A DNA stretch of 64,000 nt from Leptotrichia massiliensis (GTDB lineage: Bacteria > Fusobacteriota > Fusobacteriia > Fusobacteriales > Leptotrichiaceae), in the NCBI RefSeq assembly GCF_900104625.1, contig NZ_FNVZ01000005.1, positions 124,001-188,000 of the forward strand, read 5' to 3'. The notes beneath the pieces were generated by a model. The model had not been told where the DNA came from. It did no database searches and saw nothing but the letters and a program-made list of their open reading frames with translations. The translations under genes and the position numbers were made by a program. Every line of letters begins with the position of its first letter. The stretch's first letter is position 1. This document shows, piece by piece, positions 1-64,000 of the stretch.

Positions 1-2
1 AT

Positions 3-599
3 TCAAGAGGAGTGTCTGTAAGATGGATGTTAGAAGAATGTGGAGCAGAGTATGACATAGTGCCTGTTCATTTTGGTAAAGAAATGAAATCTGAAAAATA
101 TCTTTCAGTAAATCCAATGGGGAAAGCACCAGCACTAGAGGTAGATGGAAAAGTTATTACAGAAACAGCGGCAATTTTAACATTTTTAGCGGATATGTAT
201 CCTGAAAAAAACTTGATTCCTCCAGTTAATTCTGTGGAAAGGGGAGAATTTTATCGTTGGATGTTTTTTGCACTTCATCTGGAGTATGCTTTTATGGATA
301 AATTTTTTGATGTTCCGTCAAGCGAAAAGAAAAGAATGAGCATAGGATATGGAGATTACGATACAGCTTTAAATACATTAACTGAATTTTTAAAAGATAA
401 AAAATATGCGATAGGAAACAGTTTTACTGTGCTAGACTTATATTTGACAGGATTATTGAGATGGGCGACATTTGTGGCTAGAGTTCTTCCAAAAGAAGGT
501 ATGCTCGCAGATTACATGAAACTGCACGGAACAAGAGAAGCTAATATAAAAGGACAGGAGCTAGATCGAGAATTAGCAAAATCAATGGGATTGGATTAA
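3..599 (+). CDS. Glutathione S-transferase family protein, 5' end outside window
   Basis: The open frame runs off the left edge: codons before the first GTG (position 12) read Ser-Arg-Gly in frame, which matches the SR-x-VRW-MLEE stretch near the N-terminus of bacterial GSTs, so the real start lies upstream. What remains holds the rest of the thioredoxin-like N-domain, including the conserved NP-x-GKAPAL and ITET-A-I glutathione-binding segments, followed by an all-helical C-domain. Such proteins conjugate or reduce electrophiles with glutathione or serve stress roles in the cytoplasm; the substrate here cannot be read from sequence. It lies 27 bp ahead of leuD, on the same strand, but has no obvious pathway link to it. 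Confidence 0.85.
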   Translation, partial: SRGVSVRWMLEECGAEYDIVPVHFGKEMKSEKYLSVNPMGKAPALEVDGKVITETAAILTFLADMYPEKNLIPPVNSVERGEFYRWMFFALHLEYAFMDKFFDVPSSEKKRMSIGYGDYDTALNTLTEFLKDKKYAIGNSFTVLDLYLTGLLRWATFVARVLPKEGMLADYMKLHGTREANIKGQELDRELAKSMGLD

Positions 600-626
600 A
601 AAATTAATAAAAGCAAGGAGAGAAAA

Positions 627-1202
627 ATGAAACCATTTACAAAATATGAAGGAACAATCGTTCCAATAATGAATGACAATATTGACACGGATCAATTAAT
701 TCCAAAACAATATTTAAAAAGTATCGAAAAAACAGGATTTGGGCAATATGTGTTTGATGAGTGGAGATACAATGAGGACAGAACAGATAATATGGATTTT
801 AATTTAAACAAGCCTGAATATAAGACAGGGACAATTTTGATTACAGGAGATAACTTTGGTTGTGGTTCAAGCAGGGAACATGCGGCTTGGGCATTGCAAG
901 ATTATGGATTTCATGTAATTGTTGCAGGAGGATATTCAGGGATATTCTATATGAACTGGCTGAATAATGGGCATTTGCCGATAACTTTGCCGGAAGCTGA
1001 TAGACTGGAACTGGCTAGACTTCCTGGAGATGCTAAAGTGGTAGTTGATTTGGAAAATAACAAACTGACTGCAAATGGAAAAGATTATTTCTTTGAGCTG
1101 GAGGAAAGCTGGAAACAGAGATTGCTGAAAGGATTGGATTCGATTGGGCTGACTTTGGAGCATGAGGATGAGATTAGGAAATATGAGGAGAATCATAAGT
1201 AG
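627..1202 (+). CDS. leuD: 3-isopropylmalate dehydratase small subunit LeuD
   Basis: This 191-residue protein matches the usual LeuD length. With LeuC it isomerises 2-isopropylmalate to 3-isopropylmalate in leucine synthesis. The swivelling-domain signatures are visible: NIDTDQLIPKQYL near residues 17-30 and GDNFGCGSSREHAAWAL near residue 74. A Shine-Dalgarno AAGGAG lies just upstream of the ATG. LeuC is not in the window and is presumably upstream of the left edge. The partner leuB is separated from leuD by about 5.5 kb of unrelated small genes, although the two are normally adjacent. Confidence 0.97.
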   Translation: MKPFTKYEGTIVPIMNDNIDTDQLIPKQYLKSIEKTGFGQYVFDEWRYNEDRTDNMDFNLNKPEYKTGTILITGDNFGCGSSREHAAWALQDYGFHVIVAGGYSGIFYMNWLNNGHLPITLPEADRLELARLPGDAKVVVDLENNKLTANGKDYFFELEESWKQRLLKGLDSIGLTLEHEDEIRKYEENHK

Positions 1203-1219
1203 TCAAAAAAGGAGTAAAA

Positions 1220-1756
1220 ATGAAAAATTGGGAAATCATAGACGGAGAGCATACTCGTAAAGTGATGTGGATAAATCACGAAATAGAAATGAAATTATAC
1301 TGTAATGGTGAAGATGATATTGATGAAGATGAACTTGATGAAGCAAAAGTCGAAGAAATGGTTGAAAAAATTTTAGAAAATAAAGAATATTGGGATACAA
1401 AGTGTAAAAATTTGTTTGCTGAAGAGTTTGTTGACTGGTTTAATGAAGAAAAATGGGTAAAGCCTGAGTATGCTGAAATTTATTATGAAACAAAGAGTAT
1501 TGATGAAGTGGAGAAAAAATTACTTAAAATTATTGGAAAAGAAGATACAGAAAAGATTATGAAAAATAATTTTCTTACAAAAGAAGCGTTTAAAAAGTTA
1601 CTTGATAATGAAGATATGGAAATAACAATTGATTTAACTGACGATGATGAAAATAGTTTTTCTATTACTATGTACGAAAGATTGTTTTTTGTTGATAAAA
1701 TGTTTTATGCTGAGTGTAATTTTAATGGTGAAATAGACGAGTTTTATATGGATTAA
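1220..1756 (+). CDS. Acidic hypothetical protein, possible DUF2262/DUF2004-like
   Basis: A 178-residue, strongly acidic soluble protein with no signal peptide or membrane segment. The N-terminal half has the pattern W-x-x-x-EI-x-L followed by an acidic loop, then WD-x-x-C-x-x-x-FAEEF and a late W, which reminds me of DUF2262/DUF2004 proteins often found beside polymorphic toxin loci; I cannot confirm this without a profile search. An AAGGAG precedes the ATG. The next gene looks like a shortened relative. It is the first gene of the accessory stretch that separates leuD from leuB. Confidence 0.6.
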   Translation: MKNWEIIDGEHTRKVMWINHEIEMKLYCNGEDDIDEDELDEAKVEEMVEKILENKEYWDTKCKNLFAEEFVDWFNEEKWVKPEYAEIYYETKSIDEVEKKLLKIIGKEDTEKIMKNNFLTKEAFKKLLDNEDMEITIDLTDDDENSFSITMYERLFFVDKMFYAECNFNGEIDEFYMD

Positions 1757-1790
1757 TTTTCTTAAATTTTTTTAGAAAGGAAAATCAGAT

Positions 1791-2033
1791 ATGGAAATTC
1801 AGGATTTTGGTGAAAATACATCTAGTAGTTATTTTAAAGAATGGTATGGGAAAATCATTTGGAAAGGTAAAGAAATACGGGTAAGACTAACAATTTCTAA
1901 AGAATGTGATAATATTGAAATTGAAAAAGAAAAAATGTTTAAAATTTTCGAAGAATTGTATCTTAATCAGGATGAATTGACTAAAAAGATTAATTATGTT
2001 AATGATGTTACTGAGGAAGAATTTATTTTCTGA
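1791..2033 (+). CDS. Short hypothetical protein, likely truncated paralogue of the preceding gene
   Basis: An 80-residue ORF with a good AGAAAGGA ribosome site. It repeats the layout of the first half of its upstream neighbour: EWYGKIIWKGKEI, an acidic stretch, then a helix ending at EEEF. It stops where the neighbour continues for about 100 more residues. I read it as a truncated member of the same family. It may be a relic or a small functional immunity-like protein; nothing in the sequence decides this. Confidence 0.45.
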   Translation: MEIQDFGENTSSSYFKEWYGKIIWKGKEIRVRLTISKECDNIEIEKEKMFKIFEELYLNQDELTKKINYVNDVTEEEFIF

Positions 2034-2059
2034 AAAAAATAGGAAAGAGAACTTTTTAA

Positions 2060-2175
2060 ATGCCAGAAAAATCAAAAGAACAGTTGAAAGTAGAAGAGTA
2101 TTTCAAGCAAAATGGGATAGAGTACCATAAAATTTTATTTACGGTATTAAAAAAGAAAGAAATTTAAATTTGTAA
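2060..2175 (+). pseudogene. Truncated, frameshifted copy of the gene at 3057-3527
   Basis: About 116 bases are nearly identical to the first 115 or so bases of the gene at 3057: the ATG context, the segment encoding EKSKEQLKVEEYF, and on through the NG-IEY codons. After that codon one A is missing (CATAAAATTTT against GATAAAAATTTT), which shifts the frame and brings a stop at 2165. The match ends near 2175 and the next gene begins soon after. This is a partial duplication left behind by recombination. Confidence 0.8.
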
Positions 2176-2215
2176 CTGAAATTTTTTGTATCTTGCGAAG
2201 GGAGAATATTGATTT

Positions 2216-2590
2216 ATGTTTTCAATATTAGGTGCAGTATTATTTGGAGTTATAGCAATTATGACAGTTCTTGTTGCCTGCGGTTTTCCTCTGGGCGAAT
2301 TTACAATGGGTGGACAACATAAAATCTTACCTAAGAAATTTAGAGTTATGGCAGTCATTTCAGTGGCTATCCAAATTTTTGCAATGATAATTATTTTGCA
2401 AGCCGGAGGTTTTATTTCCTTGTGGCTGTCTTTTAAGGTTACTAAATATATTTGTTTTTTCTTTGCTGTCTACCTATCTCTGAATACTATTATGAACATG
2501 ATTTCAAAAAGCAGGAAAGAAAAATATGTGATGACTCCGCTTTCACTTATAGCCGGAATATGTTTTTGGATAACGGCATTTCAGATGTAG
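2216..2590 (+). CDS. Small four-helix integral membrane protein
   Basis: A 124-residue protein with four predicted membrane helices (about residues 1-20, 42-62, 70-92 and 104-122) and a conserved-looking loop GEFTMGGQHKILPK between helices 1 and 2. Proteins with this loop are widespread in Firmicutes and Fusobacteria as uncharacterised membrane proteins; I do not know a function. An AAGGGAG sequence about 13 bases before the ATG is a plausible, slightly distant ribosome site. The remnant upstream and the gene-poor stretch downstream suggest a rearranged neighbourhood. Confidence 0.65.
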   Translation: MFSILGAVLFGVIAIMTVLVACGFPLGEFTMGGQHKILPKKFRVMAVISVAIQIFAMIIILQAGGFISLWLSFKVTKYICFFFAVYLSLNTIMNMISKSRKEKYVMTPLSLIAGICFWITAFQM

Positions 2591-2764
2591 TATGTAAGAT
2601 AAGGATAATTTATAGTGCATCAAATTCGAAATTTAAAGTAAAAAATATGTACAAAAAAATTTGTTTTTAGTATTGATTATTTATAAGCTCATGTATTTTT
2701 AATTATATATATACAAATAAAATATTACATTTTTTGATTGGTGTTATTTAATTTACAAAATTAA

Positions 2765-2905
2765 AAAAATATAGATGAAAAATATATTGGAAATGGAATA
2801 AAAATTTTTGGTGATGGACATACAGGAAGATTAGAACTGGAAGAAATTACAAAGTTTAAAATTTCAAAAGATGTTTTGGAAATTACAGAAAATATTAATA
2901 ATTAA
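2765..2905 (+). pseudogene. C-terminal gene remnant in the 2591-3056 gap
   Basis: The 466-base gap after the membrane protein is very AT-rich and has no complete gene. Within it, codons from about 2771 to the TAA at 2905 read as protein-like sequence (IGNGIKIFGDGHTGRLELE, then a short helix), but there is no start codon or ribosome site and a stop lies just upstream in frame. It looks like the tail of a lost gene, perhaps a PH-like membrane protein. Apart from this I see no feature in the gap. Confidence 0.35.
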
Positions 2906-3056
2906 ATATATAGAGTTTTAAAGAATAATTTAGTATTATATGGGCTAATTTCTTCGATTATTTGTTAAAAATTAATAAAAAAGGTTAACGATATTGCTGA
3001 AAAGGAAGTTATTTATTGAAATAATAGAATAAAAATTAGAAAGGAAAATTTAAAAG

Positions 3057-3527
3057 ATGGCAGAAAAATCAAAAGAACAGTTGAAAGTAGAAGAATATTT
3101 CAAGCAAAATGGGATAGAATATGATAAAAATTTTATTTATGGTATTAAAAGAGAAAGAAATTTGAATTCATTTTTGATGATGGGACTTATTGGATTGATT
3201 ATGAAAGCAGGGATGAAGCCGTGTTATATACTTTTTAAGGAGAATGAAATATTGTTTTTCGAAGTTGGGATGCTTGGTGGAATTAAAGGGCTTTTAACAA
3301 GAATAGATGTTGATGATATAGAAAAAATTGATTTAAAAAAAGGAATCTTAAACTATAAATTGACAATATCAATAAGAGTTGGGGATAAAATAAAAAAAGA
3401 AGTAATAAATTTTGCCCAAATTAATGGAAAGGCATGGTGGATGCAGAATAGAAATAACTTGATTGAAAGTGGATACTTTGAAAAATTGGCTGAAAGAGTG
3501 GGCAAAAGAAGAATGTTGAAACAATAA
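3057..3527 (+). CDS. Hypothetical protein with PH-like beta-rich middle
   Basis: A 156-residue protein of unknown function with AGAAAGGA upstream. It starts with a basic helix (VEEYFKQNGIEYDKNF), has a hydrophobic patch around residues 38-52 that is too short to be a clear membrane helix, then a beta-rich core and an aromatic closing helix (WWMQNRNNLIE). The gene at 5018-5476 keeps the same opening and closing segments, so the two are paralogues. A truncated copy of this gene's 5' end lies at 2060-2175. The family has clearly duplicated locally. Confidence 0.6.
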   Translation: MAEKSKEQLKVEEYFKQNGIEYDKNFIYGIKRERNLNSFLMMGLIGLIMKAGMKPCYILFKENEILFFEVGMLGGIKGLLTRIDVDDIEKIDLKKGILNYKLTISIRVGDKIKKEVINFAQINGKAWWMQNRNNLIESGYFEKLAERVGKRRMLKQ

Positions 3528-3549
3528 ATAAAAAAAGAAAGGTGACTTT

Positions 3550-4605
3550 ATGAAAAAAATACTACTTTTATTGCTAATTTTAGCAACTTTTGTAGTATCT
3601 TGCGGGAACGGAGGTAAAAATTCAAACGCAAATACAGAAGTTCAAAAGAGTGAGAAAAATAGCAAAGAAATTGATAATAGTTTTGATTTTGAGATATATG
3701 GAGAAACATTGGAAGAAGCTCATAAAAATTTTAAGACAAAGATTGTCGATGGGCAAAAAACGGAGTTTGTACCAGATGGAAAACCAGGGATTCCGCCTAA
3801 AAATAGCAAGTTTTCATTGGTAAATTATCCAACAAAATTAGGAGAAATGCCAATGTATATTACAGCAAAAGAAAATAACGGGAAAAAATATCCAGCAATC
3901 ATATATTTAAATGGTGGATTTGGTGGAATTGGAGATAGTGAGTTTGGATGGGATGAAGAATCGCCTAAAAATAATTATCAAGGGGCAGGTGTATTTAAAA
4001 GAGATGATTTTGTACTTGCAATACCAAGTGCTAGAGGAGAAAATGCAAATGCTGGAAAATATGAAATGTTTTATGGGGAAATTGAAGACTTGGAAGAAGC
4101 CAGAAAATATGTGGCATCACTTCCTTATGTTGATCCAAATAGAATTTATCTCGTTGGACACAGTACAGGTGGGACAAAGGCTTTGCTTTTGAGCGAATAT
4201 TCAAAAGGTTTTCGAGCAGTTTTTGCAATAGGTGCCTTGCCAGATTTCTTTTGGGCAACAGAAAAACCAGATGAATATGGCGGAGTTCCATTTGATTTGA
4301 CAAATCCTAGAGAAATAGCAGTAAGATCATCACTTCGATACGTCCGTTCAATAACAGCACCAACTTTTCACTTTGAAGGGCAGGAAGAAAGGAGAGATAT
4401 TCTATTTGAGCCTATGCAAAAAGCCGCAGACAAATACAAAATACCATTCAAGAAATACCGAATTGCAGGTGGAGATCATTTTAATATACTTTATCCATTA
4501 ACGACAATGATTGCACAAAAAATACTAGCTGATACAGGGGTGAAAACGAATATTCAGTTTAGTGATGGGGATTTGGATGTGATTTCAAAAGGGATTGTTA
4601 AATAG
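3550..4605 (+). CDS. Lipoprotein alpha/beta hydrolase (dienelactone hydrolase/peptidase-like)
   Basis: A 351-residue exported lipoprotein: charged start, hydrophobic core and lipobox VVSC at residue 18, followed by a low-complexity Asn/Lys linker. The catalytic domain has a nucleophile elbow GHSTGG near residue 203 preceded by RIYLVG, and a late GGDHFN that supplies the catalytic His near residue 318. The family cleaves esters or short peptides; the substrate is unknown. It would sit on the outer face of the inner membrane or on the outer membrane. It is 22 bp after the preceding gene and may be cotranscribed with it. Confidence 0.8.
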   Translation: MKKILLLLLILATFVVSCGNGGKNSNANTEVQKSEKNSKEIDNSFDFEIYGETLEEAHKNFKTKIVDGQKTEFVPDGKPGIPPKNSKFSLVNYPTKLGEMPMYITAKENNGKKYPAIIYLNGGFGGIGDSEFGWDEESPKNNYQGAGVFKRDDFVLAIPSARGENANAGKYEMFYGEIEDLEEARKYVASLPYVDPNRIYLVGHSTGGTKALLLSEYSKGFRAVFAIGALPDFFWATEKPDEYGGVPFDLTNPREIAVRSSLRYVRSITAPTFHFEGQEERRDILFEPMQKAADKYKIPFKKYRIAGGDHFNILYPLTTMIAQKILADTGVKTNIQFSDGDLDVISKGIVK

Positions 4606-4724
4606 CAGATAATTTAATTTTAGAAATTTGGTTGAAAATGAAAAATTGTCGATGTAAAAGTAGAAGATACGAGTTAGAAAATAAATTTCAAGTTTTTGGG
4701 ATAATTTGAAAAAAGGAGATGTCT

Positions 4725-4982
4725 ATGTGGTCAAAAGGAATTGCATATAGAAAGCGAGAAAAAGAAAAACTCTCTAAAATAAGTTTAAAAGATTTACCGT
4801 TTGATGTGTTTATAAAAAATAGAGAATTAGTCAGTTGGAGAAGAAGTGGCTGGTGTAAGAGAGCTTATCAGTTTTACAAAAAAAGCTGTAATCGGAATTT
4901 TAGAAGAAATAAAAATCTTGAAACTTCAATTAAAGGGAATTATTACAGAAAGTGCTATGAGTTGCAGTATGCTTGGATTTAA
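4725..4982 (+). CDS. Small Lys/Arg-rich hypothetical protein
   Basis: An 85-residue strongly basic protein rich in Lys, Arg, Tyr and Trp, with two Cys (RSGWCKRAYQFY and KKSCNRNF). I place the start at 4725 because AAAAGGAG lies 6 bases before it; an in-frame ATG at 4719 overlaps that ribosome site. The composition would allow nucleic-acid binding, but there is no recognised motif. It could also be a decayed gene kept open by chance; the clean ribosome site argues for a real gene. Confidence 0.45.
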   Translation: MWSKGIAYRKREKEKLSKISLKDLPFDVFIKNRELVSWRRSGWCKRAYQFYKKSCNRNFRRNKNLETSIKGNYYRKCYELQYAWI

Positions 4983-5017
4983 CAAAAAATTTTCAGATGA
5001 CTAGGAGATAAAAAATT

Positions 5018-5476
5018 ATGCGAACTATCAAAGAATGGAATAAAATAATAGAAAATTATTTTAATGAAAATAATATTGAGTATGACAGAAATTATTTGTG
5101 TTTTCTTCCTGAAAACAATTTTATAAAAGTGCTTTTTGATAAAAAACTTATTTACGATGTTAACGAGGATTTAAGAGAAAGTATTATAGTTTTATTTAAG
5201 AAAGACAATATAGAAATATTTTCGTGTGATGTAACATTAAAAATATCTTCAGGAATACAACTTTCAAATATAGGTAAAATAAGGAAAATAGTCCCACGGG
5301 AAAAAGTAAAGGTTTTAAAATTAGTAAAAAAAATAATGAGATATAAATTATATTTTAAATTAGATAATGAAAGTAAAGCTTTTAGAATTGATATTTTTTA
5401 TAGATTTAATAAAAACTGGGTAGTTGAAAATATAAATTATTTGATAGAAAATAGATTAATAGATTTTAAAAAATGA
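5018..5476 (+). CDS. Hypothetical protein, paralogue of the 3057-3527 product
   Basis: A 152-residue soluble protein. Its opening (ENYFNENNIEYDRNYL), the stretch around DNIEIFSCDV and the closing NWVVENINYLIEN align by eye with the product of 3057-3527, so this is a diverged paralogue. The middle of both proteins is beta-rich and could be a PH-like fold. A TAGGAG site sits before the ATG. There is no signal peptide. Its function is unknown; local duplication of small genes like this is typical of immunity or accessory islands. Confidence 0.55.
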   Translation: MRTIKEWNKIIENYFNENNIEYDRNYLCFLPENNFIKVLFDKKLIYDVNEDLRESIIVLFKKDNIEIFSCDVTLKISSGIQLSNIGKIRKIVPREKVKVLKLVKKIMRYKLYFKLDNESKAFRIDIFYRFNKNWVVENINYLIENRLIDFKK

Positions 5477-5580
5477 AAAAAGTAAATTTTTGGAAAAAGT
5501 TAATTAAAATATTGATTTTTATATTATTTAGTAGTCTAAATTACATTGTATAACAAAAGTATTACAAAGGAGTGGTAAAA

Positions 5581-5793
5581 ATGGCTACAGTAACAGCTAG
5601 AGTTGATGAAAATGTGAAAAAAGAAGCGGAAACATTATTTAAAAAAATGGGGATTAATATGAGTACTGCTATGAATTTATTTTTGAAGAAATGTATTTTG
5701 GAGCAGGGGATTCCGTTTGAATTGAAAGTGCCGAATAAGGAAACTTTAAAGGCAATACAGGAAACTGAAGATGCTTCGATTAAGAAAATTTAA
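5581..5793 (+). CDS. RelB/DinJ-family antitoxin without an adjacent toxin
   Basis: A 70-residue protein with the ribbon-helix-helix N-terminus typical of DinJ/RelB antitoxins: ATVTARVDENVKKEAE, then LFKKMGINMSTAMNLFLKK and GIPFEL. Such antitoxins bind operator DNA as dimers and wrap a YafQ/RelE-type RNase with their C-terminal tail. I use the ATG at 5581, 8 bases after AAAGGAG; a GTG at 5572 overlaps that site. The tail after ETLKAIQETE is short for the family, and no toxin gene follows: the downstream 95 bases are stop-rich in all frames. It is probably an orphan or a decayed pair. Confidence 0.8.
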   Translation: MATVTARVDENVKKEAETLFKKMGINMSTAMNLFLKKCILEQGIPFELKVPNKETLKAIQETEDASIKKI

Positions 5794-5888
5794 AGAAAAG
5801 GGCATCATATTACAGAGGAATTATTTTAGGATTTGGAATTTAACATTGGAAGTAATTGAGAGATTTAATAATTAGATGGAGGAAGTAA

Positions 5889-6677
5889 ATGTTAAAAAAA
5901 CTTATATTTTTAATAATGTTGTTAAGTATGCAACTAATTTTTGCAGATATAAATGAGATTAAAAAATTAGGAAAGGCAATGGATGATTTGTCATTTGAGA
6001 AAGAAGCAGTAAGTGGTTCTAAAACAGCATATAAATTAGGAGTAGCAAGTTATACTTTTAATAGACCATATAAAAGTGGAGAAAAGCAATTAGAAGTAAA
6101 ATATCTTAATGGAAAAAGAGAAGGAGAAGCAAAATTTTATTATCAAAATGGAAATTTGATAGGAAAAGGTAATTATAAGAATGATAAAAAAGATGGACTT
6201 TGGGAATTTTTTGCTAGTGATGGTGGAAAAATTGTAGAAGTAAATTACAAAAATGGTCTTTTTGATGGGATTGTTACGGAATATTTTGAAAATGGGCAAA
6301 TAAATACAGTTTCAAATTATGTTCAAGGGAAAAAAGAGGGTGAAGAGAAACAGTATTATATGTCTGGAAAATTACAATCAACTGGAACTTATATAAATGA
6401 TAAAGAAGAAGGAAAGGTTGTGATTTATTATCCTAGTGGAAAAATTTATATGACAAGTAATTTTTTGAATGATAAACATAATGGTGAAATTAATTATTTT
6501 TATGAAAATCAAAAACCTCTTTTAAAAGGAATTCTCAAAAATTCCGAAGCTACTGGAATTTGGGAATTTTATGATGAAAAAGGAAATCTAAAATATAAAG
6601 GTGAATACAATAGCATAAAAAATAAATTTATGCCAGAATTTGAAAGAAATAGACAGAAAATATTGAAGAAAAATTAA
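5889..6677 (+). CDS. Exported MORN-repeat protein, YwqK type
   Basis: A 262-residue protein with an N-terminal signal peptide (hydrophobic residues 5-19, likely cleavage near FADIN). The rest consists of repeated MORN_2 units of about 23 residues, recognisable as YLNGKREGEAKFYYQNG, YKNDKKDGLWEFF, YKNGLFDGIVTEYFENG, YVQGKKEGEEKQYY and so on, roughly seven to eight copies. Family members are named for YwqK of Bacillus, proposed as an antitoxin or immunity factor of a secreted toxin; an envelope adaptor role is equally possible. It stands alone, with GGAGG just before its ATG, and shares the accessory stretch with other small genes. Confidence 0.8.
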   Translation: MLKKLIFLIMLLSMQLIFADINEIKKLGKAMDDLSFEKEAVSGSKTAYKLGVASYTFNRPYKSGEKQLEVKYLNGKREGEAKFYYQNGNLIGKGNYKNDKKDGLWEFFASDGGKIVEVNYKNGLFDGIVTEYFENGQINTVSNYVQGKKEGEEKQYYMSGKLQSTGTYINDKEEGKVVIYYPSGKIYMTSNFLNDKHNGEINYFYENQKPLLKGILKNSEATGIWEFYDEKGNLKYKGEYNSIKNKFMPEFERNRQKILKKN

Positions 6678-6722
6678 AAAAGATGTAAAAAGTTTAAATG
6701 AATTAAGAAAGGAAGTATAAAA

Positions 6723-7781
6723 ATGAACTACAAAATTGCAGTATTAAATGGAGATGGAATTGGACCAGAAATAGTGGCTGAGGCGATAAAGGTTTTGGAT
6801 AAGGTTGGAGAGAAGTTTGGACATCAATTTGAGTATGTTCGGGGGTATCTTGGAGGGGAGTCTGTGGATAAGTATGGATTTCCTTTGTCAAGTGAAACTG
6901 TGGAAGTTTGTAAAAATAGTGATGCTATTTTGCTTGGAGCTATTGGTGGGCCTAAATGGGATAATATTGAGCCTAAGAAACGTCCTGAGAGAGGGCTTCT
7001 TGCGATTAGGAAGGAACTTGGAGTTTATACGAATTTGCGACCTGCTATTTTGTTTAAATCGTTAAAAAGTGCGAGTCCTTTGAAGGAAGAAATAATTGGA
7101 GATGGACTTGATGTGATGATAGTAAGAGAACTTACTGGAGGGCTTTATTTTGGGCATAGGGAATATTCTGATGAAAAGGCGTTTGATACACTTCCTTACA
7201 CAAGACCTGAAATTGAAAGAATTGCGAAAAAAGCATTTGAAATTGCAAAACTTAGAAATAAAAAACTTACGAGCGTAGATAAACATAATGTTTTGGATAC
7301 TTCAAAATTGTGGAGAAAAGTTGTGGAAGAAATTTCAAAAGATTATCCAGAAGTGGAAGTTTCGCATATGTATGTGGATAATGCCGCAATGCAGCTGATT
7401 GCGAATCCTAGACAATTTGACGTAATTTTGACTGAAAATATGTTTGGAGATATTTTATCAGATGAGGCTTCAATGCTTACAGGATCGCTTGGAATGCTGC
7501 CATCAGCGAGTCTTGGGGATGGAAAAGTTGGACTTTATGAGCCAAGTCACGGTTCAGCACCTGATATAGCTGGAAAAAATATTGCAAACCCAATAGCGAC
7601 AATACTTTCGGCAGTAATGATGTTAAGATATTCATTTAATCTTCAAAAAGAGGCTGATACAATAGAAAAAGCTGTGGAGGAAGTGCTAGAAGCAGGATTT
7701 AGAACAGCTGATATTTATACAAATGGTATGAAGAAGGTTGGAACTGATGAAATGGGAACTGAGATTGCTAATAGGATTTAG
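6723..7781 (+). CDS. leuB: 3-isopropylmalate dehydrogenase LeuB
   Basis: A 352-residue enzyme of normal length that oxidises and decarboxylates 3-isopropylmalate to 2-oxoisocaproate with NAD in leucine synthesis. Visible signatures are [10 protein letters not shown] at the N-terminus, [19 protein letters not shown] near residue 137, the Lys of TSVDKHNVL, the Mg-binding DNAAMQL and [13 protein letters not shown] segment, and [10 protein letters not shown]. An AAGGAAG site precedes the ATG. It lies far from leuD (see the finding on the split leu locus). Confidence 0.97.
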
Positions 7782-7815
7782 GATCTAAAAATTTTGGAAA
7801 AAGAAGGATATTTTT

Positions 7816-8601
7816 ATGGAAGAAATATTACACTATGAAAATGTAACTTTTAAGCGTAATGGAAGAGAAATATTGAAAGGAATTGACTGGCATATAAATA
7901 AAGGTGAGAATTGGGTACTTCTGGGGCTTAATGGTTCTGGAAAGTCAACTCTTCTTGGAATGATACCAGCCTACATTTTTCCAACTTCTGGAGAAGTGAG
8001 AGTTTTTGGTCATAAATTTGGTAATTATTCTTGGAAAAAAATAAAAAATCGAGTTGGTTTTGTAAGTTCCACATTAAATAATTTTTCAAGCACATTAAAT
8101 GGCGAAAAACTGGAAGATATTGTAATTTCTGGAAAGTTTAATTCGATTGGGATTTATGATGAAGTTACGGATGAGGACAGGGAAAAGGCTGATAAGATTA
8201 TTGAGGATTTTAAGATTTCATATATAAAAAATAATCACTTTGGCACTTTGTCACAAGGGGAGCAGCGACGGACATTGCTTGCAAGAGCGTTTATGAATGA
8301 GCCTAATTTGCTTATACTGGATGAGCCTTGTTCGGGGCTTGATGTAACTTCGAGGGAGTATTTTTTGAAAGTGCTTGAGGAAAATTCCAAAAATGGTAAC
8401 GCAATACCATTTATTTACGTAACTCATCAGATTGAAGAAATTATGCCATCGGTAACTCACGTGGCACTTCTTCACGATGGAAAGATTTTGGCAAAAGGGC
8501 TTAAAAAGGATATTTTAACAGATAAATTGCTTTCTCAGATGTTTGGTTTAGATGTGAAGATTGTTTGGGAAAAGGAAAGACCTTGGCTGATTGTGAGATA
8601 A
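7816..8601 (+). CDS. ABC transporter ATP-binding protein, ModF/YlmA-like
   Basis: A 261-residue single nucleotide-binding domain with Walker A GLNGSGKST near residue 38, the signature LSQGEQRR near residue 145, Walker B LLILDEPCSGLD and a switch His in YVTHQIEEI. No permease or binding protein gene is next to it. The shape and the C-terminal KDILTDKLLSQMFG segment resemble the lone ATPases of the YlmA/ModF group, whose substrates are poorly defined. It is cytoplasmic and may pair with a permease elsewhere or not act in transport at all. It lies 34 bp after leuB on the same strand. Confidence 0.8.
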   Translation: MEEILHYENVTFKRNGREILKGIDWHINKGENWVLLGLNGSGKSTLLGMIPAYIFPTSGEVRVFGHKFGNYSWKKIKNRVGFVSSTLNNFSSTLNGEKLEDIVISGKFNSIGIYDEVTDEDREKADKIIEDFKISYIKNNHFGTLSQGEQRRTLLARAFMNEPNLLILDEPCSGLDVTSREYFLKVLEENSKNGNAIPFIYVTHQIEEIMPSVTHVALLHDGKILAKGLKKDILTDKLLSQMFGLDVKIVWEKERPWLIVR

Positions 8602-8638
8602 ATTTAGGATTTGTCTAAAAGGAGATGATTTATTAAAC

Positions 8639-9694
8639 ATGGATAAAAGCAGAAAATTTATGGCAGTAATTTTAGCATTGCTTGCAGCTATTTTTTATGC
8701 AATTAATACACCATTTTCTAAAGAGCTTTTAAATAAGATTCCTCCAACATTGATGGCATCTTTTCTATATCTGGGAGCTGGAACAGGTGTAGGTATTATG
8801 TACTTGTTTCATAGGAAAGTCGAAGAAAAGTATGAAAAGTTAAATAAGGCAGATTTACCTTATACTGTTGGAATGATTGTCCTTGATATTGCGGCACCTA
8901 TATTCCTTATGATTGGTATAAATATTGGTTCAGCCTCAAATGCTTCACTGCTTGGTAACTTTGAAATTGTAGCAACAACAATTATTGCTCTTTTAATATT
9001 TAGGGAAAAAGTAACATCAAAGTTATGGATTGCTATCGGTTTTATTACAGTATCGAGCATAGTTCTTTCAGTTGAAGGAGTTGAAAGTTTCCAGTTTTCA
9101 TTAGGATCATTGTTTGTTATACTGGCAACTTGCTGTTGGGGACTTGAAAATAACTGCACTAGAAAAATTTCAGATAAAAGTACTTATGAGATTGTTTTAC
9201 TAAAAGGTTTTTTCTCTGGTAGCGGTGCATTTATAGTCGCCCTTATTTTGGGAGAAAGAATTCCGGAAATCAAATATATAATAGCTGCTTTGCTACTTGG
9301 ATTTGTGGCATATGGACTCAGTATTTTTATGTATATCAGAGCACAAAGAGATTTAGGTGCTTCAAAAACTAGTGCATATTATGCTGTAGCTCCGTTTGTA
9401 GGAACTTTTTTAGCATTTATAGTAAATGGAGAAAAACTTACTTTGGTATATTTCATTGGTCTTGTTTTTATGATAATCGGCAGCGTAATTGTTGTATATG
9501 ATACAATGGTTAAACGTCACAGTCATAGTCATTCTCACATAATTGTTCATACTCATGATGGAAAAACACATACTCATATTATCATGCATAAACATGAGCA
9601 TAGTCATTTTATATCAGAGAAAAAGCATAATCATATGCATAAAGATTATATAAATAGCATAGAACATAAATTGATACATGAAAAGGGATTGTAA
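8639..9694 (+). CDS. EamA/DMT-family exporter with His-rich C-terminal tail
   Basis: A 351-residue inner-membrane protein with ten predicted helices in two EamA repeats (opening KFMAVILALLAAIFYAINTPFSK; the second repeat begins near residue 155 with LFVILATCCWGLENN). Family members export amino acids, sugars or other metabolites. About 60 cytoplasmic residues follow the last helix, containing about 20 His in HSHSHSHIIVHTHDG-type runs. That tail is not part of the EamA fold and resembles the metal-sensing loops of CDF or ZIP transporters. The gene lies 37 bp after the ABC ATPase and could share its transcript. Confidence 0.85.
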   Translation: MDKSRKFMAVILALLAAIFYAINTPFSKELLNKIPPTLMASFLYLGAGTGVGIMYLFHRKVEEKYEKLNKADLPYTVGMIVLDIAAPIFLMIGINIGSASNASLLGNFEIVATTIIALLIFREKVTSKLWIAIGFITVSSIVLSVEGVESFQFSLGSLFVILATCCWGLENNCTRKISDKSTYEIVLLKGFFSGSGAFIVALILGERIPEIKYIIAALLLGFVAYGLSIFMYIRAQRDLGASKTSAYYAVAPFVGTFLAFIVNGEKLTLVYFIGLVFMIIGSVIVVYDTMVKRHSHSHSHIIVHTHDGKTHTHIIMHKHEHSHFISEKKHNHMHKDYINSIEHKLIHEKGL

Positions 9695-9875
9695 ATTTAT
9701 AAAAGTGCTGTATTTGAAACATAACAAATTAAAGTTTCAAATAAAATAAAAATTAAAAAAATTAAGCAAGATTAAAATTGTTCAAGAAATTAGAAATTTG
9801 TAGAGGTGAGAAAAATGTAATGGCAACATATTCAACTTAAATCGAAATAATATAAAATTACGAGGAGATTATAAG

Positions 9876-10640
9876 ATGAACAATTATATAAAATTAAATG
9901 AAGATAGATGGAATAATGTAAAAAATGACTATACTGAGCCATTGACACATGAAGAATTAGAAAAAGTTAGAAATAATCCAATTTCTGTTGCATTAACTGT
10001 TGGGAAAAAAGTTCCAAAAGAATGGTTTGAAAAAGCAAACGGGAAAAAGATATTAGGTTTAGCTTGTGGTGGTGGACAGCAGGGACCAGTTTTTGCTATA
10101 AAAGGTTATGATGTAACCATAATGGATTTTTCTAAATCACAATTACAAAGAGATGATATGGTTGCTGAAAGAGAAGGCTTAAAAATCAATACAGTTCAAG
10201 GCGATATGACAAAACCATTTCCATTTGAAAATGAAACTTTTGATATTATTTTTAATCCAGTTTCAAATGTATATATAGAAGATTTAGAAAACATGTATAA
10301 AGAAGCCTCTAGAGTATTGAAAAAGGGTGGACTGTTAATGGTCGGATTTATGAATCCTTGGATATACATGTATGATGCTGACATTGTATGGGACAAACCT
10401 GATGAGGAATTACTTTTAAAGTTTTCGATACCTTTTAATTCAAAAGAGCTTGAAGAGGAAGGCAAGATAACCATAAATCCAGAATATGGATATGAATTTA
10501 GCCATACCTTAGAAACTCAGATTAGAGGACAACTTAAAAATGGTTTCGCTATGATAGATTTTTATGAATCGTGTGACAAAAGACATAGATTATCACGTTA
10601 TGGAAATGATTATATAGCTACACTTTGTATTAAACTATAA
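9876..10640 (+). CDS. Class I SAM-dependent methyltransferase
   Basis: A 254-residue cytoplasmic protein with a Rossmann methyltransferase core: motif I ILGLACGGGQQGP near residue 51, the acidic end of beta 2 at TIMDFSKSQL, QGDMTKPFPFENETFD as motif II, and the KKGGLLMVGF strand. The family methylates small molecules or cofactors; the target is not evident. GAGGAG stands before the ATG. The 180-base gap upstream holds only AT-rich sequence and an 8-bp inverted repeat without a T-tract. Confidence 0.85.
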   Translation: MNNYIKLNEDRWNNVKNDYTEPLTHEELEKVRNNPISVALTVGKKVPKEWFEKANGKKILGLACGGGQQGPVFAIKGYDVTIMDFSKSQLQRDDMVAEREGLKINTVQGDMTKPFPFENETFDIIFNPVSNVYIEDLENMYKEASRVLKKGGLLMVGFMNPWIYMYDADIVWDKPDEELLLKFSIPFNSKELEEEGKITINPEYGYEFSHTLETQIRGQLKNGFAMIDFYESCDKRHRLSRYGNDYIATLCIKL

Positions 10641-10764
10641 TGTTATAGAACATACTTTGGGAGAATAGCCCATTTTATTTTCTTTAAGGATTAAAATCTA
10701 AAAATTAGAATTTTGTAATTAATAGAAATTAATATTTTTAATAAAATAAAAAAAGAGGAAACTT

Positions 10765-11421
10765 ATGGATTTTAATAAACTTTATGAAGAAATGACCCAG
10801 CATAAAAATGAAGAACAGGCTCAAAAAATGTCAAAATATATGCTTAATAAATTTGAATATATTGGGATCAAGACACCTGAAAGACGTAAAATATTTAAAA
10901 ATTTTTTCAAGGAATACAAGAATGAAGAAAAAATCGACTGGGAATTTGTAAATAAATGCTGGGAAAATAAGCACAGGGAATTTCAGTATATTGCAGCAGA
11001 TTATCTAAAGAATATGAAAGATAAGTTGACAATAGATGATATTCCCAAGTTTAAACGGTTAATCTTGAAAAAATCGTGGTGGGATACGATAGACAATTTA
11101 GATATGACAATAGGAACTTTGGCATTAAAGGATTCAAATGTGAATAAAATATTGCTAGAATGGAGTCTTGATGAAAATATTTGGCTTAGAAGAATTGCTA
11201 TTGATCATCAGCTTTTGAGGAAAGAAAAAACAAACACTGAATTACTGGAAAAAATTTTAAAGAATAATCTGGGGCAGGCTGAATTTTTTATCAATAAGTC
11301 GATAGGCTGGGCATTGAGAGATTATAGCAAGACTAATCCTGAGTGGGTAAAAAATTTTATTGAGAAAAATAGAGAAAATATGGCAAAATTAAGTATTAGG
11401 GAAGCTAGTAAATATTTGTAA
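10765..11421 (+). CDS. AlkD-like DNA alkylation repair protein (HEAT-like repeats)
   Basis: A 218-residue all-helical protein matching the AlkD DNA glycosylase family, which removes bulky or cationic N3/N7-alkylpurines using a scaffold of HEAT-like repeats. Family landmarks visible are IGIKTPERRKIFKNF near residue 32, HREFQYIAADYL, KKSWWDTIDNLD near residue 110, DENIWLRRIAIDHQL and the C-terminal FINKSIGWALRDY followed by REASKYL. A GAGGAAA ribosome site precedes the ATG. It is a single gene, followed by a structured repeat. Confidence 0.9.
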   Translation: MDFNKLYEEMTQHKNEEQAQKMSKYMLNKFEYIGIKTPERRKIFKNFFKEYKNEEKIDWEFVNKCWENKHREFQYIAADYLKNMKDKLTIDDIPKFKRLILKKSWWDTIDNLDMTIGTLALKDSNVNKILLEWSLDENIWLRRIAIDHQLLRKEKTNTELLEKILKNNLGQAEFFINKSIGWALRDYSKTNPEWVKNFIEKNRENMAKLSIREASKYL

Positions 11422-11720
11422 TATTAAATTCTCTTTAAGTAATAAATTTATTATAAACTTTTTCAACAAAGGACATTTCCAAATAATTAAAATATAGTTT
11501 TTTAGTTCTAATAAAGCGACGGAGCTTTTATTTGTTCAACTACGACTGTCTGACGACTGGAAGGAGGAGTTTCGGAGTTGGGCAAATAAAAGTCGTAGTC
11601 TAGCCATAGGTTGCAGGATTTGCGGCAATGAGCAATCCTGCAAAAAAAATTATAATAAAAATAGTAAAATTGTCATTAAACAAATAATTTAATACTAAAT
11701 TCCATTAGAAAATAAAAACT
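11422..11720 (+). repeat. Dispersed structured intergenic repeat, copy A
   Basis: This 406-base gap holds a copy of a repeat seen again at 12297, 28340, 60708 and 60978. Two hairpins are clear. The first has 17-base arms, 11525-11541 and 11576-11592, that pair fully if two G-U pairs are allowed. The second has arms 11613-11623 and 11632-11641 around the loop GGCAATGA. Between them is GTCGTAGTCTAGCCATAGGT, shared with the other copies. No ORF is present. Confidence 0.75.
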
Positions 11721-11827
11721 ATGTTAAATTTTATTAAACATTTGTTATTTAAATGTGGAATAGTATAAGTTTTAAAGTAATTTTATTGTATTATAAGCAT
11801 AAAGAATATTGAAAGGATTTATAAATT

Positions 11828-12283
11828 ATGAAAAAAATAATAATGATAATGGGAACGGCTCTTGTTCTTTCATCTTGTGGAGTTGTTGGAGCGGCAGGAA
11901 GTATTGCTGGAGGGACAATTAAAGCAGCTGGAACCGTTACAGGAGCAGTAATTAAGACAACTGGAAATATTATCGGTGGGATAATTGGCGGAAATGATGG
12001 AGAAATTAATGCGAAAGGCGTTAAGTATAAATTTTCTAAGGCAAAAGTTGAAAATGATGGGAATACGACAATTGTAACAGGAGTTTTAACAAATAGTGGA
12101 ACTAAAAAGGAAAATGTTACTATTGAAATCCCTTGCTTTGATAAAAAAGGAACAAAAGTCGGAGATGCTGTGGATAGCACTGATTCCATTGATAAAAATA
12201 AAAAATGGGAGTTTAGGGCTGTTCTAAATTCGGGAGATGTAAAGGCATGTAAAGTGAAGGATGCTTATGTAAATGCACAATAA
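11828..12283 (+). CDS. Lipoprotein with FxLYD-like domain
   Basis: A 151-residue exported lipoprotein with lipobox LSSC at residue 17. The next 40 residues are a Gly/Ala/Thr-rich stretch (AAGSIAGGTIKAAGTVTGA) that might pack against a membrane. The C-terminal part (YKFSKAKVENDGNTTIVTGV, NSGTKKENVTIEI) has the single beta-sandwich look of FxLYD domains. The function is unknown. AAAGGA lies before the ATG, and repeat copies lie on both sides of the gene. Confidence 0.65.
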   Translation: MKKIIMIMGTALVLSSCGVVGAAGSIAGGTIKAAGTVTGAVIKTTGNIIGGIIGGNDGEINAKGVKYKFSKAKVENDGNTTIVTGVLTNSGTKKENVTIEIPCFDKKGTKVGDAVDSTDSIDKNKKWEFRAVLNSGDVKACKVKDAYVNAQ

Positions 12284-12296
12284 ATTTGATAATAAT

Positions 12297-12530
12297 ATCT
12301 TATACTAAACTTGATTTAAATAACAAATTTATTACAAACTTTTCTAATTAAAGTATATAAAACTAATATTTTAAAATAATTTAAAATATAATTTTTGTTT
12401 TTTAAATAGAGCTTAGTATAAACTAATCTGTGAGATTTTTGACAATAAGTTATCCTATAAAAATAAAAAAACATAGCGATATGAAAAAATATTTATTAAT
12501 AAAAATGTCTAAAAAATAAAATTCAAAAAT
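12297..12530 (+). repeat. Dispersed intergenic repeat, copy B (hairpin core deleted)
   Basis: This copy keeps the AT-rich left part of the repeat (TATACTAA, ATTTAAATAACAAATTTATT, ACAAACTTTTCTAAT, TTAGTATAAACTAATC) and the right part (AAAAAACATAG, GAAAAAATATTTATTAAT). The large hairpins found in the copies at 11422 and 60978 are reduced to about 35 bases. It fills most of the gap ahead of ilvC. I see no T-box or other known leader there. Confidence 0.65.
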
Positions 12531-12564
12531 ATATAAAATATATCATTACATTAAAAAGAAATAT

Positions 12565-12592
12565 TTGCAAATATTTTTAAAAAGTGTATAAT
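12565..12592 (+). promoter_or_regulatory. Probable ilvC promoter
   Basis: TTGCAA at 12565 and a perfect TATAAT at 12587 are separated by 16 bases, with initiation expected about 20 bases before the AGGAGG of ilvC. The short leader leaves no room for an attenuator between promoter and gene. Confidence 0.7.
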
Positions 12593-12619
12593 ATATACAT
12601 ATAAAATTTAGGAGGATAA

Positions 12620-13633
<1,014 letters not shown>

Positions 13634-13660
13634 AAATTAGAAAATAAAAGAACAACTTTA

Positions 13661-13700
13661 GAATTTTAGCAGTCTTTCAAATAAGGCTGCTAAATTTTTA
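13661..13700 (+). terminator. Rho-independent terminator after ilvC
   Basis: The arms AATTTTAGCAGTC and GGCTGCTAAATT form a stem of about 12 pairs around a short loop, ending in a T-run at 13695-13699. Confidence 0.75.
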
Positions 13701-13755
13701 GTAAATGTTTTTTATAAATAGATAAGAAAAAATAGGATTAGATAAGGAGTAAAAA

Positions 13756-14427
13756 ATGGGAAAAAAATTCTTTGATGAAATTGAACTGTTTTTGTTTGAT
13801 ATGGATGGTTTGTTGTTTGATACTGAAACTATTTATGTGGAATATGGACGTGAAATTGCAGAGAAAATGGGATATACAATTACAAAAGATGTTGTGGAAA
13901 GAACAACGGGTGTTACAAATGATAAGGCAAGAATATTGTTTAAAGAAGCCTTGGGACAAGATTTTCCGTATGATGAAATGATGGGAACAGTTAAGGATCA
14001 TATAATGGAAAAAGCTGAAAAAGGCGAAGTTCCATTAAAACTTGGCGCATTGGAATTGCTTGAATTTTTGAAAAAAAATAATAAGCAGATGATTTTGGCA
14101 ACTTCATCGGACTTGGATATGGCTGAAACTTTGACTAAAGGAAAGGATATAAAAAAATATTTTTCCCATTTTGTGACGGCAGAAGATGTAACTCATGGAA
14201 AGCCAGATCCTGAAGTTTTTCTTATAGGATCAGAAAAGGCTGGAACATCTCCTGAAAAAACAGTTGTATTTGAAGATTCGTTCAATGGAATAAGAGCGGC
14301 TCATGCAGCTGGGACATTTCCAATTATGGTCCCAGATAAATTAAAACCGACAGAAGAAATTAAAAAATTAGTTTATAAAAAATTTGATAATTTGTTGGAA
14401 GTGCTTGATTACTTTGAGGGAAAGTAA
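13756..14427 (+). CDS. HAD-family phosphatase/phosphoglucomutase-like
   Basis: A 223-residue cytoplasmic HAD hydrolase. Motif I is FDMDGLLFDTE near residue 14 (nucleophile and acid Asp), motif II is ILATSSD near residue 114, the motif III Lys is in HGKPDPEVF and motif IV is VFEDSFNGIRAA. The helical cap between motifs I and II places it with beta-phosphoglucomutase-like enzymes (subfamily IA), which act on small sugar phosphates; the exact substrate is open. AAGGAG precedes the ATG. Confidence 0.88.
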   Translation: MGKKFFDEIELFLFDMDGLLFDTETIYVEYGREIAEKMGYTITKDVVERTTGVTNDKARILFKEALGQDFPYDEMMGTVKDHIMEKAEKGEVPLKLGALELLEFLKKNNKQMILATSSDLDMAETLTKGKDIKKYFSHFVTAEDVTHGKPDPEVFLIGSEKAGTSPEKTVVFEDSFNGIRAAHAAGTFPIMVPDKLKPTEEIKKLVYKKFDNLLEVLDYFEGK

Positions 14428-14455
14428 ATTACTAAAAATAAAATAGAAATTGATT

Positions 14456-14498
14456 AATAGGAGTTATTTGTGGGAAATAATATAACTTCTATTTTTTT
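14456..14498 (+). terminator. Rho-independent terminator after the HAD gene
   Basis: AATAGGAGTTAT pairs with ATAACTTCTATT (11 of 12 pairs) and is followed directly by seven T residues. Confidence 0.75.
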
Positions 14499-14659
14499 GT
14501 GAAAATTATTTTATTAAAAGATTTAAATCAATTGAAAAAAAATAGCAAATATAGTAAAATAAATAGTAAAAAGATAAAATTTTAGTAAGTTAGATTTTTT
14601 AGTTTTTACGGTTCAGTTTTTAAAAAAGTAAGAAAATTCTAAAAATTTAGGAGGAATGA

Positions 14660-15961
<1,302 letters not shown>

Positions 15962-15969
15962 TTTTTGAA

Positions 15970-16101
15970 AGTTAGAGAAAATTATTTAAGAAATGAAGTG
16001 AATTCAAAAGATAAGATTTTAGAATTTAGAAAAAGACTTTTGGATAGAAATAAAAATTTTATAAAAGAAAAGCAAGATATTGAATTTGAGAAAAAATTAT
16101 G
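15970..16101 (+). pseudogene. Short helical ORF, possible gene remnant
   Basis: Between purA and the next gene an open frame reads RNEVNSKDKILEFRKRLL and continues as a charged helix to a TGA at 16101. There is no ATG in frame and no ribosome site, so it is probably a leftover of a longer gene. The opening vaguely resembles the N-terminus of 5-formyltetrahydrofolate cyclo-ligase, but that is only an impression. Confidence 0.2.
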
Positions 16102-16137
16102 AAATAAAAAATTTGAATAATGAAATGGAGAGATAAA

Positions 16138-16575
16138 ATGAAAATAAGAAAAATAGCGTTATTAACAATGGTTGGAGTAATTTCTGTGTTGGGATTTTCG
16201 TGTAGTAAATCAGGAAATGAAAAAGAAACTTTAGCGATGTCAAAAGAAGCAAAAGCTGGGAAAAAAGCAGAATATAAAAAGATAACTTCAGATGAAGCTA
16301 AAAAGATGATGGAAACTCAAAAAGTTATAGTTGTAGATGTTAGAACTTTGGAAGAATATAACGAAGGGCATATTCCAAATGCGATTTCTGTTCCATTGGA
16401 AACTATTGAAAATGAAGCAGAAGCAAAATTGAAAAATAAAGATGCTTTAATTCTAGTTTATTGCAGAAGCGGAAGAAGAAGCAGGGAAGCAGCATTAAAA
16501 TTGATTGAAAAAGGTTATACAAATGTGATTGATTTTGGTGGAATAAAAGATTGGAATGGGGAAGTTGTAAAATAA
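16138..16575 (+). CDS. Rhodanese-domain lipoprotein
   Basis: A 145-residue lipoprotein with lipobox LGFSC and a single rhodanese domain: SDEAKKMMETQKVIVVDVR, EEYNEGHIPNAISVPLE and the active-site loop VYCRSGRRSREAA, whose Cys would carry the persulfide. Such periplasmic rhodaneses take part in sulfur transfer or redox stress responses. I start at 16138, where the signal peptide begins and GGAGAG lies 9 bases upstream, not at the in-frame ATG at 16120. Confidence 0.88.
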   Translation: MKIRKIALLTMVGVISVLGFSCSKSGNEKETLAMSKEAKAGKKAEYKKITSDEAKKMMETQKVIVVDVRTLEEYNEGHIPNAISVPLETIENEAEAKLKNKDALILVYCRSGRRSREAALKLIEKGYTNVIDFGGIKDWNGEVVK

Positions 16576-16639
16576 AAAATATAGTATTTAAAGATGTAAA
16601 ATAAAAAATACTGTATTTTGAATAAGAAGGGAATAGGCA

Positions 16640-17116
16640 ATGAAAAAAATACTAATAATGTTGATGCTGGGGATCGGAATTATTTCCTTTTCAACTCCAG
16701 CACAAAATGGTAAAAAGTCTGAAATTGATAAAACTATGAATGAAAGTACTGCTCAAAATTTGTCTTTTAATACGATTACATTGAAATTAGTTGGAACTAG
16801 AGTTTCAAAAAGTGATAAAAATAAAATAGAATTAGAATATGAAAATTTTAAGGCAACTGGAAATAATAAAAAAGTTTATACAGAAAAAGACTTTCAAGTA
16901 AATGGAAAAAATCCCAAAATTATTATAAATAAAACAATTTCAACTGCAATGATGGAAAATTTTATTAATAGTGATGAAGAAATTTCTATAATAGGATTTT
17001 TAGAAAATAATGAAGGAATCAAATTTAAGCCCTTTGATTTTAGTTTTAATGTAAATAAAGATGAAGTAAAAAAGATTTATTTTAAGGATGGGGCAATTTA
17101 TATTTGGGATAATTAA
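16640..17116 (+). CDS. Secreted hypothetical protein
   Basis: A 158-residue protein with a clear signal peptide (MKKILIMLMLGIGIISFS, cleavage near TPA). The mature part is beta-rich and Lys/Asn-rich with no motif I recognise; it would be periplasmic or surface-exposed. AGAAGGGA precedes the ATG. The leader before it contains a 24-base sequence repeated once (16566-16589 and 16595-16618), probably slippage. It lies between the rhodanese lipoprotein and purB and shares their strand. Confidence 0.6.
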   Translation: MKKILIMLMLGIGIISFSTPAQNGKKSEIDKTMNESTAQNLSFNTITLKLVGTRVSKSDKNKIELEYENFKATGNNKKVYTEKDFQVNGKNPKIIINKTISTAMMENFINSDEEISIIGFLENNEGIKFKPFDFSFNVNKDEVKKIYFKDGAIYIWDN

Positions 17117-17161
17117 GTTAGAAAATTTTGTAAATAAAATTAAGTAGGAGGAAATGGGAAA

Positions 17162-18604
17162 ATGGAAAATATGAGTATATATTCAAATCCGTTGGCGGAG
17201 AGATATTCGAGTAAGGAAATGTTGCATATTTTTTCACCTGAGTTTAAATTTAGAACCTGGAGAAAGTTGTGGATAAATTTGGCTGAGGCTGAGAAGGAAC
17301 TTGGGCTTGATTTTATTACAGATGAGCAGATTGTAGAACTTAAAAAATTTAAGGATGATGTGGATTTTAAAGTTGCGGCAGAATTTGAGAAAAAATTGAG
17401 ACACGATGTGATGGCTCACGTTCATACTTATGGAGAACAGGCGAAAAATGCAAGAAAAATCATTCACTTGGGAGCGACAAGTGCGTATGTTGGGGATAAT
17501 ACTGATTTGATTCAAATTAAGGAAGGGCTTTTAGTTGTTAAGAGAAGAATGCTTGCTTTGATTGAAAAAATGAGAGATTTTGCATTGCAGTACAAAGATT
17601 TGCCTACTTTAGGATTTACTCATTTTCAAGCGGCACAGCTTACAACGGTTGGAAAAAGAGCGACATTGTGGCTTCATTCCTTGCTTCTTGATTTTGAAGA
17701 GCTGGAATTCAGATTTGAAAACTTGAGATTTAGAGGAGTCAAAGGGACTACTGGTACACAGGCTAGTTTTAAAGAGCTGTTTGAAGGAGATTTTGAAAAA
17801 GTAAAACAGTTGGATGAACTGGTTACTGAGAAAGCTGGATTTAGTAAAAAACAAGGTGTTTCGGGGCAAACTTACGATAGAAAAGTAGATGCACAAATTT
17901 TAAATTTATTGTCGAATATTGCTCAATCTTCTCACAAATTTACGAATGATTTTAGATTACTTCAGCATTTGAAGGAACTAGAAGAGCCATTTGAAAAAAA
18001 TCAAATTGGTTCAAGTGCGATGGCATACAAGAGAAATCCGATGAGAAGTGAAAGAATTTCATCACTTGCAAAATATGTAATTTCAAGCTCACAAACAGGT
18101 GCATTGGTATTTGCAACACAATGGTTTGAAAGAACATTGGATGATTCGGCAAGTAAAAGACTTTCAATTCCGCAAGCATTCTTGGCAGTGGACGCAATTT
18201 TGATTATTTGGCTTAATATTATGGACGGAGTTGTTGTTTATCCAAAAGTGATTGAAGCAAATATTCAAAAGGAATTACCATTTATGGCAACTGAAAACAT
18301 CATTATGGAATCAGTAAAAAAAGGAATGGACAGACAAGAAGTTCACGAAATTATTAGAGAACTTTCGATGGAAGAAACAAAGGAAATTAAATTAAATGGA
18401 AATCCCAACAGATTGATTGACAGAATTATAAAAGACGGTAGATTAGGACTTAAAGCAGAAGATATGGAAGGAATCTTGGTTTCAGCTAATTATACTGGAT
18501 TTGCTGGGCAGCAGACTGAGGATTTTGTGAAAAATGAGATTGATCCGATTCTGGATAAGTATAAGGATGAGATTATTGAGGATATGGAGGAATTAAGAGT
18601 TTAA
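17162..18604 (+). CDS. purB: Adenylosuccinate lyase PurB
   Basis: A 480-residue fumarase/aspartase-superfamily enzyme acting at two steps of purine synthesis: it splits SAICAR and adenylosuccinate, releasing fumarate. Visible signatures are KLRHDVMAHVHTYG near residue 78, HLGATSAYVGDNTDL, the catalytic TLGFTHFQAAQLTTVGKR near residue 154, GTTGTQASF, and the flexible loop GSSAMAYKRNPMRSER near residue 282. AGGAGG precedes the ATG. Confidence 0.97.
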   Translation: MENMSIYSNPLAERYSSKEMLHIFSPEFKFRTWRKLWINLAEAEKELGLDFITDEQIVELKKFKDDVDFKVAAEFEKKLRHDVMAHVHTYGEQAKNARKIIHLGATSAYVGDNTDLIQIKEGLLVVKRRMLALIEKMRDFALQYKDLPTLGFTHFQAAQLTTVGKRATLWLHSLLLDFEELEFRFENLRFRGVKGTTGTQASFKELFEGDFEKVKQLDELVTEKAGFSKKQGVSGQTYDRKVDAQILNLLSNIAQSSHKFTNDFRLLQHLKELEEPFEKNQIGSSAMAYKRNPMRSERISSLAKYVISSSQTGALVFATQWFERTLDDSASKRLSIPQAFLAVDAILIIWLNIMDGVVVYPKVIEANIQKELPFMATENIIMESVKKGMDRQEVHEIIRELSMEETKEIKLNGNPNRLIDRIIKDGRLGLKAEDMEGILVSANYTGFAGQQTEDFVKNEIDPILDKYKDEIIEDMEELRV

Positions 18605-18640
18605 TGGGAAAATAAAAAAACTCTTACAAGAAACTAGAAT

Positions 18641-18796
18641 ATGAAAACAAAATCTCAAAATGCAAAAACTAATATCGAAATATCAGTTAGAATAGGAATA
18701 CATTTAAGTGAAATATATAATTACATCAAGAATATTTTTCAAAAATTAGTAGAAAAATTAAATTGTATAAATGATTTTAAGAAATGCAAAAAATAA
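18641..18796 (+). CDS. Possible 51-residue ORF between purB and the DUF3829 lipoprotein
   Basis: An ATG at 18641 opens 51 codons ending at TAA 18796. The peptide (TNIEISVRIGIHLSEIYNY, then a helix) faintly recalls the C-terminal part of Asp23/Gls24 proteins. No good ribosome site precedes it, so it could be a remnant or chance. Nothing else is visible in this 216-base gap. Confidence 0.2.
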   Translation: MKTKSQNAKTNIEISVRIGIHLSEIYNYIKNIFQKLVEKLNCINDFKKCKK

Positions 18797-18820
18797 ATTT
18801 ACGAAGGAGAGATAATAAAA

Positions 18821-19816
18821 ATGAAAAAAACAAAAATTTTAGTAATATTATTAATGTTGATATTGTTAATTTCATGTGGGAAGAAAAGTAATAACAAGGA
18901 TAAAGGATTTGATTTGAAAAATTCTGGTGGAACGAATCAGAAAGTTGATGAGGTTGAAAAGTATAATTCGTATATTGGAGTTTATAATAAATTAGTTAGT
19001 TTTGAGAAAACGGCTAATTCTTATTTTAAAGGAGCGGGTATAGAAGCACAATTTAAAAAACCAGAAGGAAGTATAAATGCAAATTTTTATGATGTTAAGA
19101 GTATCATAACAGAATTGGAAAAGGCAATATCAGCAAAACCCAAAATGGGAGAACTCGATAAAGTTTCAGAAAATTTACTTGGGGTATTCAAAGAGTTAAA
19201 ACCATTAGGTGAGGATATGGATTCTTACTATTCTGGGAAAGATTATACGAGTGATAATTATAAAAAAGCTCAAGAATTTCATACAAAATTTTTAGAAATT
19301 ATAAAAAAATATGATGTAGCAGTTTTGGCGTTTAGAACAGAAATGGATAAAAAAATTGTTGAGCAAAGGGAAAAAGAAGCTAAAAAATTGCAAAAAGAAG
19401 GAAGAGTTATTGCGTATAATAGAATGTTGATTTTGAGTGTGGGAGAAGAAGTTTTAAATGAGATTAGTAAGCAAAAATTAACTGGAGCAAATGTAATTTC
19501 TGGTGATGCTGCTAAATTTAAGGCTTTACAGGAAAAATTGATTAATGCAGTGGGAGAATTTAATAAACATGCAAAAGATCAAAAACAAATGGAAAAAGAA
19601 GGTTATAAAGATTATCGATTAAGCAGTTTTATACATGAAGCTGATGGATTTAAAGCAAGTTTAGCTAGTCTTGTGGAAAGAATTGAAGCCAAAAAACCAA
19701 TATCAGAATTTTCACTAAGAGATCAATTCTTCTTGGAAAATGAAACAGGTTCGCCTGAAAATGTTGTTAAATCATTTAATGAGCTTGTAAAAGCATACAA
19801 TGCTATGAATAGATAA
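18821..19816 (+). CDS. DUF3829 (YiiG-like) lipoprotein
   Basis: A 331-residue exported lipoprotein: lipobox LISC near residue 19, a short charged linker, then a long mostly helical domain (EKYNSYIGVYNKLVSFEKTA; later EFHTKFLEIIKKYDVAVLAF) in the style of DUF3829/YiiG proteins. Family function is unknown; they sit at the envelope. AAGGAG precedes the ATG and a terminator follows, so it is monocistronic. Confidence 0.75.
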   Translation: MKKTKILVILLMLILLISCGKKSNNKDKGFDLKNSGGTNQKVDEVEKYNSYIGVYNKLVSFEKTANSYFKGAGIEAQFKKPEGSINANFYDVKSIITELEKAISAKPKMGELDKVSENLLGVFKELKPLGEDMDSYYSGKDYTSDNYKKAQEFHTKFLEIIKKYDVAVLAFRTEMDKKIVEQREKEAKKLQKEGRVIAYNRMLILSVGEEVLNEISKQKLTGANVISGDAAKFKALQEKLINAVGEFNKHAKDQKQMEKEGYKDYRLSSFIHEADGFKASLASLVERIEAKKPISEFSLRDQFFLENETGSPENVVKSFNELVKAYNAMNR

Positions 19817-19836
19817 TAATGGTGTGTAAAATAAAA

Positions 19837-19872
19837 GCTATACTATTAATATTTAGTATAGTTTTTATATTT
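19837..19872 (+). terminator. Rho-independent terminator
   Basis: CTATACT and AGTATAG pair around a ten-base loop and are followed by TTTTTATATTTT. It ends the DUF3829 transcript and insulates the RM locus. Confidence 0.65.
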
Positions 19873-19972
19873 TATAAATGTATTTGAACCATTTGAAAAT
19901 TAGGGGAAAATAAAGGTTGGTTACAATTTTTGAGTTTTAATTTTTATAATAAAAAAGATAGAGAGGGAAAAT

Positions 19973-21427
19973 ATGATAATAACAGGAGAGCTGAAAAATA
20001 AAATTGATAAAATATGGGAAATATTTTGGACAGGAGGAATAACGAATCCTTTGTCTGTAATAGAACAATTTACATATTTGATATTTATAAAATTATTGGA
20101 TGATAAGCAATTAAGATCCGAAAGAGATGCAATTTTATTGGGAATAGAGCCTAAAAAATTTTTTAATGAGGAACAACAAAATCTTAGATGGAGTAATTTT
20201 AAAGAATTGGAAGCACAAAAAATGTACGATACAATGGTAAATGAAGTGTTTCCATTTATTAAAAACTTGAATGGGGATAACAGTTCATCATTTTCAAGAT
20301 ACATGAAAGATGCTATATTTCAAATACCAACTCCACAAATGCTGGAAAAAATTGTTACAGGAATTGAAGATTTGGCTTTAGAAGGAGATATAAAAGGTAA
20401 TTTATATGAATATTTGTTGTCTAAATTGGCTACTTCTGGAACAAATGGACAGTTTAGAACACCTAGACATATTATTGATATGATGGTAAAACTTGTAAAA
20501 CCAGTACCTACTGATATGATAATTGATCCCGCTTGTGGAACTTCAGGGTTTCTAGTTGGAGCAGGTGAATATTTGAAGCAAAATCATAATGAAATTTTTA
20601 ATTCAGAAGAGCTGAAAAATCATTATCAAAATAATATGTTTTATGGAAACGATATGGATACAACTATGCTTAGAATAGGTACAATGAATATGATGTTACA
20701 CGACATAGAAAATCCAGATATAGATTATAAAGATTCCCTTGCAAAATCAAATACAGACAAGGAAAAATATACCTTAGTGCTTGCTAATCCCCCTTTTAAA
20801 GGTTCGCTAGATGCAGAATCAGTTGCTGATGATATATTAAAAATAACAAAAACTAAAAAAACAGAACTATTATTTTTGGCATTAATGATAAGAATTTTAA
20901 AAAATGGTGGAAGATGTGCTGTTATTGTACCTGACGGAGTTTTATTTGGTGCCAGTAATGCTCATAAGCAACTGAGAAAAGAAATTATTGAAAATCACAT
21001 TTTACAAGGAATAATCTCGATGCCAAGTGGAGTATTTAAACCATACGCAGGAGTAAGTACAGCTGTATTGTTATTTACGAAAACAGGTGTTGGAGGAACA
21101 GACAAGGTATGGTTCTATGATATGCAGGCAGATGGTTATTCACTAGATGATAAGAGAACTAAAATAGAAGATAACGATATAGAGGACATCATTAATAGAT
21201 TTTCAAATTTAGAAAATGAAACTGACAGAAAAAGAACTGAAAAATCTTTTTTAGTTCCAAAAGAAGAAATCATTGAAAATGATTATGATTTATCAATAAA
21301 TAAATACAAGGAAATAGAATATGAAGAAATTGTTTATGAAAAGCCTGAAGTTATTATTGGAAAAATAAAAGAACTAGAAAAAGAGATAACATTAGGTTTG
21401 GAAGAACTTGAAAAGTTGGTGAAGTAG
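19973..21427 (+). CDS. hsdM: Type I restriction-modification methyltransferase subunit HsdM
   Basis: A 484-residue adenine-N6 methyltransferase. The helical N-domain (GELKNKIDKIWEIFW, then EQFTYLIFIKLLDD) is followed by the catalytic domain with motif I DPACGTSGFLVGAGEYL near residue 184 and motif IV ANPPFKGSLD near residue 271, then the C-terminal ENDYDLSINKYKE segment that contacts HsdS. Two HsdM plus one HsdS methylate the two strands of a bipartite target. It abuts the next hsdS gene (stop and start directly joined), showing one operon. Confidence 0.96.
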   Translation: MIITGELKNKIDKIWEIFWTGGITNPLSVIEQFTYLIFIKLLDDKQLRSERDAILLGIEPKKFFNEEQQNLRWSNFKELEAQKMYDTMVNEVFPFIKNLNGDNSSSFSRYMKDAIFQIPTPQMLEKIVTGIEDLALEGDIKGNLYEYLLSKLATSGTNGQFRTPRHIIDMMVKLVKPVPTDMIIDPACGTSGFLVGAGEYLKQNHNEIFNSEELKNHYQNNMFYGNDMDTTMLRIGTMNMMLHDIENPDIDYKDSLAKSNTDKEKYTLVLANPPFKGSLDAESVADDILKITKTKKTELLFLALMIRILKNGGRCAVIVPDGVLFGASNAHKQLRKEIIENHILQGIISMPSGVFKPYAGVSTAVLLFTKTGVGGTDKVWFYDMQADGYSLDDKRTKIEDNDIEDIINRFSNLENETDRKRTEKSFLVPKEEIIENDYDLSINKYKEIEYEEIVYEKPEVIIGKIKELEKEITLGLEELEKLVK

Positions 21428-22051
21428 ATGGAAAATAGAAAAGTCCAATTAGCTGAATTAATTGAAACTCCAATCACAGGTGAATGGGGCAATGAAATTA
21501 AAGATGCTGATAATCAAAATATAGTAAAAGTTATAAGAACAACAAATTTTACTAACAGTGGAGAAATAGATTATTCAGATATTACATTGAGAGACATTGA
21601 ATATACAAAGTGTGAGAAGAAGAAATTAAAATATGGAGATATAATTTTAGAAAAATCTGGTGGAACTGATGTAAATCCTGTTGGAAGAGTTGTTTTTTTT
21701 GATAAAACTGATCCTAATGATGTATATTTAACAAATAATTTTACTACGACATTAAGAGTTAAAGATAATAAAATAAATAGTAGATTTTTATTGTTATTTT
21801 TATTATATAATTATAAATACAAAGGAGTACATAAATTTTATAATAAAACAACAGGGATACAAAATTTACAAGTATCAAATTTGATAAAAAACATATATGT
21901 ACCTTTACCAGAAATAAATATACAAAGTGCAATAGTGGAAATATTAGATAAAATCAAAAATATAATAAAAAGAAGAGAGAAACAAATAATTTTATTTGAT
22001 GAATTGATTAAATCCCGATTTTTAGGGAGGGAAATTTTATGGTTAGAATAG
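21428..22051 (+). CDS. hsdS: Half-size HsdS specificity subunit (single TRD)
   Basis: A 207-residue protein with one target-recognition domain (start NRKVQLAELIETPITGEWG; end of TRD near LPEINIQSAIVEI) followed by the long helical spacer EILDKIKNIIKRREKQI. A full HsdS has two such TRD-spacer units. The frame ends shortly after KSRF, the point where other copies continue into MFGDP, so this is a half subunit. It may dimerise, or be a broken or donor copy. It overlaps the next hsdS by 13 bases and carries a short form of the repeat core (AAATCCCGATTT, 22011). Confidence 0.88.
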   Translation: MENRKVQLAELIETPITGEWGNEIKDADNQNIVKVIRTTNFTNSGEIDYSDITLRDIEYTKCEKKKLKYGDIILEKSGGTDVNPVGRVVFFDKTDPNDVYLTNNFTTTLRVKDNKINSRFLLLFLLYNYKYKGVHKFYNKTTGIQNLQVSNLIKNIYVPLPEINIQSAIVEILDKIKNIIKRREKQIILFDELIKSRFLGREILWLE

Positions 22052-23166
22052 AATTGAAAGAAATTGTTAGTAATTATGATAATAAAAGAAAAGCTTTAAA
22101 TGCAGTAGAAAGAGGAAATAAAAAAACAAATCCACAATATCCGTATTATGGTGCAAATGGAATAGTGGATTTTATAGATGAATATATTTTTGATGAAGAA
22201 CTTTTATGTATAGCAGAAGATGGTGGTAATTGGGGATATAAACAAAACTGTAGTTATATTGTTAATGGAAAATATTGGGTGAATAATCATGTACATGTTT
22301 TAAAGCCTAAGAAAAATGTAGAAATAAAGTATTTAATGTATTATTTAAATTACACTGATTTAACTTCTTATATAACAGGAACAACAAGAGGAAAATTAAC
22401 TAGGACAGCACTAGATAAAATACAAATTAATCTTCCAGAATTAGAAATACAAAGAGAAATAGTTATAATTTTAGATAAAATAAATAATCTAATAGAAAAG
22501 AATAAGAAAAGAATTATTTATTTAGAAGAATTAGTGAAGTCCCGATTTATAGAGATGTTTGGAGATCCTATTAAGAATGATAAAGGTTGGGATAAGATTT
22601 TTATAGAGGAAATAGCAAGTTTGGTTTCAAGAGGAAAAACTCCCAAATATGTTGAAAAATCAAAAATAGGAGTAATAAATCAAGCATGCGTATATTGGGA
22701 AAAAACTAAATTTGAAAATATAAAATATCATGAAGATAAAAAAGATATATTAATTTTACAAGATCAAGATATTTTAATTAATTCAACAGGAACAGGAACT
22801 TTAGGTAGAGTTAATATTTTTATGAAAAATGAGGAAAAAGATATTATTTATACTATAGATACGCACATTACCTTGCTTAGGTTGAAACAGTGGAAGTCAA
22901 ATTCTATTTATTTAAAGAATTATTTTAGAATACCGATAATTCAAAAATATCTTATAAATAAATGTGTTAATGGTTCAACAAATCAGATTGAATTATCAAA
23001 AGAAAAATTTAATAATTTTAGAGTTTTATTGCCTCCGCTTTCGCTCCAAAATGAATTTTCACAATTTGTAGAGAAAACGGATAAATTAAAGTTTGAAGCC
23101 GAAAAATCGTTAAAAGAAATGGAAAATTTGTATGATTCTTTGATGCAAAAATTTTTTAAACAATGA
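22039..23166 (+). CDS. hsdS: Full-length HsdS specificity subunit (two TRDs)
   Basis: A 375-residue specificity subunit: TRD1 (about 1-140), helical spacer ILDKINNLIEKNKKRI, the joint ELVKSRFIEMFGDPIKND near residue 165, TRD2 (about 180-330) and the closing helix EKTDKLKFEAEKSLKEM. It sets the recognition sequence of the RM complex. The joint is encoded by the first copy of a perfect 53-base repeat whose second copy opens the hsdS piece at 24261, so recombination there would swap TRD2. Confidence 0.93.
   Translation: MVRIELKEIVSNYDNKRKALNAVERGNKKTNPQYPYYGANGIVDFIDEYIFDEELLCIAEDGGNWGYKQNCSYIVNGKYWVNNHVHVLKPKKNVEIKYLMYYLNYTDLTSYITGTTRGKLTRTALDKIQINLPELEIQREIVIILDKINNLIEKNKKRIIYLEELVKSRFIEMFGDPIKNDKGWDKIFIEEIASLVSRGKTPKYVEKSKIGVINQACVYWEKTKFENIKYHEDKKDILILQDQDILINSTGTGTLGRVNIFMKNEEKDIIYTIDTHITLLRLKQWKSNSIYLKNYFRIPIIQKYLINKCVNGSTNQIELSKEKFNNFRVLLPPLSLQNEFSQFVEKTDKLKFEAEKSLKEMENLYDSLMQKFFKQ
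22540..22592 (+). repeat. 53-bp direct repeat in hsdS, first copy
   Basis: These 53 bases, starting TCCCGATTTATAGAGATG, are identical to 24246-24298 and lie in the same orientation. They encode the conserved joint between HsdS spacer and TRD. A shorter match (AAATCCCGATTT) lies at 22011. Confidence 0.95.
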
Positions 23167-23218
23167 TAAACTAGTTTGATGAATCAGAATTTCGATGTTT
23201 TATTTCAAATAATTATTG

Positions 23219-23224
23219 TATAAT
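23219..23224 (+). promoter_or_regulatory. Probable -10 element of the recombinase gene
   Basis: A perfect TATAAT stands 35 bases before the recombinase ATG in the 92-base gap after hsdS; no convincing -35 is visible. The recombinase may thus be transcribed independently of the hsd operon. Confidence 0.4.
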
Positions 23225-23258
23225 TTATGTATATAGACAATTGAGAGGATGATTTATT

Positions 23259-24230
23259 ATGAAAAAAATAATTACTGAAATTGAACAAAAAATGCTTGGA
23301 ATTTTGGATAATGCTCAAATGGAACATTTACACAAGGTTTTAGTTTATTATTTGGAAAGTGAAGATATTTTAGTACAAGAAGAAGTTTCTAATGAAAAAA
23401 TTTTAGAAATGTTTTTATCAGCGAAAAAAATTGAAGGATGTTCAGAAAAATCCATTTTGTATTATCAGTCAACTATCCAAAATATGTTTAAACATATTGA
23501 AAAAACTATTAAACATATTGATACAAATGATTTGAGAGAATACTTGTCAAATTATCAAGAAAAAGGAAATGCTGGAAAAGTAACTATAGATAACATAAGG
23601 AGAATACTTTCGAGTTTCTTTTCTTGGCTTGAAGAAGAAAATTACATATTAAAAAGTCCTGTTAGAAGGATAAAAAAAGTAAAGACAGGACAAGTGATAA
23701 AAGAAACATATTCAGACGAATCACTTGAAATGTTAAGAGATTTTTCGGGGAATATACGTGATTTAGCAATGATAGATTTACTTTCTTCAACAGGAATGAG
23801 AGTTGGAGAACTTGTAAAACTTAATATATCAGATGTCGATTTTGAAAATAGGGAATGTATAGTTTTAGGAAAAGGTGATAAAGAAAGAAAAGTGTATTTT
23901 GATGCAAGAACAAAAATTCATTTAACAAGATATCTTGAAAGTAGAAAAGATAATAATGAAGCTTTATTTGTCAGTTTATTAAAACCATATTCACGTTTAA
24001 AAATCAGTGGAGTAGAAATCAGACTTAGAGAATTAGGAAGAAAATTAAATATTCCTAAAGTCCATCCTCATAAATTTAGACGAACATTAGCTACAAGAGC
24101 TATTGATAAAGGAATGCCGATAGAACAAGTTCAAAAATTGTTAGGACATACAAAAATAGACACAACATTGCAATATGCAATGGTAAATCAAAGTAATGTA
24201 AAAAATTCACATCGAAAATATATTGGGTAG
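23259..24230 (+). CDS. Tyrosine recombinase (Xer-like) within the hsd locus
   Basis: A 323-residue recombinase with a SAM-like N-domain (residues about 65-150) and a catalytic domain. Visible catalytic residues: Arg in STGMRVGELVKL near 181, HPHKFRRTLATRAI (His and Arg) near 268, His in LLGHTKI near 296 and the Tyr in LQYAMV near 305. Recombinases encoded inside type I RM loci shuffle hsdS segments in several bacteria, usually by inversion. Here the visible repeats around it are direct, so excision or cassette exchange is the simplest reaction. Confidence 0.93.
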   Translation: MKKIITEIEQKMLGILDNAQMEHLHKVLVYYLESEDILVQEEVSNEKILEMFLSAKKIEGCSEKSILYYQSTIQNMFKHIEKTIKHIDTNDLREYLSNYQEKGNAGKVTIDNIRRILSSFFSWLEEENYILKSPVRRIKKVKTGQVIKETYSDESLEMLRDFSGNIRDLAMIDLLSSTGMRVGELVKLNISDVDFENRECIVLGKGDKERKVYFDARTKIHLTRYLESRKDNNEALFVSLLKPYSRLKISGVEIRLRELGRKLNIPKVHPHKFRRTLATRAIDKGMPIEQVQKLLGHTKIDTTLQYAMVNQSNVKNSHRKYIG

Positions 24231-24245
24231 ATTAAAAATTTCAAA

Positions 24246-24298
24246 TCCCGATTTATAGAGATGTTTGGAGATCCTATTAAGAATGATAAAGGTTGGGA
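24246..24298 (+). repeat. 53-bp direct repeat in hsdS, second copy
   Basis: Identical to 22540-22592 and in the same orientation. It begins 16 bases after the recombinase stop codon and contains the ATG (24261) used by the third hsdS piece. Confidence 0.95.
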
Positions 24299-24869
24299 AG
24301 TAAAAAAATGGGAAGAAGTATTAAAAATAATTAATGGAAAAAATCAGAAAAAAGTTGAAAATGAAAGTGGAAAATATGATATTTTTGGTAGTGGTGGAAA
24401 AATGGGAAAAGCAGATGATTGGTTAGTTAAAGAAAATTCTGTATTAATAGGAAGAAAAGGAAGTATTAATAAACCGATAATTGTAAAAGAAAAAATCTGG
24501 AATGTGGATACAGTTTTTGGATTAGAGCCAAATATAGAAATTATAAACTGTGATTATTTATATTATTTTTGCTATTTTTATGATTTTGAACGACTAAATA
24601 AAGCTGTTACAATTCCTAGCTTAACAAAAAAAGATTTATTAAAAATTGATATACCGATACCGCCACTTGTACTTCAAGAAAAGTTTGTTTTGATTCATAA
24701 GTCAATAAATAAATTAAAGTTTCGTTTATTTTCATCGATTATTTTAGGCAAAAATTTGTTTAAAAACTTGACATTATTGATATTTTTGGATAATATAAGA
24801 TTAGTTTTAGAATTAGATAAGAGAAATAAAAATAAAAAATTAAATATGGGAGTGAAAAAGGATGTCTAA
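24261..24869 (+). CDS. hsdS: Truncated HsdS fragment (single TRD, spare cassette)
   Basis: A 202-residue frame that begins inside the 53-base repeat at MFGDPIKND and carries one TRD (GWEVKKWEEVLKIINGK to PPLVLQEKF). It has no ribosome site of its own. After KLKF the protein stops resembling the HsdS C-terminus and becomes unrelated, running into the first codons of hsdR; the real homology ends near 24722. It looks like a silent TRD2 cassette that could replace the one in the full hsdS by recombination at the repeats. Confidence 0.8.
   Translation: MFGDPIKNDKGWEVKKWEEVLKIINGKNQKKVENESGKYDIFGSGGKMGKADDWLVKENSVLIGRKGSINKPIIVKEKIWNVDTVFGLEPNIEIINCDYLYYFCYFYDFERLNKAVTIPSLTKKDLLKIDIPIPPLVLQEKFVLIHKSINKLKFRLFSSIILGKNLFKNLTLLIFLDNIRLVLELDKRNKNKKLNMGVKKDV
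24768..24796 (+). promoter_or_regulatory. Strong sigma70-type promoter ahead of hsdR
   Basis: TTGACA at 24768 and TAATAT at 24791 are 17 bases apart, inside the non-homologous tail of the truncated hsdS and 66 bases before the hsdR start. It would let hsdR be expressed whatever the state of the upstream cassettes. Confidence 0.7.
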
Positions 24870-27800
24870 CTTTGAATATTTGAGAAAAGATAGAAGTTAT
24901 AGAGTATTTGCGGATGTTTGTATTGAAGCAGAAAAGTTGATGAATGTTTCTTATACAGCGTCAGTTACATTTGCTAGAAAAGCATTGGAGTTAGCTGTAA
25001 AATGGGTGTATAAGAATGATCAATATTTAAGATACAATTATCAGGATACACTAGCAATTATGTTAAATAGCAGAAAATTTAAAGAGATAATTCCTTATAA
25101 TATGCCAGGTTTACTTTCATATATACAAAAATTAGGAAATAAAGCTGTTCATTCCCAAATAGTTGTAGAAAGAGAAGAAGCAATTTTGAGTTTGAGAAAT
25201 TTATTTTCGTTTACTTCGTGGATTGATTATTCGTATTCAAGACACTATTCAGATGTAAAATTTGACGAGTCGATACTTGGTGAAATAAATAATATTGTCA
25301 AAGTTCAAGATGAAAAAAATAAATTAACTAAAATGCTTGATGAAATGGATAAAAAACTTGAAAAATTAACAAATGAAAATGAGACGTTGAAAAAAGAGAA
25401 CGAAGAAAAACGTAAGATTTATCAAAGAGAAAAAGAATTTCAAGTAGATAAAATATCTGAAGCTGAAACAAGAAAGAGATATATTGATTTGATATTGGAA
25501 AGTGAAGGTTGGGTTATAGGAGATAACTGTTTGACAGAAGTTGAAATTTCAAATATCTCTACTCCAAGTGGAAAAGGGAAAGCTGATTATGTTTTGTATG
25601 GGGACAATGGAAAGCCTTTGGCTGTAATAGAAGCAAAGAAAATAGATATTGATCCTAGGATAGCAAAAAATCAAGCAAAAGAATATGCAGATGCACTTGA
25701 AAAACAATATGGCACAAGACCTGTAATATTTTTTACAAATGGTTTGGATTATTATATTTGGGATGATACCGATTATGCTGAAAGGAAAGTTTCGAGCATA
25801 TATAGTAAAAAAGATTTAGAAAAATTGATATTTAAAAGAAAAAATAAAACTAGACTAAAAAATCTAGCTATAAAAGATGTTATTACAAATAGAGCTTATC
25901 AAAAGGAAGCAATTATAAGAGTAACGGAGGCTTTGGAAAGCGGGCGTAGAAAAATGCTGCTTGTAATGGCGACTGGAAGTGGGAAAACTAGAACAGCGGC
26001 TTCTATTGTAGATGTGCTAACAAGACACAACTGGGTAAAAAATATCTTATTTCTTGCAGATAGAACGGCATTAGTAAAACAGGCAAGGGACAGTTTTAAG
26101 GAATATCTTCCAAATTTGTCTTTGTGCAATTTATTAGATAATAAAGATGATGTAAATAGCAGAATGATTTTTTCCACTTATCCGACAATGATGAATGCCA
26201 TTGACGAAGCAAAAGATAAAAAAGGAAATAGAATTTTTACAAGTGGACATTTTGACTTGATAATAGTTGATGAAAGCCATAGAAGTATTTATAAAAAGTA
26301 TCAGGCGATATTTGATTATTTTGATGCAAATTTATTGGGGTTGACAGCGACGCCAAAAAGTGAAATAGATAAAAATACATATAAAATATTTGAATTGGAA
26401 GATGATAATCCGACATTTGCGTATGAATTAGAAGAGGCAATAAAACAGGGGTATTTGGTTCATTATGGAAAACCACTGGATGTTGGATTGAAAATTGTAA
26501 GAGATGGATTGAAATATAGTGAACTGAGTGAAGAGGAAAAGGAAGAATTTGAAGAAACATTTGATGGAGAAGAAAAAGAAGAGATTTCAAGTGAGGAAGT
26601 AAATACAACATTATTTAACCAAGATACTGTGGATCTTGTTATCAAAACCTTGATGAATAATGGACTAAAAGTCGAAGGTGGTGATAAACTTGGGAAAACG
26701 ATAATCTTTGCAGTAAATCAAAAACATGCAAATTTTATTGTGGAAAGATTTAATAAATTGTATCCTGAATATAGAGGAAAGTTTGCAGAAGCAATTTATC
26801 ATAATATAAAATTTGTAGATAATATAATTGCTCAATTTAAAGATAAAAATTCTCATCCTCAAATAGCAGTATCTGTTGATATGCTTGATACAGGGATTGA
26901 TGTTCCTGAAATACTTAATTTGGTATTTTTCAAGAAAATACGATCGAAGGCTAAATTTTGGCAAATGATAGGTAGAGGAACAAGACTTTGTAAAGATTTG
27001 TTTGGGCCTGGAATAGATAAGGAAAGATTTTTAATTTTTGATTGTTATAAGAATTTTGAGTTTTTTGAAGTAAATGGGGATGGAAAAGAGGTAAAAAATT
27101 CTAAATCAGTTTCAGAAAATATATTTGGAGCTAAAATAGAGATAATAAAATCATTGCAACATTTAAAATACCAAGAAAAACCTTTTATTGAATATAGAGA
27201 TAAATTAATAAGTGAAGTGATATTGGATATTTTAGGAATAAATGAAAATCGTTTTGATGTGCGAATGAAAGGTGCGATTGTAGATAAATATAAAAAATTG
27301 GATAAATATGAGGCACTTGATGAAAAAGATGTGAAGGAAATTAAAGATGTAGTTGCTCCTTTGGTAATTTATGAGGAAAGTGATGAGTTAGCTAAAAGAT
27401 TTGATTATTTAATATACACAATTGAAAATGCATATTTACAAAATAAATCTTTTTTAAAGGCAAAAAATAAAGTTAAAGAAACAGCAGAAAGTCTTAGTGA
27501 ACTAGGGACATTACCAAAAGTATTGGAAAAAAGGCAACTTATAATGGATATTCAAAAAGATGAATTTTGGAATAATATAAATATATTTCAGCTTGAAGAA
27601 ATACGAAATGAACTTAGAGAATTAATAAGATTACTAGATAAACCAGCAACAAAAATTTATTATACAGATTTTAAAGACGAAATAGTAGATTATAGTGAGC
27701 ACGAGTCAGCGGGTGAATTTAAAATTATAAATCAACTTGTAAATTATAATAAACGTGTCGAACGATATTTAGAAGATTTTAAAAATAATGATGTTATTAA

Positions 27801-28230
27801 AAGACTAAAAAATAATCATCCATTATCATTAAATGATATAAAATATTTGGAAAAAGTTTTATGGGATGAATTGGGAACAAAAGAAGAGTATACAAAAACT
27901 TATGGTAAAATTCCGTTACTGAAAATGATTTCTAAAATTATAGGAATGGATAGAGATGCTGTTGAAAAAGAATTTTCTGAATTTTTAAGTGATGAAAACC
28001 TAAATTCAAATCAAATAAATTTTGTTAGACATATTGTGGATTATATTGCTCAAAATGGAAGTATTGATAAAGAAAAATTACAAGAATTTTCGATTGTAAA
28101 TAAATTTGGTGGAGTAGGGGAACTGTTTAAAAACAAAACTGACGTTTTGATAGAAATTATAGGTGCAGTTGAAAAAGTAAATGGCAGATTTGAGTATATA
28201 TCACAGGAAAGTGGATTTAATAGTAATTAA
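24862..28230 (+). CDS. hsdR: Type I restriction enzyme motor/nuclease subunit HsdR
   Basis: An 1122-residue protein. In order: an N-terminal DUF4145-like helical domain (FARKALELAVKWVY), a coiled coil around residues 150-195, a PD-(D/E)xK nuclease (GKADYVLYGD near 238 and VIEAKK near 255), then a superfamily 2 motor with Walker A VMATGSGKTRTA near 368, Walker B VDESHRS near 470 and motif VI QMIGRGTRL. An EcoEI-type C-terminal region follows. With HsdM and HsdS it translocates and cuts unmodified DNA. GGAG lies 9 bases before the ATG. Confidence 0.96.
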   Translation: MSNFEYLRKDRSYRVFADVCIEAEKLMNVSYTASVTFARKALELAVKWVYKNDQYLRYNYQDTLAIMLNSRKFKEIIPYNMPGLLSYIQKLGNKAVHSQIVVEREEAILSLRNLFSFTSWIDYSYSRHYSDVKFDESILGEINNIVKVQDEKNKLTKMLDEMDKKLEKLTNENETLKKENEEKRKIYQREKEFQVDKISEAETRKRYIDLILESEGWVIGDNCLTEVEISNISTPSGKGKADYVLYGDNGKPLAVIEAKKIDIDPRIAKNQAKEYADALEKQYGTRPVIFFTNGLDYYIWDDTDYAERKVSSIYSKKDLEKLIFKRKNKTRLKNLAIKDVITNRAYQKEAIIRVTEALESGRRKMLLVMATGSGKTRTAASIVDVLTRHNWVKNILFLADRTALVKQARDSFKEYLPNLSLCNLLDNKDDVNSRMIFSTYPTMMNAIDEAKDKKGNRIFTSGHFDLIIVDESHRSIYKKYQAIFDYFDANLLGLTATPKSEIDKNTYKIFELEDDNPTFAYELEEAIKQGYLVHYGKPLDVGLKIVRDGLKYSELSEEEKEEFEETFDGEEKEEISSEEVNTTLFNQDTVDLVIKTLMNNGLKVEGGDKLGKTIIFAVNQKHANFIVERFNKLYPEYRGKFAEAIYHNIKFVDNIIAQFKDKNSHPQIAVSVDMLDTGIDVPEILNLVFFKKIRSKAKFWQMIGRGTRLCKDLFGPGIDKERFLIFDCYKNFEFFEVNGDGKEVKNSKSVSENIFGAKIEIIKSLQHLKYQEKPFIEYRDKLISEVILDILGINENRFDVRMKGAIVDKYKKLDKYEALDEKDVKEIKDVVAPLVIYEESDELAKRFDYLIYTIENAYLQNKSFLKAKNKVKETAESLSELGTLPKVLEKRQLIMDIQKDEFWNNINIFQLEEIRNELRELIRLLDKPATKIYYTDFKDEIVDYSEHESAGEFKIINQLVNYNKRVERYLEDFKNNDVIKRLKNNHPLSLNDIKYLEKVLWDELGTKEEYTKTYGKIPLLKMISKIIGMDRDAVEKEFSEFLSDENLNSNQINFVRHIVDYIAQNGSIDKEKLQEFSIVNKFGGVGELFKNKTDVLIEIIGAVEKVNGRFEYISQESGFNSN

Positions 28231-28258
28231 AACGAAAACAGAATAAAAAAACAAAATA

Positions 28259-28314
28259 AAAGCTATATATTTTTTCTATTTTTATTAGAGAAAGTGTATA
28301 GTTTTTTATTTTAA
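28259..28314 (+). terminator. Probable terminator after hsdR
   Basis: AGCTATATA and TGTATAGTTT pair around a long AT loop and are followed by TTTTTTATTTT, 30-80 bases after the hsdR stop. Confidence 0.5.
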
Positions 28315-28339
28315 TAAAATATGTTATAATTTTAAAACT

Positions 28340-28785
28340 AATACTAAATCCAGTTTAAAAATAGGAATAAATTTTTATAGTAGGGTTGTTTGATAGTTAA
28401 TTCATAATCATTCAACTAAATTGTTTTTTATTATTTTTTAGATATTTTGATTAATAAATATTTTTTTCTTTTTTATTTTCGTAGGATTGCTCATTGCCGC
28501 AAAACCTTATCTTGCAGTAAAGGTTTATCCTGATAATTAAAATTGTGGCAAGATTGCTACGCAATAACCTATGGCTAGTCTACGACATTTTTCTGCACTG
28601 ACAAAAAGCTCGCTATGCTCAGACAGTTTTGCCAGCACAGAAAAATGCTTCGACGGGTTATTTATACTAGAATCTGGTTGAAAAATGAAAATTATATTTT
28701 AATTATTTAAAAATATTAGATTTATACACTTTATTAGAAAAGTTTGTAATAATTTCCTCATTTAAATGGGGTTTAGTATAAAAAT
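28340..28785 (-). repeat. Dispersed structured intergenic repeat, copy C (inverted)
   Basis: This gap has no gene. It holds the repeat in reverse orientation relative to the copy at 60978: the arms at about 28588-28606 and 28629-28652 match the large hairpin there, and CCTATGGCTAGTCTACGACA matches the joining segment. Additional small hairpins are present (AAAACCTT with AAGGTTT; ATTGC-TAC-GCAAT at 28552-28565). The ends carry ATACTAAA and TTTAGTAT. Confidence 0.75.
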
Positions 28786-28806
28786 TAAACGAAAAGGATG
28801 ATAAAT

Positions 28807-29475
28807 ATGAATAAAAAATTTAATTACAAGCCATTAATTGAATATACAGATTATGCTGGGAGAAAATATATTAAACCTGAAAAAGCTGCGGATTTGAAGG
28901 AAGATATGGAGCTTTTTAGGAAAAATGGACAGGCTGCACGAAAGATTTTTACTGAAATAGTTAAATCTGTTGAGGAAAATATGGAGGGATTTCATTTGCA
29001 GAAAGTTAGCAGCTGGATGAATCAGGCACAAATTGCCAGACCTTATCTTTGGGTGTTTTTGAAACAGGATGGAGATACTGAAAATGAGTCGGGGATTGCA
29101 CTTCGAGTATTTAAAAATGAGAAAACTAAAAAAGTGGGAATCTCATTAGAAGTGAGTTTTGTTGAACGTAAAATTGGGGAAAATACTCTTGAAAGACAGA
29201 ATAAGGTTTTAGAATTACCTATTAAAAATCCACTTTATTATTTTGTGCAATTTTCAAAAAGTAAGGAAAACTGTATGCTGGATAGAATTGAAGGAAGTGA
29301 GAAAAATAGGAAAAAGTTAATTGAAGATATGAAAGAAGGGAACATCAGAAAAGTGCTTGTCAAATTTGATGTTGAAGAAATTGAAAAATTTGAAAATCTT
29401 GAAGATTTGACAAAGGAATTTTTAAAAGGTTTTAAATTGCTGATGCCATTTTATTTGAAAACTAAGGAAATTTAG
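28807..29475 (+). CDS. Hypothetical protein at the head of the Hsp70/J cluster
   Basis: A 222-residue soluble protein with no signal or membrane helix that I do not recognise. It has a helical N-third, then ARPYLWVFLKQDGD and a beta-rich part (GIALRVFKNEKTKKVGISLE), with a helical end. I use the ATG at 28807 because AAAAGG lies 8 bases before it; an ATG at 28798 overlaps that site. The stop codon overlaps the ribosome site of the first J-like gene, so it is translationally tied to the chaperone module and probably serves it. Confidence 0.6.
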   Translation: MNKKFNYKPLIEYTDYAGRKYIKPEKAADLKEDMELFRKNGQAARKIFTEIVKSVEENMEGFHLQKVSSWMNQAQIARPYLWVFLKQDGDTENESGIALRVFKNEKTKKVGISLEVSFVERKIGENTLERQNKVLELPIKNPLYYFVQFSKSKENCMLDRIEGSEKNRKKLIEDMKEGNIRKVLVKFDVEEIEKFENLEDLTKEFLKGFKLLMPFYLKTKEI

Positions 29476-29487
29476 GAGGTAATGATT

Positions 29488-31182
29488 TTGGATTTTGCAG
29501 AAGCATTTAAAATACTGGAAATAGAGCCGACGATTGATAAAAAGAAAATAAAAGTTGCTTATTCCAAGATGTTGAAAGAATATCATCCTGAAGATTTTCC
29601 TGAGATGTTTATGAAAATTAATGAGGCTTATGAAAAAGCTTTGGGATATGCAGAAAATAATTTTTCTGAAAATTTGTATGAAAATACTCAAAATTTTAGA
29701 AAAACGGAAAAAATGAAAGAGAGTGATTTTTCGGATATTTTTGATTCAAAAAAATTTGAGAAAAAAGAATATAAATTTACTGAAAAATTTGAAGAAAGAC
29801 AGTCAAAGGAAAAGTTTTTTGAAAAAAAAGATAATAAAAATAAATATGAAAAACTTAATATTTTTGAATACTTAAAAAATTCTATGCGAACAGAAGATAG
29901 ATTTACAGAAGCGTTTAAAACACTAGAAATGGAACCTACAACTGATAAAGAAAAAATAAAAAAGAAGTATAAAGAGCTATTAAAGAGGTATCATCGCAAC
30001 AATCCTGAAAATTATGATAAAATATTTAGTAGAATTAACGAAGCTTACGGAATTGCTTTGGGATTTGAGCAATCGAATTTTAACGAATATGAAGGGGATT
30101 CTATTGAGGATATATTTGATAATTTTTTTAATTCTAGCAATAATTCAAGCGATAAAAGTTTTTTTGAAAAAACACAAGATTTTTCAAATGGTTTTGATGA
30201 AAATGAAATAACAAACAAATCAATATCTGAGTGGTTAGGAAGGCTTAAAAATCTTCTTTTATCTGAAAAACGTCCATTAACAGAATATCGAGAAATTTTA
30301 CGTGATTTTCATTTTAATTTTGATGTTTCGGAAAAAAATCAAATTAGAGAAATTTTACAAAAAAATGGATTACGTGATTATGCTTGGAGAAATATAACGA
30401 GAATTGAAATGGAACTTTTAATTTATAATCTAAATAATTCTAATACGAATGCAGATATTTTAGGGGAAACTTGGGTAGATACTGGTAAAAGTGAAAATGT
30501 AAGTTTAGATGAAATTGTAAAAAATATTGTAAGTGAAAATTTTTCGGAAAATGAAAAAGGATATGAAAAATTTATTCAGGATTATTTTAATCTAAAAATT
30601 TTTAAATTATTTGGAAAAAATATTGCGTTATACCCTTACAGAGATATAGAGCAAGTAGGTACAACTTTTAAATTTATAACTTATAAAATACGAAATGAAT
30701 ATGTTGATGTTAATAAGTATATAGAAATTTTTGATAGAGAACAAAAAAATAAGAGAGTAGGAATAAGTTTACGCATAACGTCTTATTTATGGGGTATTTT
30801 TGGTGCTATAGTTTTATTTTTATTCTTTTTAAATCCTATTGTTGACTGGTATATAGGGATTTTTGGAACTATTTTTTTCATAATTTTAGACTGGGTTAAT
30901 ATAGCTAGGGAAAAAGAATTTGAGTGGAGTATGCGATATGGGTATTCAAGTTATTTGTCAATTTTAATGAGTATAATGTTTGTTGTAAATCTTATTGTTA
31001 TTGGCAATGCGGAATATGAATCCTCAATTGTACCATTTTTACTATATTCACAGTTAATATTTCAATTTGTATTTTTTAATATCATTTTGTTTGTAAAAAT
31101 GGTAGTAACTACAAATATAAGATATAAACGCCTAAGAAAATTTTCAAAACAAATTCTAGATATGTTTATTTTAGAAAAGTAA
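29488..31182 (+). CDS. Membrane J-like protein with two degenerate J domains (DjlB/DjlC type)
   Basis: A 564-residue protein. Residues 1-55 are a J-like domain (MDFAEAFKILEIEP; KVAYSKMLKEYHPEDFPE) in which HPD reads HPE. A charged linker follows, then a second J-like domain (about 133-190) with HRN at the HPD position, an acidic middle part, and four membrane helices between about 430 and 545. I choose TTG 29488, 8 bases after AGGAGG, because the ATG at 29482 is only 2 bases from it; the next gene uses the same arrangement. J domains stimulate Hsp70 ATPase, and an Hsp70 gene follows. Membrane J proteins beside hscC are known in E. coli (DjlB, DjlC). Confidence 0.8.
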   Translation: MDFAEAFKILEIEPTIDKKKIKVAYSKMLKEYHPEDFPEMFMKINEAYEKALGYAENNFSENLYENTQNFRKTEKMKESDFSDIFDSKKFEKKEYKFTEKFEERQSKEKFFEKKDNKNKYEKLNIFEYLKNSMRTEDRFTEAFKTLEMEPTTDKEKIKKKYKELLKRYHRNNPENYDKIFSRINEAYGIALGFEQSNFNEYEGDSIEDIFDNFFNSSNNSSDKSFFEKTQDFSNGFDENEITNKSISEWLGRLKNLLLSEKRPLTEYREILRDFHFNFDVSEKNQIREILQKNGLRDYAWRNITRIEMELLIYNLNNSNTNADILGETWVDTGKSENVSLDEIVKNIVSENFSENEKGYEKFIQDYFNLKIFKLFGKNIALYPYRDIEQVGTTFKFITYKIRNEYVDVNKYIEIFDREQKNKRVGISLRITSYLWGIFGAIVLFLFFLNPIVDWYIGIFGTIFFIILDWVNIAREKEFEWSMRYGYSSYLSILMSIMFVVNLIVIGNAEYESSIVPFLLYSQLIFQFVFFNIILFVKMVVTTNIRYKRLRKFSKQILDMFILEK

Positions 31183-31194
31183 GGAGTGGTGATT

Positions 31195-32445
31195 TTGGAT
31201 TTTAGGGAAGCATTTAAAATATTAGAAATAGAGCCGACAGATGATAAGAAGAAAATAAAAGTTGCGTATTCCAAGATACTGAAAAAATATCATCCCGAGG
31301 ATTTTCCTGAGATGTTTATGAAAATTAATGAGGCTTATGAAATTGCTTTGGAATATTCGGAAGAAGAGGAGTATGAAGAGTATGATTATGATGAAGTTTT
31401 TTATGAAACAGATTTTGAAATACTGGATGAGGAAGATGGTGAATTTTCTGATGTTTTTAGTGGCGAATACGAATGGAAAGAAAAAAACTTTGATGATTGG
31501 CTAAGGAAATTTTATAGAATTTTGAATGGTGAAAAGATTTCATTCATTAATTTAAAAATTTTTTTGAAAAAGTTTGATAGATTTTCAGAAAGTGAAAAGA
31601 ACAGAATTAGAGATATTTTAAATTTAGAAAATGTTGATTATGAGGGTAATTTGATTTTAAATTCGGACAATATTCTCGAATTTGAAAAAGAATATATTAT
31701 TTCGCGTTTAACAGATGGTAAAACTGAGCTTGAGAAAATAAGGAGGCTTTATAGTAGTAATGAGGAGAAAGATAAGGACAAGGCTGTGGAAAATTTTGTG
31801 GAAAAATATTTTCATGTAAAAAAATTGAATTTTTTTGTATTTTTCGTATTTTGGAATATTTACCATGGAGATTATGAATATTTTGATATAAAAATAAATA
31901 AAAAAATATATAATTTCTTTTTTGTTTTGACAAATAATTTATTTTTAAAAAGAATCGTTTACAGTTACAAGGAAATTCAGAAGATATTTTACCGTATGGG
32001 AATTAAATGTGAGGACGATATTAAGGAAGAAGATGAGATATTGTACAGCTTAGTATTTGTCCTTAGCAGTCTTGCATTGGTTTTTATTTGGATATTCAGC
32101 TTACCAGTAATTACAAATATGGGTTTAGAGGAAATTGGTTATGAAGATATTATAGTTAGTTTTGAGTCAGTGAAAACTTTTTGGATTGTATTGACAATTA
32201 CGAGGGTTTATTATGACATTATGATAGCAAAACGAGGGAATAATCTGAATATGACAAGTATGCTGTATGTACAGATTATATTGCTGGGAAGTTATTTGAT
32301 TTCTATTTACTTTAAATATGAAATTAAAGATATACTGCTTCTAGCGATATTGGTGTGGCTGGTTATAAAGTTGATGATAGTAAATAGCATAAAATATTAT
32401 AGATTGGCAAATTATGCAAAAAAGATACTGGATAAGATATATTGA
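31195..32445 (+). CDS. Second membrane J-like protein (DjlB/DjlC type)
   Basis: A 416-residue relative of the preceding protein with a single N-terminal J-like domain (MDFREAFKILEIEP; HPEDFPEMFMKINEAY), an acidic linker and four C-terminal membrane helices (about 283-305, 325-345, 357-373 and 383-400). The first 45 residues are almost identical to those of its neighbour, showing recent duplication. The HPD triad again reads HPE. The start is TTG 31195, 8 bases after AAGGAG; the stop of the upstream gene overlaps that site. It presumably recruits the downstream Hsp70 to the inner membrane. Confidence 0.8.
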   Translation: MDFREAFKILEIEPTDDKKKIKVAYSKILKKYHPEDFPEMFMKINEAYEIALEYSEEEEYEEYDYDEVFYETDFEILDEEDGEFSDVFSGEYEWKEKNFDDWLRKFYRILNGEKISFINLKIFLKKFDRFSESEKNRIRDILNLENVDYEGNLILNSDNILEFEKEYIISRLTDGKTELEKIRRLYSSNEEKDKDKAVENFVEKYFHVKKLNFFVFFVFWNIYHGDYEYFDIKINKKIYNFFFVLTNNLFLKRIVYSYKEIQKIFYRMGIKCEDDIKEEDEILYSLVFVLSSLALVFIWIFSLPVITNMGLEEIGYEDIIVSFESVKTFWIVLTITRVYYDIMIAKRGNNLNMTSMLYVQIILLGSYLISIYFKYEIKDILLLAILVWLVIKLMIVNSIKYYRLANYAKKILDKIY

Positions 32446-32512
32446 CTAAATATTTAACAATTTTAAGTTTTGAGATTTATAAAAAAGAATACTGTTAAAG
32501 GAGGAAGATAAA

Positions 32513-34327
32513 ATGGGAAGAATGATTGGAATTGATTTGGGGACAACGAATAGTTTGGCTACGTATATTGATGATAATGGGGAAATACAGTTTGTAAAAA
32601 ATGAATATGGGAATATTTTGATTCCGTCTGTTGTGGGAATTGATGAAAATGATGGAATAATAGTGGGAGAACTCGCGAAGGAAAGAAGAATGATGAACGC
32701 TGGGGAAACTGCGAGTAATTTTAAAAGAAGGATGGGAACGGAAGCAAAAATTAAAGTGAAGAATAGAACTTTTGATGCACAGATGCTTTCTTCATTTGTA
32801 CTGAAACATTTAAAGAAAAGTGCTGAAAAGCAGCTGAATGAAAAGATAGACAGGGCAATAATAAGCGTACCTGCATATTTTAATGATAAACAGAGAAAAG
32901 ATACTAAAATAGCGGCAGAACTGGCAGGGCTTACAGTAGAAAGGCTTATAAATGAGCCAACAGCTGCGGCATTGTCACTTGGAAGCCATATTTTAGATCA
33001 GAATTTGAAGTTTATCGTGCTTGACTTGGGTGGAGGGACATTTGATGTTACTTTGCTTGAAACATTTGAGGATATTATGGAAGTAATTTCGATAAGTGGG
33101 GATACGATGCTTGGTGGAGAGGATTTTACTACCAAAATATGTGAAATTTTCTTGAAAAATATAGGATTATCAATATCTGACTTGAGCCGTGATGAAAGAA
33201 CAAAATTGTACACAAAGGCAGACAGGGCAAAAAAACTGATAAGTTTAAAAGATGTGGAAATTGAAATGGAAATTAAAGGAAAAGACTATAAAGCAGAAAT
33301 TACACAGGCAGATTTCAGGGTGGCTGTAAAACCATTGCTTGTAAAAATAAAAGTTGCAATTGACAAGGCTTTGCAGGATGGAAATACGGATGCAAGAGAA
33401 ATTGAGAAAGTTGTGCTAGTCGGCGGGGCTGTAAAATTGGGAATTGTGGAAGAATTTGTGGAAAAGTATTTTAATAAAATGCGTGGAGAAAAAACTTATT
33501 TTGACAATACTGATTTTATTGAAGGTAACAAACTCGTGTCAATAGCTCAAAATCCTGATACTGTCGTAGCTTACGGCGTTGGTGTAACTGTGGGAATGAA
33601 GGAGAGAAACAAGGCATTTAAGGAAAGAATTTTGACAGATGTGTGTCCATTTACACTCGGAATTGAAGTAATTGGACAGAGATTTGCACCGATTATTCCA
33701 AGGAATACAACGGTTCCTACAAGCAAGTCTGAATATTTTTCAACAGTAGAAGACAATCAGACAATAATAAGAATCGCAATTTATCAAGGGGAAAGCTTGA
33801 ATATAAATGATAATCTATTTTTGGGAGAATTTGAAATAAATGTTCCAAGAAATAATGCAGGAAATGAAAAAGTGAACGTAAGATTCACTTACGATATAAA
33901 TGGGATCTTAGAGGCAGAAGCAACTGCAATAAGTACGGGAGAAAAGAGAAATAAATTAATTATAAATGGCGATTTATCCGAAGAAGAAAAAAATGAAAGA
34001 ATAAAAACATTGGAAGAAATAAAAATTCAGTCAGAAAATCAAAACAAAGATAAATTGCTGATTGAAAGGGCAAACCGAATTTATGCCGAAATAGTGAATA
34101 CAGAAATTAGAAACTACATTTCAGAATATTTGGAAAATTATCAGATGATTGTAAGAACAGGCGATAGAATCCGTATTCAAAAAGTAAAAAAAGAATTTTC
34201 AGCTTTTCTTGATAAAATAGATCCAGAACTGAACGACTTAAGTGTTGATGATATTTTGAGAGATATTGACGAAAAAGAAGAACATGAGGCTGTGGAAGAG
34301 GAAGATGAACTGGAGTTTTGGAATTAG
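32513..34327 (+). CDS. Hsp70-family chaperone, HscC/DnaK-like
   Basis: A 604-residue Hsp70. The ATPase domain shows GIDLGTTNSLATY at residue 5, the connect motif INEPTAAALSLG near residue 145, the phosphate-2 loop VLDLGGGTFDVTLLE near 170 and the adenosine motif VVLVGGAVKLG near 302. The substrate domain begins about residue 385 (DVCPFTLGIEVIGQ; IPRNTTVPTSKSEYFST). The helical lid is short and acidic and lacks the DnaK EEVD-like end. It is 68 bases after the J-like pair, so a dedicated Hsp70-J set is likely, comparable to HscC with DjlB/DjlC. It is not the housekeeping dnaK, as grpE and dnaJ are absent. Confidence 0.9.
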   Translation: MGRMIGIDLGTTNSLATYIDDNGEIQFVKNEYGNILIPSVVGIDENDGIIVGELAKERRMMNAGETASNFKRRMGTEAKIKVKNRTFDAQMLSSFVLKHLKKSAEKQLNEKIDRAIISVPAYFNDKQRKDTKIAAELAGLTVERLINEPTAAALSLGSHILDQNLKFIVLDLGGGTFDVTLLETFEDIMEVISISGDTMLGGEDFTTKICEIFLKNIGLSISDLSRDERTKLYTKADRAKKLISLKDVEIEMEIKGKDYKAEITQADFRVAVKPLLVKIKVAIDKALQDGNTDAREIEKVVLVGGAVKLGIVEEFVEKYFNKMRGEKTYFDNTDFIEGNKLVSIAQNPDTVVAYGVGVTVGMKERNKAFKERILTDVCPFTLGIEVIGQRFAPIIPRNTTVPTSKSEYFSTVEDNQTIIRIAIYQGESLNINDNLFLGEFEINVPRNNAGNEKVNVRFTYDINGILEAEATAISTGEKRNKLIINGDLSEEEKNERIKTLEEIKIQSENQNKDKLLIERANRIYAEIVNTEIRNYISEYLENYQMIVRTGDRIRIQKVKKEFSAFLDKIDPELNDLSVDDILRDIDEKEEHEAVEEEDELEFWN

Positions 34328-34414
34328 AAAAATAAATTTTAAAATATTGTGTTTATTGGGATTTGTGGACTTTTATAAATAATTAGCGTAACTTTTTATA
34401 AGGAGAAAATGATT

Positions 34415-35488
34415 ATGAAAATAAAAAAATTGTTGAAAATATTTGGGTTGTTAATTTTGGCAGGAAATATTGTGTATGCAGAATATATAAAAAGAAATGG
34501 AGAAATTTATTATCGGGAATGGATGGAACAAAAGCCGAAATTATTAAAAAATATAGATAAAAAATCATTTGAAATATTGGAAAATGATTTTGCAAAAGAT
34601 AAGAATAATATTTATTATCAAGGGGAAAAGATTGAAAAAATAGATCCTAAAAGCGCTAAAATATTTGGAAGCCATTTTGTGAAGGATGAGAAAATTGTTT
34701 TTGATGCTTATGAAAAAAAGGAATTGAAGGATGTGGATACAAAGACACTTAAATCAGTTGGAGATTATTATTTTAAAGATAAGAACAATGCTTATTTTGA
34801 TATGAAAAAAATTGATGAAAAAGTTGATTTGGAGACGTTTGTTTATTTGGACGATTTTTATGCGAAAGACAAGAATAATCTATATTTTCGTGAGCAAAAA
34901 GTGAAAGGTGTAAGTCCGAATAATTTTAAGTTTTTGACTTCGTTAAGCAGTGTTCCCGATAATATCATTAAAAGCGGGAATGATTTTTATCTTGTTTATG
35001 AAAATAATTCGAATGAAAAAATATATGCGAAAAAGATGGATTTTCCAATTGACAGGGATACTTTTGAAAGTTTTTCCATGAGAGTTTATAAAGATAAAAA
35101 TAATTTTTATTATTACGATGAAACTGATGACATAAAAAAAGGAAAAACGCTTATTAAATTTAAAAATGAAGTTGATATAAAAACACTTAAATTTTTGAAG
35201 GAAAAAAATGGCGAAAAAAGTAATGAATATATAAAAGATGAAAAGAATGTATATTATGTGGATGAAGAAAATGTAGAGATAAAAAAGATAGAAAATGCTG
35301 ATTACAAAACCTTTCAAGTTATTGAATACTTATATGCAAAGGATAAAAACAATGTTTATTATAAAGGGAAAAAGTTAAATAATATTAATCCAAACCATTT
35401 TAAAATTGTAAACAATGAGATAAAATATAATAATGAATTTTATAAAATTGATGACAATATGAATCTTATAAAAATAGAAAGAGAATAA
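34415..35488 (+). CDS. Secreted DKNYY-repeat protein 1
   Basis: A 357-residue exported protein: signal peptide with cleavage after VYA (about residue 22), then about seven tandem units built on the core (Y/F)xKDKNNxYYxG followed by a spacer with D-x-x-T/S-F. Proteins with these DKNYY units are widespread but uncharacterised; they are probably beta-rich repeat folds in the periplasm or on the surface. I use ATG 34415 (9 bases after AAGGAG); 34409 is too close to that site. It follows the Hsp70 gene after 87 bases, so a common transcript is possible. Confidence 0.85.
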   Translation: MKIKKLLKIFGLLILAGNIVYAEYIKRNGEIYYREWMEQKPKLLKNIDKKSFEILENDFAKDKNNIYYQGEKIEKIDPKSAKIFGSHFVKDEKIVFDAYEKKELKDVDTKTLKSVGDYYFKDKNNAYFDMKKIDEKVDLETFVYLDDFYAKDKNNLYFREQKVKGVSPNNFKFLTSLSSVPDNIIKSGNDFYLVYENNSNEKIYAKKMDFPIDRDTFESFSMRVYKDKNNFYYYDETDDIKKGKTLIKFKNEVDIKTLKFLKEKNGEKSNEYIKDEKNVYYVDEENVEIKKIENADYKTFQVIEYLYAKDKNNVYYKGKKLNNINPNHFKIVNNEIKYNNEFYKIDDNMNLIKIERE

Positions 35489-35556
35489 AAAGTTGAAAAG
35501 TTAAAAAGGTATTTTATTTACTAAAAATTAAAGATTATAAAAAAAGGAGTAAGTGC

Positions 35557-38500
35557 ATGAAAAGAAAAAATTTATTAAAAATATTAACTTTATTTATCCT
35601 AGCAGGAAGCATTGCAAATGCTGAATATTTAAAGGAGAATGGTGAAATTTATTATCAAATACCGTATTATGAGATTAAGTCGAAAGTAAAAGATGTGGAT
35701 ATTGAAAGTTTTGAACCTTTAAGGGAAGATAGAGGTCTTATTGGTGATTATTATGCAAAAGATAATAAAAGTGTTTATCGTTTTGGTAAGAAACTTAAAG
35801 ATGTTTTGCCTGAAGAATTTGAAATAGTAAAAGAAAATTATGTAAAAGATAGTAAAAATGTATATAAAATTGAATCTGAGATTACAGATATTATACCAAT
35901 ATTTTCAGATAATAAAATAAATACGAAAAAAATATCTGTAGACGGACTTGATGTTAAAACTTTTAGAGCTTTAGAAAATAGCAAAGATGTTACGAGCATG
36001 GATTATTTTGTAGATAAAAACAACCTTTATTACTCTGATTATGAAGATTTGCAAAAAATACAAGGAGCAGATAAAAATTCTTTTGAGATTTTGGGTTATT
36101 ATATCGCAAAAGATAAAAATAATGTTTATTACAAAGGAACAAAAATGGAAAATGTAGATTCTGCGAGTGTTAAAATATTCGGAAATTTTATAGGGAAAGA
36201 TAAAAATAGAGTTTTTTATATCCAAGGAAATGAGAATATTAAAGATGCTGATGCGTCAAGTTTTGAGATAATGGGAGATACTCGTTATTTTAGAGATAAA
36301 AATAATATTTTTGTTATTAAATACAGTAATGATTTTCCTGATAGAGAAGGTTTTATAAAATTACCAAATATTGATAGAAACAGTTTTATTACTTTGAGTG
36401 AGGAAATTGGAAAAGATAAAAATGGAGTTTATTATATTGGTGAAAAAATAAATGGGATTAATCCGAATAATGTTAGAGTTATTGAGGAAATAAGACTGGA
36501 CAATTATATTCTTCAAAGTGGAAATAATTACTATTTGACATTTAATAGCAATAAAGATTTGTATGACAGGAAAAACGATAAAATTGAAGCAAAAAAAATA
36601 AATAATTTGAACATTGATTTTAGTACATTTAAGTATTTTGGAATTTTGAACTACTATAAAGATAAAAATAGTTTTTATTATTATTCAGATAATGATTTAA
36701 AAAAAATCAAAAGTGAAATTGATGTTAAAAGTGCTGAAAAAGTACTTGAATTAAATGATTTTGTAAAAGATAAAAATAATTTGTATTATTTTTCTAATGG
36801 AAAGATTGAAAAAATAAATTTGAATATTGATGTAAACAGTTTAGTATTTTTGAACAATAACAGTTCTTCTTACAGCGGTTATATAAAAGACAGAAATAAC
36901 GTATATTTTGTAGATAATGAAAATGGGAAAGTAAAAATAGTAAAAAATGCTGATAAAAATACATTTCAAATTGTAAACGGAAATTATGGGGTAGACAGGA
37001 AAAATGTTTATTATAATGGAGAAAAGCTAGATTCTGTTGGAGTTGAAGGGCTTAAAATTTTTGATGATAATTACTTAAAGGATAATAAAAATGTCTATGA
37101 GATTTATACGACAGATGATGAAAAAATAAAAATAAGAGCAATAAAAAATTTAAACATTGATGTGGTAAGTTTTGAGAATATTTTAAAAGGAACATTTTAT
37201 AAAGATAAAAATTCGGTTTATTATATTGATACGGCTGAAGATAAACAAGAATTAAAAAAATTAGAAGGAGCAGATGCTGATACATTTGAGCCAGGAATTT
37301 TTTCAAAGGATAAAAATAGTGTATATGTTGAAAAACAGAGATTGGAAGGTGTTAATCCAAAAGGGTTTGAAATATTAGACAGTAATCTAAATTTTATAAA
37401 AGATTATAAGAATATTTTTTATTTGGATAGAGCAGATGATGGTATAACTTTCATACCAAGAGTGCAAAATATAGAAGGAGTGGATGTTGCAACTTTAGAA
37501 TTTGCTGGAGGATATTATAGCAAATATTATAAAGACAAAAACAATGTTTATTTTATGGATAACAGAGATGGTAAAATAAAATTCAAAAAATTATCCTATG
37601 TAAATCCGAAAACATTTGAAATAGTGGATAATACTTTTGCGAGAGATGACAAAAACCTTTATTTATTTGAATATAAATTGGATGGAATTGATGCAAAAAC
37701 TTTCGAAAAAATTAGTTCCAATATTGTAAAAGATAAAAATGGACTGTATTTCTTAGAAGATATTGAAAAAGAAAATGAAAATATAGAAATAAAGACTCGA
37801 AAAATAAATATAAAAGGATTAGATTTAAAAACTTTTGAACATATTGATGATTATTATTATAAAGATAAAAATAATATTTATTATGATTTGGATAATAATC
37901 TTTATAAAATAAAAAATGCTGATTTGGCGACATTTGAAGTTTTAAATTCACCTTACAGCAGTTCTATTTATTTTGCAAAGGATAAAAATAATGTTTATTA
38001 TCAAAATAAAAAAATAAATGGGATTGTCGTTGACGGTTTTGAACAAATACAAAGTAATTTTATAAAAGATAAAAACAGACTTTATAAAATCGACGAAGAT
38101 GAAGAAAAAAATGAGATAAAATTAATTCCAATCAATGAAAAAGTCAATCTTGAAAATTTTGAAGAAATAGGCGGAAATTATTATAAAGACGATAAAAATC
38201 TCTATTATTTTGGAGAAAATGAGTTTAAGAAAATAGAAGGAGCAGATCCAAATTCATTTAAATATGACAACGAAAATCATACTTTTATTGCAAAAGACAA
38301 AAACAATGTTTATTTTGAAGGAGAAAAAGTGAAAGGAATAGATGTTAAGAGTGCAGAAGGAATAGACGGGCTTTGGATAAAAGATAAAAATAGTGTGTTT
38401 TATCGAGGGAAGAAATTGGAGAAAATCAGTTCAAATAACTTTAACTATTTTGATGGCAGAATTTCGTATGACACAATTTTAGTTGACAAAAATGGAGCTT

Positions 38501-38808
38501 ATAAATTGCTAGAAAGTGAAAATCAGAAAGATAAAATAATTCCACTCGATAGTAAGAATATTGATTTAGAAACTCTTGAAAGAATTACTTCTCCAATGGA
38601 TAGTTCCAATTATTTCAAAGATAAGAATGGCGTTTATTTTATGGATGGAAATAAATTTGTAAAAATAAATGGAGCTGATAAAGATAGTTTTAGAGTAACG
38701 ATGAGCGGGAAATATGGGAAAGATAAAAATAACGTTTATTTCGAAGGGAAAAAAATGGAAGGGAAAAATCCAGTTGACTTTGAGGAGGAAATGGAGATTA
38801 AGCAATAA
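35557..38808 (+). CDS. Giant secreted DKNYY-repeat protein 2
   Basis: A 1083-residue exported protein, the longest of the four. The signal peptide (KNLLKILTLFILAGSIANA) is cleaved near residue 22. By eye there are about 27 repeat cores such as AKDKNNVYYKG, GKDKNGVYYIG and IKDRNNVYFVD, spaced about 35-45 residues apart and joined by segments ending in ADxxTFEI or DVKTF. There is no membrane anchor, LPXTG or autotransporter domain. The coding DNA has many near-identical AAAGATAAAAATAATGTTTA blocks, so length change by recombination is likely. Confidence 0.88.
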   Translation: MKRKNLLKILTLFILAGSIANAEYLKENGEIYYQIPYYEIKSKVKDVDIESFEPLREDRGLIGDYYAKDNKSVYRFGKKLKDVLPEEFEIVKENYVKDSKNVYKIESEITDIIPIFSDNKINTKKISVDGLDVKTFRALENSKDVTSMDYFVDKNNLYYSDYEDLQKIQGADKNSFEILGYYIAKDKNNVYYKGTKMENVDSASVKIFGNFIGKDKNRVFYIQGNENIKDADASSFEIMGDTRYFRDKNNIFVIKYSNDFPDREGFIKLPNIDRNSFITLSEEIGKDKNGVYYIGEKINGINPNNVRVIEEIRLDNYILQSGNNYYLTFNSNKDLYDRKNDKIEAKKINNLNIDFSTFKYFGILNYYKDKNSFYYYSDNDLKKIKSEIDVKSAEKVLELNDFVKDKNNLYYFSNGKIEKINLNIDVNSLVFLNNNSSSYSGYIKDRNNVYFVDNENGKVKIVKNADKNTFQIVNGNYGVDRKNVYYNGEKLDSVGVEGLKIFDDNYLKDNKNVYEIYTTDDEKIKIRAIKNLNIDVVSFENILKGTFYKDKNSVYYIDTAEDKQELKKLEGADADTFEPGIFSKDKNSVYVEKQRLEGVNPKGFEILDSNLNFIKDYKNIFYLDRADDGITFIPRVQNIEGVDVATLEFAGGYYSKYYKDKNNVYFMDNRDGKIKFKKLSYVNPKTFEIVDNTFARDDKNLYLFEYKLDGIDAKTFEKISSNIVKDKNGLYFLEDIEKENENIEIKTRKINIKGLDLKTFEHIDDYYYKDKNNIYYDLDNNLYKIKNADLATFEVLNSPYSSSIYFAKDKNNVYYQNKKINGIVVDGFEQIQSNFIKDKNRLYKIDEDEEKNEIKLIPINEKVNLENFEEIGGNYYKDDKNLYYFGENEFKKIEGADPNSFKYDNENHTFIAKDKNNVYFEGEKVKGIDVKSAEGIDGLWIKDKNSVFYRGKKLEKISSNNFNYFDGRISYDTILVDKNGAYKLLESENQKDKIIPLDSKNIDLETLERITSPMDSSNYFKDKNGVYFMDGNKFVKINGADKDSFRVTMSGKYGKDKNNVYFEGKKMEGKNPVDFEEEMEIKQ

Positions 38809-38869
38809 AAATTATTTTATTTGAATTGTTAATAAATCAAAAACTTGAGAATAAAAAAGGAGAGTTGTT

Positions 38870-40678
38870 GTGAACATTAAAGGACATTTGTTAAAAATTC
38901 TACTTTTGTTTGTTTTGGTGGGCAGTATTGTGAATGCAGATATTCGTGTGATTCCTATTTATAAAATTAATGGAAATAGTGTGTACTATAGAACAGAAAA
39001 TGGATTAGAAAAGTTGCAAAATGCAGATGCGAAAACATTTGAGATTTTGGGTTATCATATTGCAAAAGATAAAAATTATGTTTATTATTGGGATGAAAAA
39101 TTAAGTAAAATAGATCCAAAAACTTTTGAATTAGTTGAAGGATATTATATTACAATTTTTAAGGATAAAAATGGTATTTATACTTTTGGAAAAAATTATG
39201 ATAAATTAAAAATTATAAATTTTAAAGAAAACGGGATTGATATAGATTTTAATGATTTTAAAGTAATTTCAAGTGAAGATCCAACTATTTATAGAAATAA
39301 GAATGATATTTATTTCCAAAAAGGTGGGAAAATTTTACAAATAAAAAATGTAGATGCAAAAACTTTTGAAAAAATAAATGGACGTAGCTATCTTGATAAT
39401 AAATATTATCGAGATAAAAACAATGTTTACTATTTTTCTGAAGATAAAATGTTGAAAATGGAAAATGCAGATAGAAACAGTATTAATGAACTAAGTAAAA
39501 ATATTTTAAGAGATAAAAACAATGTCTATTTTGAAAATAAACAAATAAAAGGCTTAGACATTAATAGCATTAAAGTTATTTATGAAAATGGAATATCAGA
39601 ACCTGAAAATTTGATAAAAGATAAAAATGGTATCTATTATATTGATGAGAATAAAAAAACTTTAATAAAATTTAGAAATGATGAGATAGATATAGAAAGT
39701 TTTGGAATAGCCAACGAAATGTTGAATGATTATTTCAAGGATAAAAATAATGTTTATTATTTGGAGAATTATAAACTTCATAAGTTAGAGGATTTGGATA
39801 TTGAGACTTATCAAAATATTTCTATGACAAGATATAAAAAGGATAAAAATAATTTGTACTTTAAATGGAAAAAAGTAAAAAATATTAATCCCGATGATGT
39901 TGAAATAATTGAAAATGACTTCATCAAAATAAAAGATACATTGTACGAAATTTTTAATTTTGAGGAAAAAGAAGTTGAAATAGCACCTTTAACAGTTGAT
40001 ATAAACACTTTTGAACATATTGATAACAGATATTATAAGGACAAAACTAACATTTATTATAATAAAAATGGAAAATTAAAAAAAATAGAAGATGTAAATT
40101 TCAAAAGTTTTGGAATACTAGAAGAAAATTCTTATTTTGGAAAAGATAAAAATAATATTTATTATAAAGGTGATAAATTAGAAAAAATAGATAGAAATAG
40201 TTTTAAAGTATTAAATGAATCTTACGATAATTCTATAATAAAAGATAAAAATGGAATTTATATATTAACTAAAGAGAGTAGCATAAAAACAATTAAAATT
40301 GATAAAAATATTAAGAATATTGATTTTAATAGTTTTGAAGAAATTACAAATTATCCTTATGTTTTTAAAGATAAAAATGCTGTTTATACTTTAAATACAG
40401 ATGATGATAAAATTGCTACTGTTTTCAATTTTAGAGGAATTGATTATAAAATAAATGAATTAAGTGATGCAAATCCTAATATATTTGATATGATTGAACT
40501 TAATTATTTTAAAGATAATAAAAATGTTTACTATTTTTCAGATAAAGAAAAAATGATAAAGAAAATTAAAAATGTAGACAGTGAAAGTTTTGAAATAATG
40601 AATGATGACTATGCAAAAGATAAGAATGGTGAATATTATCGTGGAGAAAAGATTAGAGAAAATAGAGAAATTAAATAG
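38870..40678 (+). CDS. Secreted DKNYY-repeat protein 3
   Basis: A 602-residue exported repeat protein beginning with GTG at 38870 after AAAAAGGAGAG. The signal peptide ends near VNA. I count about 14 cores (AKDKNYVYYWD, RDKNNVYYFS, KDKNNIYYKG and similar). The first unit after the signal (LQNADAKTFEILGYHIAKDK) is nearly the same as units inside the preceding protein, which supports tandem gene duplication. No other domain is visible. Confidence 0.86.
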   Translation: MNIKGHLLKILLLFVLVGSIVNADIRVIPIYKINGNSVYYRTENGLEKLQNADAKTFEILGYHIAKDKNYVYYWDEKLSKIDPKTFELVEGYYITIFKDKNGIYTFGKNYDKLKIINFKENGIDIDFNDFKVISSEDPTIYRNKNDIYFQKGGKILQIKNVDAKTFEKINGRSYLDNKYYRDKNNVYYFSEDKMLKMENADRNSINELSKNILRDKNNVYFENKQIKGLDINSIKVIYENGISEPENLIKDKNGIYYIDENKKTLIKFRNDEIDIESFGIANEMLNDYFKDKNNVYYLENYKLHKLEDLDIETYQNISMTRYKKDKNNLYFKWKKVKNINPDDVEIIENDFIKIKDTLYEIFNFEEKEVEIAPLTVDINTFEHIDNRYYKDKTNIYYNKNGKLKKIEDVNFKSFGILEENSYFGKDKNNIYYKGDKLEKIDRNSFKVLNESYDNSIIKDKNGIYILTKESSIKTIKIDKNIKNIDFNSFEEITNYPYVFKDKNAVYTLNTDDDKIATVFNFRGIDYKINELSDANPNIFDMIELNYFKDNKNVYYFSDKEKMIKKIKNVDSESFEIMNDDYAKDKNGEYYRGEKIRENREIK

Positions 40679-40811
40679 TATAAATTTCAAAAAAAAATGA
40701 TATAATAAAACCAAAAATTGAAAAGAAAAAAAGATAATATGTATAACAAAAAATTACTGTATTTTAAACGAGGTTTTAGTATAAGAATTAGATATTTAAA
40801 AAGGAGTCGAT

Positions 40812-42644
40812 ATGAAAATTAGGAAAAATTTGTTAAAAATTTTAACATTGCTTATTTTATCAGGAAACATTATAAATGCGGGCTATATTAAAGAAAAAAA
40901 TAAAATTTATTTCATTGACACAATGGAAGATTCTGAGAAAAAAGAAGTTGTGAAAAATATTGATTTTAGGACTTTTAAAATTTTTGAAGAGAATGATAAT
41001 TTTGCGAAAGACAAGGATAATGTTTACTATAAGAATAAAAAGCTGAAAAATGTAGATGCGAATTCTTTTCAGATTGAAAATCCTTTTATCGTAAAAGATA
41101 AAGATAATGTTTTTTATATTGCAAATAATGAGATTATAAAAATTAAAGGATTTAGTCCAGAAAAAAGTGAAGTTATTGTCCAGTTTTACGTACCAACTAT
41201 ACTAATTAATAAAAATGGTATTTATACTTTTGATAAATATGAAAATGGAGAAATTACGATAAAGTCAATAAAACCTGCTAGAATAGATATGAATACTCTA
41301 GAAGTCGTGGACGGAGAAAACATGACGATGCTTTTGTACTTAAAAGATAAAAATAATGTTTATTTTATTAATTATAAAGAAAGTGAACAGAAAATTTCAG
41401 ATATTGATGTCGAAAATGCAGAGGATGCGGGAAATGATAACTATAATATCGATATTGAAATAAAAAAATTAGAGAGTGCAGATAGCGACAGTTTTAAAAT
41501 AGATTCTATATACGGGAAAGATAAAAATAACTTATACTTTTTAAATAAAAAAATAACAGGTGTAAATCCTAAAACTTTTAAAGTTGTTGGCTCAAATAAA
41601 CTTATTATCAAAGATGACAAAGGGGTTTATTATCTTGGAAGAGAAGAAGTGAAAAAAATTCAAAATGCTGATATAAATACTTTTGAAGAAGTATCGAAAG
41701 AATATTATCGAGATAAGAATAATGTTTATTATTACGATAATTATGATGGCAATGTAAAAAGAGTTAAAGGGGCAGATGCAAAAACTTTTGAAGCAATAGA
41801 AGGCTATGCATTGGGAAAAGATAAAAATGCTGTTTATGACAAAGGGAAGATGATAAAAGGCTTAGACCCTGTGACATTTGAAGATTTAAACGGAGATTTT
41901 TACAAAGATAAGAATGGAGTTTTCTACGAAGGAATGTTAATGAAAGGAATTGATTCAAAATCTTTTGAGCCATTTGTAAATTATACACATGTAAAAGATA
42001 AAAATGGAATATATTCCTTTTATCAAAAAGAAAATGAAGTTATTGTTGAAAAAGTTGAAATTTCTCCAGAAATTGATTTAAAAACTTTACAGCCTATCGA
42101 AAATTATTCTGAATATTCAAAAGATAAAAATAACGTTTATTATCATTTTCAAAAAATAGAAGGTGCTGATATAAAAACTTTTGAACCTGAAGAGTATTCT
42201 ATTGGAAAAGATAAAGTGGGAGTATATTATGAAACTCATAAAGTAAATGGAGTGGATGTAAATAGCTTTGAATATTTAAAAAATGATTTCTTTAAGGATA
42301 AAAATAATGTTTATTATAAAAATAAAAAGTTGGAAATATTCAAACCTAAAAACTTTGAAGTAATAGATTATTCTTTAGTAAAACAAAATGAAGATTTGTA
42401 CTATTTTACTGAAGATGAAAATAATAACACAAAATTTGTTCCATTAGAAAGTAAAAATGTCGATATTGATACTTTTCAAATTCTTGATGATGATTATGCA
42501 AAAGATAAGAATAATACCTATTACAAAGGTAAAATTTTTAAGGAAGCAGATTCAAAAACTCTTGATAAATATTATAATGAAAATGATAATGGCTATAAAA
42601 TAAGAGATAAGAAGAAAGTGTATAAAATAAAAGAATTAGACTAA
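40812..42644 (+). CDS. Secreted DKNYY-repeat protein 4
   Basis: A 610-residue exported repeat protein with signal peptide KNLLKILTLLILSGNIINA and about 15 cores (AKDKDNVYYKN, RDKNNVYYYD, YKDKNGVFYEG and others). It ends with a more degenerate unit (RDKKKVYKIK). It is preceded by a 133-base spacer containing TTTTAGTATAA, a sequence also found at the edges of the dispersed repeat, and it is followed by a terminator, closing the cluster. AAAGGAG stands before the ATG. Confidence 0.86.
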   Translation: MKIRKNLLKILTLLILSGNIINAGYIKEKNKIYFIDTMEDSEKKEVVKNIDFRTFKIFEENDNFAKDKDNVYYKNKKLKNVDANSFQIENPFIVKDKDNVFYIANNEIIKIKGFSPEKSEVIVQFYVPTILINKNGIYTFDKYENGEITIKSIKPARIDMNTLEVVDGENMTMLLYLKDKNNVYFINYKESEQKISDIDVENAEDAGNDNYNIDIEIKKLESADSDSFKIDSIYGKDKNNLYFLNKKITGVNPKTFKVVGSNKLIIKDDKGVYYLGREEVKKIQNADINTFEEVSKEYYRDKNNVYYYDNYDGNVKRVKGADAKTFEAIEGYALGKDKNAVYDKGKMIKGLDPVTFEDLNGDFYKDKNGVFYEGMLMKGIDSKSFEPFVNYTHVKDKNGIYSFYQKENEVIVEKVEISPEIDLKTLQPIENYSEYSKDKNNVYYHFQKIEGADIKTFEPEEYSIGKDKVGVYYETHKVNGVDVNSFEYLKNDFFKDKNNVYYKNKKLEIFKPKNFEVIDYSLVKQNEDLYYFTEDENNNTKFVPLESKNVDIDTFQILDDDYAKDKNNTYYKGKIFKEADSKTLDKYYNENDNGYKIRDKKKVYKIKELD

Positions 42645-42713
42645 ATAAAATAGTTATTTTATAAAAATGATAATAATTCAAATATAAAATATTAAAAAAA
42701 TTTACTAAAAAGA

Positions 42714-42767
42714 TTCTGGATGTATTTACAGTTTATAGATTGTGTTATTGATGCATCCAGCTTTTTC
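42714..42767. terminator. Bidirectional terminator between DKNYY cluster and lacI-type gene
   Basis: CTGGATGTAT and ATGCATCCAG pair across a 24-base loop. T-runs follow on the plus strand (CTTTTTC) and, read on the minus strand, after CCAGAATC. It serves the converging DKNYY and regulator transcripts. The rest of the 337-base gap is AT-rich with no supported gene. Confidence 0.65.
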
Positions 42768-42981
42768 ATTGTAGTTGACACTTTTGTTACTAATGTTCGG
42801 ATAAATGATGATATTATGAAGTAAATTTTAACTTTTTCATTTATTCTCCTTATGTTCTTTATATTTATTATTATTTTTATTGAAAATAATTTCCTCTTAA
42901 CTTCTCCTATTTTTATTCTGAAATATAGTATAGCCATTATACTAGTTTTGTAGTAAAAAATTCATATTATCGCTATTATTA

Positions 42982-43995
42982 TTAATCTTTAATTTTTACT
43001 AATTTTTCGGAATTTCTGAGAATTAAAGTAGGAGAAACGATAACTATTTTCTTACTTCTGCTACTATTTTTCATCTCTTCAAGTAAAAGTTTCGCTATTT
43101 CCATTCCTGTTTCTTCTATGTCTCTATTTACTGCACTTATATTTATTCCTAATATTTCAAAATATTTATGATTATCATAGGATACTATCGCTATGTCATC
43201 GGGTATTTTTAGATTTTTTTCTCTTATTGCCTGCAATGCTCCTAAAGTCATTTCATTATTACATATAAAGATTGCAGTTATTTCCTTATTTTTTTCAAGA
43301 ATTTTTTTTGTGTTTTCATATCCGCTATCAAAGTGAAAATTCCCTTCATATATATTTTCTTCAGATATTTTTTTGTTTTTTTCCAACATTGCTTTTTTGT
43401 ATCCTTCTAACCTATTTAATCCATTTGTTGTAGAAAAAGGTCCTGTAATTATCGCAATATTTTCATGTCCTGAATTAATTAATGCTTCTGTTGCTAAATA
43501 ACCACCTTTTATATCATCAAAAAATACTCCCGTAAAAGTTTCATCAAAAATTTGTCTGTCAAATAAAACAAAAGGAATACCTGAATCAAGCAATACTTTT
43601 ATATCCTTTTTTTTATGATGCTGAAGAGATATCGAAAGGATAATACCACTTGGTCTTTGTTCAATTACATTTTGAAATACTTTTTTTTCTTTTTTTATAT
43701 TCTCATCAGTACTGTAAACAAGCATATGTAAATTATTTTTATCCATTATGTTAGAAATTCCCTTTATTATATCTCCAAAATATGAATTTTGAATATCTGG
43801 TATAATTACAGCTACTGTATTTGACTTATTGCTAGATAAGGAACGGGCGATTCCATTTGGTATATAATTTACCTCTTCAATAATTTTTAATATTTTTTCT
43901 TTTGTTTCTTTACTAACATAACCATTATTTGAAATCACACGAGATACTGTTGATTTTGAAAATCCTGATAATTTAGCTATTTCTTCTATTTTCAT
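42982..43995 (-). CDS. LacI-family transcriptional regulator, probable fucose operon repressor
   Basis: A 337-residue regulator with an N-terminal LacI helix-turn-helix (IEEIAKLSGFSKSTVSRVI, residues 3-21) and hinge helix (NGIARSLSS), followed by a periplasmic-binding-type effector domain (VAVIIPDIQNSYFGDIIKGI; GYLATEALINSGHENIAIITG; IAIVSYDNHKYFEILG). It lies on the same strand, downstream of the fucose operon but beyond its terminator. The five GGGAnCGTTCCC-like sites upstream of fucA are typical LacI-family operators, so I infer it is their repressor with a fucose-pathway compound as inducer. GGAAG precedes the ATG. Confidence 0.9.
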   Translation of the reverse strand: MKIEEIAKLSGFSKSTVSRVISNNGYVSKETKEKILKIIEEVNYIPNGIARSLSSNKSNTVAVIIPDIQNSYFGDIIKGISNIMDKNNLHMLVYSTDENIKKEKKVFQNVIEQRPSGIILSISLQHHKKKDIKVLLDSGIPFVLFDRQIFDETFTGVFFDDIKGGYLATEALINSGHENIAIITGPFSTTNGLNRLEGYKKAMLEKNKKISEENIYEGNFHFDSGYENTKKILEKNKEITAIFICNNEMTLGALQAIREKNLKIPDDIAIVSYDNHKYFEILGINISAVNRDIEETGMEIAKLLLEEMKNSSRSKKIVIVSPTLILRNSEKLVKIKD

Positions 43996-44290
43996 TATAT
44001 TACTTCCTTAAATCATAAATATTATTTTTTTATTTCAATCATTAATAAATGTTATATCATATTTTACCATTTAAATATTAAATATCAGTTTAGAATTTTT
44101 TACTTTTTGAATATGATAAAATTATTTTTTAAATTTGGTGTAATAGATTAATTTATGATATATAAATCTTTTCTCAGTGTTCCTATTCAAAAATATAATA
44201 CCATGAATTCATTATTTACGCTATCTTTTTCTTTATTTATAGAACTACATAGTATTTTTTATTAAAAAATATTTAATAATTGTAATCTAT

Positions 44291-44352
44291 AAAAAGAACA
44301 CGATTTAAAGATTAAAATTTAAAGCTTAAAAATCTATAAAATCGTGTTCCCT
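44291..44352 (-). terminator. Terminator of the fucose operon
   Basis: On the minus strand GGAACACGATTT pairs with AAATCGTGTTC across an AT-rich loop and is followed by TTTTT. It lies 26 bases after the fucU stop. The remaining 290 bases up to the regulator gene hold AT-rich sequence and presumably its promoter; I see no GGGAnCGTTCCC site there. Confidence 0.8.
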
Positions 44353-44377
44353 TATTTTGATATTTGTTATTTATACG

Positions 44378-44803
44378 TTATTTTATAATTCCTTTCTTTA
44401 AAATAACATTTGCATAAATAGCTTCTTCAGATGTAGCAATTATGGCGTATGCCTTTTTTGCTCTTTCATAAAATTCAAATCTTTCTACAAATTCAAAGTC
44501 TTTAAATTCTTCATGTTTTTCTAAAGTTTTTCTATAAACACTCCATACTTCAGGTTCTCCTACATACTCGCTTCCTGTTTTCATTAATGAAACTGCACTT
44601 TCTACATACGTATCAAGGGGCAATATTTCTAGTATTGATTCTAGAAGTTCTGCTACACAGCTTGCATCTGATCTGATAAGTCTTTGTGCATGACTTGCAG
44701 CGGGAAAGTTTCCATCTCCTATCACAATTTCATCTCCGTGTCCCATTTCACATAATATTTTCAGTAATTCTGGACTTAAATTTTTAGGTATATTTTTAAG
44801 CAT
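44378..44803 (-). CDS. fucU: L-fucose mutarotase FucU
   Basis: A 141-residue member of the RbsD/FucU family, which interconverts the alpha and beta anomers of L-fucose so that the isomerase gets its preferred form. Family landmarks: LSPELLKILCEMGHGDEIVI, with the catalytic His of GHGDEI near residue 21, DGNFPA, and the late YANVILKKG. It is a small cytoplasmic ring-forming enzyme. It is the last gene of the operon, 27 bases after fucI. Confidence 0.95.
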   Translation of the reverse strand: MLKNIPKNLSPELLKILCEMGHGDEIVIGDGNFPAASHAQRLIRSDASCVAELLESILEILPLDTYVESAVSLMKTGSEYVGEPEVWSVYRKTLEKHEEFKDFEFVERFEFYERAKKAYAIIATSEEAIYANVILKKGIIK

Positions 44804-44830
44804 TTTTTTACTCCTTCATTTAGATATTTT

Positions 44831-46615
44831 TTATTTACCTATTTTTTTATAAATTGGTCCAAAATTTTCACATGCTCTGTAATCAGCACCTTCTTCATTC
44901 ATGTCTCCAAAACTTGCCCAAACTTTAGGACGGAATATTCTGTCAGGATTTACATTGTGCATACATACTGGAATTCTAAGCATAGATGCTAATGTTATAA
45001 GTTCATCACCTATATGTCCATAAGATATTGCTCCATGATTTGCTCCCCAGTTATTCATTACAGAATAAACATCTTTAAATGCTCCTTTACCAGTAAGTAT
45101 AGGTGCAAACCAAGTTGTTGGCCAAGTCGGATTTGTTCTGCTGTCAAGTGATTCATGAATATCTTTGTCTATGTCAATTGCATATCCTTCAGCAATTTGA
45201 AGTACAGGCCCTTGCCCTTTAACAAGATTTATTCTGCACATTGTAACAGGCATTTCTCCTTTTGTAAGGAAGCATGAAGAGAATCCTCCACCTCTGAAAT
45301 AGTCATAATCTGCTGCAGGCCAGCTTGTAGATTTTAAAGCATTGTTAACTTCTTCTTCTGTAACTTCCCAGTATGGTTTCATAACTCGTTTACCATCTCT
45401 TATTTGATCTCCAGTTGCGTCTAACGTAGCTGATCCTGAGTTAATTAAGTGGATTATTCCGTTTTCAGCTTTTCCTGTCAATTTTTTACCTGTAACTCTT
45501 TCTACAGCTTCTGGACTCCAGTAAGTTCTAACATCTGCAAATATTTGTGCAGTTCCAGTCAAAAGATGTCCAAATAGCATTGATATTCCATTTAAAGCAT
45601 CATTTTCAGTTGCAACTGTAAAAGCTTGTCTTATTCCATTCCAGTCAAAAGATGAATTTAATATAGCCTCAGAAAAGTCGCCGTTAGGCATAAAATCTGT
45701 CCATTGTCTTTGTCCTTGGAAACCTGATACTATTGCATTATTTCCTTCAGATTCTTCAACAAATCCCATTTCAGCCAATTTAGGATTTCCAATCATCATG
45801 TCTCTTATTATAAGAGTCATTTTCACAACTGTTTCCCATTCTTTATTTTTAACTTCCTCTGTTCTAGAAACTTTATTTATATCTAATCCTTCTTTACAAT
45901 GTTCTTTAACCCATGTTAAAGCTTTTTCATATTCTTCCTTATCGTAAATCTCATTTTGTATTCTTCTAGTAATTTCACTCATATCTTTAAATTCAGGACG
46001 AATTCCTAAGTAGTCTAAAAGAAATTCATTATTAACCATAGATCCTGCTATACCCATGGAAACTCCACCTACAGATAAGTAAGATTTATCCTTCATTGTT
46101 GCAACAGCCAATCCAGCTTTTGTGAATTTCAGTAATTTTTCTTTTACATCGTCAGGAATGGAATCATCAGATAAATCCTGTACATCATGTCCATAAATTC
46201 CGAATGCAGGAAATCCTAGTTGTGCATGTCCTGCCAATGCCGCTGCAAGATAAACTGCTCCTGGTCTTTCTGTTCCATTAAATCCCCAGATTGCTTTTGG
46301 AATGTCAGGTGTCATATCAATTGTTTCACTTCCATAGCACCAGCAAGGTGTTACAGTTATTGACAAACCTACATTTTGATCTTTAAATTTTTGATTACAT
46401 TTTGCTGCTTCAGAAAATCCTCCAATTGTTGTATCAGAAATCACGCACTCTACTGGTTCTCCACTAGGATGTTTTAATGTGGAAGAAATTAACTCTGCAA
46501 GTTTTTTTGCCATTCCCATTGTTTTTTCTTCTAAAGACTCTCTAACTCCATTTCTTCTTCCATCAATAACAGGTCGAATTCCTACTTTAGGAAGCTCTCC
46601 TCTTAATCTGTTCAT
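44831..46615 (-). CDS. fucI: L-fucose isomerase FucI
   Basis: A 594-residue enzyme that converts L-fucose to L-fuculose (also D-arabinose to D-ribulose) with Mn2+. Family segments seen: [20 protein letters not shown] at the N-terminus, [29 protein letters not shown], the metal-binding Glu/Asp region around [16 protein letters not shown], and [13 protein letters not shown] near the C-terminus. I start at the ATG at 46615, 8 bases after AAGGAG; an in-frame GTG at 46624 overlaps that site. It lies between the binding-protein gene and fucU. Confidence 0.96.
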
Positions 46616-46639
46616 TAGTCTCACTCCTTAAATCTTTAT

Positions 46640-47626
46640 TTATTTTCTTCCGAAAGGAAACATCTTTTTAGTAATATCTGGATTGTTTATATTTTCTTTA
46701 GTTACAAGAATTGCTCCTGTATCTATTCTTTTTTCAACTTTTTCACCTTTTGAAAGTTTATATAATTGTTGTACTGTTTGATATCCCATATTATAAGGAT
46801 CTTGTATAACTAATCCTGAAATAACACCTTTTTCAAGGAATTTAGCTAAATCTTCAGATGAATCTATTCCTACTAGAGCTACTTTACCAGTTAACCCTTT
46901 TTCTTCTACTCCTTTAGCAACACCAAAAATAGAAGGTTCGTTTGTTCCATAAATTCCTGCAATATCTGGATTTGCATTGATAATGTCAAGAGTTATTGCC
47001 AATGCTTTTGATTTATCTCCATCACTAAATTGTGTATTTAATATCTTAATATCTGGATATTTTGCCAATGCTTCCCTAAATCCAGCTTCTCTTTCTATAG
47101 CTGTTGTTGTTCCAGGATTATGAGAAACTACTGCCACTTTACCTTTTCCGTTTATAAGTTTTGCTAGTTGTTCTCCAGCCATTGCTCCTGCAGCTTTATT
47201 ATCTGTTGCAATGAAACTTGATGTAATATCATCTTTTACATTTGAATCAAATGTTACAACTGGTATTTTTGCATCCATAGCTTTTTTCGCTACTACTGCC
47301 AATGCGTCTGGGTCAAGAGCTGCAATTCCTAATGCAGATACTTTTTTGTTAATTGCGTTTTCAACCATACCTACTTGTTTACCAATTTCAGTTTCTTTTT
47401 CAGGCCCAATAAAGTTTACTTCTACTCCTAATTCTTCTCCAGCTTTTTTCGCTCCTGCTTCTACTGATCTCCAAAATTCATGTTGGTAACCTTTACTTAC
47501 CAATTCAATTTTAATTTTGTCTCCAGAACTTGCTGCTTGTCCTGTTCCAGCATCTTTTTTCTCTTCACTTTTTCCACAGCTAAGAATTGCTGCAAACACT
47601 ACCAAAAATAATAATAACTTTTTCAT
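46640..47626 (-). CDS. Sugar ABC transporter substrate-binding lipoprotein
   Basis: A 328-residue lipoprotein (lipobox ILSC near residue 17) of the ribose-binding-like family: IELVSKGYQHEFWRSVEAGA at the first beta strand, FIGPEKETEIGKQ, VTFDSNVKDDITSSFIATDN, and ALVGIDSSEDLAKFLEKG late. It would capture the sugar outside the inner membrane and hand it to the permease encoded upstream. Its place in an operon with fucI, fucA and fucU makes L-fucose the likely ligand. AGGAGAGA precedes the ATG. Confidence 0.92.
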   Translation of the reverse strand: MKKLLLFLVVFAAILSCGKSEEKKDAGTGQAASSGDKIKIELVSKGYQHEFWRSVEAGAKKAGEELGVEVNFIGPEKETEIGKQVGMVENAINKKVSALGIAALDPDALAVVAKKAMDAKIPVVTFDSNVKDDITSSFIATDNKAAGAMAGEQLAKLINGKGKVAVVSHNPGTTTAIEREAGFREALAKYPDIKILNTQFSDGDKSKALAITLDIINANPDIAGIYGTNEPSIFGVAKGVEEKGLTGKVALVGIDSSEDLAKFLEKGVISGLVIQDPYNMGYQTVQQLYKLSKGEKVEKRIDTGAILVTKENINNPDITKKMFPFGRK

Positions 47627-47659
47627 AAGAAATCTCTCCTTTAAATTAAATTTATTTTT

Positions 47660-48589
47660 TTATTTTTTATTTTTTAAACTATCTATATATACTGCCACAA
47701 GCACTACTACTCCTATGGCAAATTGTTGCCAGAATCCTGATACATTAAGCATATTAAGTCCATTTTTCAATGTACTCATTATAAAAGCTCCTAATATTGT
47801 TCCTAAAATTGATCCTGAACCTCCCATAAGGCTTGCACCACCGATTACTACTGCAGCAACGGCATCCATTTCATATCCTGTTCCTTCAGTAGGTTGTGCT
47901 GAAATTAGTCTTGATGCAAGAAGGATTCCCGAAATAGCACATAGAAAACCACTTAATCCGTATACAAATAATTTTACTTTATCAACATTTACTCCTGAAA
48001 GTTTTGAAGCTGCTTCATTACTTCCAACTGCATAAGTATATTTTCCAATGACTGTTTTTTTCAGTACAAATGAGAATATTGCTGTTATTATAATTAGATA
48101 AATTACTGGATTTGGAATACCTAATACTGTTCCACCTGATAATTTATCAAAACCATCGTTTAATCCTGAAACTGGGATTCCATTTGTTATTGCTAATACA
48201 AGTCCTCTAGTAATCATCATTAATCCCAAAGTAGTTATAAATGGAGGTAAATTAGCTTTAGATACTAATAGTCCATTTATTATTCCACATGCTATACCAC
48301 TTACTAGTCCTAAAATTATTGCTAGAATTGTAGGAATTCCAGCTTTCATTGCCATTCCCATTATAACTCCTGAAAAGGCTACAATGGAACCAACTGATAA
48401 ATCAATACCTCCTGTTATTATTACAAATGTCATTCCTATAGCTATGATCCCAATGATAGCAGTCTGTAAAGCGATTGTCATAAAATTTGTTATTGAAAAA
48501 AACTGACTGGATGTTATTGAGAAAAATATTATCATTATTATTAAACTGGCAAATGTAACTAATTGTTGCATTATTTTATTCTTTTTCAT
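47660..48589 (-). CDS. Sugar ABC transporter permease (RbsC type)
   Basis: A 309-residue inner-membrane protein with the usual RbsC-like helices and landmarks GMTFVIITGGIDLSVGSIVA near residue 53, LPPFITTLGLMMITRGL, GSNEAASKLSGVNVDKVK (the cytoplasmic coupling loop to the ATPase) and VVIGGASLMGGSGSILG. It forms the translocation path for the sugar delivered by the adjacent binding protein. Its start overlaps the end of the ATPase gene by 14 bases. Confidence 0.94.
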   Translation of the reverse strand: MKKNKIMQQLVTFASLIIMIIFFSITSSQFFSITNFMTIALQTAIIGIIAIGMTFVIITGGIDLSVGSIVAFSGVIMGMAMKAGIPTILAIILGLVSGIACGIINGLLVSKANLPPFITTLGLMMITRGLVLAITNGIPVSGLNDGFDKLSGGTVLGIPNPVIYLIIITAIFSFVLKKTVIGKYTYAVGSNEAASKLSGVNVDKVKLFVYGLSGFLCAISGILLASRLISAQPTEGTGYEMDAVAAVVIGGASLMGGSGSILGTILGAFIMSTLKNGLNMLNVSGFWQQFAIGVVVLVAVYIDSLKNKK

Positions 48590-50084
48590 ATTTATTTATT
48601 CCTCCTGTCGCGAAATATAGTATTCTTTCTTCTGTGGCATCTTTTATATCTATTATATTACCTATTTTTCCTTCATGCATTATCATTACTCTGTCACTCA
48701 TTCCAAGTATTTCAGGTAATTCAGATGAAATCATTATAATCCCTGCTCCTGTTTCGACTAGTTCATTCATAAGATTGTAAACTTCTCTTTTTGCTCCCAC
48801 ATCTATTCCTCTAGTAGGCTCATCAAATATTACTATTTTCTTATTTTGACAAAGCCATCTTGCCAATATAACCTTCTGTTGATTTCCTCCACTCAGATTT
48901 TTTGTAAGCTGTTCTTTTGATGGAGTTTTTATTTTCATTTTTTCTATGTATTTCTTCGTTATATTTTCAGATTTACCTTTATTTAATACTGATTTATCTG
49001 ATATTAAATTTAAATTAGCAATCATAATATTGTCTTCTATTGATAAATTAAGAAAAAGTCCATCTTTTTTTCTGTCTTCTGTCAAGTATGCGATACCTAA
49101 TTTTATCGCTTCTTTAGGATTTTTTACATGTACTTCTTTCCCCTCCATGAAGACTTTTCCACCTGATTTTTCATAAGCTCCAAAAATAACTTTTGCCATT
49201 TCTGTTCTTCCAGATCCCATTAATCCTGCAACACCTAAGATCTCTCCTTTTTTTACAGAAAAGTTTATTGCTTTTACATGTTTTTTATAAGACAAATCTT
49301 CAACTTCTAGTAAAGCTTCACCAATTTCAACATTTCTTGGTGGATATTGTTCAGTTATATCTCTACCTACCATCAGCTTTATTAAATCATCATTTGTTGT
49401 ATCTTTATAATTTAAAGTGTCTATATATTTACCATCTCTCATTACTGTTGCTCTATCTGCAATTATTTTAAGTTCTTCCATTCTATGTGAAATATAAATT
49501 ATACCTACACCATTCTTTTTAAGGTTTTCAATGACTTCAAAAAGTTTTTCAATTTCCCTGTCTGTAAGAGCTGCAGTTGGTTCATCCATAATCAATATTT
49601 TTGCATTTGTTGAAAGTGCTTTTGCTATTTCCACCATTTGTTGTTCAGCTACACTTAAATTCATTACCTTTTCCTCAGGTGATATTTTTAATCCTAGTTG
49701 ATTCAGAATTTTTTGAGCTTCTTCATTTTGTTTGCTTTCATTTACAATCCCCTTCATCCCTTGGAATTCTCTTGTAATAAATATATTGTCTGCAACTGAA
49801 AGATGAGGTAGCAGGTTAAATTCCTGATAAATTATACTTATTCCATTTTCCTGTGCTTCTTTAGGATTTTTAAAATTTACACTTTTTCCATTGTAAATTA
49901 TCTCACCTTCATCCTTTTGATATACTCCAGTAAGAACCTTCATTAATGTTGACTTTCCAGCACCGTTTTCTCCTAGAAAAGCATTTACTTCTCCAGCATA
50001 CAAATCAATGTAAGCATGATCCAGAGCTTTTACTCCTGGAAAAGTTTTAACTATATTTTTCATTTCTAGTATTTTTTCAGCCAT
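48576..50084 (-). CDS. Sugar ABC transporter ATP-binding protein (RbsA type, duplicated NBD)
   Basis: A 502-residue protein with two fused nucleotide-binding domains, as in RbsA/MglA. The first has Walker A FLGENGAGKST near residue 37, signature LSVAEQQMVEI and Walker B LIMDEPTAAL. The second has the degenerate loop GLMGSGRTEMAK near residue 290, signature LSGGNQQKVILARWL and FDEPTRGIDVGAK. It powers import by the neighbouring permease. GGAGG lies 9 bases before the ATG, directly after the kinase gene. Confidence 0.95.
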   Translation of the reverse strand: MAEKILEMKNIVKTFPGVKALDHAYIDLYAGEVNAFLGENGAGKSTLMKVLTGVYQKDEGEIIYNGKSVNFKNPKEAQENGISIIYQEFNLLPHLSVADNIFITREFQGMKGIVNESKQNEEAQKILNQLGLKISPEEKVMNLSVAEQQMVEIAKALSTNAKILIMDEPTAALTDREIEKLFEVIENLKKNGVGIIYISHRMEELKIIADRATVMRDGKYIDTLNYKDTTNDDLIKLMVGRDITEQYPPRNVEIGEALLEVEDLSYKKHVKAINFSVKKGEILGVAGLMGSGRTEMAKVIFGAYEKSGGKVFMEGKEVHVKNPKEAIKLGIAYLTEDRKKDGLFLNLSIEDNIMIANLNLISDKSVLNKGKSENITKKYIEKMKIKTPSKEQLTKNLSGGNQQKVILARWLCQNKKIVIFDEPTRGIDVGAKREVYNLMNELVETGAGIIMISSELPEILGMSDRVMIMHEGKIGNIIDIKDATEERILYFATGGINKYEKE

Positions 50085-51551
50085 TTATTTTTCCTCCTTT
50101 CTTTTAGATTTATATTCTATTATTTCTACAGAATTTTTTACAATTTCTCTTCCTTCTTCTAAATTTTTAACAAGTCCAAGAGCAATAAACTGTGTTATTA
50201 TATTTCCAAACGCTGACGCTTCTATTGGCCCTGCCTTAATTACTCTATTTGTTTCATCTGAAATTTCTTGACATAGGAATTTATCCTGTATTCCTCCTCC
50301 AATTGCTATAATTGAAGTAAATTCATTTCCAACCAGTTTTTCTAGTTCCTTTATACTCTTATTGTACTGTTTCTTTAAGCTGTTGTATGCTACTCTTAGT
50401 AAATCCTCATCTGTTTCTGGAACTTCTTGCCCAGTTTCCTTGCAATATTCTTTTATTTCCATGTCCATCTTTTCAGCGTGTAAAAATCTTTCATTTTCTA
50501 AATCGACAAATGAAATCAAGTTTGATTTCTTAGCCATATTTCCAAAATCTGAATAATCTATATCAAGATTTTTTTCATTAAATATTTTTTTCAGCTGCTG
50601 CAGTATCCACAAACCTGGTATCATTTTCAGCACTCTTGCTTTTTTTTCTATTCCGCCTTCATTTACAATATTATTTTTAAAAGCTTCTTCATTTACAACG
50701 GGAACATCTGATTCAAAGCCAATTATTGACCATGTTCCGTTTATTACATATAAAGAATTTTCTACTAACGGTGCCCCTGCTATTGCGGCTGCTGAGTCAT
50801 GAGATGCAGTCAAGATTACATTCAAAGGTTTTATTCCCAGTTCCTTCTGAATAGTTTCCTTCAATGGTGCAAGGACTTGACCTCCATGTTCTATATCTCC
50901 AACAATGCTTTCAGGAATATCTAACTTTTCAAATATTTTTTTGCTCCATTTCTTATTATCAATATTTACCATTCCGCTAGTGGAACTGATTGTATATTCC
51001 CATGATTTTTTTCCTGTAAGAAAATATGCAAATAAATTTGGCATAAATTGAAGCTGTTTTGCTCCTTTTTCAAGAACTTTTCTTTTATGTATATCATAAA
51101 ATATTTGATAAACGGAATTAAAAGAATAAAACTGAACTCCTGTTTCATTAAATATTTCTTCAAGAGAAACTTTATCGTGAACTTCTTCAAAAACTTCTTC
51201 CGTTCTCGTATCTCTATAGCATATAGGAAGCGACAATAATTCTCCTCTTTCATCAATCCATCCGTAATCTACTCCCCAAGTATCTATACCTAATCCCAGA
51301 ACCTCAATATTTTCACTAGTAACAATACTTTCCTTCGAAAATATTTTTTTTAGTCCTTCTTTTAATTCATTGTATAAATAAGGGAAATCCCAATATTCAT
51401 ATTGATTTAATTTAACAGAGCAATTTTTAAATCTGTGCATTTCCTTCAATTCTATTTTCTTAGTATCCTCATTTAAAATACCCAAAACCAATCTTCCTGA
51501 CGAAGCTCCGTAATCAAATGCCAGAACTGCTTTTTTTCCCAATGCAATCAC
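50085..51551 (-). CDS. FGGY sugar kinase, rhamnulokinase-like; probable L-fuculokinase
   Basis: A 488-residue FGGY kinase: phosphate-1 motif AFDYGASSGRLVLGI near residue 11, GLGIDTWGVDYGWID near residue 85, VILTASHDSAAAIAGAPL (catalytic Asp and ADP contacts) near residue 243, and IIAIGGGIQDKFLCQEI near residue 415. By sequence it is closest to rhamnulokinase, but the operon contains fucose enzymes, so I infer it phosphorylates L-fuculose to L-fuculose 1-phosphate. The start is either GTG 51551, which abuts the fucA stop, or TTG 51542, which is better spaced from AGGTGA. Confidence 0.9.
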   Translation of the reverse strand: MIALGKKAVLAFDYGASSGRLVLGILNEDTKKIELKEMHRFKNCSVKLNQYEYWDFPYLYNELKEGLKKIFSKESIVTSENIEVLGLGIDTWGVDYGWIDERGELLSLPICYRDTRTEEVFEEVHDKVSLEEIFNETGVQFYSFNSVYQIFYDIHKRKVLEKGAKQLQFMPNLFAYFLTGKKSWEYTISSTSGMVNIDNKKWSKKIFEKLDIPESIVGDIEHGGQVLAPLKETIQKELGIKPLNVILTASHDSAAAIAGAPLVENSLYVINGTWSIIGFESDVPVVNEEAFKNNIVNEGGIEKKARVLKMIPGLWILQQLKKIFNEKNLDIDYSDFGNMAKKSNLISFVDLENERFLHAEKMDMEIKEYCKETGQEVPETDEDLLRVAYNSLKKQYNKSIKELEKLVGNEFTSIIAIGGGIQDKFLCQEISDETNRVIKAGPIEASAFGNIITQFIALGLVKNLEEGREIVKNSVEIIEYKSKRKEEK

Positions 51552-52205
51552 CTACTTTATAGATTTTATTTGTCCGTATGTTTTAAATCTCTCAAGCATG
51601 CTGTTCATTTCATTGTCAGGTAATATAATAGGTTCCCCTATATTTCTTGCTTTTATATATAAATTAGAGATATACTCTACCTGAACTGTTATATTGAAAG
51701 CATTTGCTATATCCTTTCCAGCTGTTGTCAATCCATGGTTTGCGAGTATTACTGCAAGACTGCTTCCCATTGCCTTATAGGCATTTTCAGCCAGTTCCTT
51801 TGTTCCATACGAAGCATATTCAGCGCATCTTACTTTTGTTGCTCCTGTAACAGCAATCATATAATCAATTGCTGGTAAATCTTGTCTCAAGCATGCTAAT
51901 ACTGTAGTGTAGACTGGGTGGGTATGTATAACAGCATTTACATCTTCACGATTTCTGTATAAAATCATGTGCATTTCCAATTCACTTGAGGGTTTCAATC
52001 CTTCGATAAGTTTTCCCTCCAAATCAACTATTGAAATCATTTCTGGAGTTAATTCTGAATAGTTTACTCCAGTTGGGCTTATTGCAACCAACCCTTCTTC
52101 TCTGTTAAAAATACTTACATTACCAGCTGTTCCGTTTGTAAGTCCTTCTGATAATAATTTAAGAGAATATTCAATTACTTGTTCTCTTTCTTTTTCAAGA
52201 ATCAT
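51552..52205 (-). CDS. fucA: L-fuculose-1-phosphate aldolase FucA
   Basis: A 217-residue class II aldolase that splits L-fuculose 1-phosphate into dihydroxyacetone phosphate and lactaldehyde. Landmarks: LTNGTAGNVSIFNREEGLVA with the phosphate-binding residues, ISPTGVNYSEL, the catalytic Glu and zinc ligands in SSELEMHMILY and AVIHTHPVYTTVLA, and the last zinc His in ILANHGLTTAG. It is the first gene of the operon. Its first codons (MILEKEREQV) and SD reappear as tandem partial copies in the leader. Confidence 0.95.
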   Translation of the reverse strand: MILEKEREQVIEYSLKLLSEGLTNGTAGNVSIFNREEGLVAISPTGVNYSELTPEMISIVDLEGKLIEGLKPSSELEMHMILYRNREDVNAVIHTHPVYTTVLACLRQDLPAIDYMIAVTGATKVRCAEYASYGTKELAENAYKAMGSSLAVILANHGLTTAGKDIANAFNITVQVEYISNLYIKARNIGEPIILPDNEMNSMLERFKTYGQIKSIK

Positions 52206-52500
52206 AATTTCCTCCTTTTAATTGTGGGAGCGTTCCCAGTTAATTATTTTGCTCTTTTCCACGAATTATAATCTCCTTCTTCTATTCATAGGAGCGTTCC
52301 CAGTTCCCTGTTTTACTTATTTTTCAAGAATCATAATCTTGTCATCTACTTATAGAAACGCTCCCGATTACCTGTTCTCTTTCTTTTTTAAGAATCATAC
52401 TTCCCTCCTTCTGTTTATGAGATCGTTCTCTTTAAATAGCGCCTTTTATAGAATATTATCGGTATAATCTAATCAATTTAAGTATGTGAGAACGTTCCTA
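52202..52500 (-). promoter_or_regulatory. fucA leader with five LacI-type operators in ~64-bp tandem units
   Basis: Five palindromic sites of the form GGGAnCGTTCCC are centred near 52231, 52295, 52359, 52424 and 52493, giving spacings of 64, 64, 65 and 69 bases. The first (TGGGAGCGTTCCCA) is near-perfect and the outer ones are more diverged. Each of the first four is followed, at the same distance, by a copy of the fucA ribosome site and first codons, so the leader arose by tandem duplication of an operator-SD-start unit. The site at 52487-52500 lies just downstream of the promoter. Confidence 0.85.
52342..52398 (-). CDS. 18-codon leader ORF duplicated from the fucA start
   Basis: On the minus strand GGAGGGAAGT precedes an ATG at 52398 that opens the peptide MILKKEREQVIGSVSISR, ending at TGA 52342. 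Its first ten codons repeat the start of FucA with one change. It is within the operator array, ahead of fucA. It may simply be a duplication by-product, or it could act on translation of the operon. Confidence 0.4.
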   Translation of the reverse strand: MILKKEREQVIGSVSISR

Positions 52501-52516
52501 CATATATCTTACTACT

Positions 52517-52544
52517 AATATAACCTATTTTTTAAAAAAGTCAA
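52517..52544 (-). promoter_or_regulatory. Probable fucose operon promoter
   Basis: On the minus strand TTGACT (52544-52539) and TATATT (52522-52517) are 16 bases apart. Transcription would begin near 52510, placing an operator about 10 bases downstream and giving a leader of about 300 bases. Confidence 0.65.
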
Positions 52545-52616
52545 TACCCTTTCTTAATTTTTTTTAATAAAAAATGATGTTTTGATTTAATTTTTTCAAC
52601 ATCATTTTTATATCTA

Positions 52617-52847
52617 TTATTTATACTTGAAATTTTCTGCCTTATTCTTGTCTTTACCAATATAAGTTGCTACCTTCAGATATGGACAAAATGGCTGTTC
52701 CTTATTTTGATCTAGATATCTTTTTCCATCTTTTCCAACTAGACAATCTGGTGCCATATTTTCTTTAGTCCATTTTTCAAGAGCTGTTATAGCATCAAAA
52801 TTTTTCATTGCAGGAACTATGAATAAACGTGTTAAAATATCTAAATT
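52617..52847 (-). pseudogene. Tannase/feruloyl esterase C-terminal remnant
   Basis: The frame reads LTRLFIVPAMKNFDAITALE, then KWTKENMAPDCLVG and FCPYLKVATYIG, which matches the end of tannase-family proteins (typically LFMVPGMGHC, FDALTALEKWVE, PLCPYPQVARY). It begins with a stop just upstream in frame and lacks the GHC catalytic His motif and the whole main domain. An ATG at 52808 would give 63 residues. I read it as the tail of a lost esterase gene. Confidence 0.7.
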
Positions 52848-52940
52848 TCACATATTTTTGATGAATTTACTGTTACTAATACAACAAAAAATATATATTT
52901 TGAAGTTTTAAATTTTTTAAGAAAATATTTTTTTGAATAA

Positions 52941-52967
52941 TTGACTTTTTTTTAAATATGATATAAT
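52941..52967 (+). promoter_or_regulatory. Promoter of the small membrane-peptide element
   Basis: TTGACT at 52941 and a perfect TATAAT at 52962 with a 15-base spacer, slightly short. A second possible pair, TTGTTA 52972 and TATAAT 52996 (18 bases), follows closely. Confidence 0.5.
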
Positions 52968-53023
52968 TAAATTGTTAAAAACCCTAAGGGGAACTTATAA
53001 TAGAATAAAATTACTGACAAATT

Positions 53024-53047
53024 AAGCTAGAATTTTCTAGCTTTTTT
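53024..53047 (+). terminator. Intrinsic terminator or attenuator inside the small element
   Basis: AAGCTAGA and TCTAGCTT form a perfect stem around ATTT, followed by TTTTTT. It lies between the promoter and the small ORF, so it would yield a short RNA of about 70 bases or attenuate the ORF. Confidence 0.8.
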
Positions 53048-53105
53048 GTTATAATAACAAAGAGTTCAGTAAACTCATATTCTTATTATAAGGAGGTTTA
53101 GAGCA

Positions 53106-53210
53106 GTGAATAGTGATGAACTTATTAGACTTCTAGTTCTTTTGTATATTGTTTACAGATTAACTAGATATTCGAAAAATCTCGAATTTCACCTCTGCCT
53201 CTACCCTTAG
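53106..53210 (+). CDS. 34-residue membrane peptide, type I toxin candidate
   Basis: AGGAGG at 53091 stands 9 bases before GTG 53106, opening 34 codons. The peptide has an acidic start, one hydrophobic helix (LIRLLVLLYIVYRL), then a basic and aromatic tail. Its size, single helix and strong ribosome site resemble type I toxins. The stop codon is inside CCCTTAGGG, which is exactly complementary to CCCTAAGGG near the expected 5' end of the transcript (52982-52990). A small hairpin (ATTCGA-AAAATC-TCGAAT) lies near the 3' end. The family is not one I recognise. Confidence 0.5.
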   Translation: MNSDELIRLLVLLYIVYRLTRYSKNLEFHLCLYP

Positions 53211-53228
53211 GGATTTCGATTAATAAAT

Positions 53229-53927
53229 TTAACAATTTTCTAAAGTCCAAATAAATCCTTTTCCCATCCGTATATCAGAATTTCCGAAATGATTTCCCTC
53301 ATTCCAATCTAAAATACAGTTTTCAACATCTTCAGAATTTTTTAAAATTTCAATATATTCTTTTATATTATCTCCGATTTTTGATAAAATCTGATGTTTA
53401 GTCTTCTCTTCTAAATCTCCAAGACTTAAATAAATATTATTTACTAAAGGTTTACTGTCCTTTACAAAATCAATCCAGTTTTTATACCAAACTGACGGTG
53501 AAACTCCAGCTATTCCAGCAAAAATATCTACCTTATAACCACTCCACAGTGAAAATAACCCAGCAAGAGAATATCCACCTAAAATATATTTCACATTCTT
53601 ATCTTGAATATTCATAAATTCTGCTAAACTTGGAATCAATTTTTTCTTTATAAACTTCAACGTTTTATCGGCTCCATTTCCAAAGTTGCCTTTTCCACGA
53701 AGAAGTGGCATTTCCCACGGAGTCAGTTCGCTGTTCCAGTCGTTTATTTTAAATGCAATAAGACTAAAATTTTTATTTGTATTTTCAGAAATATATTTAA
53801 CTTCATTATCTAGAACTTTGATATCATTTTCGTCTACAGGCTGTATCAAAACGTAGTCCGGATTTTTATTTTCTTTTATATATAAAATACAATCTTTTTC
53901 TTCTGTTCTTAAATTTAATTTTTTCAT
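53229..53927 (-). CDS. Alpha/beta hydrolase, esterase-like
   Basis: A 232-residue cytoplasmic protein with the nucleophile elbow GGYSLAGLFSLW near residue 118 and a late GNHFGN providing the catalytic His near residue 214; VSPSVWYKNW follows the elbow as in D-family esterases such as Fes/IroE and YbbA. It would hydrolyse an ester or similar bond; the substrate is unknown. No signal peptide. It runs convergently towards the small membrane-peptide element, with only 18 bases between them. AAGGAG precedes the ATG. Confidence 0.8.
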   Translation of the reverse strand: MKKLNLRTEEKDCILYIKENKNPDYVLIQPVDENDIKVLDNEVKYISENTNKNFSLIAFKINDWNSELTPWEMPLLRGKGNFGNGADKTLKFIKKKLIPSLAEFMNIQDKNVKYILGGYSLAGLFSLWSGYKVDIFAGIAGVSPSVWYKNWIDFVKDSKPLVNNIYLSLGDLEEKTKHQILSKIGDNIKEYIEILKNSEDVENCILDWNEGNHFGNSDIRMGKGFIWTLENC

Positions 53928-54283
53928 AGCAGCTCCTTTTTAATATTTTTGGAATATTAAATCTATTTAAAATAAATTTTGATTAATATACTTAATTATA
54001 GCATACATTTAAGAAATTTTATTCAATTTTATCTATGATATTATTATAGTTTTTTTCTTTAATTATATATATTTAATTTTTCTTGAAATTGTAGTAAAAT
54101 AAATTGTACAGTAAAAATTTTATTTTATTACTTTAAATCTATTATCCAAGAAAAAAATGATAAATTACAAAACGCAAAGAAATTAAAAAAGGGCAATCAC
54201 TTAAATAAATACGCGATACGATAATAGAACGATAAAAAATTATGAGTATCAGATACAAAATATTAAGATGGAGAGTTATTTTT
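53928..54283. other. AT-rich divergent intergenic region
   Basis: About 356 bases between two divergent genes. It must hold promoters for both sides, but no pair of boxes stands out. An imperfect inverted repeat (GTAAAATAAA near 54092 with TTTTATTTTA near 54118) is present. No ORF is supported. Confidence 0.5.
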
Positions 54284-55057
54284 ATGAATAAGGAAATTAT
54301 ACAAATATGTAATATTACAATAGAATTAAAATTTGCCTTAAAAACAAATACTAAAATCGAATATTTTCCTTTTGAATATGAAAGAAATATAGAATTTCTA
54401 TTCTCTAAAAATAAAATAGATTTTTTAGAAAAAAACTACAAAGCCGGAAATATTGAAGAATGGTTTGATTATTGTTTAAATTTAGGATTAGAAGATATAA
54501 AAATTTTATTACCTGTTTCATCTAAAAATTTAAATATTCCCAACGATTTAAATTCAAATAAGATTAAACTTATTTGCTATTTTAAAAATAATTTGATTCT
54601 TTATTTTACACCAAAATGGAAGAAAACAAGTGGTGGATGGAATGTTACTTATACTGCTCACAAATACGAAAATTCTATCAATGAAAAACTTAAATTTTAT
54701 GATAATACAGAAGATTTTAAAAATGTATTAAATAAAATAGCAATTTTGGCTGATAAAATTAATTTTTCAAATTTTGGAAATATCTTTAGAAAAGCTTTTA
54801 GCATTTTAAATGGGGAAAGTTTTGAAAATATAAGAAATACTTTTTATGGACAAACTCTTTTGAAAATACCTGAAATAAATGCAAGACTTTTTTATTCAGC
54901 CAAAATTTCTAATGTTTTTGGCGGAATGGGTTCCTGGAATGACAGCCCTCATTATTATGTACACGAAAAAGGTCTTGAAATAGAATATGACAGTCTTACG
55001 GAAGAACTTTTGACACAAATCAGGCTTGCTCTTTTATATTCTGTAAATGAATGGTAA
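54284..55057 (+). CDS. Hypothetical soluble protein
   Basis: A 257-residue protein without signal or membrane segment that I do not recognise. Distinct stretches are GNIEEWFDYCLNLGLED, PKWKKTSGGWNVTYTAHKYE and a conserved-looking C-terminus FGGMGSWNDSP with a closing helix. I choose ATG 54284, 10 bases after GGAG, over the in-frame ATG at 54242, which lacks a ribosome site. The C-terminal pattern resembles uncharacterised proteins scattered near immunity-type loci, but this is only an impression. Confidence 0.6.
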   Translation: MNKEIIQICNITIELKFALKTNTKIEYFPFEYERNIEFLFSKNKIDFLEKNYKAGNIEEWFDYCLNLGLEDIKILLPVSSKNLNIPNDLNSNKIKLICYFKNNLILYFTPKWKKTSGGWNVTYTAHKYENSINEKLKFYDNTEDFKNVLNKIAILADKINFSNFGNIFRKAFSILNGESFENIRNTFYGQTLLKIPEINARLFYSAKISNVFGGMGSWNDSPHYYVHEKGLEIEYDSLTEELLTQIRLALLYSVNEW

Positions 55058-55089
55058 AATATAGTAAAATTATACTGTAGGAGTTATAG

Positions 55090-55212
55090 TGTAAATGTGA
55101 TGTTGAACAAGCATGTGAATCATTAGATTAAAATAAATATAGATTTATAGATGCTTCGTATATTATGGTTGAACCGTTAAATAGGGAAGAACTTTTAGGA
55201 TTAGTGAAATAA
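55090..55212 (+). pseudogene. Frameshifted gene remnant
   Basis: Two short coding-like stretches in different frames lie in the 174-base gap: one reads DVEQACESLD and stops, the next reads RFIDASYIMVEPLNREELLG and ends at TAA 55212. There is no start or ribosome site. They look like the C-terminal end of a lost gene with one frameshift. Confidence 0.35.
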
Positions 55213-55231
55213 AAACTATGGAGAGTGAGTA

Positions 55232-55924
55232 ATGTTATTTTTAGCATATTTGTTTATTTTTTCTTTATTATCAGTTTTAATGGATTTATCAATATTTTTT
55301 TCAATACTTTCTTTTGTATTAGGTGGAATATTGTTTTTTAATAGCAGCTTTTTTTTACAAGGAATGGCAATTTGTGTTTTTGGATTATTATACTTAATTT
55401 CAAGATTATGTTATCATAGTAAAAAAATGTGTACCAGTGGTAATTCATATATTGATTATAATACAAGTTATAATTTTCTTTCAATTTCTATAGCATCTGT
55501 TATTTTTTCCATACCCATTTGCTATATCATTATTAAGTCAAAAATAACATTAGAAATTTCACCTATATATATTTTTATTGTAAGTCTTTTTATATCTTGG
55601 GCTATACTTTTTAAGATAGCAGATAGAATTTTTATACATAATAGAGAAACTCAAGAAGTAGTTTTAGGAGATTATTTTACTATTTATAAAAGTAGAAGAT
55701 CTCTTACACACATTTATATTTTTAAATTAAAAAATTCTCCAGATTTATATTCTACAGGAATGTGGAGATACAGAAATTTTATAGATAAGGTTGGCTCTAG
55801 ATTTTCCTGTACTTTTGGAAAAGGAATTTTTGGAACAAGTTATATAACAAGTATAAAATTAATTGAAGATGCAGGTGAATATGCTCCTACAGAAACAAAT
55901 TCATATAGAACCTCAAAATTGTGA
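55232..55924 (+). CDS. Integral membrane protein, unknown function
   Basis: A 230-residue protein with about five hydrophobic helices (residues 1-20, 22-42, 44-58, 83-103 and 112-130) and a beta-rich soluble C-terminal part (EVVLGDYFTIYKSRRSLTHI). GGAG lies 9 bases before the ATG. The membrane-then-beta plan resembles the other proteins of this cluster, which also end in a beta-rich segment, though similarity is not obvious residue by residue. The end overlaps a second open frame (next entry), raising the possibility of a frameshift. Confidence 0.6.
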   Translation: MLFLAYLFIFSLLSVLMDLSIFFSILSFVLGGILFFNSSFFLQGMAICVFGLLYLISRLCYHSKKMCTSGNSYIDYNTSYNFLSISIASVIFSIPICYIIIKSKITLEISPIYIFIVSLFISWAILFKIADRIFIHNRETQEVVLGDYFTIYKSRRSLTHIYIFKLKNSPDLYSTGMWRYRNFIDKVGSRFSCTFGKGIFGTSYITSIKLIEDAGEYAPTETNSYRTSKL

Positions 55925-56045
55925 TGTGAGATTATTGACATATATTGAATTATATAAAATTATTGGAGCTGGTGGAATTATTTCAGGTACTGCTCTTGTC
56001 ATAATATCTATTTTTCTTCTCATTAAATTTATTAGAAAAAAATAA
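55863..56045 (+). CDS. Possible small membrane protein overlapping its upstream neighbour
   Basis: An open frame of up to 60 codons overlapping the end of the preceding gene by 62 bases. Only the last third looks protein-like: a single hydrophobic helix (GGIISGTALVIISIFLLI) with a basic end (KFIRKK). No ribosome site supports the ATG at 55863; a TTG near 55935 might be used. It may be the displaced tail of another membrane protein. Confidence 0.3.
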   Translation: MKMQVNMLLQKQIHIEPQNCDVRLLTYIELYKIIGAGGIISGTALVIISIFLLIKFIRKK

Positions 56046-56063
56046 AATCCGGAGGATATTATA

Positions 56064-56759
56064 ATGGAAAAAAATCGTAAATGGGGATATGTTTTTGATG
56101 AAAAATTAAATATGTATATTCCTAACTTACCAAAACAAAGAAAAATTGCAAAAGTGCTGCTAGTTTTATCAGTAACCTCTTTTATTGCTGCATTAGTGCA
56201 AGGATATTTTTTAGATAAAACTTCTTATGAAAAAATATCATTTTTAGCTTACACCAGTGTAATGGCTTTCATTCTTTTAGCTTTATACACTATTATAAAA
56301 ATAAATATACACTTTATCAAAAAAAGATTAAAATTAATTGGAGGAATCGAAAAAATAAATTCATCTGAAAAATTTGAAATTCGGCCTTTAAGCAAAAATA
56401 GGTATCTTTTTTTCTGTATAATTTTCTTTGTTATGTTGATTTTTGCGTTATCTTTCCAGATAAATAAATTATTAGAAGATTTTTCGTTTGAATATATCAG
56501 CTATCTCGTTTTTCTTATTGGAATGATAATATTCAGCTATATTAATTTTCTGAGAGAACTTAAAAATAGAAAATATTCCCTACTTATAGACAAAAAATTT
56601 ATCAAAATATACTATGAAAATGATGAAATAGAATATATAAAAACAGATAATATAGACTATGTCAGATTTTATTCAATCAGACACGGAAGGAAAGGAAGAA
56701 GGGAAAAATATCCTACTTTGAAGATTTTTGACATTGAAGAAAAAAAGTTGCTGAAATGA
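56064..56759 (+). CDS. Membrane protein, frameshifted near its C-terminus
   Basis: A 231-residue product with four membrane helices (about 30-48, 60-80, 112-130 and 140-160) and a C-terminal PH-like beta region (DNIDYVRFYSI; LKIFDIEEKK). It is a paralogue of the C-terminal two thirds of the product of 56865-57959: both begin with GYVFDEKLN and PNL-KQ. After IEEKK the frame stops, but the next frame continues AEMTINLNDYYLLKKYF to TAA 56845, exactly where the paralogue has AEMDIKTSDYILLKKYF. One base is missing in an A7 tract near 56743. GGAGG precedes the ATG. Confidence 0.75.
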   Translation: MEKNRKWGYVFDEKLNMYIPNLPKQRKIAKVLLVLSVTSFIAALVQGYFLDKTSYEKISFLAYTSVMAFILLALYTIIKINIHFIKKRLKLIGGIEKINSSEKFEIRPLSKNRYLFFCIIFFVMLIFALSFQINKLLEDFSFEYISYLVFLIGMIIFSYINFLRELKNRKYSLLIDKKFIKIYYENDEIEYIKTDNIDYVRFYSIRHGRKGRREKYPTLKIFDIEEKKLLK

Positions 56760-56864
56760 CTATAAATTTAAACGATTACTATTTATTAAAAAAATATTTT
56801 GCAGAAAATAACGTGGCAATAAACGACCAGTATGAAGATTTTTAACAGGAAAAGGTGAAGAACT

Positions 56865-57959
56865 GTGGAGTTATTAGAAAAAGATGAGGAATATGTTATT
56901 TCCTTACTTATGCAAGGGAAAAAAGTAGAGGCTATTGCCTTTGTTAAAGATAAAACAGGAATGAATTTAAAAGAGGCTAAAGATTATATTGATAAAAAAA
57001 TCAATAATGAGTACTATGATAAAAATTTATCTATTTCTGAAGAAGATGAGAAACATATATCTTCTCTGATTAATGAAAATAAAAAATTGGAAGCCGTTGC
57101 TTTTCTTCATAAAAATAAGGATATATATTTATTGGAAGCAAAAAATTATACAGATAATTTAATTTTTAAGAAAAACATTAAAACTAATAAAGAAAATACT
57201 CATAAAAGGGGATATGTTTTTGATGAAAAATTGAATCTTTTTGTTCCAAATTTATCTAAACAAAAGAAAGCACAAAAAATAATAATAAATATTTTCTTGA
57301 TACTTGTACTTATTTCTTTAATTCAATTTATATTTTTAGATAGAAGTTCAGATTTACAAATGATAATTTTAGCATTTTCTATCTTGGGTATTTTACTTTT
57401 GACGATAGTTTTACCTTTGGTTAGCTTAGATATCTATAATACAGAAAATAAATTAAAAACTCTTAGAAATTTAGAACTTTCAGATCAATTAGAAGTTAAA
57501 GCTTTCATTAGTAATTTTGATTTATTTGCAAATCTTCTATTACTTCTTATACTTATCATTGTGATACCTATTGTTCTTATTAAGGCATATAAGAAAGGGG
57601 AATATAAAGATATTCTTTATCTTATTCCGTTAATTATTTTCACAATTTATGGAGTTTATGAGCTTTTAAAAATGCTTAAGTATAAAAAATATTCGTTAAA
57701 TATAAGTAATAAAGAGATTACTCTGTTATATAATAAAAATGAAATAAAATCTATAAAAATTGAGAACATAAATTTTATTAATTTCTATACTAAAGAATTT
57801 AAGAAGGGAAGAAAGTATAATATTCCTATTATTCAAATTTTAGATAGAAAAAAGAATATATTTGCTGAGATGGATATAAAAACAAGCGATTATATTTTAT
57901 TGAAAAAGTATTTCAAAAAATATGAAGTATTAATAGACGATGAGTTTAATAAGATTTAA
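56865..57959 (+). CDS. Membrane protein with two N-terminal bL12-like domains
   Basis: A 364-residue protein starting with GTG. Residues 1-47 and about 53-97 are two copies of a small domain (VEAIAFVKDKTGMNLKEAKD; LEAVAFLHKNKDIYLLEAKN) that resembles the C-terminal domain of ribosomal protein bL12. The rest is the family shared with the gene just upstream: GYVFDEKLNLFVPNLSKQ, four membrane helices between about 140 and 280, and a PH-like C-terminal region. The role is unknown; the bL12-like part could bind partners in the cytoplasm. It lies 19 bases after the frameshifted paralogue's full-length end. Confidence 0.75.
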   Translation: MELLEKDEEYVISLLMQGKKVEAIAFVKDKTGMNLKEAKDYIDKKINNEYYDKNLSISEEDEKHISSLINENKKLEAVAFLHKNKDIYLLEAKNYTDNLIFKKNIKTNKENTHKRGYVFDEKLNLFVPNLSKQKKAQKIIINIFLILVLISLIQFIFLDRSSDLQMIILAFSILGILLLTIVLPLVSLDIYNTENKLKTLRNLELSDQLEVKAFISNFDLFANLLLLLILIIVIPIVLIKAYKKGEYKDILYLIPLIIFTIYGVYELLKMLKYKKYSLNISNKEITLLYNKNEIKSIKIENINFINFYTKEFKKGRKYNIPIIQILDRKKNIFAEMDIKTSDYILLKKYFKKYEVLIDDEFNKI

Positions 57960-57999
57960 AAAATAAGATTATATGTAAATATTTAAGGAGGAATATAAA

Positions 58000-58374
58000 A
58001 TGATTATTAGTATGATAATACTACAACTGGTAATACTTATTATCTCTAGTGCAACTCTTATATATTTAATAGTCAGAAAAAATACAATGGAATGTTTTTA
58101 TGTAGAAAATGAAAACTTACATCTTAATTCTGTACCTACAAAAAAAATCCCGCTTTTCGACATCGATTATGTAGAATTTTACTGTACTCGTATTCGTAAT
58201 TCTTACAGAGGGCAAATAAGGATTCATAAGAAAAATGCAAAAGTGGTTAAACGTTTTTTTCAGACAAGTAAAATTTCACTTATTGTCACTGAAAAAATGG
58301 TTTTAGATGAAATACAGAAATTAACACCTATTTTAAAAGAATATTCTATACCGTATACCGTTAAATATGACTAA
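58000..58374 (+). CDS. Small single-helix membrane protein with PH-like region
   Basis: A 124-residue protein: one N-terminal membrane helix (residues 3-25), then a beta-rich cytoplasmic domain with IDYVEFYCTRIRNSYRG, matching the NIDYVRFY and NINFINFY segments of the two upstream membrane proteins. It appears to be a reduced relative containing only the last helix and the PH-like part. AAGGAGG precedes the ATG. The function is unknown. Confidence 0.6.
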   Translation: MIISMIILQLVILIISSATLIYLIVRKNTMECFYVENENLHLNSVPTKKIPLFDIDYVEFYCTRIRNSYRGQIRIHKKNAKVVKRFFQTSKISLIVTEKMVLDEIQKLTPILKEYSIPYTVKYD

Positions 58375-58462
58375 ATTAAAAATGTAGAATTTAGAAAAAA
58401 ATTACTGTTGCTTCACTTATGTAAAAATGACAATATTTTATATTGAAAAGGAAGTGTTTTAA

Positions 58463-59212
58463 ATGACAATGTTTGGAATGATTGGCGAGATAATGTTTAT
58501 ACCCTTAATTTTTATTTTATCAATATTTCTTGCTTTAGCAGCAAGAAAAAGAATAATAAAAAAAACTGTATTCGTAGAAATTGATGATAATTTAAAAGAT
58601 TTGGAGCCACATGAATTTTTTTATAACATATTAAAAATAGAAAGGGCGGCAAAACCGATTTATTGTATAGAAATTTTTTTGTTAATAGTAGACACTGTAT
58701 ATATTTTATTTGGTGGATATTTAGAGTATCTTGAAGAACTGGAATTTGTAAAGGAGTATCCTGATTTTTCCATAAGCCCTATAACTTCTGTGCTTACTAA
58801 ATTTGGTATTCCAATTTTTTTATGGTTTGTTATACTTTTTCTATTATTACTTGCATTGTTTATGAGAAAGAAAGAAAATAAAAGAATTTTTAAAATGTTA
58901 GATGATTTAGATAAGCAAAACCTTTTAACTTATGCAAAAGAAGATTTTATTAATTCTGATAGAATAGTTAGAACTGGAATAATGTTGCAAAGTGATTTAA
59001 AACTTGGAAATAGATATTTGTTTTGTGTTTATCCCGCATATATAATCCCTTATTCTTGGATTTATGATGTGAAAGTTGATAAATTTCTTAGTCGAGGAGG
59101 AAATTATTATTCTTTAAATTTTACTCTTAATAAATCTTTTGATTCTATACAAATATTTTTTGCTAAAAAAAATATTGCTGAAAAGGCTAGAGATTTTATT
59201 TTAAAAAAATAA
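58463..59212 (+). CDS. Integral membrane protein, unknown function
   Basis: A 249-residue protein with three hydrophobic helices (about residues 8-28, 67-88 and 112-138), a cytoplasmic segment rich in charged residues (LDDLDKQNLLTYAKEDF) and a C-terminal beta-rich part (YSWIYDVKVDKFLSRGG). AAAAGGAAG stands before the ATG. It closes the cluster of membrane proteins; similarity to the others is in layout only. Confidence 0.6.
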   Translation: MTMFGMIGEIMFIPLIFILSIFLALAARKRIIKKTVFVEIDDNLKDLEPHEFFYNILKIERAAKPIYCIEIFLLIVDTVYILFGGYLEYLEELEFVKEYPDFSISPITSVLTKFGIPIFLWFVILFLLLLALFMRKKENKRIFKMLDDLDKQNLLTYAKEDFINSDRIVRTGIMLQSDLKLGNRYLFCVYPAYIIPYSWIYDVKVDKFLSRGGNYYSLNFTLNKSFDSIQIFFAKKNIAEKARDFILKK

Positions 59213-59270
59213 AAATTATATTAAAGTTATTTATAGATGTATTCGACAATTTAAGTTTTTTTATTTTTAC

Positions 59271-59290
59271 AAGAGGTTAAGCCTCTTTGT
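59271..59290 (+). terminator. Weak terminator
   Basis: AAGAGG-TTAAG-CCTCTT forms a 6-pair hairpin followed by TGTTT. The T-run is poor, so termination is uncertain. Confidence 0.35.
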
Positions 59291-59427
59291 TTCAGAACAT
59301 TTATTTTATCAAATCTTAAATACATATAGTTTTCGAACAAGTCTATTTATTTTTCAAAAATTTACAAAGATAGTATTTTTTGATATAATAAAATTATGTA
59401 ATTTTTTAGAAAGAGAAGTGAGAATAA

Positions 59428-60642
59428 ATGGATTCACGAGGAATAAATGAGTTTATAAAAGAAAATGTTGATAAAATTTATGATGAAATGGTAAAAGTCA
59501 GAAGAGTTATTCATGAAAATCCTGAACTTGGAGATGAAGAATTTGAAACAAGTAAATTTATAAAAAATTTTTTAATGGAAAATGGAATTGAATTTTCTGA
59601 GATTATAAATACAGGAGTTGTTGCGACAATTTATAATGATAAGGAAAATATTAAAAATAAGACAGTTGCGACTCGTGCGGATATTGATGCATTACCAATT
59701 TTCGAAGAAAATGAAGTTGAATATAAGTCAAAAAATATTGGAAAAATGCACGCTTGTGGACACGATGCACATACAACTATTCAACTTGGAGTAGCAAAAA
59801 TTTTGGCAGACAACAAAGATAAATGGCACGGAACTGTGAGATTTTTCTTTCAGCCTGCGGAAGAAACAACTGGCGGTGCTGATAGAATGATAAAAAATGG
59901 AGCATTAAAATTTGAAAATGATAAAAATCGAAAAATAGATGCCTTTTTTGCATTACACATGGCTCCAGAAATAGAACTTGGGAAAATTGGGATAAAATAT
60001 GGAAAAGCACATGCTTCATCAGCAAGAATCCACCTTACAATAAACGGATTTTCTGCCCACGCGGCATTGCCTCACAAAGGAGTTGATGCAATTTTAATTG
60101 GGTCAAAAGTTATGGAATACTTACAATCAATAGTAAGCAGAAGAATTGATTCAAGAGAAGAAGCCGTAATTACAATAGGAACATTTAACGGAGGCTTTGC
60201 TGATAATGTAGTGTGTGATAAAGTGGAAATGAGAGGAACTGCAAGAACAATGTCCGAAGAAACAAGAACATTTATAATCGAAACACTTGAAAAAGACCTG
60301 CCTAAATTTGTAGAATCACTAGGCGGAACAGTAAATGTGGATATTAAGCGTGGCTATGCTCCTGTAATTAACAACGAAGAAATAACAAAAAAAGTAGAAA
60401 ATAATATTGTTGACTTATACGGAGAAAATGCTCTGGAATTAATAAAACAGCCTAGAATGGATGTTGAAGATGTTAGTTATTTCCTAAATGAAATCCCCGG
60501 GTGTTTTTTCAGACTAGGAACAAGAGTGGAAGAAAAAGGCTTAATTTATGATTTGCACCATCCAAAATTTAATATTGATGAGGAAAGCTTGAAAATCGGA
60601 ATGGGGTTGCAATTGAAAAATATTTTAGAATATTTGAAATAA
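59428..60642 (+). CDS. M20-family amidohydrolase (hippurate hydrolase/HipO-like)
   Basis: A 404-residue cytoplasmic metallohydrolase: RRVIHENPELGDEEFETS near residue 24, the metal-binding motifs MHACGHDAHTT near residue 106 and QPAEETTGGADRMI near residue 140, HMAPEIELGKIG, and the dimerisation domain with NGFSAHAALPHKGVDAI near residue 205. The family removes acyl groups from N-acyl amino acids or related amides using two metal ions. Which substrate is used here is not clear. AGAGAAG precedes the ATG. Confidence 0.9.
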   Translation: MDSRGINEFIKENVDKIYDEMVKVRRVIHENPELGDEEFETSKFIKNFLMENGIEFSEIINTGVVATIYNDKENIKNKTVATRADIDALPIFEENEVEYKSKNIGKMHACGHDAHTTIQLGVAKILADNKDKWHGTVRFFFQPAEETTGGADRMIKNGALKFENDKNRKIDAFFALHMAPEIELGKIGIKYGKAHASSARIHLTINGFSAHAALPHKGVDAILIGSKVMEYLQSIVSRRIDSREEAVITIGTFNGGFADNVVCDKVEMRGTARTMSEETRTFIIETLEKDLPKFVESLGGTVNVDIKRGYAPVINNEEITKKVENNIVDLYGENALELIKQPRMDVEDVSYFLNEIPGCFFRLGTRVEEKGLIYDLHHPKFNIDEESLKIGMGLQLKNILEYLK

Positions 60643-60707
60643 AAGTTTTTTTATTATAAATTTATTGATTAATGTTTATTTTTCCTATTTATATTTTTAA
60701 ATTTTTT

Positions 60708-60820
60708 AACGTAAGGGCATCAATCGCCATACCCTTTTTCGCAATACTAGTTATTTTATATAATACTTTAGATATTAGCGAAAGTGCTACGCACTAATCC
60801 CAGCTTGTCTATGTATTTTT
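60708..60820 (-). repeat. Dispersed structured repeat, diverged copy D-prime (inverted)
   Basis: The 708-base gap after the amidohydrolase holds two repeat copies. This one matches the reverse-oriented copy at 28340: AGTGC-TAC-GCACT (60783-60795) corresponds to ATTGC-TAC-GCAAT there, with a compensated stem change. AAGGG-CATCAATCGCCATA-CCCTT (60713-60736) takes the place of the GGCAATGA hairpin. Confidence 0.6.
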
Positions 60821-60977
60821 TGAAATATTCCCAAGAAAGTTGTCTAGACATTTATTATTTAGATAAATCTAGATTGCTATAAAAATGAAACACATAAATA
60901 TGTTTAGTCGTTTTCAATCCAAAAAATCACGACATTTTTAGTTTAATTATAGAAATTACTTTGATAAAGAAATTATA

Positions 60978-61300
60978 ATTATACTAATCTCCATTTAAAT
61001 AACGAATTTATTAGAAACTTTTCTAATAAATTATACAAGCCTTATGTTTTCAAGTAATTTAAGATATAATTCTTATTTTTTTAGACAGAGTTTAGTATAA
61101 ATTAATCCGTCGGAGCGTTTTTCTGTGCTGGCAAAACTGTTTGAGCATAGCGAGTTTTTTGTCAGTGCAGAAAAATGTCGTAGACTAGCCATAGGTTGTA
61201 GGATTTGCGGCAATGAGCAATCCTACGAAAATAAAAATGAAAAAACATAGTAATGTGAAAAAATATTTATTAATCAAAATATATAAAAATTAATAAAAAA
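60978..61300 (+). repeat. Dispersed structured intergenic repeat, copy D (most complete)
   Basis: This copy contains all parts: an AT-rich left arm framed by TATACTAA and TTTAGTATAA, a large hairpin (arms 61118-61136 and 61157-61175, 19 pairs with three G-U), the segment GTCGTAGACTAGCCATAGGT, a second hairpin (61198-61226, loop GGCAATGA) and the AT-rich tail AAAAAACATAG. There is no ORF. Confidence 0.8.
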
Positions 61301-61350
61301 TAATTTATTTGGATATTTGAAAAGAATATTTGAAATAAAAAAGGAATGAG

Positions 61351-62769
61351 ATGAATAAAATAAAAAATAATTATAAAATTGGACAAAAACTGGAAATTGA
61401 GATAGAAAAAATAGTATTTGGTGGGGAAGGACTTGGAAGAGTTGATGGATTTACAGTATTTGTACCGATGAGTGTGCCAGGAGATAAATTGGAAGTGGAG
61501 ATTATCTCGGTAAAAAAGTCGTATGCAAGAGGGCTTATAACTAGGATAATTGAACCATCAAAGGACAGGATTGAGGATTTGTCCAAAATTAGTTTTGAGG
61601 ATTTTGATGGCTGTGATTTTGGAATGCTTAAATATGAGAAACAGCTTGAATATAAGGATAAAATGCTTGAAGAAGTGTTGACAAAGATTGCTGAAATTAA
61701 TTTGAAAAAGGTAAAAATTAGCAAAATTATTGGAAGTGATAAAAAAATTAATTATAGAAACAAGACGGCTGAGCCATTTTTCAAAAAGAATGAAATTATT
61801 CAGACAGGATTTTATTCAAGAAAGTCCCACAATGTATTTTCGGCTAAAGAAAGTCTTCTAAAGTCAGAAATTGCCAAGATAATTATTGATAAATTTTTAC
61901 AGAAAGTAAATAGTTTTGCAGGCACAAAAAAGGAATTTAAAGTTTTTAATGAAGTAAATAATACTGGATTTTTGAAGCAAATAATGGTTAGAAATAATGA
62001 AAAAGATGAAGTTATGATAGTTGTTGTCGTAAATAAAAATTCGCAGTATAATCAACTTTCAAAAGTACTGGAAGAAATGTATGATGAAAATGACTACATA
62101 AAATCAATCTATATTTCTGTAAAAACTGAACAGAATAACGTAATTTTAGGTAAAAATGTCCATTTATTTGGAAGCCAGTATTTGGAAGAGGAAATGGAAG
62201 GATTAAAATTCAAGATTTATCCAAATTCATTTTTCCAGATTAATAAAAAACAGGCACTAAAACTTTACGATGTTGCAATAAACTTTTTGAATGAAGAAAA
62301 TAAAAATACTGATAAAATCTATGAAAAAACATTAATTGATGCATTTTCAGGAACTGGAACAATTGCGATGATGCTTTCAAAAAACATAAAAAAGGTTATT
62401 GGAATTGAAAGTGTGGAAAGTTCAACACTTGCCGCAAAACTGACTTCTTATGAAAACTCCATTCAAAATGTAGAATTTGTAAATGGAAAAGTTGAGAAAG
62501 AACTCCCAAAAATTTTGAAGAGAGAAGATGTCGGAGCAATAGTTTTCGATCCGCCAAGACGAGGAATCGAGGAAACTGCCCTAAAAAGTGTTATAAAAAA
62601 TAAAATTGAAAAAATTGTTTATATTTCTTGCAATCCTGCCACTTTTGCACGAGATGTGAAGATTTTGGCTGAAAATGGATATGTACTAAGGAAAGTTACT
62701 CCTGTGGATATGTTTCCGCAAACTCCTCACATTGAGGTAGTAGGGTTGTTAGAAAAATCCGATATTTAA
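61351..62769 (+). CDS. rlmD: 23S rRNA (uracil-C5)-methyltransferase RlmD/RumA family
   Basis: A 472-residue RNA methyltransferase with an N-terminal TRAM domain (GQKLEIEIEKIVFGGEGLGR; FVPMSVPGDKLEVEII) and a SAM domain: IDAFSGTGTIAMMLSK near residue 330, motif IV VFDPPRRGIE near 398 and the catalytic Cys in YISCNPATFARDV near 427. A Cys cluster for an iron-sulfur site, as in RumA, is not obvious, so it may be an RlmCD-type enzyme that modifies one or two uridines. AAAGGAATG precedes the ATG. Confidence 0.9.
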   Translation: MNKIKNNYKIGQKLEIEIEKIVFGGEGLGRVDGFTVFVPMSVPGDKLEVEIISVKKSYARGLITRIIEPSKDRIEDLSKISFEDFDGCDFGMLKYEKQLEYKDKMLEEVLTKIAEINLKKVKISKIIGSDKKINYRNKTAEPFFKKNEIIQTGFYSRKSHNVFSAKESLLKSEIAKIIIDKFLQKVNSFAGTKKEFKVFNEVNNTGFLKQIMVRNNEKDEVMIVVVVNKNSQYNQLSKVLEEMYDENDYIKSIYISVKTEQNNVILGKNVHLFGSQYLEEEMEGLKFKIYPNSFFQINKKQALKLYDVAINFLNEENKNTDKIYEKTLIDAFSGTGTIAMMLSKNIKKVIGIESVESSTLAAKLTSYENSIQNVEFVNGKVEKELPKILKREDVGAIVFDPPRRGIEETALKSVIKNKIEKIVYISCNPATFARDVKILAENGYVLRKVTPVDMFPQTPHIEVVGLLEKSDI

Positions 62770-62824
62770 AGGGTTTATTGGGGCTTTTGAATTGAAATAA
62801 ATTGAGAAAAATGGAGATAAAATA

Positions 62825-62880
62825 GGACTACTGGTAACAAATTGGTAACAAATAAATTAGTCACCATAGTCCAGTTTTTT
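62825..62880 (+). terminator. Inverted repeat with T-run between rlmD and integrase; contains 11-bp tandem repeat
   Basis: GGACTACTGGT (62825) and ACCATAGTCC (62863) pair with one bulge and are followed by AGTTTTTTT, so this can end rlmD transcription. The loop contains TGGTAACAAAT twice in tandem (62832-62842 and 62843-62853). It overlaps the last codons of the convergent integrase gene and is the most likely area for an attachment site. Confidence 0.5.
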
Positions 62881-63939
62881 TACTTCAATTAATAAATCTT
62901 GAGGACTATAATGAGTGTAAACTCCATCAGTAACGTCTAATGATTTATGTCCTACTATTCGTTTAATTTTACTTTCCGTAACATTTAATTTTTTTAATTC
63001 TGTAATAAATGTATGACGACAAGCATGTCTATTATTAGTAAAGTTTAATAAATTTCGAAATTCAATAAAATTATTTACAAAAGTAACTTCTGAAAAGGCT
63101 TTTTTAGACTTGGTTTGTGAAAATAAAAAATCCTTATTAGGAAATTCATTATAATAGAAAATAATTAAATCTTTTATTTTAGGATGTATTGGAATAATTC
63201 TATCTTTTCCTGCTTCTGTTTTTATCCCTCCAATCATATAATTTTCATTAAAAAAAATATTTTCTTTTTTAATGCTTCTGATTTCTCCAGATCGCATACC
63301 AGTATACAACATTATTAAAGTCATATCTGCTATTTTTTTTAACTTATTTGTACAATTATTTTCATTAGAATATTTTCTAATTTTTTTAATGGTTTTAATA
63401 TCAATAACTTTAACAGGTCTAGTTACAGATTTTTTCTGGCTAATTTCCAATAATTCAGAAATATCTTTATCAACTATATTATTTTTCATAGCCATTTTGT
63501 ATATTTTGTTCAATAAAGTTTTTAAATATTTTGATGTTCCTTTAACAGGAACTGAGATAGCTTGTTGTAATTCATGATATGTCAACTCTCTTATAGGTTT
63601 ATTTTTTAAATGTGACAAATATAAGTTATAGGATTTATAGTATCTCTCATGAGATCTTTTTGTAACTTCGGCTTGTTTTTTTTCATACCATATTTTCCAT
63701 AAATCATTTAATGTAGTATTTTTCTCATCGATATTAAATGGCATTATTTTATACTTGGCAAGAGCAATTTCAGCTTCTTCTGATGTGGTATAATAACCAA
63801 GAACTGTTCTTTTTATTGTACCATCAATTTGGATTTCTCCTGGGGTTCTAACCATCCAAGGCTTATTTCTTTTTCCAGATAATTTAGTAATTGAACCTGC
63901 ACCATTTAATTTTCGAGTTCTTCTTTTTTTTCTACCCAT
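62857..63939 (-). CDS. Tyrosine integrase of a phage or integrative element
   Basis: A 360-residue integrase with a basic N-terminal arm-binding domain (GRKKRRTRKLNGAGSI; RTVLGYYTTSEEAEIAL), a core-binding domain (about 70-165) and a catalytic domain with Arg in YTGMRSGEIRS near residue 213, HACRHTF near 303, His in VGHKSLD near 328 and the nucleophile Tyr in VYTHYSP. It is of the Int-Tn916/phage type and unlike the Xer-like recombinase of the hsd locus. It points towards rlmD; the element it belongs to presumably extends past the right edge. Confidence 0.92.
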   Translation of the reverse strand: MGRKKRRTRKLNGAGSITKLSGKRNKPWMVRTPGEIQIDGTIKRTVLGYYTTSEEAEIALAKYKIMPFNIDEKNTTLNDLWKIWYEKKQAEVTKRSHERYYKSYNLYLSHLKNKPIRELTYHELQQAISVPVKGTSKYLKTLLNKIYKMAMKNNIVDKDISELLEISQKKSVTRPVKVIDIKTIKKIRKYSNENNCTNKLKKIADMTLIMLYTGMRSGEIRSIKKENIFFNENYMIGGIKTEAGKDRIIPIHPKIKDLIIFYYNEFPNKDFLFSQTKSKKAFSEVTFVNNFIEFRNLLNFTNNRHACRHTFITELKKLNVTESKIKRIVGHKSLDVTDGVYTHYSPQDLLIEVKKLDYGD

Positions 63940-64000
63940 ATTAATTCCTCTTAATTATAATTAACCAAAATAAATTTAAATGTTATTTCAGTTTATATTC

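What the first reader, a model, noticed from the sequence alone, without database searches (positions are those of the whole stretch)
52941..53220. Candidate new type I toxin or small membrane-peptide element with 5'-3' complementary ends
Within 280 bases lie a promoter, CCCTAAGGG, an intrinsic terminator, a strong SD, a 34-codon ORF with one hydrophobic helix, a small hairpin and CCCTTAGGG, in which the stop codon is embedded. The 9-mers are perfectly complementary, as in the long-distance end pairing of hok- and aapA-type toxin mRNAs. The internal terminator would produce a roughly 70-base RNA carrying the 5' 9-mer, which could act on the 3' end. I know no family with this peptide.
Basis: partly seen in the sequence, partly recalled or inferred. 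Interest (0 to 1): 0.68.

Follow-up and report, generated by a model that had tools for sequence, protein, structure and literature searches.

The report
Same-strand RNA-controlled toxin-like peptide locus
This short stretch is one worn copy of a previously undescribed gene pair, common in Leptotrichia and its relatives, in which a small RNA made just upstream on the same strand appears to switch off a tiny membrane peptide that is probably toxic to the cell.

Summary
All the listed features are in the sequence at the stated places. The element is one copy of a large family, found only in Leptotrichiaceae among 98 Fusobacteriota genomes, with up to about 11 copies per genome, tandem arrays, two Sebaldella plasmids and one prophage. 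The unit is: promoter P1, a ~75-nt RNA ending in an intrinsic terminator, then at once a conserved TATAAT (P2), an mRNA whose 5' hairpin loop and 12-17 nt next to the Shine-Dalgarno (SD) are complementary to the upstream RNA, a 19-22 aa hydrophobic peptide, and a 3' CCUC that pairs with the SD. The two sRNA-mRNA pairings covary massively (41 copies, 96% paired against 55% shuffled) and are cognate-specific (29/29 within genomes). Two arrays with exchanged partners indicate action in trans. No conserved antisense promoter exists. The best reading is a type I-like toxin-antitoxin family with a co-directional antitoxin RNA; toxicity and the transcripts are inferred. The 34-codon ORF with its stop in the 9-mer is private to this copy; orthologues end at codon 21.

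The parts
52941..52967 (+). P1, promoter of the small RNA (TTGACT, 15-nt spacer, TGATATAAT)
   Evidence: Sequence. Relatives have TTGACA/T-16-TATAAT: 33 of 52 copies score 11-12/12, whereas shuffled upstream regions never exceed 10/12. The 15-nt spacer is peculiar to this copy.
52974..53048 (+). Predicted ~75-nt antitoxin-like small RNA (start site inferred)
   Evidence: Lies between P1 and an intrinsic terminator; folds with z = -3.3
52982..52990 (+). 5' 9-mer CCCTAAGGG, near-palindromic; can pair with 53204-53212
   Evidence: the pairing is not cognate-specific and is absent in Sebaldella
52994..53006 (+). Segment ii of the small RNA (CTTATAATAGAAT), complementary to the pre-SD arm
   Evidence: covariation
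53011..53017 (+). Segment iii of the small RNA (TTACTGA), complementary to the loop of the mRNA 5' hairpin
53024..53048 (+). Intrinsic terminator of the small RNA (8-bp stem, 4-nt loop, U-run)
   Evidence: conserved in all aligned copies with paired changes in the stem
53047..53055 (+). P2, extended -10 TGTTATAAT directly after the terminator; predicted mRNA promoter
   Evidence: TATAAT positions conserved in 44-46 of 46 copies. In the window it is the only hairpin terminator (1 of 5) followed by TATAAT. No consistent -35.
53062..53076 (+). mRNA 5' hairpin GAGTT-CAGTA-AACTC; its loop pairs with segment iii
53079..53092 (+). Pre-SD arm (segment ii'), ending on the first G of the SD; has a 1-nt insertion compared with the closest relative (L005)
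53091..53096 (+). Shine-Dalgarno AGGAGG
53106..53168 (+). Ancestral 21-codon hydrophobic peptide MNSDELIRLLVLLYIVYRLTR; in this copy the following stop codon TAG has become TAT
   Evidence: purifying selection in the family (pN/pS 0.31)
53106..53210 (+). ORF as it stands in this copy, 34 aa, stop inside the 3' 9-mer
   Evidence: private to this copy
53190..53201 (+). 3' tail CACCTCTGCCTC, anti-Shine-Dalgarno
   Evidence: CTC directly before the GC hairpin in 40 of 41 copies; SD-tail pairing 0.81 against 0.48 with shuffled tails
53204..53212 (+). 3' 9-mer CCCTTAGGG, a short GC hairpin; followed by a U-run, terminator-like, in several relatives

Best explanation
The element is a copy of a type I-like toxin-antitoxin module with an unusual layout: the antitoxin RNA gene lies directly upstream of the toxin gene on the SAME strand. 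P1 makes a ~75-nt RNA that ends at the intrinsic terminator. The -10 fused to that terminator (P2) makes the peptide mRNA. The mRNA is folded so that its 3' CCUC tail covers the SD (a self-lock). The small RNA contacts the loop of the mRNA's 5' hairpin, then zips up 12-17 bp that end on the first G of the SD, blocking ribosome entry and probably inviting RNase III. When the small RNA runs out and the 3' tail is trimmed, a 19-22 aa membrane-spanning peptide would be made and would harm the membrane, as IbsC or TisB do. Shown here by sequence comparison: architecture, cognate-specific covarying pairings, SD-tail complementarity, purifying selection on the peptide, spread on chromosomes, plasmids and a prophage. 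Inferred: both transcripts, repression as the sign of regulation, toxicity, the trigger. The window copy is a lineage-specific, partly decayed member.
For: Same layout in ~50 copies. Pre-SD helix in 41 copies: 96.1% of cells pair against 54.6% shuffled, 183 double changes against 63, covariation score 0.977 against 0.225, collapsing when slid by one base. Cognate 11.36 of 12 pairs against 8.78 non-cognate, best of 20,000 permutations 9.45. Loop segment: cognate helix 6.91 against 3.19, permutation maximum 4.77. Within seven genomes 29 of 29 mRNAs pair best with the adjacent RNA. Action in trans: in L034 an orphan RNA whose own ORF is gone fits the next unit's mRNA (-22.1) better than that unit's own RNA (-9.2); in L037 two units have exchanged partners (-27.2 and -32.4 against about -13). 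P2 TATAAT 44-46/46 and no conserved minus-strand promoter, 5/46 against 6.6 in shuffles. SD hidden by the tail, 0.81 against 0.48 with shuffled tails, and opened by trimming in 38/41. pN/pS 0.31 in two peptide classes. At the orthologous site both copies that lost the RNA (G004, G008) have a broken SD, while copies that lost the peptide (G011, G009) keep the RNA region. On plasmids pSTERM01 and pSTERM02 and next to a phage terminase.
Against: No transcript, repression or toxicity has been measured. P2 lacks a recognisable -35. The same complementarity could form in cis on a read-through transcript. The window copy has lost its stop codon, has a shortened P1 spacer and a bulge in the pre-SD arm, so it may not work. 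The sample of copies that lost the RNA but kept a toxin region is only two. Copies were collected with a weak pairing filter (duplex energy of -9 or lower), although that cannot produce energies of -17 to -29.
Confidence: 0.76

Rival explanations
1. One read-through mRNA with a cis-acting leader: the terminator is an attenuator and the leader arms fold back on the SD within the same molecule, so no separate small RNA is needed.
For: The full 5'-to-3' RNA folds into one closed structure, z = -7.1; leader and mRNA are adjacent in almost all copies.
Against: TATAAT directly after the terminator is nearly invariant, which a read-through transcript does not need. In L034 and L037 the matching partners sit in different units behind further terminators and promoters. 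The terminator is conserved with paired changes.
Confidence: 0.12
2. A small RNA-controlled membrane peptide with a regulatory, non-toxic role (stress signal, modulator of a membrane protein).
For: Many small single-helix peptides are regulators; the peptide is under purifying selection; one orthologous site has been kept in several species.
Against: Tandem and multi-copy arrays, very diverse peptides under one RNA design, plasmid and prophage copies, frequent decay of the peptide, and double locking of translation all fit a toxin better.
Confidence: 0.15
3. Classical hok- or aapA-type system with an overlapping antisense RNA from the opposite strand.
For: SD sequestration by the 3' tail resembles the inactive full-length hok and aapA1 mRNAs (aapA1: PMC8167048; here).
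Against: No conserved minus-strand promoter: 5 of 46 copies against 6.6 in shuffles. An overlapping antisense RNA would be complementary by construction, so the split, covarying complementarity between two same-strand segments would need no selection.
Confidence: 0.03
4. Non-coding miniature inverted-repeat element (MITE) with the 9-mers as terminal repeats.
For: 9-mers are inverted repeats; multiple copies per genome.
Against: Conservation extends beyond the 9-mers to P1; the ORF is under purifying selection; internal segments covary; 5' 9-mers are absent in Sebaldella.
Confidence: 0.01

Closest known systems
tisB/istR, shoB/ohsC, zorO/orzO, dinQ/agrB (E. coli non-overlapping type I loci)
   Same: Small hydrophobic membrane peptide; adjacent, non-overlapping antitoxin RNA with imperfect complementarity to the toxin mRNA 5' region (PMC4147584, PMC3567139).
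   Different: There the RNA gene is divergent from the toxin gene; here it is co-directional and fused through terminator and -10. Peptides are unrelated by Pfam or NCBIfam.
ibs/sib (E. coli)
   Same: 19-aa toxins in multi-copy families; several of the family's peptides have that length and look (e.g. MRTLLIVVILFIAISKILY; by eye only).
   Different: Sib is fully antisense to ibs and covers its coding region (PMC4147584); no antisense promoter here.
hok/sok and aapA1/isoA1
   Same: Inactive full-length mRNA with the SD covered by 3' sequence, opened by 3' trimming; loop-based first contact of the regulatory RNA (aapA1: PMC8167048).
   Different: Antisense RNA is encoded on the opposite strand there; no mok-like leader ORF was identified here; 5'-3' end pairing here is not universal.
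Type III toxIN
   Same: Order on one strand: antitoxin RNA, intrinsic terminator, toxin (PMC4147584).
   Different: ToxI is a repeat RNA that binds a protein ribonuclease; here the RNA is complementary to the mRNA and the product is a ~20-aa hydrophobic peptide.

Membership tests
Type I toxin-antitoxin (general) | Small hydrophobic, membrane-type peptide | tested here: met
   19-22 aa, one hydrophobic segment, in ~50 copies; pN/pS 0.31
Type I toxin-antitoxin (general) | RNA complementary to the toxin mRNA that could block its translation | tested here: met
   Cognate-specific, covarying pairing that ends on the SD
Type I toxin-antitoxin (general) | Peptide toxic when expressed; RNA neutralises it | not testable with these tools
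   Needs expression assays
Type I toxin-antitoxin (general) | Both RNAs transcribed, RNA antitoxin less stable than the mRNA | not testable with these tools
   No transcriptome data in the tools; only promoter and terminator conservation
Overlapping antisense type I (hok/sok, aapA/isoA, ibs/sib) | Antitoxin promoter on the opposite strand | tested here: not met
   5 of 46 copies against 6.6 in shuffles
hok / aapA-type mRNA | SD sequestered by the 3' end, released by 3' processing | tested here: met
   By prediction only: SD-tail pairing 0.81 against 0.48 shuffled; SD opens on trimming in 38 of 41
hok / aapA-type mRNA | Specific 5'-3' end pairing (the two 9-mers) | tested here: not met
   Present in Leptotrichia, not cognate-specific, absent in Sebaldella
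Divergent type I (tisB/istR class) | Antitoxin gene divergent from toxin gene | tested here: not met
   Same strand in all copies
Type III TA (toxIN) | Antitoxin RNA of tandem repeats binding an RNase protein | tested here: not met
   ~20-aa hydrophobic product, antisense complementarity instead
Rfam families | Match at gathering score | tested here: not met
   None in the window; below-threshold chance matches only in seven family loci
Pfam / NCBIfam toxin families | HMM match | tested here: not met
   0 families at E up to 10 for six peptides of 20-34 aa; the 19-aa peptides are too short for the tool

The most novel reading that the evidence does not exclude
A new architectural class of RNA-controlled toxin modules, and the first type I-like family in Fusobacteriota: antitoxin RNA and toxin mRNA are encoded head-to-tail on one strand, joined by a terminator-promoter fusion, act in trans through a two-part pairing code (loop plus pre-SD arm), and have diversified into dozens of mutually orthogonal pairs on chromosomes, plasmids and a prophage.
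Probability: 0.7. Interest if true: 0.8.

Novelty: new variant of a known kind. Interest (0 to 1): 0.74.

Why it matters
Type I systems were reported as known only from Proteobacteria, Firmicutes and Tenericutes until a 2025 cyanobacterial case (PMC12390103), and the loci described in the reviews read here place the antitoxin antisense to, or divergent from, the toxin (PMC4147584; one review mentions 'parallel' orientation in passing without an example, PMC8167048). A co-directional design is missed by searches that look for antisense RNAs. With more than 40 naturally varied cognate pairs, it offers a ready data set for how RNA-RNA specificity evolves and how duplicated pairs become orthogonal, and it adds plasmid and prophage modules to a phylum with few known ones.

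Tried and rejected
9-mer end pairing as the main lock: cognate and non-cognate ends pair almost equally and Sebaldella lacks it. Antisense-strand antitoxin: no conserved promoter. MITE: refuted by selection on the ORF and by covariation. Rfam: nothing at gathering score; STnc430 and BSnc120 on L104 are below threshold. Pfam and NCBIfam: nothing. Spread outside Leptotrichiaceae: weak matches in Lactobacillus, Erysipelotrichaceae and Bacilli MAGs are ordinary terminators followed by tRNA or protein genes; two weak ones (E ~0.002) in another family of the order were not pursued. INPHARED phages: no match. RNAalifold on the first alignment recovered only the terminator because the arms vary too much; anchored arms were counted instead. 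One expected paper on type I searches (10.1093/nar/gkq054) is not held.

Full report
Observation. The terminator is well above chance (1 found, 0.1 expected), and the full RNA folds 7.1 standard deviations below shuffles.

Relatives. The element has full-length homologues in most same-genus genomes and partial ones in other genera of the family, including head-to-tail arrays. One same-genus genome has the chromosome length of Leptotrichia hongkongensis NZ_AP019846, so the window is from Leptotrichia or a close relative. A covariance model of the leader-to-start region (R1) finds it at E < 1e-4 in 20 of 98 Fusobacteriota genomes, all in one family (Leptotrichiaceae), with up to 11 matches per genome; outside that family there are only two matches at E ~0.002. 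Copies also lie on both plasmids of Sebaldella termitidis (NC_013518, NC_013519; ORFs not annotated) and on a viral contig near a terminase-like gene (L152). The window's own genome holds a second, intact copy at G000:C5:1337718-1337845 with the peptide MVDFIAIFILFVIIYYILNR.

Anatomy. All intact copies share: P1 (near-consensus sigma-70); a leader with segments ii and iii; an intrinsic terminator; TATAAT within a few bases of the U-run (each position 44-46 of 46); a 5' hairpin with segment iii' in its loop; segment ii' ending on the first G of the SD; a 19-22 aa hydrophobic ORF; a 3' CCUC and a short GC hairpin, which in some copies is followed by a U-run and looks like a terminator. In the 64-kb window only 1 of 5 strict hairpin terminators is followed by TATAAT, namely this one. 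The peptides fall into several classes (MNSDELIRLLVIMYIVYRLTR, MVDFIAIFILFVIIYYSLNR, MRTLLIVVILFIAISKILY, MKLLIWIVVLFFIIQYFLL and others). Substitutions in the ORF are mainly synonymous (pN/pS 0.31, 0.31 and 0.59 in three classes), so the peptide is a real product.

Pairing code. Segment ii/ii' varies almost freely in sequence yet stays complementary: over 41 copies 96.1% of cells pair (54.6% in shuffles), 183 double changes (63), covariation score 0.977 (0.225), and the signal vanishes when the partner is slid by one base. The anchored alignment used best-fitting 12-nt windows, which favours pairing; the same freedom was therefore given to non-cognate combinations, which reach only 8.78 of 12 against 11.36 (best of 20,000 permutations 9.45). 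Segment iii with the hairpin loop behaves alike (6.91 against 3.19, permutation maximum 4.77). Within seven genomes every tested mRNA (29 of 29) pairs best with the RNA next to it; the three rearranged units described next were not in that set.

Trans or cis. Two natural rearrangements bear on this. In L034 the first unit has lost its SD and ORF but kept its RNA, and this orphan RNA fits the mRNA of the following unit (-22.1 kcal/mol), whose own RNA does not (-9.2). In L037 two units, now separated by an inserted IS-like element, have exchanged partners: -27.2 and -32.4 across, about -13 at home. Both are hard to explain if pairing happened only within one molecule, and fit a diffusible RNA. 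No minus-strand promoter is conserved (5 of 46 copies, 6.6 expected), so the regulator is not a conventional overlapping antisense RNA.

Self-lock. In 41 intact copies the SD is predicted to pair with the 3' tail (0.81 against 0.48 with shuffled tails), CTC precedes the 3' hairpin in 40, and trimming the tail raises SD accessibility from 0.14 to 0.37, in 38 of 41 copies. This works like the inactive full-length aapA1 mRNA (PMC8167048) and, from general knowledge, hok.

The orthologous site. Next to the same esterase gene in 13 same-genus genomes: four copies are intact with a 21-aa peptide (G002, G003, G006, G007). In the window copy the stop TAG has become TAT, giving the 34-aa ORF that ends in the 9-mer; its P1 spacer is 15 instead of 16 nt and its pre-SD arm has one extra base. 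G011 (96% identical) keeps the RNA but its start codon is GTA. G005 and G010 have lost the U-run and P2, have a weakened SD and a frameshift. G009 has a stop inside the ORF. G004 and G008 have lost the RNA region, and both have a destroyed or mutated SD. G001 and G012 lack the element. Loss of the RNA is thus accompanied by loss of translation signals, the direction expected if the peptide is harmful, but with only two cases.

Interpretation. The best-supported reading is a type I-like toxin-antitoxin family with a co-directional antitoxin RNA. The RNA-RNA regulation is strongly supported by covariation; repression, rather than activation, is inferred from the helix ending on the SD; toxicity is inferred from peptide type, tandem multiplicity, mobile-element copies and the decay pattern. 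Membership in any named type I family is not met: opposite-strand or divergent arrangement was tested and absent, and no Pfam, NCBIfam or Rfam family matches. In the literature read here, type I systems are described as antisense or divergent (PMC4147584; dinQ/agrB divergent in PMC3567139), with 'parallel' mentioned without an example in one review (PMC8167048), and outside Proteobacteria, Firmicutes and Tenericutes only a cyanobacterial case was reported (PMC12390103). I found no paper on this family; the library holds only open-licence papers, so prior description elsewhere cannot be excluded.

Noticed in passing
window 52222-52500: Several imperfect direct repeats of ~62-66 bp upstream of the aldolase-like gene, each with a GGGAGCGTTCCC-like palindrome (near 52230, 52292, 52354, 52420, 52488), like a series of repressor operators made by partial tandem duplication.
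   Followed up: no
G000:C5:1337718-1337845 (L002, L053): A second, apparently intact copy of the same kind of element in the window's own genome, with a different 20-aa peptide (MVDFIAIFILFVIIYYILNR).
   Followed up: yes
L037:1300-2935: A transposase-bearing IS-like element inserted between two tandem units, flanked by an apparent GGTCTGAA target duplication; the units on either side have exchanged RNA partners.
   Followed up: partly
L152 (IMGVR_UViG_2506520045): Phage-like contig with terminase-like and other packaging/structural genes carries one intact copy (MLKIAVVLIFLFISYNLF), identical in peptide to a chromosomal copy in G026 (L085).
   Followed up: partly
L279 (NC_013518.1, pSTERM01): The plasmid copy lies directly after a MazE/PemK type II toxin-antitoxin pair and close to TIR and SIR2 domain proteins, suggesting a stability or defence island.
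   Followed up: no
G005:C1:303038-303735 (L292, L293): The esterase next to the element matches in two overlapping frames, i.e. looks frameshifted in this genome.
   Followed up: no
window 52617-52808: A 63-codon minus-strand ORF directly upstream of the element, whose counterpart in G008 now abuts the truncated element.
   Followed up: no
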